Below, piece by piece: positions 1 to 64,000 of a stretch of 64,000 bases of DNA; position 1 is the first letter of the stretch, and each line of letters starts with the position of its first letter. Source of the DNA: Epichloe hybrida. Its lineage: Eukaryota; Ascomycota; Sordariomycetes; Hypocreales; Clavicipitaceae. The DNA lies in NCBI GenBank assembly GCA_019022495.1, contig JAFEKR010000034.1, positions 557,763-621,762 on the forward strand. The letters are read 5' to 3'. The notes below the pieces were generated by a model. It worked only from the letters and a program-made list of their open reading frames with translations, was not told the DNA's origin and did not search any database. Both the position numbers and the translations under genes were made by a program.

Positions 1-535
1 ATTCTTGACTGCTGTGCCTGAGCTGGGCACAGATTCCCAATACGTCCTGCCCCAGTCCAAGGTCGCCGCCAGCCGTGGCGCCATTGCCATGATCTACATC
101 TCGGGTTGCGGTTGGGCGTTGGGCTGGAATTCCATGCAGTACCTGCTCACGGCAGAGTTGTTCCCGCTGCGGATCCGTGCCCTCGCCACCTCGTGGGCCA
201 TGACTCTTCACTTTGCGAATCAGTACGGCAACACACGAGCTGTCCCCAACATGCTTCTTCCGGTCCATCAGGGTGGCATCTCGGCCAAGGGCACCTTCTG
301 GTGCTTCGCCGCCGTTACCATCCTCGGCGGCCTCTGGGTGTGGCTCTCCGTTCCCGAGACCAGCGGACGGAGCCTGGAGAACATGGACCGCCTCTTCGAT
401 CTTCCCTGGTACAAGATTGGTCTTTATGGCAACAGGGATGCCGATCAGCAGGATGCGGCTTACGACGACAAGCAGCGAGTTGCCGAGGAAACCCACGGCA
501 AGGAGCAGCGCGTCGAGGAGAAGGAGGTCGTGTAA
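1..535 (+). CDS. MFS sugar transporter, C-terminal part (5' end outside window)
   Basis: The reading frame is open from the left edge to the TAA at 533-535, so only about the last 177 residues are present and the start lies outside. Visible are two to three membrane-spanning stretches (around IAMIYISGCGWALGW and FAAVTILGGLWVWLSV), the ELFPLRIRALA motif and the PETSGRSLENMD motif that closes the sugar-porter fold, followed by a hydrophilic, charged cytoplasmic tail. These are hallmarks of the major facilitator sugar-porter family (hexose/quinate/lactose type); the substrate cannot be told from this fragment. It is convergent with the P450 to its right. No intron is seen in this part. Confidence 0.9.
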   Translation, partial: FLTAVPELGTDSQYVLPQSKVAASRGAIAMIYISGCGWALGWNSMQYLLTAELFPLRIRALATSWAMTLHFANQYGNTRAVPNMLLPVHQGGISAKGTFWCFAAVTILGGLWVWLSVPETSGRSLENMDRLFDLPWYKIGLYGNRDADQQDAAYDDKQRVAEETHGKEQRVEEKEVV

Positions 536-1035
536 GTAAGCACTGGAGAAGAAAATTTAACCAGCTAGCACTATCACTATTTAAACGTTGGTAAAAGAAT
601 AAAAAAAATCCGAAATGAACCACGCGCGCTCGTTCCACCAAGCCAAGTCAAAAACTACCTAGAAATCTTTTTAGAACTTCCAGCAGAGACGTAGCAATTA
701 TGATGGGACATGCGCTTCAGATACGGCCTTGGAAGGCCTTGGAAGGGAGGGCCTGATGGAATACATGCATGTGGGAACAATACGACATTGAGAAGATGCA
801 ATTACTCGTTTTTGGAAACAAAATTGGCACGTCATGCATGCATGCTATTAGACATAGCCCGCTCATCTGCAGTCTCCCCCACAAAACCCGTCATTCTCTT
901 TTTCAAAAGTACAACCAACACAAGACCTTGTAGCGTCAAGCGCATCAGATAGATCCGAGCTCAGTAAAATAGTTGGCCCTTGAGGACACGAACAAAGAAC
1001 ATGAGCGTCGCGTCGCGTCGCGTCGCGTCGGCCAT
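536..1035. other. Intergenic gap between transporter and P450 3' ends
   Basis: No gene is seen in this 500-bp convergent gap. It ends in a short tandem array of GCGTC (about five units, 1005-1030) directly after the P450 stop codon. Ordinary 3' flanks are expected here. Confidence 0.6.
1005..1030. repeat. GCGTC pentanucleotide tandem repeat
   Basis: Roughly five uninterrupted copies of GCGTC lie a few bases beyond the stop codon of the P450 (minus strand), so in its 3' untranslated region. A simple slippage repeat with no evident role. Confidence 0.85.
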
Positions 1036-2656
1036 TCATCTGCGAGACAGCCCGACTTCCAACTCCAGGGGCTTTCTCAAGAAGCCTTCCCTGGTCCTCA
1101 TCTCGCCCTGTCTGGGCGTCACGGCGTACCTCCTCACCCACGTTGCGAGTATCAGCCTCAATTCCATTTCGGCCACGTTGCGGCCGATACAAGCCCTTGG
1201 TCCGTGACTGAATGGAACGAAGGCATTCTTTTGTCGCGCGGTGGCGTTTTCCCATCTCTCCGGCCTGAACTCCTCGGCGTCGTCTCCCCAGATTTCCGTT
1301 GAGTGATGTATCGTGTAGGTCGGTACGCTGAGGACGGTGCCGGCCGGGAAGTAGTGCCCGCGGAAGGTGATGCCCGGGGAGCCCGGGGGGATCTGACGAG
1401 GCAGTCCGATGCTAGAGGTGGAGTGGTGGCGGAGAGCTTCGTCAATGACCCAGGTGAGATACTGGAGATCGCGGACCATGTCAAACGTCGGTACGTCCAC
1501 GCCCTCGGGAATCGCTGCGTCGAGCTCTCTCTGTAGTTTCTCGAGAACGCGTGGGTTTCGGACGAGATAGTTCATGAGAGCGCAGGAGGTGTTTGACGTG
1601 GTGTCGCTCCCGGCGATGAGCTGAGTCAAGGCCTCGGCGGTCAATTCTACGCGCCCGAGAGGCTCTCCCTTGTCATCTTTGCCTTCAATCAACCGAGCGA
1701 GAAGGTCGCTGCGCCCCACAGCCGGGGGGTTTTCCAAGCGAGCCTTGACCCGGGCGATGGCGATGCCGGCAAGATTCTCAACGGCTTCCAGCCCTTTGCT
1801 GAAGAAGGGATCGGGAAGCCACTTCGCGTAGGGTTTCAGCTGCGGGTAGCACCCGAGTGTTGCGCTTACCTCGCCACGCCGGTTGAGAATCTCAACCGCC
1901 GACGCGTACTTGGGGGGGCTGTCGGGAGAGGACCTGATCTCGGCGACATCCGCGCCCTTCTCAAGCATGCCGAATGGGGCTCCAAAGGCCAGGTCGCCGA
2001 TGACATCGAAGGCCAGGAAGTTGAACCACGGTAGAGAGTCTATGTGCGCCTCCTTGCTGCCATCGCTGGTCCTCTGCGAGCTCTCGTCGATCAGCTTGTC
2101 GAGTTGTTTGATGAACAAGATCAGGTTCTCATGGATATAAGGCTCGAACTGTGAGATGGATTTGGCTGAGAAGGTGTGCGACACCATCTTCCTCTTGCGC
2201 GAATGTTGCATCCTGTCTCGCGTATTGAACAGGCCGCGGCACATGGACACGAAGGTATCGTAGAATTCACTGCAAGATGCGAGGTTAAATTGACTAGACG
2301 CGAATGGATTGCTGAACCATGTAGCAGCGGGCTGATGGGTCTCACGCACGATTTCAGTAACCGTTGCCGTGGCCGTAGACGACGGGAATGGCCTCATCGT
2401 CAGCAATACTGACTTGATTGGGCTGGATGCGAATTACTTTGCCAAGCTTGGCGTGGCATTGATCGATCGTCTTGTAGCGATCTCCACGCCGAGTGACGCC
2501 AAGCAACCAGAGATTCGAAAACTGTGCGCCAAACGGAGCCGGGATGCCTCGCAACGGCCCAAAGGTGACGAAATAATCAAACAGGTAGGAAAAAGCAACC
2601 AGGCCGATGACAGCCGGTATTGCCCACGGTGACAGGAGGTACTCCAACAGCGCCAT
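1036..2656 (-). CDS. CYP53-type cytochrome P450 (benzoate 4-monooxygenase-like) with an apparent one-base frameshift
   Basis: Two exons on the minus strand: 2656-2350 and 2269-1036. Exon 1 opens with a membrane anchor. Exon 2 has the I-helix LIAGSDTTSNT, the ExxR helix DEALRHHS, FRPERWE and the heme loop FSHGPRACIGRN, so every P450 landmark is present. The SIADDEAIPVVYGHGNG block and FNTRDRMQHSRKRK match CYP53 enzymes, which para-hydroxylate benzoate at the endoplasmic reticulum in the beta-ketoadipate route. The intron 2349-2270 has a good GTGCGT donor and TTGCAG acceptor. However, the exon 1 frame meets TGA at 2356-2354, just before the donor. One extra C between 2357 and 2356 would restore both the expected family residues and the phase 2 needed by the acceptor, giving about 513 residues, normal for the family. 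This is either a fresh inactivating deletion or an assembly error; nothing else is degraded. Confidence 0.88.
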
Positions 2657-3341
2657 GCTACTGGCAACCGGAGCTCAGTGTCTTGGTTGGTTCGGTTGGA
2701 ATTGGTGGACTGGGTCGTCGGGAAAGCAAAGACAGACGGACAGACGTTCTGGAAATAAAGCAAGCTTGTTTGATAGCAGGGTGTTCTATCAGCGTGTTCT
2801 GTCTGCGCTTTATACGTTGGTGGCATAAGCGCCAGCATCGCAGGCCAGCGTCGCAGGCCAGACCAGCGTACGAGGATTGGCGGTTTGCGAGCCCGAGCCC
2901 CCACAAGCCAGCAGAACTGTCCGGAAGCTCGGGACTGGCCATCGGCAAGCCGTCGAGTTGCTGTTTGGTGTGTCATGTAACATGTTGAATGCGTCGCTCA
3001 TCCGAAGGCCGGGTCGGTTCTCGTCGATGCTGTCCCGATGCCCCCCTGATTGGTTGCACGGCAAATAAAGTCGGGTTGTTGGCTTCGCGGCAAAAATCCT
3101 GGCTCGCGTATGTAAACGCTGGTATCCGTGACGTCCGCACATATGTACAGAAACTTGGTAAAGCCATTTGAATCCATGAGTAGCATGTTTTGTGTGTCTC
3201 GTGACTCGAGGTGCGCGCGCGATGATAAAGTCGTCACCACCATCCAGCGTCGAATGCATCGCTGCCGCCGCCACGATCGCTCCTTCCCTTCCGTCGTCCC
3301 CCACCATTTCTCCCACCATTCTCCCCCAATAATCTTGATGC

Positions 3342-3347
<6 letters not shown>

Positions 3348-3383
<36 letters not shown>
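3348..3383. repeat. Poly(T) tract, 36 bp
   Basis: An uninterrupted run of 36 T residues, preceded by pyrimidine-rich sequence and lying about 27 bp left of the MITE. It could be a slippage-prone homopolymer or the reversed poly(A) tail of an old retroposed sequence; no retroposon body is recognisable next to it. Its length may be inexact in the assembly. Confidence 0.9.
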
Positions 3384-3410
3384 CTTGTGCGCGGAAGCGC
3401 CGGGCTAATA

Positions 3411-3609
3411 GGATAGCCTAGCAGGGTGTGGGCCGCGTCATCAGGCAACTGGCTGGCCCAATTAGGTATAGTGTGTCAGGTCCTGATGCGATGTTAATAA
3501 ATGCTAATTGGCCAAGTTTCGCTGAATGGTTGAAGACACACTGTGCGCTAGGCCTAATTAAGGCTAGCCCGCTGCCTGACAACGTGGCCCACACCCTGCT
3601 AGGCTATCT
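3411..3609. mobile_element. MITE, 199 bp, Tc1/mariner-like (TA target duplication)
   Basis: The two ends are long inverted repeats: about 40 bp beginning (G/A)GATAGCCTAGCAGGGTG pair with few mismatches between 3411-3455 and 3565-3609. Each end is flanked by TA (3409-3410 and 3610-3611), the target duplication of Tc1/mariner elements. The 110-bp centre has no coding capacity. It is a miniature inverted-repeat element depending on a transposase encoded elsewhere. It is not RIP-mutated, which fits its small size. It sits between the divergent P450 and sphingomyelinase genes. Confidence 0.85.
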
Positions 3610-4977
3610 TAAGCTGATGACTGATGAGAGACTTGGTACAATTAGGACTGCGGCTGCACATATTACAGGCCAATCTATTTTATCCAACAGTCACAACTTA
3701 TCAGTCATCACCTTTGTCAATGGCCGTTGCTACATCCGCTGCTCTCACGGAAGTACATTCGTTCCACTTCCCGTGTCTCTCGACTGTTCGAGATCAGACA
3801 TGATCCAGATCCGGCGTTAGTATTCGTTTGTGCCCTGCAAGTTATGCACCTACATCTAGATCGTAGGCACGAGTGGGGGGTTGTCACTCTCCAAGAGCTT
3901 GTCGAGATCTTTTGCTCTAGTGCCTGCACGCCTTCTCCTGCTACCATGCCAGCTGCTTGGCAACAAACGACCTTGTTGTCGTAGCAACTTCGAGGTTGTG
4001 GCCGCATCGCAAATCGCGGCTCAGTGCAGAGTTAGCCATTGCAATATCCAGGCAGCGTCACCGTCAGGACCATGGGGAACACGGCCACATGCTGTGAGCA
4101 AACACGCATGTCCGAATATCGCTTGGGGGGGGGATCGTGTCCAATCAACACGGGACGAGCACCTCCATCACCGAGGCGGATGAAGGGCGAAAAATGGAAG
4201 CGCCTCTTCGTTAGTGCATTTCATAATGAACTCTCATCAGTGAAACGAGGACCCATGTGACTTCTCTCCTCTAAAATGACCTGATCTCAGCTTCGGTGGC
4301 GGACCACGGCACCGCCATACAATTCAGGCCCGCTCTCCATGCCAAACATCTACACGCTACTATTTCACCTTACAGCCACGATCAGGAAGAAGATTTTGGG
4401 TCAAGAGATCAGCCAAAAGACAAGGGGGGACATGCAGCTGATTCAAAGGCCAGGACAGGCTCGCATGCAACGGACTCACTTACTCTGAGTCTTTGGATGG
4501 GATTGATATATATATATCTATATACATCAGCCGAACCCCCGCAAGACATCTGGGAATTTTCCCACCTCGCGCTGTAGAATTAGGCGCGGCCACGCCACGA
4601 CATAAAGTTACTCTTATCCCCCTGGTATATCCGTGCAACATTGTGGCAGCCCACCGCCCACCACGGGGGGCAGAAGAAGGTTCATGGCGGTTGGGGGCAG
4701 GGCAAATGGGACGCCTTGGTTGTCTGAATCGTATGTTCGTCCGTCTGTCGATCCAGATGTTAACTTTAAAATCACCTCAGTCAGGCGCGCCGGGCCAGGA
4801 ACATCCAAGAACATCCCATTCTGTCCCCAGCCATGGCAGAAGCAAAAGCTTTAAAGATGGCAAGACCTTGCCATGCTGCTCTCGGCCGATCCCCTTTCCC
4901 TTGACAGTCTGCCCTCTCCTACCGTCACCTTTTGTTCCCCTTGTCTTTTACTTTTCTTCCAGAAACAAACAACAGAA

Positions 4978-7293
4978 ATGCGCCTGCCTGCCGTGTTAAC
5001 GGCACTGGTGATGGCCGCGTGCCCGGCCATCACCGTGGCGGCCGGACCGGGCCACGGGGAGATTCCGAGGTCACTGGAGGCCCGGACGCCGGCGGCCGAG
5101 ATGGATGCCGAAGTTGGTGCCCTTGCGTCGTCTTTGAAGACGTGCGACGACTGTCATGTAAGTCCCTTTCCCGTATTCATCATGGCTTGTCCCTCGGCAT
5201 CTTTGTCAGCCAAATCGGTACACCAGCCAGCTAACGCTTTCGTTAGCTTGTCCTCTCAATGGCAAAGAGCCTTCTTGAAGAGGGCTACGAAAATTTTAGC
5301 AGCCTCGGGAGGAAGCTCTGCGTCAATAGTACCGTTCGTCACAGCTCCATCGTGTCCAGCAATTGATTTCTCCATCCTAGATGTATTCCAACTCACAGGG
5401 GGCAAAAACAATTAGAAATACGATCAGCAACTCTGCGATGGAGTTGTCGAGCGCGAGGGACCGATCCTCGCGTCCATTCTCCGCACAATGGAAATGAATT
5501 CGCCGTCCTCGGTCCAGTTCTGCATCTCGTTCCTTGGATTATGCGACGTGCCCAAGGTGGACGCGTGGGCGGTGCCCTTGCCGCCATCGGAAACAAACTC
5601 TGCTGCTGCCGCTGCTGCCGCTGCTGCCGGAAGCAAAGGTGTTGCTGGCGGCAAGAAGCCGCTCCAGGTCATCCAGTACTCGGATGTTCACATCGATCCC
5701 TTGTACAAGGAGGGTGCCAGCGCCGAATGCAAGAAGCCCATTTGCTGCAGGTAAAGAGACAAATCCATTCCTTGAGGATCGGGATGGGGACTGATGAGCC
5801 ATTCAATTTTGCAGACCCTCCCCCGAGGACCATGTCCCGGGCAAGACGAGTCGCCCGGCCGGTCCGTTTGGAGACCACAAGTGCGACACGCCCATGACAT
5901 TGGAGAAGAGCATGTACGAGTACATCAAGAAGGAGTTCCCGGACGCTGCGTTTGCCCTGTTCACGGGCGACATTGTCGACCATGGCGTGCACAATACTAG
6001 CAGGGAATACAACGAAAACATCAGTAAGCTTTGCGCCAAACAAGAAGAAGAAAAACATCCATTACTTCCCTTGGCTTCATCACACACACACACGCACACA
6101 CGCACACACACACCAGCTAAACAAATGACAAATTTCTAGTTGAGCACAGCTACCAAGTCATGCACAACTACATCGACGTCGTCTACGCAACGGCAGGTAA
6201 CCACGAAGCCGACCCGCCCAGCATTTTCAAGCCCCGATCCGTCGGCAACGACACCCAATGGGTTTACGACAGTCTGGCTCAGGAGTGGTCCCGCTGGGTC
6301 GGCAACTCGTCCGTGGCAGAAGCCCGGGCCGCCGGCGTCTACTCGACAAAGTACCCCAAGGGGAACCTTCGCGTCATCTCCCTCAACACCAACATGTATT
6401 ACCGTTTCAACTTCGCCCTCTACCAGACCACGCTGGAGAGGGACCCCAACGGCCAGCTCGCGTGGCTCGTCAGGGAGCTCGACGCCGCGGAGCGAGGCGG
6501 GGAGAACGTCTACATCATCGGACACATGCCCCTCGGCGTGTCCGACGCGCTGCCCAACGGGTCCAACTACCTCGACCAGATCGTCAGGCGGTACGCCAAG
6601 ACCATCAGAGCCATGTTCTTCGGCCACACGCACGTCGACCACTTCCAGATCAGCTACGCCAACTACGCCAACCGGTCGCACGCCAACGCGCTGGCCATCT
6701 CGTACATCTGCCCGTCCCTGACGCCCACGTCGGGCCAACCCTCGTTCAGGGTGTACGACGTCGACCCGGACACCTTTGCCGTCCTCGACGCCACGACCTA
6801 CATCGCCGACATGGACACCCCGGGCTACCAGGTCACGGGTCCCCTCTGGAAAAAGTACTACTCGGCCAAGGACGCCTACGGCCGCGCCGTGTCCCCCCCG
6901 CTGACCGACCCGGCCGCCGAGCTGTCCCCCTCCTTCTGGCACAACGTCACGGCCGCGCTCGAGAAGGACAACTCCCTCTTCGACGAGTACATGGCCCGCA
7001 AGAGCCGCGGCTGGAAAGCCGACCGGCCGTGCCGCGACGGCTGCAAGAAGGAGGAGATCTGCGGCCTCCGCGCCGCCCGCAGCCAGGACAATTGCTGGAA
7101 ACCCTCGTTCGGCATCAGCTTCAGCAAGCGCGGCGAGGCGGAGCACAACCACGGCCACCACGACGAGTGCGGCGCGTCGGTCGCCTCGGAGTGGCTGAGC
7201 GATCTGTTCAGGAGGCAGGACATGCACGGCATGGTGCGCGACATGTTCCTGGCCGCGGGTGGCAAGATTCTGTCCCCTGTGAAGAGAGCGTAG
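4978..7293 (+). CDS. Acid sphingomyelinase-like phosphodiesterase (secreted metallophosphoesterase)
   Basis: Five exons: 4978-5157, 5247-5321, 5416-5750, 5815-6023, 6140-7293; about 650 residues. The ATG at 4978 opens a signal peptide (hydrophobic core through about residue 21). A cysteine-patterned saposin B-like segment follows (CDDC ... KLC ... QLC, about residues 51-110), then an Ala-rich linker and the metallophosphoesterase domain: YSDVHIDPLY (about 172), FTGDIVDHG (about 245), AGNHEAD (about 285), GHMPLG (about 393) and FFGHTHVDHF (about 425), supplying the two-metal site. This is the SMPD1 family, which cleaves sphingomyelin or related phosphodiesters outside the cell or in the vacuole. 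Introns 3 and 4 are clear; the limits of introns 1 and 2 are chosen from phase and the cysteine pattern and are less sure. Intron 4 carries a CA-rich microsatellite (6081-6114). Confidence 0.9.
6081..6114. repeat. CA-rich microsatellite in intron 4 of the sphingomyelinase gene
   Basis: Alternating CA repeats with interspersed CG (cacacacacgcacacacgcaca...) lie inside the intron, close to its acceptor. Likely length-polymorphic; no function inferred. Confidence 0.85.
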
Positions 7294-7488
7294 CTTAGCG
7301 TAGCGTAGCGCATTGCCGTGTCTTCCCCCAGAGAATGTAATTGGGGGGGGTTCAGGTTGATGTTTTATTTCATCATCTAGGGACTAGGGACTAGGTAGGC
7401 TAGCTGCTATACCCAGGGCTTGCAAGGCCCCCATGATGGAACTGTTTTCAGTTGAGAGAATTGAAATTTCAATCACCGAGGTACCGCA

Positions 7489-10204
7489 CTAAGCGCGTCT
7501 GTCTTCTGCCCCCCTGGTGATGCTCTCCATCAACAACTCGGAGAGCTGCTTCACGCTCTCCTCGGACGTGACTTGGCTGGCCATGACATACAAAACATTC
7601 CCTAGCACCCGACTGTGTACGTTCCACGGGCCGCTCTCGCCGCCCGTCCTTCCTGCGTTCAATCTCTCCCGCAGACCGAGAGCAGCGTTGCTGCTGTACC
7701 CCGAGCCGGCCGAGTCCCTCAGATGAATGGCCAGCACGCTGCCCAACGCCCACGTGCCAATCACGCCATCTGTCAGCCGGGACAAGCTTTCCACAAGTTC
7801 GCGCGGCCACGTGGACCACACGTCGACTTTGTGCTCCGGCGACTGTCCGTCCGACCCCTTCCATCCCCGTGCCTGAGCCCAGTCCCATGCGCCCCTTTCT
7901 TCCATGCCTTGCATCTCTTTTACGGACTCCAGGGCCACTTGACACCCGACCGGGTGCGCCGTGTAACTGTGCCCGTGGAGCAGCGCATCCGTCTTGTCGG
8001 GACTGAGGAAGATCTTGAAGATGTTTTCCGAGGCGAGGGTTGTGCAAAGCGGCACGAGACCGCCTGTGAGAAGCTTGGCGTGGACGGAAATGTCAGGATG
8101 AACGCCCAGGAACGAGGAGGGCGTAAAGCGTCCAAGGCGATAGAGGCCCGTGAAGACTTCGTCAAAGATGACGGGGAGGCCTGACCATTCATTGGGGTCG
8201 TCTGCGGAAGTGGGCTGTGTCGCGGTGCCGAAGAGATGGGGGCATCTGCGGACGACGTTCACTAGGGTGCGTTGGAAGAGGGGGTCGCTACGGGTGAGCG
8301 GAAAAGCTTTGTTAGTAACCTTTGATAATAAATGACAATGGCGGTATGAGGCAAGTCAAGAAAGGGTGTAGAAAGGATGCACTAACACAAACTCCATGCC
8401 GCCTGCACCGAGAATGATTGGCTCTAGCATCAGGGCGCCGAACTTGCGGCCCTGGGCTCTGAGGGTTTCCAGCGTCGAGGTTATGTAATCTTCGTACATG
8501 ACATGCTCTCCTGACGCCTCACGGGCCTCGACATCGAATATGTCATTCAAGGTGGCATAGGCTCGCCCGGAACCAAAGCTCTCCTTGAGGCTATCCGCCA
8601 CTGTAACGCTCCATTCGCCATTTCTGCAGAGCACGGTGGGATAATCCAACCAGTAGCCTTTCCCTTCGTACCACTCGATTTTCTCGTTGTAGATGCCCGG
8701 CTCGGCGCAGTCCATGGCGCCCATGGTGTCTCCATGATATGCACCTTTGAGCCCCAGAATGCCTAGTTTCTGGTCCGTGTCCCAGTCATAGCGCATTCGA
8801 GCTGCGCGAAGTCCCATCTTGACAGCGACTTCTGTGCCGGTACTGCCATTGTCGGAGTAGAACACGCGGCTCAGACGGGGATTCTGCATGCCCTTGAGGA
8901 GCGTCTCGGCGAGAGCCATGGCAGGCTGGTGGATGGCCGAAGCGAACATGACATGACCGTACCTGCCGGCGGCATAGGCAGCTGCAAGAGTGAGCTTTGG
9001 GTTAGAGTGGCCTAGTCCTTGGGTCCACCACGAAGCAGAAGCATCGAATGATGATCGCAACACCGGTGCTTCAGCGGAAGTGTTGTTGCCCTGGGCTGAC
9101 GGCGCGAGTGTTTGAAAGTAGTCACCGTGTGCAGAGTCGATTGTCATGATTTCCTTCGGACCAACCAGGCTTTGTTGTGTGAAGGGGTACCAGATGTGCT
9201 GGCTTGCCTTGGTAGCCATTGAGTCCAATGCGGACAGGCGGTTACTGTGGTTCACATGCAACAATTCCAAAACTTGTCTCGTGATCTCCTCACAATCCTT
9301 TCGCTCGTAGTATTTCTGCATGGCTTCCTCGTCCCTTTGCGGACTTTCATCGCGCTTGGGTGGCACAGATAGACTGCTCACGGGGATGTCGTAGTTGTCC
9401 TTGAAATATTCGGCCAGATACCGATAGTTCTCGTACGTGCTGTCCTTGAAGAGCAACACTGATTCGACATCATAGCCGCGGATCCGGAGGGACTCGAACG
9501 CAGATATCGTCTGCGAGATGCCGCCCAGGCGGGAATCACCCACAAGCAATGTTGGCGCACGTAGTGGTATATACAAATCAGCTTGGGTCTTGCCCGATGG
9601 TCCAGGGGAGTGGACGCCGCCGGCTGTCTCCATGAACAGCCAGCCATTGTCCTTGGCAGCGCACTGGGTGGCGAAGGCGCGGCATTTGGCTAGGAGAGCC
9701 TCGTCAGATGGAATGGGCTGCCCGGGACAGCATTAGTTCAGCCCGTGTTCAGCGAAGTTATCTCATTGGATTGGTCAAGCCGACGACGTACTCTGCCCGA
9801 AACCAGAGCTGCAGTGTGCGGGCTGCACGGGATGTCATACTGATAAAGTGTGCGGCGAGATACACCAGGTGCGAAGCGAGCTATGTGTCTGCTCATGATA
9901 TCATTAGACAAGATCCGAAGACCTTCACACCGGGTGGTTTTTTATCAAATCATCTGTGTCAGTTCGTTAGTTGGAGTTTTCCCAAATGACATGGATATGA
10001 GAACGACTCACACCGATCATCAGCTTCATCTCCTGCACCTGTCGACACAGGCTTCAAGAAAGTGACGTGCTCATCCTTCCACTGTTTCTTTGCGGTTCTG
10101 GCCAACAATGTCGTGAAGATGGTCTTGCCAACATCCGTATTCGCCCCGAACACTTGATACACGCGAATCGAGCGCCACAGCAGCGAGGCCAACGGCGACT
10201 TCAT
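7489..10204 (-). CDS. bioDA: Bifunctional dethiobiotin synthase / DAPA aminotransferase
   Basis: Four exons on the minus strand: 10204-10014, 9888-9792, 9717-8387, 8287-7489; about 805 residues. The N-terminal half is dethiobiotin synthetase: P-loop GANTDVGKT at residues 20-28, KPVSTGA, HIARFAPGV, SPHTAAL and METAGGVHSP, using ATP and CO2 to close the ureido ring. From about residue 262 comes 7,8-diaminopelargonate aminotransferase (class III, PLP): IWYPFTQQ, DNGSTGTEVAVKM, GAYHGDTMGAMD, IFDEVFTGLYRLG and the PLP lysine in HAKLLTGG near residue 611. The fusion is the normal fungal arrangement (Aspergillus biA type). The small second exon was placed from phase and family residues. It is divergent from bioF with 620 bp between starts. 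Mitochondrial location is known for plant and fungal relatives, but no obvious presequence is seen. Confidence 0.95.
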
Positions 10205-10824
10205 CGCGGTTCAACGTTGTGAGCGTCGATGCCAACCGATCATCTCCGATCATCTCAAACGCGGTGTCGAACAAAACCGGCGTTGCTGGCGTGTTTTGTG
10301 GTGTTTGGTTGGGTCCACAGACGAGTGGATAAGTGGAACTCGGAGGAGCCCACCAGTTGACCACCTGCAGGCTGCCTGCCAGCTGAGGCCAGCCGGCCGC
10401 GGGTCTTATTTATTCGTCTTCGGCTAAACATGGCTGGCCCGCCCGGCTGGCCCCATGCCACGGGCAATTTCGAATTCCCCACGGCCCAGACTTTCATGGC
10501 AAACATGGCCGAGCAACCTGGAACAGCGGCGCTTCACCAGATTCAAGAGGATGTGCATGCGCCAGACAGCATCAAATCGTGAGGCGCACGCAGTGTCCAT
10601 GCTCCGCAGACTCCATAATAATTCGCCGTCGACCTCTCATCCAAGCCAGAGAGAGCCAACAAGGGGGCCATGCTAGCACCGCAACTCGTTGAGCGGAAAT
10701 CCAGGCCTACAGTACTCACAGTTGTACTCTCTCATACGCCTTCTTGCTCCTCCTCGTTCCATCGTACTGCTCTACCCAGCCGCTCTCCGGCCCTGGAAAT
10801 GAGCCAATCGACTCCGTCTGCATC
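10205..10824. promoter_or_regulatory. Shared divergent promoter region of bioDA and bioF
   Basis: These 620 bp separate the two ATG codons of the divergently read biotin genes, so any promoter elements must lie here and co-regulation is plausible. No specific operator or TATA box is called. Confidence 0.5.
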
Positions 10825-12279
10825 ATGACCAACTCCGAGAGCGCCCTGGACAAGACCTACGGCTCCCTGCTCGCCCGCCGAGAGCGCCACAACCGCCTGC
10901 GCAGACTCACCCTCCGCGACGCCGGCATTGTCGACTTCTCATCCAACGGCTACTTATCCCTCTCTGATCACCCCGACATACAATCTCGGTACATCTCGCT
11001 TCTCCAGAGCTCCAGCTCCCAAGGTGGTTTCGCATTGGGATCGTGCGGCTCACGCCTCCTGGACGGCAACACGGTCCTGGCAGAGACGTTGGAATCCAGC
11101 ATCGCGGCCTTTCACGGCGCGCCAGCCGCTCTGCTGTTCAACTCCGGGTTCGAGGCCAACACGGGACTGTTTGGTTGCGCCCCGCAGCCCGGTGACGTGG
11201 TGGTCCACGATGAGCTGGTCCATGCTAGTGTTCACGATGGGATGAGATTGAGCAGAGCAAGGACGCTCCCATTCGCACACAATTGCGTCAAAGGTGCTGA
11301 TGTGCCGACGGGGTCTACACTGCAGAGTCTAGGAGAGGTGCTGGAGGGGTTGAGGAGGGGAAAAGACGGCGATGAAGTAGCTCGTGGAGTGAAAAACATC
11401 TTCATTGCCGTGGAGGCGGTGTACAGCATGGACGGGGACGTCGCTCCGCTGCGAAGCATCGTCGACTGTGTGGAGAGTCATCTTCCCCGAAAGAACGGCT
11501 ACATCATCGTGGACGAGGCTCACTCCACGGGCTGGCTGGGAGAACAGGGGCGCGGTCTAGTGAGTCAGTTGGGACTCGAAGATCAGGTGTGGGCTCGCGT
11601 ACACACGTTCGGCAAGGCCATGGGCTGTGCGGGAGGTAAGCTACAAACCATCTGTTCGGAGATGCATGATCGCTCGAGGATGATGCATCCCGGATGCTAA
11701 CTGGCGCTGACAATAGCTGCTGTGCTGTGTTCTCCCACCACTCGATCGTACTTGATCAATTATGCACGCAGCCTTATATACACCACGGCCATGGGTTTCC
11801 CCATGCTCGCGGCCATTCAGACCGTCTACGACTACCTCGGAACAGGCAACGGTGCTCCGCTCTTCAAGAGCTTGATGTCGCTCCTGGAAGAAACACATCA
11901 ATTGCTCGCGGCTCTATCGGAAAAGCACAATCCACCACCGCAATTATTTCGCGTCAATGCTGCGCCGCCTGAATCACCCATCATTCCTCTATTTTCAGCT
12001 CGTGCGAGGAGCCTGGCCACGCACTGCCAGAGACGCGGATACATGGTTCGGCCCATTGTGGCTCCAACTGTGCCTGAGGGGACGGACAGGGTGAGGCTTT
12101 GCCTCCATGCTGCGAACACAGTCGCCGAGGTGCGAGGGCTTTGTCTGGCAATTGAGGAGTGGCTTCAGAGCCAACTTGACGGTGATTCGGCCACGAGGTT
12201 TGAACAAATGCCGCAGGAGCCGACTGTGACTCCAGCGAAAATTGGAGAGGCCCCCATAAGCATTTTGAGTAAATTATAG
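10825..12279 (+). CDS. bioF: 8-amino-7-oxononanoate (KAPA) synthase, peroxisomal type
   Basis: Two exons, 10825-11635 and 11717-12279; about 457 residues. The frame is open further upstream, but the first ATG that gives the family N-terminus is at 10825. It belongs to the alpha-oxoamine synthases (PLP fold type I): VDFSSNGYLSLSDHP, LGSCGSRLLDGN, NSGFEANTG, HELVHASVHDG, VDEAHSTGWLG, and the PLP lysine in HTFGKAMG near residue 264. It condenses a pimeloyl thioester with alanine to KAPA, the first committed biotin step. The protein ends in SKL, a canonical type 1 peroxisomal signal; published work in Aspergillus places BioF in peroxisomes, so the C-terminus fits. It is divergent from bioDA and convergent with bioB (114 bp between stops). 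Confidence 0.95.
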
Positions 12280-12393
12280 AATAGACGATGATTCCAACTG
12301 TTTTCCTTTTCTTTCCATCTTTTTCTCCATTGAACATGAAACCATGCCGTAGGTCCAGCGTGTTTTTGTTTCCAATTGTTATACCTTGATTGC

Positions 12394-13766
12394 TTACACC
12401 CTGGCGGCATCAACATCTCCTGCACCCACAACGGCTTTCTTGCCAAAGCTTTTCATCGGTGATAAGCCCCATCGCCCAAACATGGCGCTATCCTCGTCCC
12501 ATCCATTGCAATCCGTTGTCAACATCTTCTCGCCTGTGAAGATGGCGTTTGCGCCTGCCATGAAGCACAACGCCTGCTTTTCTTCCGACATGCTTTTCCT
12601 TCCTGCAGCAATTCGAATAATGGTCGTAGGCATGATGAGTCGCGCCGTCGCAATCGTTCTCAGCATGCTCGTAAAGGCAATGGGCGTGGTGTCTCCCAGT
12701 GGCGTTCCCTTGATAGGCACCAAGGCATTGACGGGGAAACTCTCTGGATGAGATGGCAGCGTAGAGACGGTATGAAGAAGGCCCACCCGATCCTCTGATG
12801 ACTCGCCCAAACCCAAGATGCCACCAGAGCACACGTTGATGCCTGCATCACGAACGTGGCTCAAGGTCTTGAGGCGTTCATCGTAGGATCGCGTTGTAAT
12901 GACATTGGGATAAAATTCCCGACTCGTGTCAACATTGTGGTTGTAGGCCGTCAGTCCAGCCTCCTTGAGCTGCTTGGCTTGCTCGTTATCAATCATTCCC
13001 AACGTCACGCACACCTCCATGCCCATGGCCTTGACGCCCTTGACCATTTCAGTGATGTTCTTCAAGCTGTTCTTGCGACCGCGCATGTCTCTCCATGCAG
13101 CGCCCATGCAGAAACGAGTGCTTCCATTTTCCTTGGCCGTCTTCGCAGCCGCCAGGACAGACTCAACTGTCTCGACTCGCTTGGCTTCCAGACCTGTGCC
13201 TTTCTGGTAGCGGGTGGCTTGGGCGCAGTAGGAGCAGTCTTCGGTACATCCGCCGGTCTTGATATTCATGAGAGTACAGAGTTGGACTTCGCCGGGGGCG
13301 TGATATCGACGGTGAACCAAGTTCTAGGAATTGATGTCGTGTTAGTTCAGACTTGTACGGTCGGTCGGTTCTCTGTACCGTCAATCCAAGCGTCGTCTTG
13401 CAGAGGTGGGGCTGTCGTCCCGAGTTGGCTTACAGCTTGATGCGCCAGTTCCAGCAATGGCTGATAATAAATGGCAGAGATTTCTTCTCTCGTCCAATTC
13501 TGTCGAGGACCTGTAGCAGACACGGCGTCTTTCAAGATTTTGGCCGCATCTGCCTGTTTGGCCGAGTTCTCGACTACTTGAGGTTGGTCATGCGTAGCCG
13601 TGGGCGTGTCCACGAGTGTGGCGCCAGTGCGAGCTATGGACTGGAAAGAAGGGCGAGAGATGGTCTTTGCTGCCGTCCAAGGTGCTTGAAAAATAGCTGT
13701 CGATGGTGTTTTGTGGCCAGCCGATCGAAACGACCCAAGGCCGTTGGTGACAAACGACCAACGCAT
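12394..13766 (-). CDS. bioB: Biotin synthase (radical SAM)
   Basis: Two exons on the minus strand, 13766-13434 and 13323-12394; about 420 residues. The radical-SAM motif is C137-x3-C141-x2-C144 (CTEDCSYC), which binds the [4Fe-4S] cluster; FCMGAAWRDMRGR, VCVTLGM, NVCSGGILGLGE and IIRIAAGR supply the Cys/Cys/Cys/Arg ligands of the second, sulfur-donating cluster. It inserts sulfur into dethiobiotin. The first 40 or so residues are rich in Arg, Ser and Thr and lack acidic residues, as expected for a mitochondrial presequence. The start at 13766 is the ATG heading this leader; the frame is open further upstream without family similarity. The intron 13433-13324 joins LLELAHQA to NLVHRRYHAPGEVQLC in phase 0. 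The third gene of the biotin cluster. Confidence 0.95.
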
Positions 13767-16700
13767 CGTGATGTGTCTGGTGTGCTTTTTCCAAGCCTTG
13801 AATGTTGTTGAGGTTGTCCGAACAACAACACGGAGGGAAAGAGCTGGCGGGTGGCACTCGAGAGGGGGGAGGGGGAGGGGCAGGCCAGTCCAGTGCCCAG
13901 TCCAGTCTGGTGCTTTCACTTTTGACGGTCGCACAGATTGTTTAGGACCTGCTTGGCTTGTGACACACAACACGTACAAAACAACCCCGTCTGGTCCTGT
14001 CTACAGTAAAGTTGTCTGCGTCCTTGTTGATGGTAGAAAAGTGCGCCCTACCCCGGCTTCCTCTACCCGTGACGTTCGATAATTCACCTCATCCAGAGAG
14101 GCGGCTTCCAGGCCCGCCCAAGGCCATGGAGCAATCACGAATTACGGATTACGGAGCGCTTGGATGGACCAAATGCTCCATTGCAGCGGGTCACGATCTT
14201 TTGTTTCCGGATGGGGCTCAAGCCCATTGCCCAGCATTGACACAGCGATGGCCGCTCGACCGCATCGTTCAGAAACAACTCAGAACGGGGTGACGATGCC
14301 CCGAGCACTCGGAGCCTTGGCGATAACAGATGTTACTGATGCTAGTGCTCCATTTGGTCGCCCATTTGTATGGTACTCCGTAGATCAACGCAACAAGCAT
14401 CTATTGAAAAGGAGAACCAAGCAGGATCGATCCCTCAACAAGCCAGCCAGTGTACCGTTTCGTTCAATAGGACAATAATTATTTGACCCTCAACACCCAA
14501 CTTTTGCAGAGTATGGAAGTCGATAATGGCATCAACATTTCATATCTGTCCGGTACAAGGGCCGCCCGACACATCGCAGCTCCACTCTCACCAACAAGCA
14601 AACTGTTTGCGGGTTTGCGGACCATGTGAAAATGAATTTCTCGTGGGGCAGTTTCGTGTTCCGGACTGAGCCGATGAGGCATCTCGATTGCGTTCAAGTT
14701 CATAATGTACACCGCTCGTAGGCCAAACAGCTAACCACCCGCACGATCACGGATGTCATGCGACGTCGGCATAGGCTTCGGGAAGAGGTGTCACTGTCAG
14801 CCCTACGTGATCCTTCCCGTCAATAAGCGGTTCCTCAGGGACTCGCTCATTGACAGTTGTGGATCGACTACATACATGTACTTCGCTCGCTTATGCTGCT
14901 TGTCGGGCAGCAGCCCCCCGGTCACTTGGAACTGCTTGAAAGTCGGAAACTTTCGGGTGTTATCTCATAAACCTTGAATTCAATCTGAACATTGGTACTA
15001 ACTCAGAACTAGAGTGGCTGAATATATGTTCATAATAATTGCCTTTCTTAATTTAAACGCGGGTGCAGCCGCAGTAATTCTCTGTCATCACTGATCAGCG
15101 AACGAGGTGGTTTAATAGAGCCCTTGATGTTAATACTGATCGAGGTATAGGGTGGTAGTACCTGCCTGCCTTGATAAGTGCAATTGTAATTCTTCTGACA
15201 GGTTTTGCAGTTACTGTTATGGACAAAGTCAACGCTCGTTGGAAAAAGCTTCGGATGTGACTTCATTGCAATATGAATAACTAGGCATAGGAATTGCTTT
15301 CCAAGAACAATGGGTCTACAAAAGGATGCCCATCGAAACAACTTTGTCACGGGCTAGGCTCGGCTGGAGACCTGCCTGCCTCCCCAACGTTCCGGAGTAT
15401 CTTCCGCGTAGATTGTCCAATGGACGTGCCGTGAGGCATAGCCTGATGTATGTACGTTTTCTTACGTGCTTTGACTATTCATGAATCTTACCTTCGAGTG
15501 AGTTCATGCAGCCACTGCACGACCTGACACGTCAGTCTTCCGACAGAGAGAGATTCTTTCGGGGAGAACTGTACCATCACTCTTGTTGATGGGTCTTTTG
15601 CAGTGCATGCCTGTGATCTTGCTGAGTTCCACCGACATAATCAAATGTTTGCCCACAAGAGAAGTATTTTTGATGTCAAGATACCAACGGCACCGCACCA
15701 TACGAGGCTGGAACTACGTAGTACGGAACCGCAAATCGCGCAACTGATGAAGACCGCCACCACTTGTGGCAATGAAACGCATTCTTATTATGTAGCCTTG
15801 TTTGCTTTGACGATGCTTGCTGACGTACAATATGCATAGAACCGAGGCCATACTGTGTGATCTGGAGAAGGAATGCGATGCTCCCATGCCAACGGGCGTA
15901 ACGTCATGATTTAATCCGTACAATTGTTGATTGGACAAGATGGCGACGTTGCTCAAGTGGGCGCATAGAATCCACAGCGGACGATGAACAACCCTCACAT
16001 GACGCAGCGACGTGGACGAATTTCGTTCGTTCCTGTTCTTCGGCGGTGTTCTCAGTGTTGTAATTGCAAGATGGACCCCAAGACAAGTCTGTATTCATGA
16101 GTATTCTCCCTCGCCTCACTTGCATGGAAGCAGGGGAGTCCAGAGACGAGACACATAATACAATGTAATGTTTGTCTGCCGAGTGACAAACTGATAAGGA
16201 CAGGCTGGCCACTTCAAGTGCAAGACGGAGATTGTCACGTTTGAAGAAGGAGCCAGCAGAGCTCCATGACCCCCACCTGCCACCTGCCACCTGCCACGTT
16301 TTAGTTCTTAGACAAACATCCTTCCTCATCAAAACCACTTGATCAAATTTTCCCGTTCCACTGTTTGCCTTGTCGTACTGGCTTTCCTTTCACACCGGAC
16401 ACCTTGTTGCCATCCAATGAGATTCTGTACATGGCGAAATCGGCAGACATGGTTGCCTGGCAGTGCGATCCCGCGCCACTTGAAAAATCAGTCGAAACGC
16501 CTGGGTCAAACGACGCACATGTCGAGGAGCGCCTTGCGGATACAGAAACGCACTGCCTCGTAGGCCTCGCACCACGACGAGCATGGAGCAGTTGCGTCAT
16601 GAAGGCAAGCAAATGAGCGATCGACCCTTGCGGAGTAGGGCCGACATGGCTCAGGTAACGGATGCAGGGTGTGTGCCTGCTAATTCCGCACATCCCAGAC

Positions 16701-16862
16701 ATGCCCCAGATGCCCCAGACATGCCATCCAAATGTCAAACATGAACTGTTATATTAAACTCGATCTCCTCATGTTTCATCACTTCCTTCACCAACTACAT
16801 GCGTTTACGCAGAACTCAACATTGTTTCCAAGACCCGAACATCGCGCGCAAGGGAAAACACA
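13767..16862. other. Gene-poor intergenic region (3.1 kb)
   Basis: No coding sequence with recognisable family residues or plausible splice structure is visible. Base composition is like the neighbouring genes, not RIP-like. Two small tandem stretches occur: CACCTGC units near 16276-16298 and a CCCAGA(C/T)GCC-type repeat near 16693-16728. Open frames of 60-144 codons look like chance. Confidence 0.5.
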
Positions 16863-17852
16863 ATGTCTAGACCAGGGGCATTGGGATCAAAGTAAGCATA
16901 TACATACCCTCTGCCGTTTACCTACCCAGGTACCTCTGTCATCGACAAATAGCTTCTTGTTGGTTCCCCTCTGTGCTGTGCTATTACTCACACCTCGGAT
17001 AGTCTTGCCGATCTGGCCAGCTATATACTCACGAATGGCCCTCGCAAGGTACACCCAGCATCTCGGCGTGTCCGGGTGATTCACAATAATGCGACCATTG
17101 TGGACACTATCAAAGCAGTCCACGTTTGGGAGCACGATGGCTACCCACAGTTTTATTTTCCATTGAGCGAACTCAAGCATTGCTCTTACAGGGACACGCA
17201 GCTCATCCGAAGCGAGGGCGTCGCGAGGGCTGCTCTTGTCGAGATGACGATCCCAGCGAGGAATGGAGCAAAAGAGTGCAAGACAGATCGTGTGATTCGC
17301 TTCACCGATGATAGAAGCCTTGGCGCTCTTTCAGGACTTGTACGACTCGAGTTCGGATCTATGGGTAAGATTGTTCTACTCCGATTTCCGACATTTCATT
17401 TCGCCGGGCTGACTGATGCTTAAATAGATCAGTGGCTCGAAGAAGATGTCCCAGTTTACGTTCACCCCAAAGACCCTTTTCGGCGCGTAGAAACACTTCA
17501 ATCTTCGCGGTCAGTCGAGATCAAGCTTGAAGGCAAGACCCTCGCCAAGGCTGTGTCATCTGTCCACCTCCACGAAACGGGCCTTCCTGTGCGGTATTAT
17601 ATATCTCCAGGGGCCGTGGACCCGACAGTGTTGCGAAAGAGCGAGCTCATCACCAAATGTCCCTACAAAGGAGACGCCGAATACCATCACGTAGTAGTGG
17701 ATGGACAAGAGCACAAGAATCTGGTGTGGTACTACAGACATCCCACTCACGAGAGTGCAGCCATAGCAGGCTTATTGTGCTTCTACAATGAAAAGGTTGA
17801 TGTTATTCTGGACGGTCAACTTCAGGAAAGGCCTAAAAGTCTCTTTGGGTAG
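16863..17852 (+). CDS. DUF427 domain protein (tandem DUF427 halves)
   Basis: Three exons: 16863-16891, 17003-17364 and 17428-17852; about 271 residues. The N-terminal half contains AVHVWEHDGYPQFYFPLSEL and GLVRLEFGSM; the C-terminal half contains HLHETGLPVRYYI, VDPTVLRKSELITKCPYKG, EHKNLVWYYRHP and LLCFYNEKVDV, the typical DUF427 residues repeated twice as in many fungal members. The biochemical role of DUF427 is not established. The intron 17365-17427 is secure. The first small exon is inferred: the body of the gene lacks an in-frame ATG, and the exon at 16863 with its GTAAGC donor and a GATAG acceptor at 17001-17002 gives the right phase. It is convergent with the NPP1-like gene on the far side of the transposon block. 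Confidence 0.82.
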
Positions 17853-18301
17853 CATCTATTGGTAGATAGATCATGGCTGCCAAAAGGAGTCATACGACCT
17901 AGTGTCACTAGCTTATGAAGCTGTTTTTTGCAATCGTTGCACTCATTGTAATAAATCAACAGGGAGGATCTTTCCCTCATCGTCTATTGACAAAGCACTA
18001 TTCGAGTGCCATAGTCCCAACAAGACACCAGAGTCAAGTCAAAACCGAACGTTAAGGCATTAGCACGCCCCCCCTCCCCCTCCTGGGACTACAATAAGGC
18101 GTGTTCATCGACTGGGGGCTGCAAGGGAGCTTCAATCTCGGCGACTCTGAAAAGAGCAAAAGAAAGCGATTTAACAATGTGGCAGAAAAGAAGAGCCAAG
18201 AAAAACTCCAACCTTTACCCAGTCTATACCATGCGGTCCTTTCTAATAACATATGAAAACCCGTAGAGACAAGAAAAAACCACGAGAAATCAAATATAAG
18301 G
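17853..18301. other. 3' flank of DUF427 gene up to the transposon block
   Basis: No gene seen. This is ordinary, unmutated sequence ending at the GATCC duplication (18302-18306) that marks the left edge of the 40-kb insertion. Confidence 0.6.
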
Positions 18302-18306
18302 GATCC

Positions 18307-18563
18307 TGTTGGATGCACCAAGGTCCTGCGCAGGTAATAAATCCCGTATAAATTGAAGTCAATGATAGTTAGATAGATAGCTAGGAAAGAGGGAGAAGAG
18401 AGGGAAAGTCTAGATACTAGGAAAGTAGGCAAAATCCGTATGTAAGGCATAATAGGGGGTAGCAAATTAATGCAGCTAATTATATCGCGTGTATTACGCC
18501 AGACCTATAATTAGTCTAGTCTTTAGCTACAATTAAACTAATAAAAATCCAAAGGAATTAACA
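18307..18563 (-). repeat. Copia 1 outer LTR A (3' LTR of the minus-strand element)
   Basis: 257 bp from TGTTGG to AACA. It aligns without gaps to LTRs B and C; every mismatch I see is C/T or G/A. The outer 60 bp keep the ancestral GC state, while the inner part is mutated. A purine run just inside (18565-18590, read on the minus strand) fits a polypurine tract, which sets the orientation. Confidence 0.93.
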
Positions 18564-20873
18564 CTAGTAATCTCTCTTTTTCCTTTGTGGCTAAAGAGCT
18601 TAAAAACATAATAAAAATTAGGTTAAAGGAAAGTGTACACTAGTAAATCCCTTAATAGGAATCCGCTACTCTAATTAGTTATTATAGCATTAGTTAATTA
18701 AATTAATCCGTTAGTCCTTACCTAAGCTCCTATCCCTTAATATTATAGGTCTCTTTACCTATCCTTTAATATAAATTATTAATTCATTTAAATTAATTAA
18801 AGAGGAAAGTAATGAATTTAGTAATGCTTTTGTTATTACATCCGCCGGATTATTGTTACTATTAATCTATCTAACTTCGTAGATCTCATGCCTCTTATAT
18901 AATTAACGAAGAGCTATAATATTAATTATTAGTCTCTTCTCCTTTATGGTTCCTAGCTTCATAAGACATTTATATAATAAAAAAGAATTAGTACAGAGAA
19001 TTATAGGAATTCAAGGCATCTTTAATTAATCTGTAATCTAATATAGAGTCATAGAAATCGCGTAGGTAATATCTACGCCTTAAATCATGCTATATAACTT
19101 AGAGGCAAGCGTACTACAAGTAACTCTCTTGCTCTTTGTTAAGCTATATATAATAATATTGCCTTTTATAATAAAGGTATTATCATCTTACATTATCTTG
19201 TTACTAATCACAATTACGTATTTAATCTATAAGCTTAAATCCTTATTATTAGTAAGCAATCTATCTATAAACATAAAGAGCTTTGCCTCTTTAAGAATTA
19301 AAGGGATATATTATAGTCTACGTTATTAATTCTTAATCTACTATTTAAGGCATTTATTAAGATATATAATATCTTCTGTAGAGGGCTCTTAGTGTTAGGC
19401 TATAATTAAAAGGTTATATAAAGCCTCCGGTTAACATACTATTATAATATAGCTTCCTCGCGCTTATTACTTTATGTAATCTTGCTTTACTATTAAGGAT
19501 TAAGGATTAACTTCCTTAATCTTCTAACTCTAACCTTTCTAAGTTAAGATTAGTAAATTATTAGTGTTCTAGGTTAAGATATAGCTATTAAAAATAAGGG
19601 GGTTCTTAGTGGTTAATTATTGCTTTTCTTTAGCTATGAAATTAGCCTTCTAGAGCTCTTTCTCTTCTTTTCGGAAGAAGTTATTATTGCTTAGGCCTAA
19701 TATATTATTAGTTTATATTCTAATAATGCTAAAGAGATTCTTATTATTTAGGGCTATAATTAATAAGTAAGGATTATAGGTTAAGGTTGTTATATTAAGG
19801 TTATCCCTATGGTAATAGAAGTACGTTGCCTACTAGTAGGTTCTAGCCTCTACGATCCCGTAAAGAGGTCTAATTAATTTAATTATAGTCCCTTCTAGAA
19901 AGAGATATGTAATTTGCTTTAGTAATCTCATAATAATTAGCCTTATTAGCACTATGTGCAATTAAGTGTAAGCCTATGTAATATCACGAATCTAAAGGTA
20001 AATGCCTCTTCTTCTTAATAATAGAGCAATAGCTATAATTAGTCACTAGCTTGCTTGTTAAATTATTAGCGATTACGTTAGGATGAATTCCTTTCCTTTG
20101 TTATTATAGCCTTATATAATAAGACAAGATTTCTTATACGGTAAGTCCGTTCCTTTGCCTTTAATCTCTCTAACTATATAAGAATTAAAGATTCTGTGGC
20201 CTCTGTGCTTTGCTAGGTTAAACTTAATGAATTTAAACATATTATAAGCTTATAAAGCGTTAATCTTAGCTTAATTAGACTGCTTAAAGGGTTTTCCTAG
20301 GGTTATAATCCTTCCTTCTTAGCAGAGCTAAAGGGTAAGGTTCTAATTAGCCTCTTCCTTTACTGTAAGGAATACTATACTTAGCATCTCTCTAGTTATA
20401 ACCTCTTAAATAAAGGCCTCCTCTTAATCTTTGTTTATAAGTATATAAAGCTAAACTAGGCTAACGTCCTTCTTAGGGCTATAAGGTCTTCTTTTCCTTA
20501 CTTTTATTCCTTTAGGGTATAGTAATAAGTCTTTAACTTAATAGCTTCCCCTTAGGGCCTTTTAGGTATTATAAGCCTCTTTATTAGACTCTCCTACACT
20601 TATAAATTAAACTATAAGGGCCTTTCTTAGTCTCCCTTATTTTCTCTTAGCTAGTGCCTATAGCTCTTTACTATCTTCTATTAGAGGATTTCTTTTATTA
20701 GTAGTAGTTAGTTATATAGCTCCTTCTTCCTCTGTGTTATTAAGCTTTATCTCCTGCTGCTCTAGTCCCTCTATAATACATAGGTCTTTATAATAGGGCT
20801 TTACTACTATAGAGTAGAACTTCGCTAGGCTATAGGGCATGTTAATAGTATAGGTCTCTCTATTAGTAGCAAG
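18564..20873 (-). pseudogene. Copia 1, first copy: reverse transcriptase / RNase H part, RIP-degraded
   Basis: Read on the minus strand, the decayed frames still show copia Pol landmarks: MPYSLAKFYSIVVKPYY (about 20,800-20,850), an RT stretch resembling IRPLYGIVEA (about 19,850), and the RNase H end EKRLIINIMALRQLYKRRE followed by NNNPADVITKAL (about 18,840-18,950). Many stops correspond to CAG/CAA-to-TAG/TAA or TGG-to-TAG changes. It is about 2.3 kb, directly repeated at 30309-32620 in the second copy. It is cut at its upstream side by the hAT-like fragment at 20874. Confidence 0.85.
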
Positions 20874-21804
20874 CAGAGCATTGCAATACAATACAATACA
20901 TTTGATGTATTGTGTATTGTATTGTATTGTATTGACAATACAATACAATACATGTATTATTTGTATTGTTTTGTATTTTTTTTTTCTTTTTTTTTAGTTT
21001 TAAGTAAATTCTTTAATTATAAGGTATATATAGTTAATATAATAGCTTATAATAGCTTATAATAGCTTATATATATATATTACTTCTATTACTTATATAA
21101 CTTAAAATATTATTAGTGTTAAAGTTTAATTAAAAATAAATAAGTAATAAATTAATATAATATAAATATAAATATAAGTATTTATAAGTAAATTACTATA
21201 GAAAAAGCTAGACTTATTAATTATTTAGTATTTAAAGGTTTTTTAAAATATTAATAAAATAAAATTCCTTTCTTTTTTATGTTTTTAATATTATACTATT
21301 TATAATTTTATACTAATAGAAAGTAAGTCCTAATATAACTATAAGACTTACTTTAGTATATTTCTCTCTTTTTAACTAAAATTACATAACTAAGTAAAGA
21401 GATTATTATGTTTATAGTATAACTAATAGGACCCACTTTTAGACCCACTTTTGTATATATATTTCTTTTTAGCTAGAATTATATAACTAAGTAAAGAGAT
21501 AATACTAGGTTTATAGTATAACTAATGGGACCCACTTTTAGACCCACTTTTATATATCCTCCTCTTCTTAGCTAAAGTTATATAATTATAGAAAGGGATT
21601 ATACTTGGTTTTTAGTGTTTAACAAGACCCACTGTTAGACCCACTTTAAGAAACACTATATAACTAAGTAAGTAAGCTAAAAGTAGTATAAATAATTAAA
21701 CTTACTTTTAAAGCTTATTTATTTATTTACTTAATATTAAAAAAATAGTATATATATTATAATTATTCTTTATATAATATTTTAACTTTTCTTTATAAGC
21801 TTTT
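20874..21804 (+). mobile_element. hAT-like element copy 1, truncated left half
   Basis: It begins CAGAGCATTG followed by ATACA-type repeats and matches the left 1.1 kb of the complete copy at 33559-35657, up to the shared ATAAGCTTTT. There it is interrupted by the LINE; its right half and right terminus are absent. It has three copies of the TAATAGCTTA minisatellite (21040-21070) against about 15 in the complete copy. It is inserted at a different position in copia 1 from the complete copy, so it is an independent insertion. Confidence 0.82.
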
Positions 21805-24800
21805 TATATAAATTAAATTACAAACTTCCGCACCGCTCTAAAGGTCTAGAATCGCCTCTAAAATACAAACCATATTAATATTTAAATTCCTTACCTTTAT
21901 TTACCCCCCCCTATAATATTGCATTACAATAAAGCTAGTAGTAGGAGTGTAAATGTGCTAATAGTAATTAACTTAGGAGAAAGGGGGCTAGCATAGAGCT
22001 ACTACTACCTAAACGTAGGAATAAGACAGTTTAACGTTCAGAGCAGTAAGAATAACCTTATAATAGACTAGAACTAATTTAAATATCTAGATAATATAAA
22101 ATACTATAATAAAATTATAAGCCTTATCCCTAGTAATAAAGTTACTTAGGTGTAGCGCATTACTAAAGCTATTACTAGATAGGTAGCGAACCATACCTAA
22201 GCTAAAGCAAAGGTAATAAACTATAATAATAGTAATATCCACACCACTAAAGAAGCCCTTAAATAAGCCCTTAAAGAGGCTATTAAAGAAGAAGCTAAAG
22301 AAAGTAACACTCTAACCTAGGTAGGTATTACTACTAGCCTAGCCCCTAAATAAATAAATAACTTACCTCCCCTCCTTTAGATCCCTAGTAGATAGGACTA
22401 AGAGGTACTTATTAAAGAAAATACTATCTAGGAATTACTCTAGTCTAGGGGTATAGAAGATATAGTAATAGTAGTAAATAAAGCTATAAGCTAGACTATA
22501 GTAGTAGTAGCTAGAAGACTCCCTAGCAGGGATATAATTATTACCTTTAAAGGAAACGCTACCTAACACAGAGAAGACTAAAAATAGATTACTAAAGCAT
22601 TTAGGCTAGAGGTAACCCTTTACTATCATGTACTTAGTATTATTATTAAAGGATTCCTAACTAAACATACCTCTCTTAAGAACCTAGTAATAGAAATTAG
22701 AAAGGCTAATAAGGTAAATATAGTAAAGGCAATAGCAAGATAACCCTAGGGTAAAGGCACCTAAAGAACCACTTTAATACTAGGCCTAGCTAAAGTAAAA
22801 GATACTAATAAGATATACTAAGATAACATAGTCTTTAAAGCAAAGCTTTTCTAAACTAAACTATATAATAAGACCTTATAACCCTAATAGTGCTATAATT
22901 ACTTCTAAACTAGCTACATAGCTAAGTTCTATAAGGTAGCACTAAGGTATAGCAAGTATAAAGCTAGCTGCTATAAGGACAAAGAGTCCTCCTACCTAGT
23001 AAAAGACAAATAGGTAAAAGAGAACTATATCCTATGCTCTAGACTATACCTAGCCTAGTTAAGGGACTATCCTATCCTAAAAGAGAAGTAAAACGCTACT
23101 AAAGTAAGATATCTTAAATAGCCCTCCCGCTTTACTACTTACTCCCTAAGTAAAGGCTTAACCACACCCTATAAGAGACCTAGCATAGCAGCGGAACCTA
23201 TTATTATAGCAAGTAAAAAGAGAGGACGCCCTATAAATATAAAATAAAGCACTAAATAACTAAGATTAGGAAGCATTAGATAGTACACAAAGCAACTCAG
23301 AGCTAGAATAAAGCTAGCATAAGATAGTAGTAACTAATAACCCCCCTAATTAACATAATAATATTATAAGTCCTTTTCTAGAATATAAATAAGAAGAATA
23401 AACTAGTATATATAGCGCTCTATTACTAGACTAATATAGACATAATCACAATCTAAGAATAGGAACACATAAGAAACCTATAGCCCCTAGCACTAGGCCT
23501 TACCTAGTTCTAACTTATATATTATAATAGATATAATATAGTATATATAAACAAGAAACATAGAGTAGGGTTATAGTTAGCCTAGGGAGGGACTAACTAG
23601 TTACTAGTAAAGCTATAAGGAGTTAATATTTACTCCCTTTACTTAGAGGGATATAGTAATAACTAAAATACCCCTATTTACATAATTAACCTAGAGGAGC
23701 CCTATAACTAAAGCATATTTATAGGTAACTTTAACTAAAAGCACCCCCTCTAGGATAAGCTAGATAGGAAAACCAATAAAGCAAACAAACTACTAGAGTT
23801 TATAGACTAGTAAAGGCTTAGACTTATTACACCCTAGGGTAAGCCTATAAGATAATATAAAGATAATAGAGATAGCACTATTAATCTAGCATAAGCCACG
23901 CTAGATATTAGAGTCTACTATAAAGGCACTAAAGATATCCCTAGATTTAACTATATCCTATAACTAATTAGTATCTTTAATAAATAATAGGAAGCTATCC
24001 CCTAGGTCCTTAGATATATATAGGGAGCTATAAACTAACTATATATAAAGGCAAAGGCTATAATTAGACTCTAGCCTAAGAACACGCTAGACTTATATAA
24101 TAAAGAGGGAATAGATAACTATATAACATAGCTTATTATAAGCCTATAATAGATTACAGATAAGGCAGTCCTAAAGAAGGCCTAGGGACTCCCTAGCCTA
24201 GAGGTATAGTAGTTAAGGAAAGCCTAAGAGTTAGTTAGTAAAGCAAGGTAAGCTAAGAGATAATAAAGACACTAGAGAACTAACACAAACTAGCAAGCCT
24301 ATACTAAGGCAGATAAGAACTAAGAATATATTATAAGGGAAGAGAAAAGAAATATATAGAGGGATATATTATAAAAGGCTAATATATAGGAAAAAGATAG
24401 AGAGGTCTAGAGGCTTAAGAGATAGGCCTAGCTTCAAAGCTAGGCCCCCCTAGAGCTCCCTAGACTCCCTAAGCTAGAAAGAAGCAAAAACAACCTTAAC
24501 CTAGCTACTATATATAATAATAAGGCTAGCGTACTAGTATAAAGATTCTTCCCTAAGCTAATGGCAGACCTCTTACACATACTAGACCTCTCCTTCCTAG
24601 AGCTAGAAAACACACTATTACTAGATAAAGAATAATTTAAGTAAGAGAAGATTAATAACATCCTAGCAAATATAGCTAGTTAGAAGGCACTAGGGGATAA
24701 TAAACTCCTAGTAGGCCTTATTAAAGCCTATAATAACCTAGCTAAAGATACTATAGCTAGGCTCCTAAATATAGTCCTAGAAATAGGATACTTCCTAGCC

Positions 24801-27800
24801 CGCTTCTAAACCATAAGGGTAGTAGTAATTAGAAAACCTAGTAAAACCACTAAGAAAATAAGGAAAGCTAATATATAAAGACTAATCTTACTACTTAATA
24901 TAGTAGGAAAGATTATAAAAGTAGTAATAGTAAAGTAACTTATAGCCTTTACTAAGGTAAAGGGGCTACTCCCTAAACTCTAGATAGGTAATAGGATAAA
25001 CAGATTAATAGAAACTATAATAAGAGTCCTTATTAAATATATTAGGGAGGCCTAGGGTAGGGGCGGTATTGCCTTACTAGCGCAAATAGATATATCTTTA
25101 GTGTTTAATAAAGTTAGCTACCTATACCTAATACACTTACTTATAAAGATAGGAGTCCTATAATAGCTAATAGTAGTAATATAAAGCTTCCTCGCGGATA
25201 GAATAAGCTAGCTTAGCTTTAATAGAGAACTCTCTAGACTATTTATAATTAAGGCTAGCACCCTATAGGGTTTACCTCTCTTCCTAATCCTTTTCTTACT
25301 TTACTTAGCAAAGCTTTATATTTACCTCTAGGCTATTCTAGGCATAGTAGCTATAGGATTTATAAATAATATAAACATAGTAACCTTTAGTAAGAATATA
25401 GTATAGACCTAGAGGAGACTAGAGGCTATATAGAAGATCTATAAGGAATAGGTAAAGTAAGTAGGAGTTAAGTTTAACCTAGCTAAAACTAAACTTATAT
25501 ACTTTAGTAGGTCCTATAGACCTCCTTAGGCTAGAGTCTAACTTAGAGTAAAGAAGATAGCGCCTATAGAATTATATAAATTCCTAGGAGTATAGGTTAA
25601 TAGAAAACTTAACTAGAGTGCCTATAGAAATATTCTTAAGGGTAAGCTAGCCTAGTAGTAGCTTACACTCTCTAAGCTAGTAGTATTAGCCTAGGGATAT
25701 AGCTTTAGAGATACTAGACTTCTATATATATAAGTAGTCTAGCCTATCCTTACCTATAAAGTAAGCGCTTACTACACCCTTACTAAGAAGGGAGGAAAGC
25801 TAAGAGAAGTAGTAAAAAGCTTTATAGTAAATTAATTAGCCTGCCTCTAAATTATCATAGGGGTATTTAAGGCTATACCTATTACATAACTAGAGGTTAA
25901 AACCTACGTCCCCCCCCTTAACCTCTACCTAAATAAGATAAAGTAAAGGTTTAAAGATAGAATTATTAATAGTGGGATAGTAAGGATAATCTAAGCTATA
26001 GCTAACTTAGTTATAATAGTACTACACTATAGGAGAAGACCCCTACCTATTAATAATAAGCTAGATGTAGATATAAATAAGGAATAGAAGAAACGTTAGG
26101 AGAACTAGTATAATAAGGAGAGGCTAGCCTAGAGTAGACGTATTAGAGAACTAACTAAAGACTAACCACCCTCCTATAACCTAAAGGAAATCTAGGAATT
26201 CCACACTAACATAGATAAGCATATCTCTTTAATAATTATCTAACTACACATAGGAAAGATAGGCCTAAATAAGTTCCTATTTTAAAGAAAGGTTCCTAGG
26301 GTGGTTTTACCCCTATGTAGCTATAGTTAAGCTATAGAAGACTAATACTATATACTAGTTAATTATAGCAAATACAACCATAGGCGACCTTAGTAGTAAT
26401 AGCTTGCTAACGCATAGGAGGTAAGGCTAGCCCTAAATAAACCTTAAAAAGCAAAATATTTAGCTAAATAGTTCCTTAGTATAAGATAACTCTAATATTA
26501 CTTATTAGCATAGGAGCTAGCTATAAGATAGCTTAGAATACCTCCGGACCTAGGCTGACTTTATTAATAGATAGAAAACCTCCTAATCATAAATCTAGCA
26601 TAGGGGATAGAACGGATAGTGTAGGTATAGAGGTAGGCTAGGGGAGGGACTAATTTTATAATTTATAATTATAATAGAGAACATTTAGGTCTAGAACTAT
26701 TATTAGATTAATTTTAACTATAAACTCTAGGTATTATAAGTCCCACTAGCTTACTACTACCCTTACTCTAAACTAAAATTAAGCCACTACCTTATTTCTT
26801 CTCTAGGAGGGGGGTTATACCTATAGCTACCTAGTTATAACTCTTTATAAGGATAATAGTAAGTAGGAGATAGTTTATCTCTACTACACGCGCGTTAAGG
26901 CACATAAGCTAAAAGATAAGCTTAGTATGCTATTCCTTAGAGGAACTAGCCTAGTCTAGGCCTGCCGCTAAGGCACTTTGTTTCTTCTTTGCCTAATTAC
27001 TAGCGTAAAGCTTCTTAACCTAGTCCTAGAAGCCTTCTAGAGTCTATTAAGGAGGATATTAAAGCTAGAATAGACTTACTACTAGGCTAGAGTAGACTTA
27101 CCTTACCCCTATTAGCTATAAAAGCCTAGGTCTTAACTAACTACTAGTGCTTATTCTAGTTACTAGATATATTTAGCTACATAGTAAATTAGACATAAAA
27201 CTAAGCTAGAACAGAGGCATTATTACCTAGTAGTATTAACAGTTCCAAACCTAATAGTTAAAACATGTATTAGTAGCTGCCCTTATCTAGTAAGTTAGCC
27301 CTATTACTAAGCTAGAGCAAGGCTAACCTACTAACAATAAGATAGCACTAATACCTAAGGTTCTAAATTAAATAAGACTTATAGGACATATATTAGACTT
27401 CTCTTAGTATACTAAGCTAAGGCAAATTAGTAGCAGACTAGGCCTAGAACAAAGGTAAATATAACTTATAGATAGACCCTTTTCTATTACCTATATGTAT
27501 TACTTCTTAGTTATAGACTTCCTTAGGAAGTCCTTATACTTATAGGATTCCTAGGCGAATTAGAGTTAGATAAGTAGTAACACTAGAGTACTTATAGCTT
27601 CTAGCGCTATTATACTAGATTTATTCTAAATCTATAGTAAATATTAGCAAATAACCTAACCCTAGCCTAGGATAGCCTTAAATAGCTAGAAAGAAAAGAA
27701 GAACCTATAGGAAGTTTAATATAAAGAGAAGAAAGAGACTAGGACCTTAGGGAGGGGAAAGCTCTCTTTTATACTTATAGAGGGGGGGGGGGGGATAATT

Positions 27801-28362
27801 TAGATAACTTGCTTAAAAATAAAGCATAATGTAATTAATAAATCTAATAATATACAAGTAATCTTATCCTAGGACCGTACTAGTCTAGGGCTATAACTAC
27901 CCTCCCCCTATACTAATTAAACAAAACTAGGTGCTTAGACTTTACTAGATATATAAGGCGGAGGCAAGCTAGAGATAGCTAAAAAGTAGGGCTATAGAAG
28001 AGTTAGCGTAAAAGTAAACAAGAAGTAAATTAACACTATAAATCTAGATTTACTTTACCCTAGCCTAAAGCAGAGAGACTTAAGATAGATATGTTATTAC
28101 ACTAGAATAGGACTAGAAGGGGCTTATTCTATATATTTTTCCTTTCTTTTTTCTTTTTAATAGGATAAGGCTAGTGTAAGCTAGTAACAAACACCTATAA
28201 TAGGAAACACACCAAGCAGCGTAGACTTATTATAGGGCTAGCGCCAGCCTGTACACAGACATAAGGGGGTTTTTCTTCCTAGTATAGGGTTTTCCCTTTT
28301 AACTTAGTAGTAGGAGTACTAGTAATAGCTATCTATAAAGCTAGCTAGTATAAATAATATAT
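21805..28362 (+). pseudogene. LINE (Tad/I-like non-LTR retrotransposon), heavily RIP-degraded
   Basis: On the plus strand, decayed frames show an ORF1-like part with remnants of CCHC knuckles (about 22,870-23,060), an endonuclease-like part (about 23,360-24,200) and reverse transcriptase (about 24,750-25,750). The RT retains SFLADR, LSFNRELSRLF, GLPLFLILFLLYLAKLY and KFNLAKTKLIYFSRS. The catalytic F-x-D-D box reads FINN near 25,358, both Asp codons turned to Asn by G-to-A changes, so it is dead. A 13-bp G run lies at 27782-27794. The 5' limit is the break in the hAT copy; the 3' limit is where copia 1 similarity resumes (28363). The last 500 bp are not individually recognisable. Confidence 0.75.
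27782..27794. repeat. Poly(G) run, 13 bp
   Basis: A homopolymer of 13 G residues inside otherwise very AT-rich sequence near the 3' end of the LINE. RIP in CpA context cannot act inside a G/C homopolymer, which may explain its survival. Confidence 0.85.
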
Positions 28363-30051
28363 ACCTATTAATATAATAAGGAAAGCCTTCTAATAATGTG
28401 TTTAAGGAAGGTTAATTCTATTACACTTATTTTTAAAGAGCGTAATCTTTAGCGTTAAGAAGTTATATAGCTTTTCACTATAGTGGTTACTATTCTTATA
28501 TATCTTTATAAGCTCTAAGATTTTCTTTGTAATCTAATCTTTAGAGGGGAATTGCTATAAAGGTATAATTTATTATGAATAATAGTCTACTAGTTATTCT
28601 TAATAATAATTATCTGGATAAAGCTATTAATATAATAAGGATTATTATAGGGGTTCTTATAAGGGTTTAAGTAATCTCTAGGGTTAGGGAAGGTTAATTT
28701 CTAGGGTAGGTTATTAGGGCTGTTAATAATAAGGTTCTAGGGGTTTAGAAGATTATAGTCTTTCTTATAATCTTTCTTATAACTAAAGGGGTATTAAGGT
28801 TTAATAAAGCACTTCCTTAAGTAATACTAGGATTAAATATCCTAGGCCTCTCCTAATAAGGATACTATAATCTTATAAAGAATTATGTAATTCTCTAATA
28901 ATATTCTTAAATACCCTTTTAAAGGTGTCTTTAGACTAGCCTTTAAAGTCTTCTTAGAATAATTCCTATAGGTTATTATCTCTCTAACCTTAATGCTTAC
29001 TAAGGTTAATAAATCTTGTAATTTAGTTATTAAGCTTAAGCTACGTAGTAGTCTCTGGATCTAGCTTAATAGATTCTTTCTAGTTATATAAGAATTTATA
29101 AGTAAGCTATTAAAGGTATAGGGGTAATTTATGCCTTTAAGGTCTCTTAGGGGTGATAATTAGAGCCTTACTATTACTAGTAGCCTTTACTCTTATGGAA
29201 GGTCTAGATTCCTTTACTATCTTTAACTATAAAAGGAATATTACTAATTTGTTATTTTTACTACTAATTAAGCTCCTATGTTTGCCTATTACTATTATAA
29301 GGTTCTTCTTTTATATTTTAGGAGTGTTATTACTCTAATAAAATCAGAAGATTATAAAAATAGGAAAAACAAAAGAAAAAGTAGTGGAAGTAGTAAAAGT
29401 AGTAATAAGAATAAAGTAATAAGAATAAATCACTAGAGATAAAGAAAGCAATAGAAGTTCTAAAAGTAACTAGAAAATAATAAGGAAAGTAATAAGGGAA
29501 TAATAGGAATTACTACTTCCTGTTTTTTATAAAAAGAAGGGAAGGAGGTAATCTCTCTTTCTTACTAATAAGCATAGGGCAAATAGTACTAATAATAAAG
29601 GGGGCAAAAAACAAGTAGTAAATGCTTATAGGGAGAGATTAAAGGTCTATTAGATAAAGGGAATATTTATAGAGGAGTTGTAAATATGTTAGCTAGCTTA
29701 GCTAAGGTTGTTTAATGTTAGGTTTAAAATAAATACCTTATAGCAATAGATTTAGTTAGTTAGTTAGTTTTCTTGTGATAGACAATAAAATCAATAATTA
29801 ATAATAATATCCCGGATAGATATAACGAAGTTATATCCCTAAGCCTAAGGGTTAATAGATTAATTCCTTAGAAGCCTAACAAGCCTATAACTAGGATTCT
29901 AGTCTCTTCCTTTAGCATACTTAAATAGTTATGCCTCTTTACTATAATAACCATTATAGCATAACAAGGGGTAGTGGTAGTAGCGTCTGTAGAAATGTCT
30001 CTTCTTATAATACCTAGCTTATCTATAGTTATGAAGTTAACTACTAATTAG
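28363..30051 (-). pseudogene. Copia 1, first copy: gag-side (5') part
   Basis: This region aligns with 36964-38254 plus 57673-58025 of the second copy, from ACCTATTAATATAATAAGG onward, and runs straight into LTR B. By position next to the 5' LTR of a minus-strand copia it should be gag and leader; I cannot read an intact gag motif. Compared with the second copy, the middle of the element (roughly the 2.2 kb equivalent to 32,620-33,558 and 35,666-36,963) is missing here. Confidence 0.7.
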
Positions 30052-30308
30052 TGTTAGATACACTAAGGTCCTACGCAGGTAATAAATCCCGTATAAATTA
30101 AAGTTAATAATAGTTAGATAGATAGCTAGGAAAGAGAGAGAAGAGAGGGAAAGTCTAGATACTAGGAAAGTAGGCGAAATCTATATATAAGGCATAATAG
30201 GGGGTGGCGAATTAATGCAGCTAATCATATCGCGTGCATCGCGCCAGACCCACAATTAGTCTAGTCTTTAGCTACAATTAAACTAATAAAGATCTAAAGG
30301 AATTAATA
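30052..30308 (-). repeat. Copia 1 shared middle LTR B
   Basis: 257 bp, collinear with LTRs A and C. It is preceded by the leader sequence seen before LTR C and followed by the polypurine/RNase H side seen after LTR A, so it serves both copies. No direct repeat flanks it, as expected for a tandem formed by recombination and not by a separate insertion. Confidence 0.9.
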
Positions 30309-33300
30309 CTAGCAATCTCTCTTTTTCCTTTATAGCTAAAGAGCTTAAAAACGTAATAAAAATCAGGTTAAAGGAAAGTGTACACTAGTAGATTCCTTAA
30401 TAGGAATCCACTGCTCTAATTAGTTATTATAGCATTAGTTAATTAAATTAATCCATTAGTCCTTACCTAAGCTCCTATCCCTTAATATTACAGGTCTCTT
30501 CACCTATCCTTTAATATAAATCATTAATTTATTCAAATTAATTAAAGAGGAAAGTGATAAATTTGGTAATACTTTTGTTATTATATCCGCCGGATTATCG
30601 TTGCTATTAATCCATCTAACTTCGTAGATCTTGTGCCTCTTGTATAATTAATAAAAAGCTATAATATTAATTATTAGTCTCTTCTCCTTTATGGTTCCTA
30701 GCTTTATAAGATATTTATATAACGAAAAAGAATTAGTATAGAGAATTATAGGAATTCAAGGTATCTTTAATTAATCCGTAATCTAATATAAAGTCGTGGA
30801 AATCATGTAAGTAATATCTGCGCCTTAAACCATGCTATATAACTTAGAGGTAAGCGCACTATAAGTAACTCTCTTACTTTTTGTTAAGCTATACGTAATA
30901 ATATTGCCTTTTATAATAAAGGTATTATTATCTTATATTATCTTGTTGCTAATTATAATTACGTATCTAATCTGTGAGCTTAAATCCTTGTTATTAGCAA
31001 GCGATCTATTTATAAACACAAAGAGCTTTGCCTCTTTAAGAATTAAAGGGATATATTATAGTCCGCGTTATTAATTCTTAATCTGCTATTTAAGGCATTT
31101 ATTAAGACATATAATATCTTCTGTAAAGGGCTCTTAGTGTTAGGCTATAATTAAAAGGTTATATAAAGCCTCTAGTTAACACACTATTATAATATAGCTT
31201 CCTTACGCTTATTACTCTATATAATCTTGCTTTACTATTAAGGATTAAGAATTAACTTCCTTAATCTTCTAACTCTAACCTTTCTAGGTTAAGATTAGCG
31301 AATTATTAGTATTCTAGGTTAAGATATAGCTATTAAAGATAAGGGGGTTCTTAGCGGTTAATTATTACTTTTCTTTAGCTATAAAATTAGCCTTCTAGAG
31401 CTCTTTCTCTTCTTTTTAGAAGAAGTTATTATTGCTTAGGCCTAATATATTATTAGTTTGTATTCTAATAATACTAAAGAGATTCTTATTATTTAGGGCT
31501 ATAATTAATAAGTAAGGATTATAGGTTAAGGTTATTATATTAAGGTTATCCCTGTGGTAACAGAAGTACGTTACTTACTAGTAGGTTCTAGCCTTTATAA
31601 TCCCGTAAAGAGGTCTAATTAATTTAATTATAGTCCCTTCTAGAAAGAGATATGTAATTTGCTTTAGTAATCTCACAATAATTAGCCTTGTTAGCACCGT
31701 GTGCGATTAAGTGTAAGCCTATGTAATATTATAAATCTAAAGGTAAATACCTCTTCTTCTTAATAACAGAGCGATAGCTATAATTAGTCGCTAGCTTGCT
31801 TATTGAATTATTAGTAATTACGTTAGGATAAATTCCTTTCCTTTATTATTATGGCCTTATATAACGAGACAAGATTTCTTATATAGCGAGTCTGTTCCTT
31901 TACCTTTAATCTCTCTAACTATATGAGAATTAAAGATTCTATGGCCTCCGTGCTTTACTAGGTTAAACTTAATGAATTTGAATATATTATAAGCTTGTAA
32001 AGCGTTAATCTTAGCTTAATTAGACTGCTTAAAGGGTTTTCCTAGGGTTATAATCCTTCCTTCTTAGCGGAGCTAAAGAGCGAGGTTTTAATTAGCCTCT
32101 TCCTTTACTATAAGGAATGCTATGCTTAGTATCCCTCTAGTTATAACCTCTTAAATAAAGGCCTTCTCTTAATCTTTATTTATAAGTATATAAAGCTAAA
32201 CTAGGCTAATATTCTTCTTAGGGCTATAAGGTCTTCTTTTCCTTACTTTTATTCCTTTAGGGTATAGTAATAAGTCTTTAACTTAATAGCTTCCCCTTAG
32301 GGCCTTTTAGGCGTTATAAGCCTCTTTATTAGACTCTCCTACACTTATAAATTAAACTATAAGGGCCTTTCTTAGTCTTCCTTATTTTCTCTTAGCTAGT
32401 GCCTGTGGCTCTTTACTATCTTCTATTAGAGGATTTCTTTTATTAGTAGTGGTTAGTTATATAGCTCCTTCTTTCTTTATGTTATTAGGCTTTATCTCCT
32501 ACTACTCTAGTCCCTTTATAATACATAGGTCTTTGTAATAGGGCTTTACTACTATAGAGCAGAACTTTGCTAGGCTATAGGGTATATTAATAGTATAGGT
32601 CTCTCTATTAGTGGTAAGTAGCTTATATAGGCTATACTAGCTGCCCTTCTCTCTTTACACGTGTATATTAGCCTATAGGGGTAGCTAATATATAGGCGCT
32701 ATATTAGGGCTATTCTAGGCTTTAAGGGCATTATAAACCTACTATAAAGCTAGAAGACATTAGACTTTGTTAGTAGCTTTGTAAATTACCTTAGCATATT
32801 AAATAATAGAGATGCTTAGTAGTAACTTGTCTATTATCTATAGGTAGCCTCTAAAGACTAGCATGGTTAGGATAATACTATTTAGGCTTATAAAGTTATT
32901 AATAGCCTTAATAGCTATTTAGAGGTGTTACTTTAGTGTAAGCTCTGTTCTAATTAAGTTTGTGATAATATTATAGGCTTGTTGTAGAGGTCTATAGTAT
33001 CTCTTAACTTTTCTAATGCTATTATAAGCTTTAATTAGTATCTTACTAGTTTTAATTAATATTAATTAAGTATAATGCTTAAATTTAGCGGAAGCGAAGT
33101 TATTACTAGCATTGTAGATAATCTAATCTGGAGGTCTAAGATAAGTATTAATCTAATATTCGCGGATTATATCCTAGATATCTTAAGCCTTCTGCTTCTT
33201 TGGATTAAGGAATTAGGCTGCTTAGAATAAGGTTACTAAATTAATGATATGAAGCACTAGTTAGCTATTAATCTATATGATATTAATAATGATCTTATAG

Positions 33301-33558
33301 TTAAATTTATGGTTATCTTTAATTATGAACTTAAATCAGCTAGGGGCCTTGCTATGTATTTAGCAATAGTGGTAAACTTTAGTTAATTCCTTAATTACCT
33401 AGCGTTTAACTTTATAACTAGCTTAGTAAAGGATCTTTATAAGTTATTAAACGGAAGGGTAACTAAGTTAATAATGTAATTAATAGATATCTCCTTCTAA
33501 AAGGTAGAAGGTAACTGTTTCTCTTGCTTCTAGTAACTACTAAGGGTATCCCTATTAT
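30309..33558 (-). pseudogene. Copia 1, second copy: RNase H / RT side up to the hAT insertion
   Basis: The first 2.3 kb repeat 18564-20873 with only scattered transitions. Beyond 32,620 it continues with sequence lost from the first copy (expected RT N-terminal/integrase side on the minus strand). It ends at CCTATTAT (33551-33558), the left target duplication of the hAT-like element. All frames are broken. Confidence 0.8.
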
Positions 33559-35657
33559 CAGAGCATTGTAATACAATACAATATATTTGATGTATTGTGT
33601 ATTGTATTGTATTGTATTGACAATACAATACAATACAATACATTACACAATACAATACATCTAAAATTTTACAATATAATACAATACATGTATTATTTGT
33701 ATTGTTTTGTATTTTTTTTTCTTTTTTTTTAGTTTTAAGTAAATTCCTTAATTATAAGGTATATAAGTTAATATAATAGCTTATAATAGCTTATAATATA
33801 TAATAGCTTATAATAGCTTATAATAGCTTATAATAGCTTATAATAGCTTATAATAGCTTATAATAGCTTATAATAGCTTATAATAGCTTATAATAGCTTA
33901 TAATAGCTTATAATAGCTTATATATATATATTACTTCTATTACTTATATAACTTAAAATATTATTAGTGTTAAAGTTTAATTAAAAATAAATAAGTAATA
34001 AATTAATATAATATAAATATAAGTATTTATAAGTAAATTACTATAGAAAAAGCTAGACTTATTAATTATTTAGTATTTAAAGGTTTTTAAAAATATTAAT
34101 AAAATAAAATTCCTTTCTTTTTTATGTTTTTAATATTATACTATTTATAATATTATACTAATAGAAAGTAAGTCCTAATATAACTATAAGACTTACTTTA
34201 GTATATTTCTCTCTTTTTAACTAAAATTACATAACTAAGTAAAGAGATTATTATGTTTATAGTATAACTAATAGGACCCACTTTTAGACCCACTTTTATA
34301 TATCCTCCTCTTCTTAGCTAAAGTTATATAACTATAGAAAGGGATTATACTTGGTTTTTAGTGTTTAACAAGACCCACTTTAGACCCACTTTTATATATC
34401 CTCCTCTTCTTAGCTAAAGTTATATAACTATAAAAAGGGATTATACTTGGTTTTTAGTGTTTAACAAGACCCACTTTTAGACCCACTTTAAGACCCACTT
34501 TAAGAAACACTATATAACTAAGTAAGTAAGCTAAAAGTAGTATAAATAATTAAACTTACTTTTAAAGCTTATTTATTTATTTACTTAATATTAAAAAAAT
34601 AGTATATATATTATGATTATTCTTTATATAATATTTTAACTTTTCTTTATAAGCTTTTCCTAGGTTTTTTCCTTTTCTTTTAGTTTAAAAAAGGTTTAAA
34701 GCTAATATAATTTATTATAATTATAATAAAATAGCTTAATAGTAAAAGAAGTATTTATTAAATAAATTTTAATTTTCTCTTTATAATAAATTCCTTATAC
34801 ATATAAGTATATTTTTATTAGAGTTTTAATCTTATTTATTTAGAATTATAAATTATTTCTTTAGGGTAAATATTATATTTAAAGCAAAAATACTATATTA
34901 AAATGCATAGTAAATCCTAAACAAAAGCTAGAAAGATAGGATAACCTTTAAAATATAAAGAATAAATTTTACTATAAGTTAAGTTTAGATAATACTATTT
35001 ATAGCTACCCTATATATATATATAGCTTAATAGTCTAAATTAGCTAAAACTTTATAATTCTATAACTAAATACCTAAATAGTATAAAAATTTAAGGATAT
35101 CTTATTTAGATTATATTAAAAATCTACTATATAATAAGTATATATACTACCTTACCTTTTTAATAATACATTGTATTGTATTGTAATGTATTGTAATGTA
35201 TTGTATTGTATTGTATTATAATGTATTTTTATATAATAAATAATTATAATAAATCATAGAAAATAGATATAAGAATAAAAAGACCCTTAATATATTAAGA
35301 AAAAAATCATTTTTTAAAATAGATATAAAAGAATATTACTAAGATATTATATATTTAAAATAAGCTTACTTTTCTAAATAAGCTAAAACTTAATAGATTT
35401 TTAAATAAATAACTAAATTATATATAAAAATAAGAATACTATAATTAGATTATTTAAAAAATCTACTATATAATGAATTTATATAATACCCCACTTATAT
35501 TTTTCCCTAACAATACATTGTATTGTATGTATTGTATTGTATTGTATTGTATTAAAAATACAATACAATACACAATACAATACATAGGGCAATACAATAC
35601 AATACAATACATCGAAGGGCCAAAAAATACAATACAATACAATACAACAATGCTCTG
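33559..35657. mobile_element. Complete non-autonomous hAT-like DNA transposon, 2,099 bp
   Basis: The ends are inverted: CAGAGCATTGT on the left and ACAATGCTCTG on the right, an 11-bp perfect terminal repeat. They are flanked by the 8-bp duplication CCTATTAT (33551-33558 and 35658-35665). An 8-bp duplication with CAG..CTG termini is the hAT signature. Both subterminal regions are built of ATACA/TGTAT pentamer arrays (33569-33690 and 35155-35645), which may be transposase-binding repeats. No transposase frame is visible, so it is non-autonomous or decayed. It contains the TAATAGCTTA minisatellite. Confidence 0.88.
33773..33920. repeat. TAATAGCTTA 10-bp minisatellite, about 15 units
   Basis: Nearly perfect 10-bp units run for about 148 bp inside the hAT-like element. 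The truncated copy has only three units, so the array expanded in this copy after the family diverged, or contracted in the other. Confidence 0.92.
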
Positions 35658-38254
35658 CCTATTATCACATAATAGGTATAGTTTTGTTACCTTAGATAAG
35701 CATGTTAGTGAGGTTATTAATCTTGACTTGTATCTTATCTATATTAGTGATTAAGAAGAGAAAGGGGGTAGCTATGTTAAGGATGTAGAATTTAAGCTCT
35801 CTAAGTTTCATAGGCATATAAAGGATTCCTTTTATAACTACTAATCTAGCACTAAATGTAATAATTTAGGGTTCGTAGGGGGTTACCTTTAATAAAGGTA
35901 TTAATCTTAATAAAGCCTTTACTTATACCTCTCCTATAGTTAACTTTCCTATAGCACTAGTGTTAGGTATAATCCCTCTAAAAACCTCTTTAGAATAGTG
36001 TTCTTTAGAGATATAGTAAATTAAGCCTTTATTATACTCTTATAGCTTATAGAGCTCTTATTTGAGGAATATATATTAAAAAGCTTAATTATTTAGGGTT
36101 ATAAGAACATTAACGTTAGTGGCGTTATAGTTAGTTTGTAATCCGGAGTAGAAGAATTATATAATGCTTAGGTGTGCTATTAATAGTAGCTTCTCTATAT
36201 TATTATTATTATCTTTAGCTTCTATATAGGCTAAAAGATATAATTCCTAATTCTAACCTAAGCCTTTATTAAGCTTATTATTATTCTGCCCTTTATAGGA
36301 GGTAAGGAATACCTAGAATCTCTTCTCTAAAGGGGGTATATAATATATTTTACTAGCTTACTAGCGGTCCTTTTCCTTTTAATATTCTTTAGCAAAGTAA
36401 TTAGAGAACTAGTAGCTACTCTTACTATATATAAAGTAGCGCTTAGTGCTTAGCCTAGGGCTCTATCTATAATAACTTCCTTTGCTATAGGGGGATAATT
36501 ACTATCTGTACTAATAATTAGTAAACATAGCCTCTAGAGGGTCTCCTTATTAGTACTAAAGGTATTAGGAGAACTTCTTATTTAATTCTATAATAGTGAT
36601 TGCCTTGCGGAGGTCTCTAGTAAGACTTTTAAAGCCTGCGGAGTATATGTATTTTACTATCTAATATTCGGGCATACTAGCTATAGTATTTAAGGCTTGC
36701 TTATAGAGTTTAGTATTTACTATCTTAGTAGGGTATAGGCCTCTATAGATTTTCTTAAGGGTTAATAATATAATCTTAAGGCACTTAAGCTTGCTTTTAT
36801 TAGGGTTTTTCTTAATTATACTCTTTAGTGTTATACTACTCTATTTATAGTAATAGAATTACTAGTTACTTTTTATCTTAAAGCGTTAATAAATATAAGT
36901 AATTATCTCTTTATAGGAATAGTTATTCCTAAAGAGGTAATTAAGGTAGTATTGCTTAGTATTACCTATTAATATAATAAGGAAAGCCTTCTAATAATAC
37001 GTTTAAGGAAGGTTAATTCTATTATACTTATTTTTAAAGAGCGTAATCTTTAGCATTAAGAAGTTATATAGCTTTCCACTATAGCGGTTACTATCCTTAT
37101 ATATCTTTATAAGCTCTAAGATCTTCTTTGTAATCTAATCTTTAGAGGGGAATTACTATAAAGGTATAATTTGTTATAAATAATAGTTTACTAGTTATTC
37201 TTAATAATAATTATCTAGATAGAGCTATTAATATAATAGGGATTATTACAGGGGTTCTTATAAGGGTTTAAGTAATCTCTAGGGTTAGGGAAGGTTAATT
37301 TCTAGGGTAAGTTATTAGGGCTATTAATAATAAGGTTCTAGGGGTTTAGAAGATTATAGTCTTTCTTATAATCTTTTTTATAACTAAAGGGGCATTAAGG
37401 TTTAATAAAGCACTTCCTTAAGTAATACTAGGATTAAATATCCTAGGCCTCTCCTAACAAGGATGCTATAATCTTATAAAGAATTACGTAATTCTCTAAT
37501 AATATCCTTAGATGCCCTTTTAAAGGTATCTTTAGACTAGCCTTTAAAGTCTTCTTAGAATGATTCCTATAAGTTATTATCTCTCTAACCTTAATGCTTA
37601 CTAAGGTTAATAAATCTTGTAATTTGGTTATTAAGCTTAAGCTATGTAGTAGTCTCTAGATCTAGCTTAATAGATTCTTTCTAGTTATATAAGAATTTAT
37701 AAGTAAGCTATTAAAGGCATAGGGGTAATTTATGCCTTTAAGGTCTCTTAGGGGTGATAATTAGAGCCTTACTATTACTAGTAGCCTTTACTCTTATAAA
37801 AGGTCTAGATTCCTCTGCTATCTTTAACTATAAAAGGAATATTACTAATTTATTATTTTTACTACTAATTAAGCTCCTATGTTTGCTTATTACTATTATA
37901 AGGTTCTTCTTTTACATTTTAGGAGCGTTATTGCTCTAATGAAATTAGAAGATCGTAAAAATAGGAAAAATAAAAGAAAAAGTAGCGGAAGTAGTAAAGG
38001 TAGTAATAAGAATAAAGTAATAAGAACAAATTACTAGAGATAAAGAAAGTAATAGAAGTTCTAAAAGTAACTAGAAAATAACAAGGAAAGTAATAAGGGA
38101 ATAATAGGAATTACTACTTCCTGTTTTTTGTAAAAAGAAGGGAAGGAGGTAATCTCTCTTTCTTACTAATAAGCATAGGGCAAATAGTACTAATAATAAA
38201 GGGGGTAAAAAACAAGTAGTAGATGCTTGTGGGGAGAGATTAAAGGTCTATTAG
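35658..38254 (-). pseudogene. Copia 1, second copy: integrase to gag part
   Basis: Copia 1 sequence continues after the hAT duplication to ATTAG (38250-38254), where copia 2 is inserted. From 36964 onward it repeats 28363-29655 of the first copy. By position it should encode integrase, protease and gag on the minus strand, but frames are saturated with stops and I cannot place domains. Confidence 0.72.
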
Positions 38255-38567
38255 TGTTGGAACAAAGGTGATATTAATCGCGCGTCGCAGCCGTAATTAC
38301 CCGGCAGAAGCTCGGGCCGCGCGCGGACCCCACACGTGACCTACAACCTAGCACGTTAATTGGCTAGGAAATGTGGGGACACAAACGCGTAACCCCTTTT
38401 CCCTTTATGTATTATAACTTCTAGCTTTTTACCTCTCTTTTCCAAGAACTAAAAAAAAATTAATTATAATAACAGATAACGTAGCCTAGAATAGATAATT
38501 AATGATAATACTATTCTTTAGGCTCACGACTGTATTACATTGAATTCATCACCCTGTGAATCTAACA
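38255..38567 (+). repeat. Copia 2 5' LTR
   Basis: 313 bp, notably less mutated than its 3' partner: it keeps GC-rich stretches such as CGCGCGTCGCAGCCG. Differences between the two LTRs that I see are C/T or G/A transitions. Confidence 0.92.
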
Positions 38568-40783
38568 CTAATTAGTGGTTACCTTCACAGATAACCACGC
38601 AGTCTTTAAACACCGCAGATTAGCAAGGTTAATTAGAAGAGGTAGCTTATCTAATAATGACTTGCCTTATAAAATAGGAGGGCTACGTTTAATAATAAGT
38701 TATGCTAACGGAAAGGTATAATATAGCTCTCTTCTTACTTTGGTATTAATATTTATATTTATATAGACTCTGAAATAATAAAGAAAGGTTTAACGCTAGT
38801 AGCTAAGCTATCCCCTTATCTTTCTTTATTATGCGTTCTATTACATATTTATAGTCAACTGCCTTGCCTTGTAATCCTTTATATTTAAAACACGTTATAT
38901 AATTATAGTTATACCCCTTTTCTTCTTACATTATAAGATTTGCCTCCCTTAATTAATTAGAATATTAGATATAGCTAAACTATCTAGGACCTCTAGTTAA
39001 TTTAGAGTTCCTAGTGAGACTAATAGCTATAACGATGCTATGGAAGGCGTTAAAATAGGAGATAATAATAAATACCCTAACAAAGGAAAAACCCCTGTTT
39101 ACACTAACTTATACCCTTTTATCTCTATAAGGCTTTAATAATATATTATAGAAGAACTACTCTAACAAATAGGAAGTTCTAAATATAAAGAGATAATAAC
39201 ACCTAAGGAAATTAGTCTTTACATCCTTATAAAGACTAAATAATATAAGGAGTAAGGGTTATTTAAAAGAACACTATTCTCTGAATTTAGTAATGACTTC
39301 TACAAATAGTTAAGGGATAAGTTTATAGAAGAAAGAGACCTTTTATAGAACAGACTTTAAGACTATCTTCTTTATAATAGAGTGTACATAACTATTAGAA
39401 GAGGCACTAAGATAGTAAATAACCTTAAAGAAGTAGTAAACTAAGAAGAATTTAGATTTTGGACTCTTAAAGAAATTAAAGAGGCTAGGAAGAAGTATAT
39501 AGGCTTCTAAAAGAACTTATAGAACAAAGAGTTTTTCTGTGATTTACTAGATAATAGTGATGTTAGAACTAGGTAACCTACCCTGTTACCTTAGTTATTA
39601 GTATAATTACTATTAAAAGGATTAATAAGCTAGACTCCCCTAGGAAGACTAAGTTAATCCCCTCTAGGAAGGCCTAGTTAATCTCCCCTAGGAAGGTTAA
39701 TTAACCTAGAGTTAAGACTACCTAAGGATACTATTTATAAGCATCTGCAGGTGACTCCCCTACTTATACCTTTACTAGAGGCAAGTTAGCAGTATTACCC
39801 TAGTAACACTACTAATAATGCCCTTAAGTAGGAGAGTTACTAACGGAGGCAACCTATGCTATCTAGGGCTAGTAGTGCCCCTATTAGTATAGCTTAAAGA
39901 GCTATAATTCCTCCTTTCTAATATAAGGAAGAGGAGAATTAGAGGGAATAATAAGCCCTAAGGGTACTACCTATAAAGCCACCCTCTTACTTCCTAAAGA
40001 CCTTACTACCCCTTCTATAAATATAAAGGGAAACACCTAGAGAACCCCTATAGACCTAGAGACCTTTGCTAAAGTAGATTATTAACCTATCTAAGGTATA
40101 CCCTAAAGAATAACTCTATAGCGCTAATAACTATGATGTCCTTAAATTAAAGCTTTAAACATTCTATAGAAAGTGTGAGTTACTTAATATCTAGCCTAAA
40201 TAAGCTAGTTATGCTTTTAAGGTTATACTTAAAGGCAAAGCACTGCGATACTATGTAAACTACCTCTCTAAACCTAGATAACTATAAGATCTCCCTATGC
40301 TTATTAGCTATATAAGAGAATGATTTAAAACTAAGGATATATAGCAAAAATATCTGCTAGAGTGGAATGACACTTCCCTGTGAGGAATGGTAAATAATAA
40401 CTTAAGCAAGTTAATGATTAAATGCTTTAATAAACTTACAGAAAGACTAGCTATCTTATAACAAGTAGTGCCTAAAGTAGGCTAAACTAAAAGGGCACTC
40501 TAGAATTAACTTATTAGAGCTTGTTATAGTATTCTAGAGTGCAGAGAAGCGATTATAGATCTGCCAGACGGACTACAAGAGTTCTATGAATGGATTAGAA
40601 TGACCCTTTATCTTATTAAGGAAGAGAAGAAGAACTATTAATAGTTCCTAACCAAAGCTATAACCCTAGAGTAATTCTAGACTAACTAAAGATATAATAG
40701 GACTAGAAAAGAGACCTAATACCCCTTAAAACCATAAGAAAGAGGAGGTACTCCTTATATAAAGAAGTGCTATATATATAGTG
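38568..40783 (+). pseudogene. Copia 2 gag, up to the gypsy insertion
   Basis: The plus-strand frames near 40,130-40,780 show gag-like residues (YLLEWNDTSL, LIRACYSILECREAIIDLP, LQEFYEWIRM) and end in a decayed zinc knuckle CYIYS whose second half resumes at 52,800 as KEG followed by SKHPEEDYKKAF. Stops are of the RIP type. The stretch nearest the LTR should be leader. Confidence 0.78.
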
Positions 40784-41279
40784 TGTGCCTTAAGATGCGC
40801 GCCCAAAAACGCGATCACGATAATAAGTGCTAGGGCTCAAGGATGGGGATATCACAACAAGGGGATGACGATATTAGTTATCTTGGCAAGAGGATTAATT
40901 AATCTATAAAGGGACCACATGTAGCTAGATTCTACGAGAGCCACCACGCACTACTAAATTCTTACTTTTGCCCTACCCTTTTGCTTCGGCTAATATTAAT
41001 AGCTTCGGCTAATATTAACTCTTGCTTCGGCTAATATTGGATCTGATATTGTGAAATATGTATTAAGAAGAACCCCCCCCCTTCTCTAATTAAAGCGCTG
41101 CTTCTAATCCAATAGACTATTTAATCTAGGATATCTTTGCACGATAAGATAGTCCTAGCCATTGTTATAATCAATATCGTCAAGTTAATCAACCCCTCTG
41201 TTATATATAGGCTCCAGAGCTACTCACGATCGTAGGCTTGCATCATGTCTTTTAGGGTGTTGTTTTCCGCTTAATAAAA
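40784..41279 (+). repeat. Gypsy 5' LTR
   Basis: About 496 bp, containing three short repeats of GCTTCGGCTAATATT (about 40,985-41,035). Its exact 3' limit is uncertain by about 3 bp (CTTAATA or CTTAATAAAA). Confidence 0.88.
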
Positions 41280-44200
41280 CTAGTGGAGAAACGTAGTCTC
41301 AAACCCCTAGGACTTCCGCTTTCTGTTTAATCTGCTATAGACTAAGATTAATTAAAAGCGTGCTTTTTCAGCTGTAACCCATAGCTAATACCAAACCGTT
41401 TACGCAAAGACCCCCCCTTATTTCGTTGTTCCCCACAACGTAACATAGACTAGAAGCCTAGCCCTAGACTATATAAGGGCTAAGGCACTAGCTTTAGACT
41501 AGTTAATCCGGAAGAACTAAGCTAGATTAAGGATAGGAGACTACGTTTTATAAAGGCATTAAAAGGGAGGCTAGCTAGCTTAGGAAAGTATATTATAAAT
41601 ACTAGCCAAACCGTTGCCCCCTTGCTAAGAACCTTTAAATATAAGAATACAGAACGGGAACCACTATCTAGCGTTATAAGCCATTTAATCTTAGGACCTA
41701 TAGCTAATTTTGCGATAATTTAGCTATACATTAGGGTCTTATAGTTAATCATAAAGAGCCATGTGATTACACTCCTAATTTTCGCTTATGGACTGTTTAT
41801 GACTATGAATATTGCCCCCCTAGAAGATTTCTTTCAAAAGATTCTTTTAATTACTAAAGTTTTTATTTAAGCACTTATCTATTTATAAGATTAATTATAA
41901 GTACTATCACTAGACTCTATATCTAATTATTTATCTTCACATTCCCGCTAGCCAAGCAAAGCAAGGTTAATTAAGCAGCCAAGCTATCTAAGGGATACTT
42001 AGGATCCATTAATGCCAGAACCCCTAGTTACTAGCAAGGAACTATCTAATCTTAAAATGGTTTCTATGCTAACTCATTCCCGCTCTAATAATTAATTAGG
42101 GAAGGACCCTAATAATAAAGGAAAATCTTTAGGACCTCTTAACAGGCTTAATGCCAAATCTTTTGTAAAAATCCTTAGAGAAACAATAGCTTACTAAACT
42201 TCCCTTATTATAATACAAAATAGGTATAATATTTAGTAGTTTACAGGGGAAAATGTGGCAGATTTTATTAAGGATTTCAAAGCTAAGATAAAAGTAATGT
42301 GTATCCCTAAAAAGAATTAGCAAAAAATGCTCAAACGTAATGTTAACCCCTAGGTCTAATAGGTAGTTAAGATGCTAATGGCATCGCGCACTTAGGAAGA
42401 GTCAAAGAACGAAATGCTCCTTTAGTTTAATACTATAAGCTAGGATTAAATAGAAAGCGCTCGTAGATAACTTAAAGACCTTAACCTAATGTAACCAAAG
42501 TCTATTAAGGAAACCCATTACTAGCTACAGAAGCATTAAGCTTTGATATTAAACGCGGACCCTATAGGATAGAGAACTACTATAACACAGTCTAACTACA
42601 TTTACAAGGCCCTCCTAGAGCATTTAATCTTAAGCTTTATAGATTAAAAGGGGTTTACCCATGAAGAAATTCTAGTTATGAAGTATAAACCACTTTAGAC
42701 AAAGCTTAACGTATATATTCGTACATAATTAGAGCTTAGATATAGGGACCCTAAAATCTCTAACTTAGGAGGGTACCTATCGGATAATATAAAGTTAAAC
42801 CTAAGGAGTTAGAGACTATTTAATCTACCTGCACTTAGTAATCATTAGACTAACTAAGGGAACCATCTAGCGCAGACTAAGTCTTTAGGATATAATAAGA
42901 AGAATGTCACCTTTAATAACAAGGCAACAAAGGACAAAGGTCCTAAGATAGCTAAATACCAAGATTAAATAGATGATTTAACAAAGCAGTTAGCTAAGTT
43001 GAAAATCATAGTTATAGCCTAAGCGGGAAAGGAAATTAATATTACAAAGCAGCTTAAAAGAAAGTATAATAGCAACCCGTGACACTAGCAACGGAATTAC
43101 TAGCTAAATAGCATTAGACTATTTAATTAAGATGACAAACGCATTTTTGAAATTAATGCGATAGCTAGATAAGGCCGCTAGATAAACCGCTATTACTACT
43201 ATAATAGTAATTCCTATTTGGCCATGAAGTGTAATACACTAGGATTTAACAAGATGTTAAAGTTCGCTATCTATAACCTAGCTATCCGTATTTTAGCAAT
43301 TAGGGACAACACAAGATAATATATTATACTACCTATCCTACTTTTAAAGTTCCTTTAGATTAGTAGCTGTGCGCGTAGGCTAGCTATGTTTTGGGTTAAA
43401 TACTTCCTAGATAGTAAGATTGCTTACATAATCCCTAGGATTAAGGAATATAGTCCTTATAAAGGTAAAAGCTAGGATATATTATTAGATAAACAAGAAA
43501 TATTTAATTAAATAGAAAGCTAGTTTAACCCCGCTAAATACCGCCTAGAAAGGGAGGTTTAGGTAATGTTAATCTTACAAAGGGAGCCCTTAGGCATAGT
43601 CTTAGCTATCATGTTTAAGAAGTTATATATAGAAGAAGAGGAGGTAGATAACTATAACGGAAAGATTATAGCTATTAGGGAATGAGTAGCAAAGCGGCCG
43701 TGAGTTAAAGATATTATAGAAGAAGATAAATAAGATTATTAAGGCCACGAATAATCTAGACAAGGTAATAATACCTTAAATAAGGGAAAGAAAGATTTAC
43801 TAGGTAAGGTTAGGTAAAGGATTTTGGATTAACTGTATGATAAGGTCTTCTAGAAGAAGCTTAGAGTACCCTTTTAAGATATTTACTATATTATGCTAAT
43901 GCTAGCAGAAGCAGTTAGTAATAAGTGTCTCCTGCGGGCGAAAGGCATTAAAGATGTTTGTTATTATAATAGGGATACACTAGGGCCTATGCCTCCTTTA
44001 AGAACGTTTAGGGTTAAAACAACTCTAAGACTAATTAATCTAGAACACTAGATTAATTCTATTATCTAAATAATAAAGGATGCTCTTAAAGAGAATAAGA
44101 GAAATAAAGCGAAGACTAAGGTGAATCCGCTAAAGATAGCCCTAACGCCCCTACTAGAAATTAACGCTACCCTGTGGGAAAGGATCTAGGAAAGGCTTGG

Positions 44201-47200
44201 AACTTAAGTGTAATAGGATAGACCTTAATAGAATCTAATTAATCCACCTGAAGCAAACTTTATGCTTAACGTGATTATAGAACCATAAGCTATAGTTAAC
44301 TAGTTATAGGATTTACTGTACTTATAAGTTTGTTTAAATAACCTAGAAGGAGAGCTTCTCCTAGGGCTTATTAATATAGGCTTATAAGGAAATGTAATTA
44401 CTAAAAGCACAGCTAGATGCTTAGGTTTAAAAATCTATCCTATGGACGTGATAAACACTACTTTATTCTCCTCGCATAGGATTAAGATAATTAGGGAGGT
44501 TTAGATAAAGCTATATCTAGGAAACATCTGGATACCTACTACTTTCTACGTTAGCCTAGACTCTGTTAACGTAAGCCTAATTCTAGGAATGCTATTTTTT
44601 AGGCTATTATAGATGTAGTTTAACTATTTAAGAAGTAGTGAACTCTTTGTCTAGTGCCGCTTCGGAGATGTTATTATTATCTTAAGAGTTATAGGAAGTA
44701 TCTAATAGTAATACACAAACATGTAACTAGCCTAGCAACCTACTATTAATATTATTATATTTAGCTGTCCTAAAGTAAAGAAAGAGGAAAATTAAATAGT
44801 TTGCGAAGGGTTGGAGGCAGAAATAAGCAATAATAAAGTACTAATCCTTATTATAACTAAAGAAGGGACTAATATCTTCTAAGAAGTTATTAAGGACATG
44901 ATAGTAAACTATAACTAATAACTTAAAGCGGTTGCGGAGGACTTCTAACCCCTAAGGCAGCCAAAACCACCTAATCTTATAATAAACATAATATATAAAC
45001 GCAAAGCTAATAAGATTTATCCACGTAATAATATGCCTTCTAACGGGTTAACCCTAGAAGGAGACCCTAAATAGAAGACAAAGAAATAGGAAGAAGCAAA
45101 ATTACGTCTGAATACATCTAGGAAATACAACGAGTATATTACTAGGAGATTTAGTAAGAACTCGCAAGGTTTTAGAATGACCTAGGAGCGGCTAGATTAA
45201 ATAGTTAAGGGGGTGTAAGAATATTTAACATAAGAAGAAGTTAATGTTTTTAAGGAAATCCTTTATAACCGAGAAGTAGCGCTAGCGTAGGACTTATCTA
45301 AGTGTAGAAAAGTTAACCTACTAGTAGCACTACTGTAAGTTATTAAGGTTGTTAAGCATAAGGCGTGGTAAGCTGGTTTTATTCTAATACCTCTTAGGTT
45401 GTAAGGGAAACTAGTTAATCTATTAAAGAAGAAGTTAAAGTATGGGTATCTAGAAGAAAGCTATGGTTCTTATAGGAACCCCTACTTTCTTATTATAAAG
45501 AAGGACGGAGGGATTTGCCTAATCCTATTAGCTACTAAGTATAATAAAGTTATAATACATAACGCGCTAATCCCTCAAGGAGCAGAGGCATTTAGTAAGA
45601 GCTTTATAATATACAAGATCTTGTCTATTATTAATCTCTTATCGGGATATAATTAAGTGGAATTAGCGGAGAGAAGTAGAGATATAACTACGATTTCTAC
45701 TGTGATTAGCCTTTTGCGACTTTGCTGCCTGCTATAGGGAGCTACTAACTTAGTAGCCTAATTTATTAGGATTATTAGCCAAATCCTGTTTGACTTAATC
45801 CCTAACATTTACGCACCCTTTCTAGATGATATTGCTATTAAGGGGCTAACTACGACGTACAATAAAGAAGAAATTATGCCTAGAGTACGTAGATATGTGA
45901 TGGAGTATTTGATTAATATTGACAAAGTCTTAGTTAATATTAAACTCTCCGGTTATATAGCTTTAGTAGCTAAGTCAAAATTCTGCTAGAAGTTAGCTAA
46001 AATCGTGGGATTTATGTGTGGGATAAATAGATAAAAACTAACTAAGGTGAAGATTATAAAGATTCTAGACTAGAAAGTTTGCTAAGATCTATCAGAAGTG
46101 TAATCTTTTATTAGATTAATAGGAGTCTACTATATTTAGGTTAAACACTACGTATAGAAGGCAAGACTACTAGTGATTTTACTATAGAAGATAACGGAGT
46201 GGGAATAGGGACTAGAGTAATAAGAAGCTATGGATATTTTAAAGAAGGTAATAACTATAGCCCTAGTTCTTATTTTACTTAATCTTAGACTAGGCTTTAG
46301 GGAAATTATTCTAATAGTAGACGTAAGCTTACTAGGATAGGGAGTAGTATTACTATAAATTATTAATAGTAAACACTATCCTATTTAATATAAGAGCGGT
46401 GTCTGGACTATTACTAAGGCTAAGTACGACGCGACTAAAAGAGAATGCTAAGTAGTTGTTTATATGTTAAGAAGACTATGAATTCACCTCTATGAAGTTC
46501 CCTTTACGTTAGAAATAAATTCATAAGTCCTAGTGCACTAGCTTAACAGAGCTGTTAACGATGTGCCTAGAGCTCTTGTCACGCGATGGATTAGCTACAT
46601 ACTACTATTTGATTTTTTAGTGCAACATATCCCTAGCGAAAAGAATAGAATTGCTAATGCCCTATCTAGAAAAGGCCCTAGACTATCAGATTAATTAGAT
46701 TAAGAAGTTAAAGGAGATATTAAAGACTTTATTAACTTATATCTTAATAGTATTAAGATAAAAGAGAATAGTAAGAAGGACTATTTATAGAAGATATAAC
46801 AGGTGATTAATTTCTTAGCCACCCTCTAAAGACTAATTAATCTTAGTGCTAGGGACTATAGGAAGCTTTATAATAGAGCAAAGAAGTTTTACCTAGAAAA
46901 TAGATGCCTATAGAAAAGACCGACAGGAATTATAAAAGGACTAGCGTTAGTTATTAATGTTCCTAAGTAGTAACGCGTAATAGTTAAAGCTATTCATAAA
47001 GAACTTAGTCATAAAGGCGTTGAGGTAATCTTCTAAGTAATAAAACAGCGGTACTAGTGAAAGGGACTCTAGAACATAACTTAAGAGATACTAACCTGTT
47101 ATGAGATATATTAAAAGTTCGCGCCTTAGTAACCTCGAGAACTATCTGTGCTAGTTACGCTAGGGAACCTAATAAGTAAGATCTATATTAACACTTAGCA

Positions 47201-48050
47201 CCTTCTAATTAATCATAGATATAAGTATCTCTTAGAAGCTAGGTGTAACTTAATAGGGTGGGTGGAGGCTACACTAGTTAGGAATGCGATAGTACTAGTA
47301 ATTAGAAAATTCCTATTATTCTTAATTAGCAGGTTTAGACTTTTTTAGTTCGTGGTTTATAATAGAGGTCCTAAGATGCGAGGAAATCTTAAGGAAGCAC
47401 TTACAGATGTTAGTATTAAAGGAATCTAAATATCTAGGTATAACCCAAAGGTAAATTCTCCTGTTAAAGCTAGACACTAGTCCCTTGCGTTTGCTTTAGC
47501 AAAATTAGGAGAGTTAAATGGCCGATGGGTAAAGCACCTTGATAAAGCCCTTCTTATAGACCGCACTGCCGTTCGCGAATTGCATAGGAAATCCGCTTTT
47601 TATTTAATCTATAGATAGGAACTAATCTTACTATTAGAAGTTAAGTTTCTAACCTAGAGGCTAATTAACTAGGAAGTAGTTACCACTAGTTAGGACCTAT
47701 TTAAAGCTTAAGTCTAAATGCTTAAAAGGAAGGCAAAGGATGTTAGGAAAGTAAGGAAGAAGGTATTTAACTTTAGGAAGCAACTTACAAACTAAACTAA
47801 CAAGAACTAAGCTACCTCTCTTAGGAAGGATTAATTAAAACTAGGGGATCTTATTCTAGTATATAATATTAGAAGGAACGTTAACATGTTTACTATAAAG
47901 AAACTTATAATAAGATAGAACGGACCTTTCTAAATCCATAAGTAAGCGCTGATTTCTAGAGCCTATTATCTAAAAACGCTAGATAGGGTTTACCTTACAA
48001 AAACCATTTTAGGGGACTATATTAAAAAGTTTATTCTAGACATAGAAGGT

Positions 48051-51000
48051 TAGTAGACTTTAATAGTAAATACGTAGTTACATGCTCCTTAATAACACTA
48101 GGCAAGGGAGGAGACCACTAATGACTATGATTAAGAAGTTACTACAATTATGCCTTTAGCAGCTTAATACAACATATCTAATTAAATAGTTAATAAAGGA
48201 GGGACAAGTTTATATCTTAAGGAAGAGGTTAAGCTCTTACCTTAAAGGAGCTTATACCGTGGGGTTAAGGTGCAGCTACCTTACTTAATAAAAGAATAGA
48301 AGAAAGAATATAAAACATATTCTCTAACGCACTAAGGAGTGCACAAGATTAAACATTATTTTCCTTTATTTTCATTTTAGGAACTAAGCAAAGTTTCGTT
48401 CTAATACTAGAGATTAAGTAATTAAGGCATAAGTCTATTAACTATAGGACTGCCTACCCCTTTTCTCTTTTCTTTTATTTCCCTAAAGTCCTATACTACA
48501 AACTAAATTTATTTTCTCTGATTTTCTCTATTATTCATAAATAATTTAGGAAGGGAGGAGGTATATCTACTGCTAAGCAAGGAGAGTTATTGGAATTAAT
48601 AGTATTTAGATTAAGCAGAAGGGTCTTTGCTACTTTAGTAGACCACTCTTTTCCTAAGAAAGGCGTAAGAGCTCTCTCTTAGGAAGACCAAAGGTAATAC
48701 CTAGAGGCAAAGCGCTATTCGTAGCTAGCCGCATAAGACCTATTCTAGATATAATTATTACATATACCTTCGCTAACCCTAGAAAGCAAGATATAGCTAT
48801 AGAAGGGGAAGCACATATACTTACTAAAGAAGGTAATATGCTATATGTATAAGTTTAAGCAGTTAGTATAGAAAATACTATTTGATTTGCTAAACATAGA
48901 CACTAGTAAAGCATAATAACGCTTAGGACACTATGAAAGAGCGTGTAAAAAGTATCTATTAGGATAAGCTATCTTAGTAGGAATAAGGACTAAGCAATAA
49001 CATTTGTTTTTAATAGTAAGGGCTAAGACGCTATCTGCTTTAGTGTAGCTCCTCACAAAATCCTTTAGTAATTTGGTTCTCTTTATAGTGGTAATTAGAT
49101 AGGGAGGAGCCCCTTCTAGGGAATTTTTAGAAGGTTAGAGGGTAATCTCTATATACAGAGGAACACTACTATTACTAATGTTAATCCTACCCTAAACCTA
49201 GAAGGTAAAAAGAAACTTATACTGCAAAACAGAAGTCATTAGTATTAGCCCGAATATAAGATTAAATGATCTTCAGAACACCTACGTGGTCTCTGCTAAT
49301 AAACAGAGGAAAGAACTCAGCGCAGTCAGACTAGTCTATAGTCTTTATTACTAAAAGCTTAACTTCTAGGACGCTTACCCTCACAATAGTAGTAACGTTA
49401 GGAAGTTTTTAACGGTTTTCGTTAAGAGATTTAGCTATAATTAATTAATTAGGGTGATAATACGAAGAATAATAAGTTAAGGAGCATAAAGAAGAGGAAA
49501 GAAAGAGGGTTAGAAAAGCCTTAAACCGCAGGATACTACATACAATAGGCGCTAGCACCTAATAAGCAAGCAGGCTACCTACGAGTAATTCACGATGACA
49601 AGGTCTAAATCATAGTAACTACTTAATCTTCACAGATAGATACCTTGTGACGGATGCTAGCGGCTGACAGAGAGAAAGGAGGAGGTAACTAGTAACAGCT
49701 ACTAACAACCACTCTTAAAATTAACAAAGACTACAAGAACGGGATTAGGGCTATAGGAACCACTTAATCTAACCTACTTCTTACATAAGCATATATCCTC
49801 TTAACCTTTGAAGTTTTTACTTGTACTACCCTTATTCCTAAAATCCTTTCTAACTACGCTAATTCAAAAATCTAACAGGCAGTTACTACATCCTTTCCTA
49901 CCATAATAGTCATTCTATCTGTCCTAGAACCTTTTAATCTTACCTAGCAAAATAGAACAGTATAGGGAGTCTGTCGTGAATAAGGGTAATTACACTAAAG
50001 TAAATAGTAACACTATTACCTACTTTCCTTACGGCAGGTGCCTTACTATGTACTACGTTCATGTTTTAATATATAGATTAGAAAGCCCCTTCTTTAGAGA
50101 AATCAAGGAAAGTACTATAGAAATCAATTTAGTTAATCTCTATAGGTGGTAGCTACCTTTGTTTCATCCGCAAAGAGACTAGCCATAGCCTTTGCTAAGA
50201 TTCGAAGTTCACTAGGATAGTAACGATTTTAACCCGGTAATACTAATTAGACTAGGATAGACAAATATATAATAGCGTAGTTATTTAATAGATGTTCACG
50301 AATTCCTAAGAAAGGCTTACAAAACCCTAAGTAAAGACTAGCTTAACTAGTTTAAGCTAATAGTAATAGGGAGAATTATAGAGCGCAGGCTTAAAGTAAT
50401 AGTGGCGGTACTACCCTAAACATTCAAAGTCAGCAAGATAGAAGATTTCGACATAGACACATTACGACAATCAATTAGTTCAAAAGCTAGAAGACTCTAT
50501 GCTACCTATTAGCCTATTAATATTAAGTATGGCTATAGTCACAACCCTATTAACCTCCACTTACATATAAGTAATCAATGCCTTATTACGGGATTCCCCA
50601 CTTTTTAATGATCTAACTTGGAGCAGAAAGGAAACTAGGAATGCAGGTATGTATGCCTAGGGTTCCTTCTCTAGATAATCCGCTATTAGGTTAGTCACTA
50701 AGCAATTGATTTGCTATTAGAAGATCAAAATGCACTGAATAAGTATAATATTAAGTTCGAATAACTGCGCACTTTTGGAGGAGACTTGACTATTAACTAA
50801 CGCTTTAAGCTATACCTTAAAGACTAGATAGTAACTAATAATATCCTAGACCTAAAGTATAGCTATGTGAAAGCACTTAAAAGAACTATAAGAGTTCTAC
50901 GAGATATAGCTACAAATGAACTTAGAATAGGAGATTAATTACTAAGGGAATTATTATACTAGAAGGACTTTGACCTCTGACACTTAATATAACACACGGC

Positions 51001-52299
51001 GAAATGCTTAATGCCTTGCTTTATGACCTAGATAGTTAGTGGAGGACTCCCTATTAGCGCTATACTTATGCCTTAGAAGCTTTAAGTTACTAATAAGAGT
51101 TATCTAATTAAATGGTATACTAATATAGCAAAGTATAATAAGCTTCGTGTTTAGGATTTCTAGTAACCTATGGCTTGTGTCTTTACTAGCGACCCCGAAG
51201 TCTTTGATATTAGTATATGAGAAATATTATATAATTAGGAAAGATAAATATAGTAAGATACTAGAGGAGTTTTACCCCTAGTTAAACTAGAGGAGCTAAG
51301 ATTAAGTGAAAGGGGAAGTTGTTATTTATTATAAGTATCTTTATTAGTGTTATTATTTGTTATTAGATAAGAAGTAATACTAGCGTCCTTAGCTTTAAAG
51401 CTTAAAGCACTCTAATAAGGAAGATAAGATTAAATATCTAACACTACTAAACAAGCTCTCTGAAAATAGTAAGTAATGATAAGTAAGCTGCTGTAATTAG
51501 ATATAGAAGACTAGCTAAGGTTACTGTGAATCTATAGAGTTATTAGATAAGAGTAAGTGTATAGCTATAGAACCTTAGCTAAGTAAGCGGAAGAAAAGAT
51601 AATTTAATAACCGCTTAGAGATATAGGATAAGCTATAATAATTAATCTCCTTCCTTTCCTTAGGGCATAGAGAGTGGTATAAAGAAAAATCATTGTGTAT
51701 CTGCTAACATTATCTATATACACGTCTGTAGTACCACCTAGCCTAGTCCCTTGTGGAATATAGGCTAAGATTATTAAAGCCTGCTAATAGGAGAAGAAGC
51801 GCGCCTAAGGATTATTTAATTAACATAAAACCTAAGAAAAGAGAGCAGTATAGTAGGATATAAAGCGCTCTGCTATCCGTACCCTATTACTAATATTACC
51901 TATTACACGCCCGCGAATACTAAAGATGCTAAAGCTCTCTTAAGAAATAAGGAATTTTGGTCTCTAGTTAGGGAGGTCTTATTTACCTTCTCTTTTTCCC
52001 TTTTTACTTTATATAATTTTCTCTTTTTTTTTCCTTTCCTTTCTTCCTTATATCTTTACCTTTTCTTTTACCTTTCTATCCTTTTTATTATCTCTTTTAC
52101 CTACCTTAATAATCCTTTTTCCTACTATATAGGATTTAGCTATATAAGATTAATCAGCCTAGGCATATGTGTAATAGATTAAATAGTTCCTCCACCCTTT
52201 TTACATAAGATTAGTCACTAGCTACACTTATAAGGCGCTTTTAGGTTTTAGTGTGTATAACTAGTTAGGGGTAACTAGTGCATACCTAGGGAGGTGTTA
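48051..52299 (+). other. Long 3' region of the gypsy element, content unrecognised
   Basis: Between the integrase end and the 3' LTR lie 4.2 kb, far more than gypsy elements usually carry. One plus-strand frame at about 48,570-49,060 stays readable apart from RIP-type TAA/TAG codons (for example RLSRRVFATLVDHSFPKKG and later FDLLNIDTSKA), suggesting an extra open frame. I do not recognise a family. It may be an added element gene or another decayed insertion; I found no flanking duplications. A pyrimidine-rich tract lies at 51,985-52,110. Confidence 0.45.
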
Positions 52300-52796
52300 T
52301 GTGCCTTAAGATGCGCGCCTAAAAACGCGATCATGATAATAAGTGCTAGGGCTTAAGGATAGGGATATTATAACAAGGGGATAATAATATTAGTTATCTT
52401 AGTAAGAGGATTAATTAATCTATAAAGGGACCACATATAGCTAGATTCTACAAGAGCTACTACGCACTACTAAATTCTTACTTTTGCCTTACCCTTTTAC
52501 TTCGGCTAATATTAATAGCTTTGGCTAATATTAACTCTTGCTTCAGCTAATATTAGATCTAATATTGTGAAATATGTATTAAGAAGAACCCCCCCCCCTT
52601 CTCTAATTAAAGCGCCGCTTCTAATCTAACAGACTATTTAATCTAGGATATCTTTGCACAATAAGATAGTCCTAGCCGTTATTGTAATCAATATCGTTAA
52701 GTTAATCGACCCCTCTGTTATGTGTAGGCTCCAGAGCTACTCGCGATCATGGGCTAGCATCGTGTCTTTTAGGGTGTTGTTTTCCGCTTGACAAAA
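52300..52796 (+). repeat. Gypsy 3' LTR
   Basis: About 497 bp, preceded by the purine stretch AGGGAGG that may be the polypurine tract. It is more mutated than the 5' LTR, by C/T and G/A changes. Confidence 0.88.
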
Positions 52797-53023
52797 TAGT
52801 AAGGAAGGATACTAGTTATCTAAGCACCCTGAAGAGGACTATAAGAAGGCGTTTTAACGCTTTAAGAATCACTACCTTATGGATTTAACTAATAACTTAT
52901 ATTATTCATTTCTTACTTGGTATAAGGGAGAACACAAGTCCTAACCCCCTGTTAATAACAAAATCGCTTAGTATATGAAGAGCATTGGATTTGATAATAG
53001 CCCTAACGATATAGATAGGCTAG

Positions 53024-53345
53024 TGTTAAAATATATAAGGCTTTGTAATCCTAGGTTCAGTCGGATCGGTCCACTCTTTTGATTTCAACAGGTTATGAGC
53101 CCGGTGGCGCAGTGGTTGTGGCTTACTGTAGCGTATTAGCCCGCCCACCACAGTGGAGCACTGCTCTGCGAGGCAAGGTTATGGGTTCGAACCCTGCCGA
53201 AAAACAACTAAAGAGATTCAATTGCTAGTATAAGCCTAACCTCCAATAGGGCACCTAGATATACAATTCCAGGGGGAGTGTTAAAATATATAAGGCTTTG
53301 TAATCCTAGGTTCAGTCGGATCGGTCCACTCTTTTGATTTCAACA
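53024..53345 (+). mobile_element. TRIM-like miniature LTR retrotransposon with internal Pol III promoter boxes, 322 bp
   Basis: Two identical 67-bp LTRs (53024-53090, 53279-53345) run from TG to CA and are flanked by GCTAG (53019-53023 and 53346-53350). Directly after the left LTR is GGTTATGAGCCC (53091-53102), complementary to the anticodon arm of initiator tRNA-Met, as in copia/Ty5-type half-tRNA priming. AGGGGGAG (53271-53278) abuts the right LTR as polypurine tract. The 188-bp interior has a tRNA-type A box TGGCGCAGTGG (53105-53115) and B box GGTTCGAACCC (53184-53194) and no coding capacity. It is GC-rich with no RIP signs, unlike all surrounding DNA, so it arrived late. It must rely on another element's proteins. 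Confidence 0.88.
53098..53204 (+). other. tRNA-like segment with A and B boxes (not a functional tRNA)
   Basis: The A and B boxes have the tRNA spacing order but are 68 nt apart, wider than in an intronless tRNA. The seven bases before the A box and those after the T arm do not pair into an acceptor stem, so no tRNA can fold. It is best read as a tRNA-derived Pol III promoter. The first TTTT downstream lies in the right LTR (about 53,331-53,334) and could end a Pol III transcript there. Confidence 0.7.
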
Positions 53346-53707
53346 GCTAGTACCTACGAGCTTCTTCACTTACAGAACCTAGATTAATAGCGAAAGAATA
53401 GTTTAATTCCTAATAAGGTAAGTAGCTTATTATAGTCTAAGCAAAGAAAACCCCTTTTAGTAGGAACTTATAAATAAAGCCCTAGCGATGTTTATATTAG
53501 AAGATTGCTATTCCTATGTAATATTCCAAGGGATTATGCCTAACACAGGAGCTGTAAAGTTCTCTATAGCAGGGCACCCTTAATTTCTTGCTTTATAATA
53601 TTAGATGCCTATATTACAGCTTAATAAATTAACAGAGAAGAAGGCATTAGTTAGATTTAGCGCGGGAGACCTGATTATTACGCTTGGAGCGGCTAATGTG
53701 CCTACTC

Positions 53708-54219
53708 CCTTTAGAAATATTCTCTTTTAGGTTATCCCTATAAACACTCTATTTCTTTTATCCCTTAATAATATAGACTATCTAAAGATTAATTTTAATA
53801 TCTCTGAGAACACGCTATAATAAGGAAATATTAAAGTCCCTATTATATATAAATAGGGCTATGCCTAGATGCTTCTTATATAGAAAGAAGAAGCAGTTGC
53901 TTAGAGCTACCTTATAGAAGGCAAGCTATAGCGATTACATCGCTGCTTTAGATATTTATTAATCCTTTAGAAATATTCTCTTTTAGGTTATCCCTATAAA
54001 CACTCTATTTCTTTTATCCCTTAATAATATAGACTATCTAAAGATTAATTTTAATATCTCTGAGAACACGCTATAATAAGGAAATATTAAAGTCCCTATT
54101 ATATATAAATAGGGCTATGCCTAGATGCTTCTTATATAGAAAGAAGAAGCAGTTGCTTAGAGCTACCTTATAGAAGGCAAGCTATAGCGATTACATCGCT
54201 GCTTTAGATATTTATTAAT
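53708..54219 (+). repeat. 256-bp perfect tandem duplication in copia 2
   Basis: Units 53708-53963 and 53964-54219 appear identical. As the copia sequence is mutated in the same way in both, the duplication postdates RIP or the copies were kept alike. 256 is not a multiple of three, so it also shifts the frame. Confidence 0.88.
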
Positions 54220-57200
54220 CTGATGTTTACACGAGGTTCTTTGTAAATTAAGGCATAACGTTAATATTAAAGCTATTAGGGAGCTGATAAGAATTTACTA
54301 CTAATGCTAAATGCATGTAAATAGCCCTAATTACTTTAAGTTTACCCTTAAGAATAAGTGTAGCTTTAATTATAAAGTAATAGTAAATGTCTTCTACCTA
54401 GATAGTAACTACCTTACACTTTATGCTATAGATATAGCTATAGCGTTTAATGTAGTAAAATTCCTTAATAATATCTCTATAAAAATAACCTAGGAAGCCC
54501 TCTGAATATGCTAGATTAATACTTACCTAGGCCCCCTAGACTTTATTATTATAAATACTAGAACGAACTTCTATAGTAATAAATTTAGATAATTCATAGC
54601 TTTAATATTAATTTTAATTAAGGAAGTCCCTATTAAGGCATACTATAGCATAGGGAAGGTTAAAAGGTATTATAGGCTGCTCTAAAGAGCCTATAATATA
54701 ATTAGACGTAAATGCCCTATAACGCTAGAACCTATTGCCCTTTAAATAGTAATTAAGGCCCTAAATAACACCATAAGCCCTAATAGCCTTATCCTAACCC
54801 TCCTTATCTTTAGAGCCTACCTATATATAACAAATAAGTCCCTGCTATTACCTAATATTATATAGCGTGTAATTATAGTATAGAAGGCTACTAAAGAGAT
54901 TAAGAGACTTTATACTATCTAGAAGGTTAATAAAGCCCTTACTAAACATAATAGCCTAGATACCTTAAAGACCCTTAGCCTGCCGCTTAGATTAAAGGTT
55001 AAGGTCTAGTAAGAAAGCAAGGGATAGGTAAGTCTATATAAGCTACTAGTAATTACTAGAGAAAGCTATATACTTAATATACCTAGAGGCCTAAAGACCT
55101 TTAGGTTAATATCTATTAAGCCCTACTATAATAACCCTAGTGCGGAGAAGATAGCAGAGCCTAGTAAAGAGGAAGGAGAAAAAGGGCGAGAGGCCTATAA
55201 TAAGAATATAGTACTACTAATACTACTAAAGCAAGGACGCGGAAGGCCATAGAAGAACCCTCCTATAATGCCTTAAGGTGCTAATACCTTCCTATTAGTA
55301 AAAGAATATAGTAACCTAGCTCTTGTAATTAAGCTACGTAAGGAAGGAATTATTAAGACCCCTAGCAAACCTTTTAAGCTATTAATAAAAGCGGAAATTA
55401 ATACCCTAATTAAGTAAGGTGTATTTAAATTTATTATATTTAATAAGGAAGAATATGGTGGAATTCGAATCTTTAATTCCTAAATTATTAATAAGATTAA
55501 AGGTAAGATAACAAAACCCTACAAAAAGTCACGCCTTGTAATCTAAGGGTGTGAGGATAAAGGGAAACAGGCTATTCTTACATAGGCCCTAATAATTCAA
55601 CGCGCGAGCTAACATCTTATCCTCGCGATAGCCCTATTAGTAAGATTAAGGAAATTCCTTATCTAGCTAAGAGATATCTGTTAGGCTTATGTACAGGCCT
55701 ATATATTACTAGAGTGGCTAATCCTAGCGCGCTTGCTAATTTAGATATAGTATCTTTACCCGCCTAGTATGATCTTAAGGGTTATAAAACCCCTTTATAG
55801 GCTTGTAAAGGTAGGAATATACTAGTAGGTTATATATTATAAGTATTATAGAGAGAACCTCTAGATAGAAACCTTTATATATAATCCCTACCTGCTTATA
55901 ACTATAAAGGAAAGCCCTAACTTTACCTATATTAGAATATAGACTAATAACATAATTAGCCTCTTAGATAAGAAGTTCTCTAAGAAGGAAGAGACCTAGC
56001 TTACTATAGTAGGCTTTAATGTAAAGCTAAAGTAATTCCTAACTTAGGACTGCCCTCTTATATTCAATAGTAGTATTATCTTACTAGAGAATAATACTAT
56101 TAAGATCTAGCAGAAAGGGCAGAGTAATAAGTTAGAGTTAGTTCTAATAACTAACTTAAAGCGTAAATACATTAAGCAGAGAGCCTAAGGCGCTTATATT
56201 ACCTTAATCTACTAACTAGAGGCTTGCTTTAACCTATCTATTACTACATAACACTAGGAGCTAACCCTAGAGGATATGAAAGCCCTTAATTACTGCCTAA
56301 AGTAGTAGATAAATTACCTAGAGAGAGGTCTAACGTTTATCCTAATTAACCTTAAGAAGATAAAGCTCTTTACCTTTATAAATAAATCCTTTACTAATAA
56401 CTAGGACCTATCCTTATAACTAGGATATGTACTTATCCTAGCGAACGAAGACTACACTAATAGTAAGTTTATAATTAAAGGTAATATTATGCACTTTAGC
56501 TTAATAAAGAGCAAAAGAGTTATATAAAGCATGCTTGCCTTAGAAGTCTATAGCATAGTAGCTAGTGTTAATATAGCTTACGTAATTACAACCACCCTGA
56601 ACTTAGTTACTAACTAACTAAAGCTCCTAAAGATCCTAGTTATTATATATATAGATTTATACTCCTTATATAAGTGCCTTATTAAGCTTAGTATAATAAA
56701 GGAGAAACGCCTAATGATTAATATTATAGCCCTTTAATAGTTATATAAACACTAAGAACTTTATAAGATTTAATGGATTAACAGAGAGAATAACCTAGCT
56801 AATGCCTTTATAAAGGTATTACCTAATAAAGCCCTTAAGAGCTTTATCTTAACTAACTAAATAACTATCTAGATAGAGGGATAGGTTACCTACACGTAAC
56901 ACACGCGTAGTAAGAGAAAAAGATAATTCTCTAGGAGAATAGCTATAGGGATAAGATAGTAATACATAAGGGATTTACGCCCCTGTAGTTAATATCCCTA
57001 GCGGCTATAACTACGCTAGCCTACTAGGCCCTCCTAGTAGACTATAGAAATTAATAGTAGTATATAAGAGGATAAAGGTATTACTAAGGAGGAGAAAGAT
57101 ATTATATACACGCTACGGTGTAGTATATATGTTATTTTAAGGAAAAGAAGGGATTTAAAAGGACTTACTTATCCTTATATAAGCTTATAGGCTAAGCGAG

Positions 57201-57359
57201 AGTATTATTTCCCTTTTATTAGTAACTATACACCTAGATAGGCTATAAGTTCTTTTCCTTATATCCCCTATTAATTATATTCTTAATTTATCTTTCCTTT
57301 TTTTATTTCTATAATTAATATTACGCGTTAATAATTATGTTAAAAGAGAGAAGTTCTAG

Positions 57360-57672
57360 TATTAGAACAAAGGTAATATTAATTACGCATCGCAGCTATA
57401 ATTACCTAGCAAAAGCTTAGGCCGCGCGCAGACCCCACACGTAACCTATAACCTAGCACGTTAATTAGCTAGGAAATGTAGGGACACAAACGCGCAACCC
57501 CTTTTCCCTTTATGTATTATAACTTCTAGCTTTTTACCTCTCTTTTCTAAGAACTAAAAAAAAATCAATCATAATAACAGATAACGCAGCCTAGAATAGA
57601 TAATCAATGACAATACTATTCTTCGGGCTCACGACTGTATTACATTGAATTCAATACCCTGTGAATCCAACA
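57360..57672 (+). repeat. Copia 2 3' LTR
   Basis: 313 bp, more heavily mutated than the 5' copy (first bases TATTAG for TGTTGG). Followed by the ATTAG duplication. Confidence 0.92.
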
Positions 57673-58025
57673 ATTAGATAAAGGGAATATTTATAGAGGA
57701 GTTATAGATATGTTAGCTAGCTTAGCTAAGGTTATTTAATATTAGGTTTGAAATAAATACCTCGTGGTAATAGATTCGGTTAGTTAGTTGGTTTTCTTGT
57801 GATGGATAATAAAATTAACAATTAATAATAATATCCTAGATAGATATAATAAAGTTATATCCCTAAGCCTAAGGGTTAATAGATTAATTCCTTAGAAGCT
57901 TAATAAGCCTGTAACTAGGATTCTAGTCTCTTCCTTTAGCACACTTATGTAGTTATACCTCTATAGAAATGTCTTTTCTTATAATACCTAGCTTATCTAT
58001 AGTTATAAAGTTAACTACTAATTAG
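57673..58025 (-). pseudogene. Copia 1, second copy: leader/gag start next to 5' LTR
   Basis: This is the remainder of copia 1 displaced by copia 2; it repeats 29,650-30,051 of the first copy except for an about 50-bp deletion near 57,950. On the minus strand the bases after LTR C read CTAATTAGTAGTTA, almost the same as after the copia 2 5' LTR (CTAATTAGTGGTTA), a likely shared primer-binding region. Confidence 0.78.
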
Positions 58026-58282
58026 TGTTAGATACACTAAGGTCCTGCGTAGGTAATAAATCCTGTATAAATTAAAGTTAATAATAGTTAGATAGATAGC
58101 TAGGAAAGAGGGAGAAGAGAGGGAAAGTCTAGATGCTAGGAAAGTAGGCGAAATCCGTATGTGGGGCACAACAGGGGGTGGCGAATTGATGCAGCCAATC
58201 ATATCGCGTGCATCGCGCCGGACCCACAATTGGTCCGGTCTTTGGCCACGATTGAACCGATGAAGATCCGAAGGAATCAACA
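58026..58282 (-). repeat. Copia 1 outer LTR C (5' LTR of the minus-strand element)
   Basis: 257 bp collinear with LTRs A and B. The inner half is mutated; from about 58,150 to the outer edge it is GC-rich and appears ancestral. Followed by GATCC, the right target duplication. Confidence 0.93.
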
Positions 58283-58344
58283 GATCCGGTATTGAAAAAA
58301 ACCCAACTTCTTGCTCTTGCAAGGCCCTGCCTTTTAGTACGCTC

Positions 58345-59418
58345 TCAACCCTCCAAGAAAGGATCGAATTCGGGGATCTGTAAATCAGGTTAGCATCACG
58401 AACCACCACGGTAAGCAGGACTCACACTCACTCTATGTCTGATAGCCTTCGCCAAGTATGCGCCGAAATAAGCATCAGCAATTTTGGGTTGGATACCAGT
58501 ACCGTTGAATGCCTGGACCATTCGGTCACGAAGCTTGATGGAAGGAAAACCATTCCAATCCACAAGGGCACCTTGCACCCAGATACCTCTATGGTTCTCA
58601 ATATTCTCGTCCCGGGCATTGGCGAACCGCAATGCGTGCGTTCCACTGCCGTGCTTGTGATAGACGATCTTGGCATGGCCATCTGTACGACTCCACCCGT
58701 GTCAGCAATCATGCCCTTCTCCAACTGGTAGTTGATGACTGCAGAGCGCGTCCGAGATGAGCACTAACCTTGGAAGCGAACTCGCAATGGCTCCCGGGTA
58801 TTGTAACCGTCGTGCGCAGACGCAGACACGAGCCTGGGAAGATCCTCGTCTTGCCTGACGACAACGACGGCATTTTCCCACTCATGTCGATGGCCTGATG
58901 CTATGCCGGCGACGTGCTCTATCCCGACATCCTTCTCGAAATAGTGCTCGTACCTATGTGGCAGCTCTACTGTCAGTCTTCTGTTCTTCATTTCTTGAAG
59001 GGACCGGGGAGGCTGTCCGTCTGGATGCCCATGTTGTGGCTTACATGTACGCACACCAGCCATTGTTGCACCTTTCTCGGACGTAGACATTCTGGTTATC
59101 CAGATCCGCTTCGTCTCGGCAATACTTCGTGTTGCTCTGGTAGGTACTCTTGAGGCCTTGCGCTAGGTTTCCTTGGGCATCAATGGCGGGGACATTGTAG
59201 CAACTGTCCGTGTCGTAGTCCAAAACGGGTTGGAACTGCAAGGCCCTTTCGGATGCGTTCTGGGGAAGGGCTCGAGGGGGACTCGGCCTTGAATTGGCAA
59301 GGCCGGTGGCGGCGGCAATGGCAGTCGAGTCGACGTCAACGCTGCTCGTGGTGAAAGGAAGACCGATTGCTGATCCGGCAACGAACAACGTCGCGATAGT
59401 GGCGGGCGGTGTCTTCAT
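58345..59418 (-). CDS. Secreted NPP1 / necrosis-inducing-like protein (NLP family)
   Basis: Four exons on the minus strand: 59418-59045, 58953-58769, 58682-58432, 58377-58345; about 280 residues, all junctions in phase with GT..AG. A signal peptide (core IATLFVAGSAIGLP) leads into the NPP1 domain: CYNVPAID, YQSNTKYC, CNNGWCAYMY, the heptapeptide GHRHEWE at residues 145-151, KIVYHKHG, ENHRGIWVQGALVDWNGFPS. NLPs are secreted proteins, some cytolytic on plant membranes via the GHRHDWE metal site; others are non-cytolytic. Here the fourth-to-fifth position carries Glu in place of the usual Asp, a conservative change whose effect is unknown. The gene looks intact and its stop is 62 bp from the transposon edge. 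Confidence 0.9.
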
Positions 59419-61090
59419 GGTGACGCTGCCCCTCGTTAGTCGTAAGGACAACGTTTTTTCTTCGTGAATAAAAACTGAGTAGCTCAAGGCTGAGATGAGA
59501 ATGAGATGAGATGCCAACGATGCAGAATGCCGGTAGCTTCGCCCCTGGTCTGTGCAAACAACTTATCTCTGGGTAGAATCTTATCGGAGTTTGAACAGCA
59601 ACAACAAAAAAGACTGTCTTGGCACTTCAACAAGAATTTGTGAGTACGAGGGCACAGGAAGTTGGGAAGGGAAGTAGCATAGTCCTGTGAGAGGCAACTC
59701 CTCGCTCAATACTGTGGTCAGTTGGTGTGTACAGTCCAGCTGCAGTCTTTCTAGCCAAACTATAAAATTGCTAGTCTCTTGCTCGCGCAGCGTCGCGGCG
59801 ACCACAAAACTTGTTGCATCTTTGCTCGACGAGACAGCAGTAAACCATGTTTACTCGTCTGAACAAGATGCCCTCTATGTCGCAGGCCGGGAAGCACACA
59901 CATACTTTTAACTTCAGGCGCTGCTGCATTGCCCATCCGCTTGTTTTCACTCACGGGATGGTGCCAACGCGCAAGAAAAAAGTCAAAGCGAGGCAACAAG
60001 GTTGTGGGATAAGGATTGCGGCAGCGTCCGTCGAGGTCTGGTCAGGTAGACGCGCAATGTCAGAAAAAAGTGTGTGAATTTCGGATCCGAACAAGGTTCG
60101 GATAACCCCCATTGTCACAGTGAGGCTTCTCGGAAGGTAACCGCGAGGTCAAACTCAATTTTTCTCATGTTTGCATCATCGCCTGCACGAACTTGGCTCA
60201 ATTAAGTTAGTAATGCTCGTGACTCGTGGGTAGGCGGCTGTTTTTGAGCAGCTCATGACAATTTTGGTTGTGGGTAAAAAAGCAACATTTCGGCTTAGAA
60301 CGCATTCTGACGTGTTGACTTGTCCAAGCGGACGTGGCATTTGGGGTTTATTTTGAAACTCGAGAAGAAGATCAAAATTGAGACCGGTCACGTATTAACC
60401 TCTGCGGTATTTCTTGAATTAGAATTGAAAAATCCTCTTCAAAAAAAAACATACAACACTAGGTATTCGCTGATCGTCACCGACTCAACTACTAATCTAG
60501 CGCTCACCAGATTATCTAGCGGAGATCAGACGGGATCCAGATTTGGCTGGCGGCTATGGTCGTATGTGGCAGTTTCGCAGAATTAATTAGACTATAACCG
60601 CTATTCTCTTTCCTTATTAGCCTAGCTCCAACTTATCATCTTACCGCTACCTAGTCGTGATGTTTAGTAAAACAGCCTTGAATACTACAGAGATAGCAGA
60701 GCGCCTCTGTTCTCAAAACGGGTGTCATTCGCTGCTGGGCTGCCCTTATTGTGGTTGCTGTCTCTTCCTGGCACGTGACAGATACTTTTCTCGTGCAACC
60801 GCAGCCCTTTTCACTCCGTGGTAGTTCCTCTCCGGATGCATCACAACTTCTTGGCTTTGGCCACTAAACGCATTGATTGATAGATCGTTATATCGTCTCG
60901 TTTGTTAGGGAGTTTGTCTCTGTTTCCGATGCGTCCCCTCCTTGTCAGGAACTGCGTGCTAGGCACCAATACTCTGCATGGAAAGTTGCATTACCCTAGG
61001 CTCTTCCATTGGATACACTCATCGACGAAGAGCGAATCCCAAGCTGTAAGCGCCAGAATTTCTTCCATTATATTCCTGGAGACATGATAG
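59419..61090. other. Intergenic region upstream of the NPP1-like gene
   Basis: No gene recognised in 1.7 kb. Composition is normal to slightly AT-rich, without the RIP saturation of the transposon block. It should hold the promoter of the NPP1-like gene. Confidence 0.5.
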
Positions 61091-62470
61091 GGGGTCAATA
61101 TCTACTATATGCGAAAGTTGGTTGGGGTTCGTCGTCGACGGTATGGCTTGCTCAAAAGAGCCGGTGGGTGGCAACGCTTTCATGACCTGGATTTTCTCAA
61201 TCACCAACTCCAATATGAGAAGAACCTGGTTTAGAGGGCAGAGATATTTCGATATTGAAATCAATACAAATAATTATTGCGATGAAGAAGCTACGAAAGA
61301 ATTGGCAAGGTCTGTTCACCTCGCGTCCGGCAACAAGAAGCACCGTCGTGACGACTTGTTAGTCACTGCTGTCGATGATTTCACCATTCAGCCTCCCAAT
61401 GGACAACATATTTGCTTGGTGTTTGAGCCAATGCTAGACAAATTATGGCTATTTAAGCGGCAACTTTCTGCCGGAAGGATAACGCCTTCGACGCTCCCGC
61501 TGTTCAAAATCTACGTTCGGTGCATGCTGCATGGTCCCGAATATCTGGATACCGATCGTCATGTTGTCCACACTGGTATCCGGCTTCAGAGGCAGTTCTA
61601 TAATAGAGCCCTACTAATCATGGCTATCTAGATCTTAAGCTTGACAACATTCCCATGGCGTTTGAGCATCCCTCGGTCATCAAGCGATTCATTAAAAGTC
61701 AACGAGTAAACCCAATGCCCCACAAGAACATTGGTGGGTATGCTGTCTATGTCTCTCACAAATTTTTAGGTGATCTTCAAGAAGAATATCTCTAAAATAT
61801 AGTTCCCAAGATTGCAGACTTTGAACTAGCACAACGGGGAGATGACGGAGTGCCGCTCCTCCATCCAGTACAGCCCAATCATTGCCATGCACCTGAAGTT
61901 CTACTTTGAACAAGTTGGTCATATAGCGTCGATATATGGAGCTTCGGAATCATGGCAGGTCTGGTTCTTTTTCCAAACTTCCAGGCATATGTTTTAATTC
62001 CTTGCAGTTATGGGACTTACGTAGTGGCCGGGAACTATTTCTCGGCTGACCCGGGAACACACTGAACATCAAAGAATACAGCGCCGCACATCGTCTAGCG
62101 GAGATGATTGCGCTAATTGGCCCAGTACCTACAGTTTTATTACATCGACAAAGAGATCTGCGACGCTGGTGTTGGGAACCGCATATCCCGAATGCCAAAG
62201 GAGATATGTGTAACAACGCAACCGATTACTTCGGCGGTCCTTTGTTCGATGACCATGCTGAGTGAGACCGATATCGAGCAACTGAAATAGCCACTAGTCA
62301 GTCTTCAGGCAAGTTCATGTACGGGCCATTGATTCCATTCAATCGTCAGTTGAGAAAGGAAGTGCCAGACTGTATTGCTCCCGAGGATGTAGAACGCTTC
62401 CTAAAGTTTTGAAACGCATGCTATGTATGCTGGCTCCCCGAGGAAAGGGCTATGGAACCGAAGAAAGATC
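61091..62470 (+). pseudogene. SRPK-like serine/threonine protein kinase, degraded
   Basis: Kinase landmarks are spread over several frames: glycine loop VGWGSSSTVWLA (61,120-61,155), DEEATKELARSVHLAS and NGQHICLVFEPM (61,280-61,435), catalytic loop HVVHTG where SRPK kinases have HTD (about 61,560), metal loop ADFELAQRGD with Glu for the DFG Gly (about 61,820), HAPEVLL followed by a stop, then TSWSYSVDIWSFGIM (about 61,885-61,955) and MIALIGPVP (about 62,100). The catalytic Asp is gone and at least two frameshifts and three internal stops occur, so it is not functional. Changes are not mainly RIP-type. Similar SRPK-like genes are highly duplicated in many ascomycetes. Confidence 0.78.
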
Positions 62471-62605
62471 GATGGCTGGCTCTTAATTCTGACAACTGAA
62501 TTGTATTGGGCAAACCAAACCTATGTCGAAGGAGAATATTTTGATGAGTCTTTGAAGGGTCCATGCATATCTAGCTCAAAATTAGTCACCACGTGCGACT
62601 ACAGA

Positions 62606-62986
62606 TTATAAAGATACATCTATGCAACTTTTGTAGATATCTGGTGCCCAGCATGGTGAGCCATCATCATCAGGGGCACTTGGCCAATCCCAAACCCAGT
62701 ACAAAGTGTACCACCCCGGTGTGTTTGTCTCGCCGTAGGCAATTTGATGACTGTGTGAGGCGAATTGGTGAAAATTGCACATCCACAGCCGTCGCTTAAC
62801 AATGTTTGCTGATCCAGGCCCAGGGGGCCCGAACATCCAGCTGTTAAGCACAAAAGATCTTGCAGGGATTGCCGATGCCGCCGAGGCCAGTTGTGGCGGT
62901 GACCAGGGCTTCAGGAACAAAGTGACATTGGCCGAGTTGTCTCTTAATAAATAATAATATCTGCCGCCATCTCTTCCTTCGCACAA
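62606..62986 (-). pseudogene. Possible remnant of a secreted protein C-terminus (YTLYWVWDWP motif)
   Basis: A 126-codon minus-strand frame ends with GWYTLYWVWDWPSAP and YKSCIDVSL. Such a Trp-rich end resembles the last strand of fungal chitin-binding/LPMO-like secreted proteins, but I see no N-terminal part, signal peptide or catalytic histidine. The upstream half of the frame looks random. A gene fragment is the best guess; chance is possible. Confidence 0.35.
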
Positions 62987-64000
62987 TGTACATATGCACA
63001 GTACCCGGGGGCAAATGTTGACGGTTTCGGCGATCGCTGACCGATACGGTCCCGGATCTTCCTGGTTACATCCCCACGACGCGGTGATATAAATAATGCA
63101 CGGCCGATAGACGGGACCCTGGCTGTTGGCTCAGGCCTCCAACAAAACAGACGAATGACCGAGCACAACAACGGCATTGCCAGAAAGAAACATTGGATCG
63201 GCCAAGACAGGGGCCGGTGCCTGCTCTTGCTGAGTATGCCTGCGAGCAATCAACGCCACTCCCGTTCTGGCTTAATCGTGCCGTCCCACTTTTCTGGTTC
63301 CCGTATGTCAATTGTAGATCCTTCGCATCACCAAAGGGGGCGGCGGGGCATCCTCAGAATTCTCGCCGCATTTTTTGCTTCTGTCCAGACCAGAGGCCCA
63401 GCAGCCCGTTTCCGCCTCGTTCTGGCCCAGACATGGCATCCAAGTCGGTCGTTCGCCAAGTTGACGACAACGAACATCACAAGTCAAGAGTCAAAGCAGA
63501 AGGCGACCCCGAAAGCCCAGAAAGCGTGGACGCAGGCAGCCGGGCCCGGGACCTGGGCACAGACGTTGGACTCGACGATGTACGCCACCGCCCAGGCACA
63601 ATTGCTCAGACATCATGATCAGTGGCCGACCGCAGCCCTCCATGTCTTGTTGACGACTTTGACGACTTGTTGATGGACTTTTGATCGGACATGGGACCAC
63701 GGATTGTCCAGACGTCTTTGTGTTACATCGCTCACTTCTCTCGTCCTGTCTCACTCTGCCGCTCTTCCCGCCTGCTCTCATGAACGCATCATTCGAGCAA
63801 CACCAGAGCCGCCGCCCAGTCGACCTTTGACTTCACAGGCACTCGGCGTCTGTGGTTTATTAGCTGAAGATCAAGGCTTGTCGAGGATTCGATGATGCCC
63901 CACCGAACACCGGTTCAACGCCATGGCCAGGGGAACCTGGTCAAGACCGGGTCTTAGCGCAGCGGACTTCCAGAATAATAAACACCTTGACCTTGATACC
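62987..64000. other. Right end of window, no gene recognised
   Basis: Normal base composition. A short frame starting at ATG 63433 (61 codons, ending 63618) is rich in charged residues and could be a first exon, but nothing supports it. No family residues seen on either strand. Confidence 0.4.

Follow-up and report, generated by a model that had tools for sequence, protein, structure and literature searches.

A TRIM with interior tRNA-type promoter boxes in Epichloe hybrida and its apparent exchange of left LTRs with a copia-like element

A short element flanked by identical LTRs lies in the genome of the ascomycete Epichloe hybrida and raises two questions: what kind of element is it, and by which machinery could a sequence with an interior of 188 bp, too short for coding enzymes, be copied? 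We analysed it in its window, a stretch of 64,000 nucleotides (C85:557763-621762), and searched the assembly to which this stretch belongs (79.9 Mb, 156 contigs). Window positions 53024-53345 are an intact TRIM and represent a single insertion of a family of non-coding LTR retrotransposons that occurs in many copies. The 322-bp element combines the features by which a TRIM is recognized, namely a length below 1 kb, two LTRs, a primer site, a purine tract and no coding capacity.

The anatomy (Table 1) bears out most of what the original prediction had read from the letters: identical 67-bp LTRs with TG..CA ends, the 5-bp duplication GCTAG, a polypurine tract touching the right LTR, and A and B boxes in the 188-bp interior are all present. 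The site complementary to the tRNA-Met anticodon arm, which had been given as 12 nt long, exists as well and extends over 14 nt; 0.01 matches at ≤1 mismatch would be expected in the window by chance. The corresponding host tRNA-Met(CAT) is presumably the initiator, since it resembles a fungal initiator pattern with 2 mismatches, and the TRIM would be primed by one half of this tRNA. An 81-bp long form of the LTR also exists (L091 25-105 and 6587-6667), in which a partial repeat of the initial bases comes first (TGTTAAAATATAT-TGTTAAAA...).

Table 1. Features of the TRIM (window positions) and chimeric insertions resolved at both ends (loci). TSD, target-site duplication.
Feature	Position or locus	Strand	Remark
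Left TSD GCTAG	53019-53023	.	Joined flanks continuous in 40/40 scored related repeats (365 candidates)
Left LTR (LTR_A), 67 bp, TGTTAAAA...TTTCAACA	53024-53090	+	TG..CA ends
Possible TATA box TATATAAG within left LTR	53032-53039	+	TATATAAGG in 44/44 distinct fetched LTR sequences
TTTT of left LTR	53077-53080	+	CTCTTTTGA in 41/44 distinct fetched LTR sequences
Primer-binding site GGTTATGAGCCCGG, 14 nt	53091-53104	+	Exact complement of host tRNA-Met(CAT) anticodon arm; swap point with copia
A-box-like TGGCGCAGTGG	53105-53115	+	Interior, adjoins primer site
B-box-like GGTTCGAACCC	53184-53194	+	79 nt from A box, start to start
Short A run	53200-53204	+	Frequent insertion point among copies; 209 inserted letters just 5' of run in 59 rows
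Polypurine tract AGGGGGAG	53271-53278	+	Identical in 59/59 aligned distinct interiors
Right LTR	53279-53345	+	Same sequence as left LTR; abuts purine tract
TTTT of right LTR	53332-53335	+	First four-T run 3' of B box; putative weak Pol III stop
Right TSD GCTAG	53346-53350	.	Matches left copy
Mismatched ends	L045		TSD ATCCT
Mismatched ends	L047		TSD GTTAT
Mismatched ends	L065		TSD ATTAC
Mismatched ends	C75		TSD ATTAC, different place from L065
Mismatched ends	C77		TSD CCTAT
Mismatched ends	C80:1498		TSD AAAAG
Mismatched ends	L072		TSD GAACC, two TRIM units
Mismatched ends	C97		TSD GAAAG, with copia interior
Mismatched ends	C74=C83		TSD TATAC, long string
Mismatched ends	L032		TSD AGTAT, long string
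Matched ends	L091		TSD AGGTT; TRIM LTR-copia-copia LTR-TRIM interior-TRIM LTR
Matched ends	C90		TSD GTTTT; TRIM LTR-copia-copia LTR-TRIM interior-TRIM LTR
Matched ends	C135		TSD TATAG; TRIM LTR-copia-copia LTR-TRIM interior-TRIM LTR
Matched ends	C80:779		TSD TTTAT; copia LTR-TRIM interior-TRIM LTR-copia-copia LTR
Matched ends	L031		TSD ATTCC; copia LTR-TRIM interior-TRIM LTR-copia-copia LTR, copia LTR partly deleted
No duplication	C113:11 kb = C1:3365 kb (duplicated locus)		GGGCT/ACTAT

A search with the whole element gave at least 49 matches spanning at least 318 of its 322 bases (40 of 127 candidates scored), and pattern searches at ≤3 mismatches located 114 places with primer site and A box, marking interiors, and 211 with the LTR core. 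The loci that were fetched (L001-L091) comprise the best matches and pattern hits and are a non-random sample; 95 blocks were reduced to 53 distinct ones by removing duplicates with identical flanks. Among these, 30 are single elements, 8 are arrays in which two to four units have common LTRs, 4 are lone LTRs, and 11 have no TRIM LTR on one side. Perfect 5-bp TSDs flank 27 of the 30 single elements and all 8 tandem arrays, together 35/38 distinct fetched two-LTR insertions, and also three of the four lone LTRs, the fourth being the left LTR of L091. Of the three single elements that fail, two lie 3' of a TRIM purine tract and are hence parts of longer strings; the third has a cut LTR. The TSDs were scored with several alternative offsets for where the LTR starts and ends, and all successes used start offsets 0, 13 or 14, the short and long LTR forms.

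Empty sites complete this picture. The joined flanks of the window element are spanned at 92-94% identity in all 40 scored places (365 candidates) and thus run through the insertion point, so that the element entered one copy of a high-copy repeat. In L003, a TRIM is inserted in a copia LTR with the TSD AAATC, and the same LTR is uninterrupted in L091 and L035. The family is multicopy and was retrotransposed with target duplications, a further defining property of TRIMs. The search for more copies that the original prediction had proposed yielded many, with distinct 5-bp duplications and with empty sites in the same genome, and none of the outcomes it had named as contrary (no copies, copies only within coding elements, plain tandem repeats) occurred.

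The view of the element as a TRIM without LTR divergence agrees with this anatomy, the many copies, their distinct 5-bp duplications and the empty sites; the two LTRs of a single element differ from each other at 0-3 sites (24 pairs, including the duplicate loci L001/L002 and L007/L008). The 40 kb in which the element sits are AT-rich and RIP-like in their dinucleotide indices (TA/AT 1.63 and (CA+TG)/(AC+GT) 0.52 for 18-58 kb of the window), and the element's own values are 1.23 and 1.06. It had been called the only unmutated layer of its surroundings; their RIP-like character stands by these indices, but the element is not alone in being so well preserved, as L006, L023, L029 and L030 elsewhere also have identical LTRs. 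Across 60 distinct interiors we counted 413 substitutions, among them 170 C>T (110 before A) and 129 G>A (87 after T), the RIP context.

A second copy, 100% identical, was found on contig C77 (L002). We rejected it as an independent insertion since its flanks are those of the window copy: the 3.3 kb fetched are also identical except for one 256-bp repeat unit, which points to a duplicated or overlapping contig stretch. That unit forms a perfect tandem duplication near the element in the window (53708-54220) and is single on C77. Same-flank duplicated stretches were seen in L001/L002 and L007/L008, which were compared directly, and in C74/C83 and C113:11 kb/C1:3365 kb, for which the ends alone were compared; overlapping contigs, retained haplotypes and recent segmental duplication are candidate readings of them. 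Elsewhere in the window, at 7489-13323, open frames resemble a fungal biotin cluster: BioDA-like (two frames, 7489-9732), BioF-like (10693-11700) and BioB-like (12394-13323). A database search covered the 8356-9732 frame, and the other frames were named by eye; the closest among the at least 120 matches of the searched frame that were listed is from Conoideocrella luteorostrata (85%), and the named Metarhizium matches reach 77-79%, which suggests a hypocrealean host of the Clavicipitaceae.

A partner for the TRIM is suggested by insertions that join it to a second family. In L091, a single TSD encloses a TRIM LTR, 5.5 kb of interior sequence in which some pieces resemble copia, an ~824-bp LTR, a TRIM interior and a TRIM LTR. 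The ~824-bp LTR starts with TGTTAAAAATAAG and is unlike the 67-bp TRIM LTR. In L035 and L003 it stands before this copia interior with no junction to a TRIM (TRIM-interrupted in the latter), and it is also found directly 3' of the copia purine tract. In a self-BLAST of L091, the two families matched at LTR end and primer site and nowhere else; the LTR tips TGTTAAAA and ATTTCAACA are common to both. Pfam detected Pol_BBD above the cutoff in helper pieces, and gag_pre-integrs, rve and SH3_retrovirus below it (gag_pre-integrs and rve at L091 2491-2883), while the reverse-transcriptase domain RVT_2 gave no match in the one helper copy fetched, the frames of which are broken and in which the order of RT and RNase H was read by eye. 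We use the label copia because of the weak matches to non-RT domains, this gene order read by eye and the primer type. A tandem repeat of ~80 bp lies just 3' of the helper's primer site (L091 160-401).

Exchanges between the two families are confined to the left side in the junctions that were read. Scored at ≤3 mismatches, left junctions comprise 81 of TRIM LTR with TRIM interior, 25 of copia LTR with TRIM interior and, among 127 copia starts, 21 of TRIM LTR with copia interior; since the patterns differ in length, these are counts and not rates, and the near-identical duplicated loci C74/C83 and C113/C1 inflate them slightly. Left-side classes at 4 mismatches were left out, as this setting does not separate the two LTR ends. 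On the right, 87 of 303 copia purine-tract junctions were seen letter by letter, and 86 continue into a copia LTR, one into an unclear variant (C35:730934) and none into a TRIM LTR. Among 62 TRIM interiors, 57 run into a TRIM LTR and none into a copia LTR, and the pattern left five unclassified, four of which have a TRIM LTR 3' in BLAST and one of which is truncated. No clean right-hand swap thus appeared among these 87/303 copia junctions and 62 TRIM interiors. In one place (L129, C68:856660-856790), a copia purine tract is followed by ~54 bp of copia-LTR start fused to a TRIM LTR and then by a TRIM interior, a rearranged LTR that a simple swap model does not predict.

Many of the chimeras are units flanked by 5-bp duplications. 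Sixteen of the 25 places with copia LTR and TRIM interior were resolved at both ends and represent 14 distinct loci, 13 with and one without a 5-bp duplication; including L031 and L032, which fall outside that pattern, the tally comes to 16 distinct loci with both ends resolved, 15 of which are flanked by a perfect 5-bp TSD. The remaining nine places, outside this count, are L077 (left end not found), C81, C135:1017, C128, C91, C13:840, L034, C35:1330 and C113:106. Ten distinct insertions have mismatched ends, with a copia LTR on the left, a TRIM LTR on the right and perfect TSDs, and seven of these have no copia interior (C75, C77 and C80:1498 judged by junction and spacing). For C75, C77, C80:1498, C97, C74/C83, C90, C135, C80:779 and L032, ends and junction patterns were read, and the middles follow from spacing and pattern places. 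The copia LTR is partly deleted in the chimeras L031 and L059.

In ordinary LTR replication, a single end of the template gives rise to both LTRs of the cDNA, and formation of the left one depends on pairing between plus-strand strong-stop DNA and the primer-site copy at the opposite end. We consider it likely, judging from these junctions, that the TRIM relies on a copia-type element in its own genome for copying in trans and that left LTRs are swapped during joint reverse transcription. TRIM RNA and copia RNA would be packaged in one particle and both be primed by half an initiator tRNA-Met, and the plus-strand strong-stop DNA of one element, comprising the LTR and a primer-site copy, would sometimes land on the primer site of the other. 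Such a jump via the identical primer site would exchange the left LTR and keep the right one, as observed, and integrase could accept both LTRs because their tips are common to both families. Strings of several units would arise through cDNA recombination at the same shared stretch of LTR end and primer site, and some could stem from genomic recombination without co-packaging. Mobilisation by a copia-type element, as originally predicted, appears plausible from the chimeric insertions with TSDs, which go beyond that claim in that they point to one copia family as the likely helper.

The chief rival places the exchange after integration: single-LTR circles or linear cDNA would recombine into resident copies of the other family at the shared stretch of LTR end and primer site, the resident TSD would be kept, and forms with mismatched ends would be later deletions. 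Such recombination accounts for the matched-end strings with TSDs (L091, C90, C135, L031 and C80:779) and for the tandem arrays, and it has a published precedent in Ty5, for which Ke and Voytas (1997, as listed in PMC11899658) reportedly described tandem elements formed through cDNA recombination. For each of the ten mismatched-end insertions with TSDs, however, it needs an extra precise deletion, for example across the 9-bp ATTTCAACA of the LTR ends. We regard this post-integration origin as rather unlikely. Finished cDNAs that recombine at the same 20-bp stretch probably had a share in forming the strings.

A separate question is which polymerase provides the genomic RNA. The original prediction saw the element as a TRIM/SINE hybrid, and the boxes themselves exceed chance: the window holds a single match to the A-gap-B pattern, which 0/100 shuffles reproduced, and the A- and B-box columns of 59 distinct interiors are 86-100% identical to the window copy. 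The interior lacks even a three-T run, a TTTT lies in the LTR, and an A run of variable length follows the B box, all of which would suit a Pol III transcript. A reading as a tRNA gene or tRNA fold was rejected, as ARAGORN found 0 tRNA genes in the window, Rfam matched nothing in 601 bases at E values up to 10, and folding revealed no tRNA-like structure (z-score -0.37; 65/200 shuffles equally stable). The element has the boxes only, and not the tRNA-related head expected of a SINE. Free SINE copies without LTRs did not emerge among the 81 of 86 box-B sites that could be placed by or inside TRIMs: 79 are no more than 130 bp away from the start of a listed TRIM interior (the list holding 100 of the 114 primer-site/A-box places and 8 from junction patterns), and of the other seven, one is in an array already read, one is between two LTR cores and five are outside those read. 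These results do not support the hybrid.

Conservation does not single out the boxes. Mean identity over the 59 interiors is 0.978 for the A box and 0.974 for the B box, compared with 0.983 for the primer site, 0.972 for positions 76-93 and 0.949 for the 3' part (~0.98 without columns 125 and 167, at which the window copy differs from most rows); the middle, positions 26-75, alone is clearly lower (0.893). We thus discarded selection on the boxes, whose conservation is inseparable from that of most other parts. Pol III usually starts 12-20 bp upstream of box A, which here would fall at the junction of LTR and primer site and would yield an RNA without the left LTR, lacking the 5' R region needed for LTR replication. 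Together with the missing tRNA fold and with box conservation that does not exceed that of the primer site, positions 76-93 or the 3' part, this makes it unlikely that a Pol III-transcribed TRIM/SINE hybrid generates its genomic RNA from the A and B boxes, although Pol III use of the TRIM as such is possible.

The TRIM promoter probably lies within the 67-bp LTR, since the presence of TATATAAGG in all 44 distinct fetched LTR sequences makes a start in the LTR more likely, whether Pol II or Pol III is used. In the Pol III case, the promoter would be split across the LTR boundary, with a start in the left LTR by TATATAAGG, recruitment of TFIIIC by the interior boxes and a stop at the TTTT of the right LTR, an arrangement that seems quite improbable to us. 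If true, start and stop would delimit a repeat of ~15-20 nt within the LTR, which would suffice for strand transfer, and copia reverse transcription could then be supplied with a Pol III transcript although the LTR has no boxes. Very improbable is an origin of the TRIM by internal deletion from a copia element that had these LTRs and the TRIM interior as its 3' end, which the order in L091 suggests at first glance (copia interior and complete TRIM interior between two TRIM LTRs, one TSD) and which we dropped because the stretch 5' of the TRIM interior is a complete foreign ~824-bp LTR that elsewhere flanks copia alone, the families within L091 matching at LTR end and primer site only.

Helenus (TRIMp3; Kojima 2024, PMC10886601) is likewise a short non-autonomous LTR element and has tRNA-type A and B boxes in its LTRs. 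The parts of that paper considered here describe fungal Helenus from Pucciniales and three Agaricomycetes, with 5-bp TSDs, mostly a primer site for the initiator tRNA-Met anticodon loop, and a proposed copia helper; in these parts, helpers are deduced from similarity of primer site and interior, not from chimeric insertions. Our TRIM shares the 5-bp TSD and the anticodon-loop primer site with fungal Helenus. It differs in that its boxes lie in the interior, whereas the tRNA-like part of Helenus lies in the LTRs, and in that its host, an ascomycete, is unlike those reported. The element is a genuine TRIM and, by the definition of Helenus, not one of that group. SMART elements (PMC10886601, same parts) resemble it in their length of ~300 bp and in LTRs that differ from those of the putative copia-type helper, but their interior is reported as highly identical to part of the helper, unlike the TRIM interior, which resembles its helper in the primer site only. 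Half-tRNA priming from an anticodon-region primer site, predicted for the TRIM, is also cited for Ty5 and Drosophila copia (PMC10886601, same parts), which are autonomous, unlike the TRIM.

Cassandra (PMC7215508) is also a TRIM with a Pol III-type promoter, putative in our element with its consensus boxes, and with tandem arrays that have common LTRs. In contrast to our element, it is a plant element with 5S rRNA sequence in its LTR, and the passages of that source considered here do not mention swaps with other families. Plant tandem LTR retrotransposons (PMC11899658) similarly form strings of units with common LTRs, and perfect 5-nt TSDs flank 10/28 clear rice tandems; the parts of that paper considered here deal with similar interiors and LTRs, set complex arrays aside and do not describe alternating strings of two families. 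The ascomycete copia groups GalEa and FunCo1, as covered in the sections of PMC5445492 considered here, have other primer arrangements than this helper. Among titles and abstract beginnings of the open-licence literature, we noticed no prior report of a TRIM with interior A and B boxes or of LTR swaps between TRIM and copia elements. Relative to Cassandra and Helenus, with boxes in their LTRs, the interior position of the tRNA-type boxes is unusual.

The position of these boxes outside the LTR makes the proposal of a Pol III drive testable, since Pol III transcription and LTR replication would conflict unless the start lies in the LTR. In the literature considered here, TRIM helpers elsewhere are deduced from sequence likeness; in Epichloe hybrida, natural chimeras with TSDs look like records of joint reverse transcription. 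They suggest that identity of the primer site, together with the LTR tips, may suffice for a partnership between a TRIM and a copia element.
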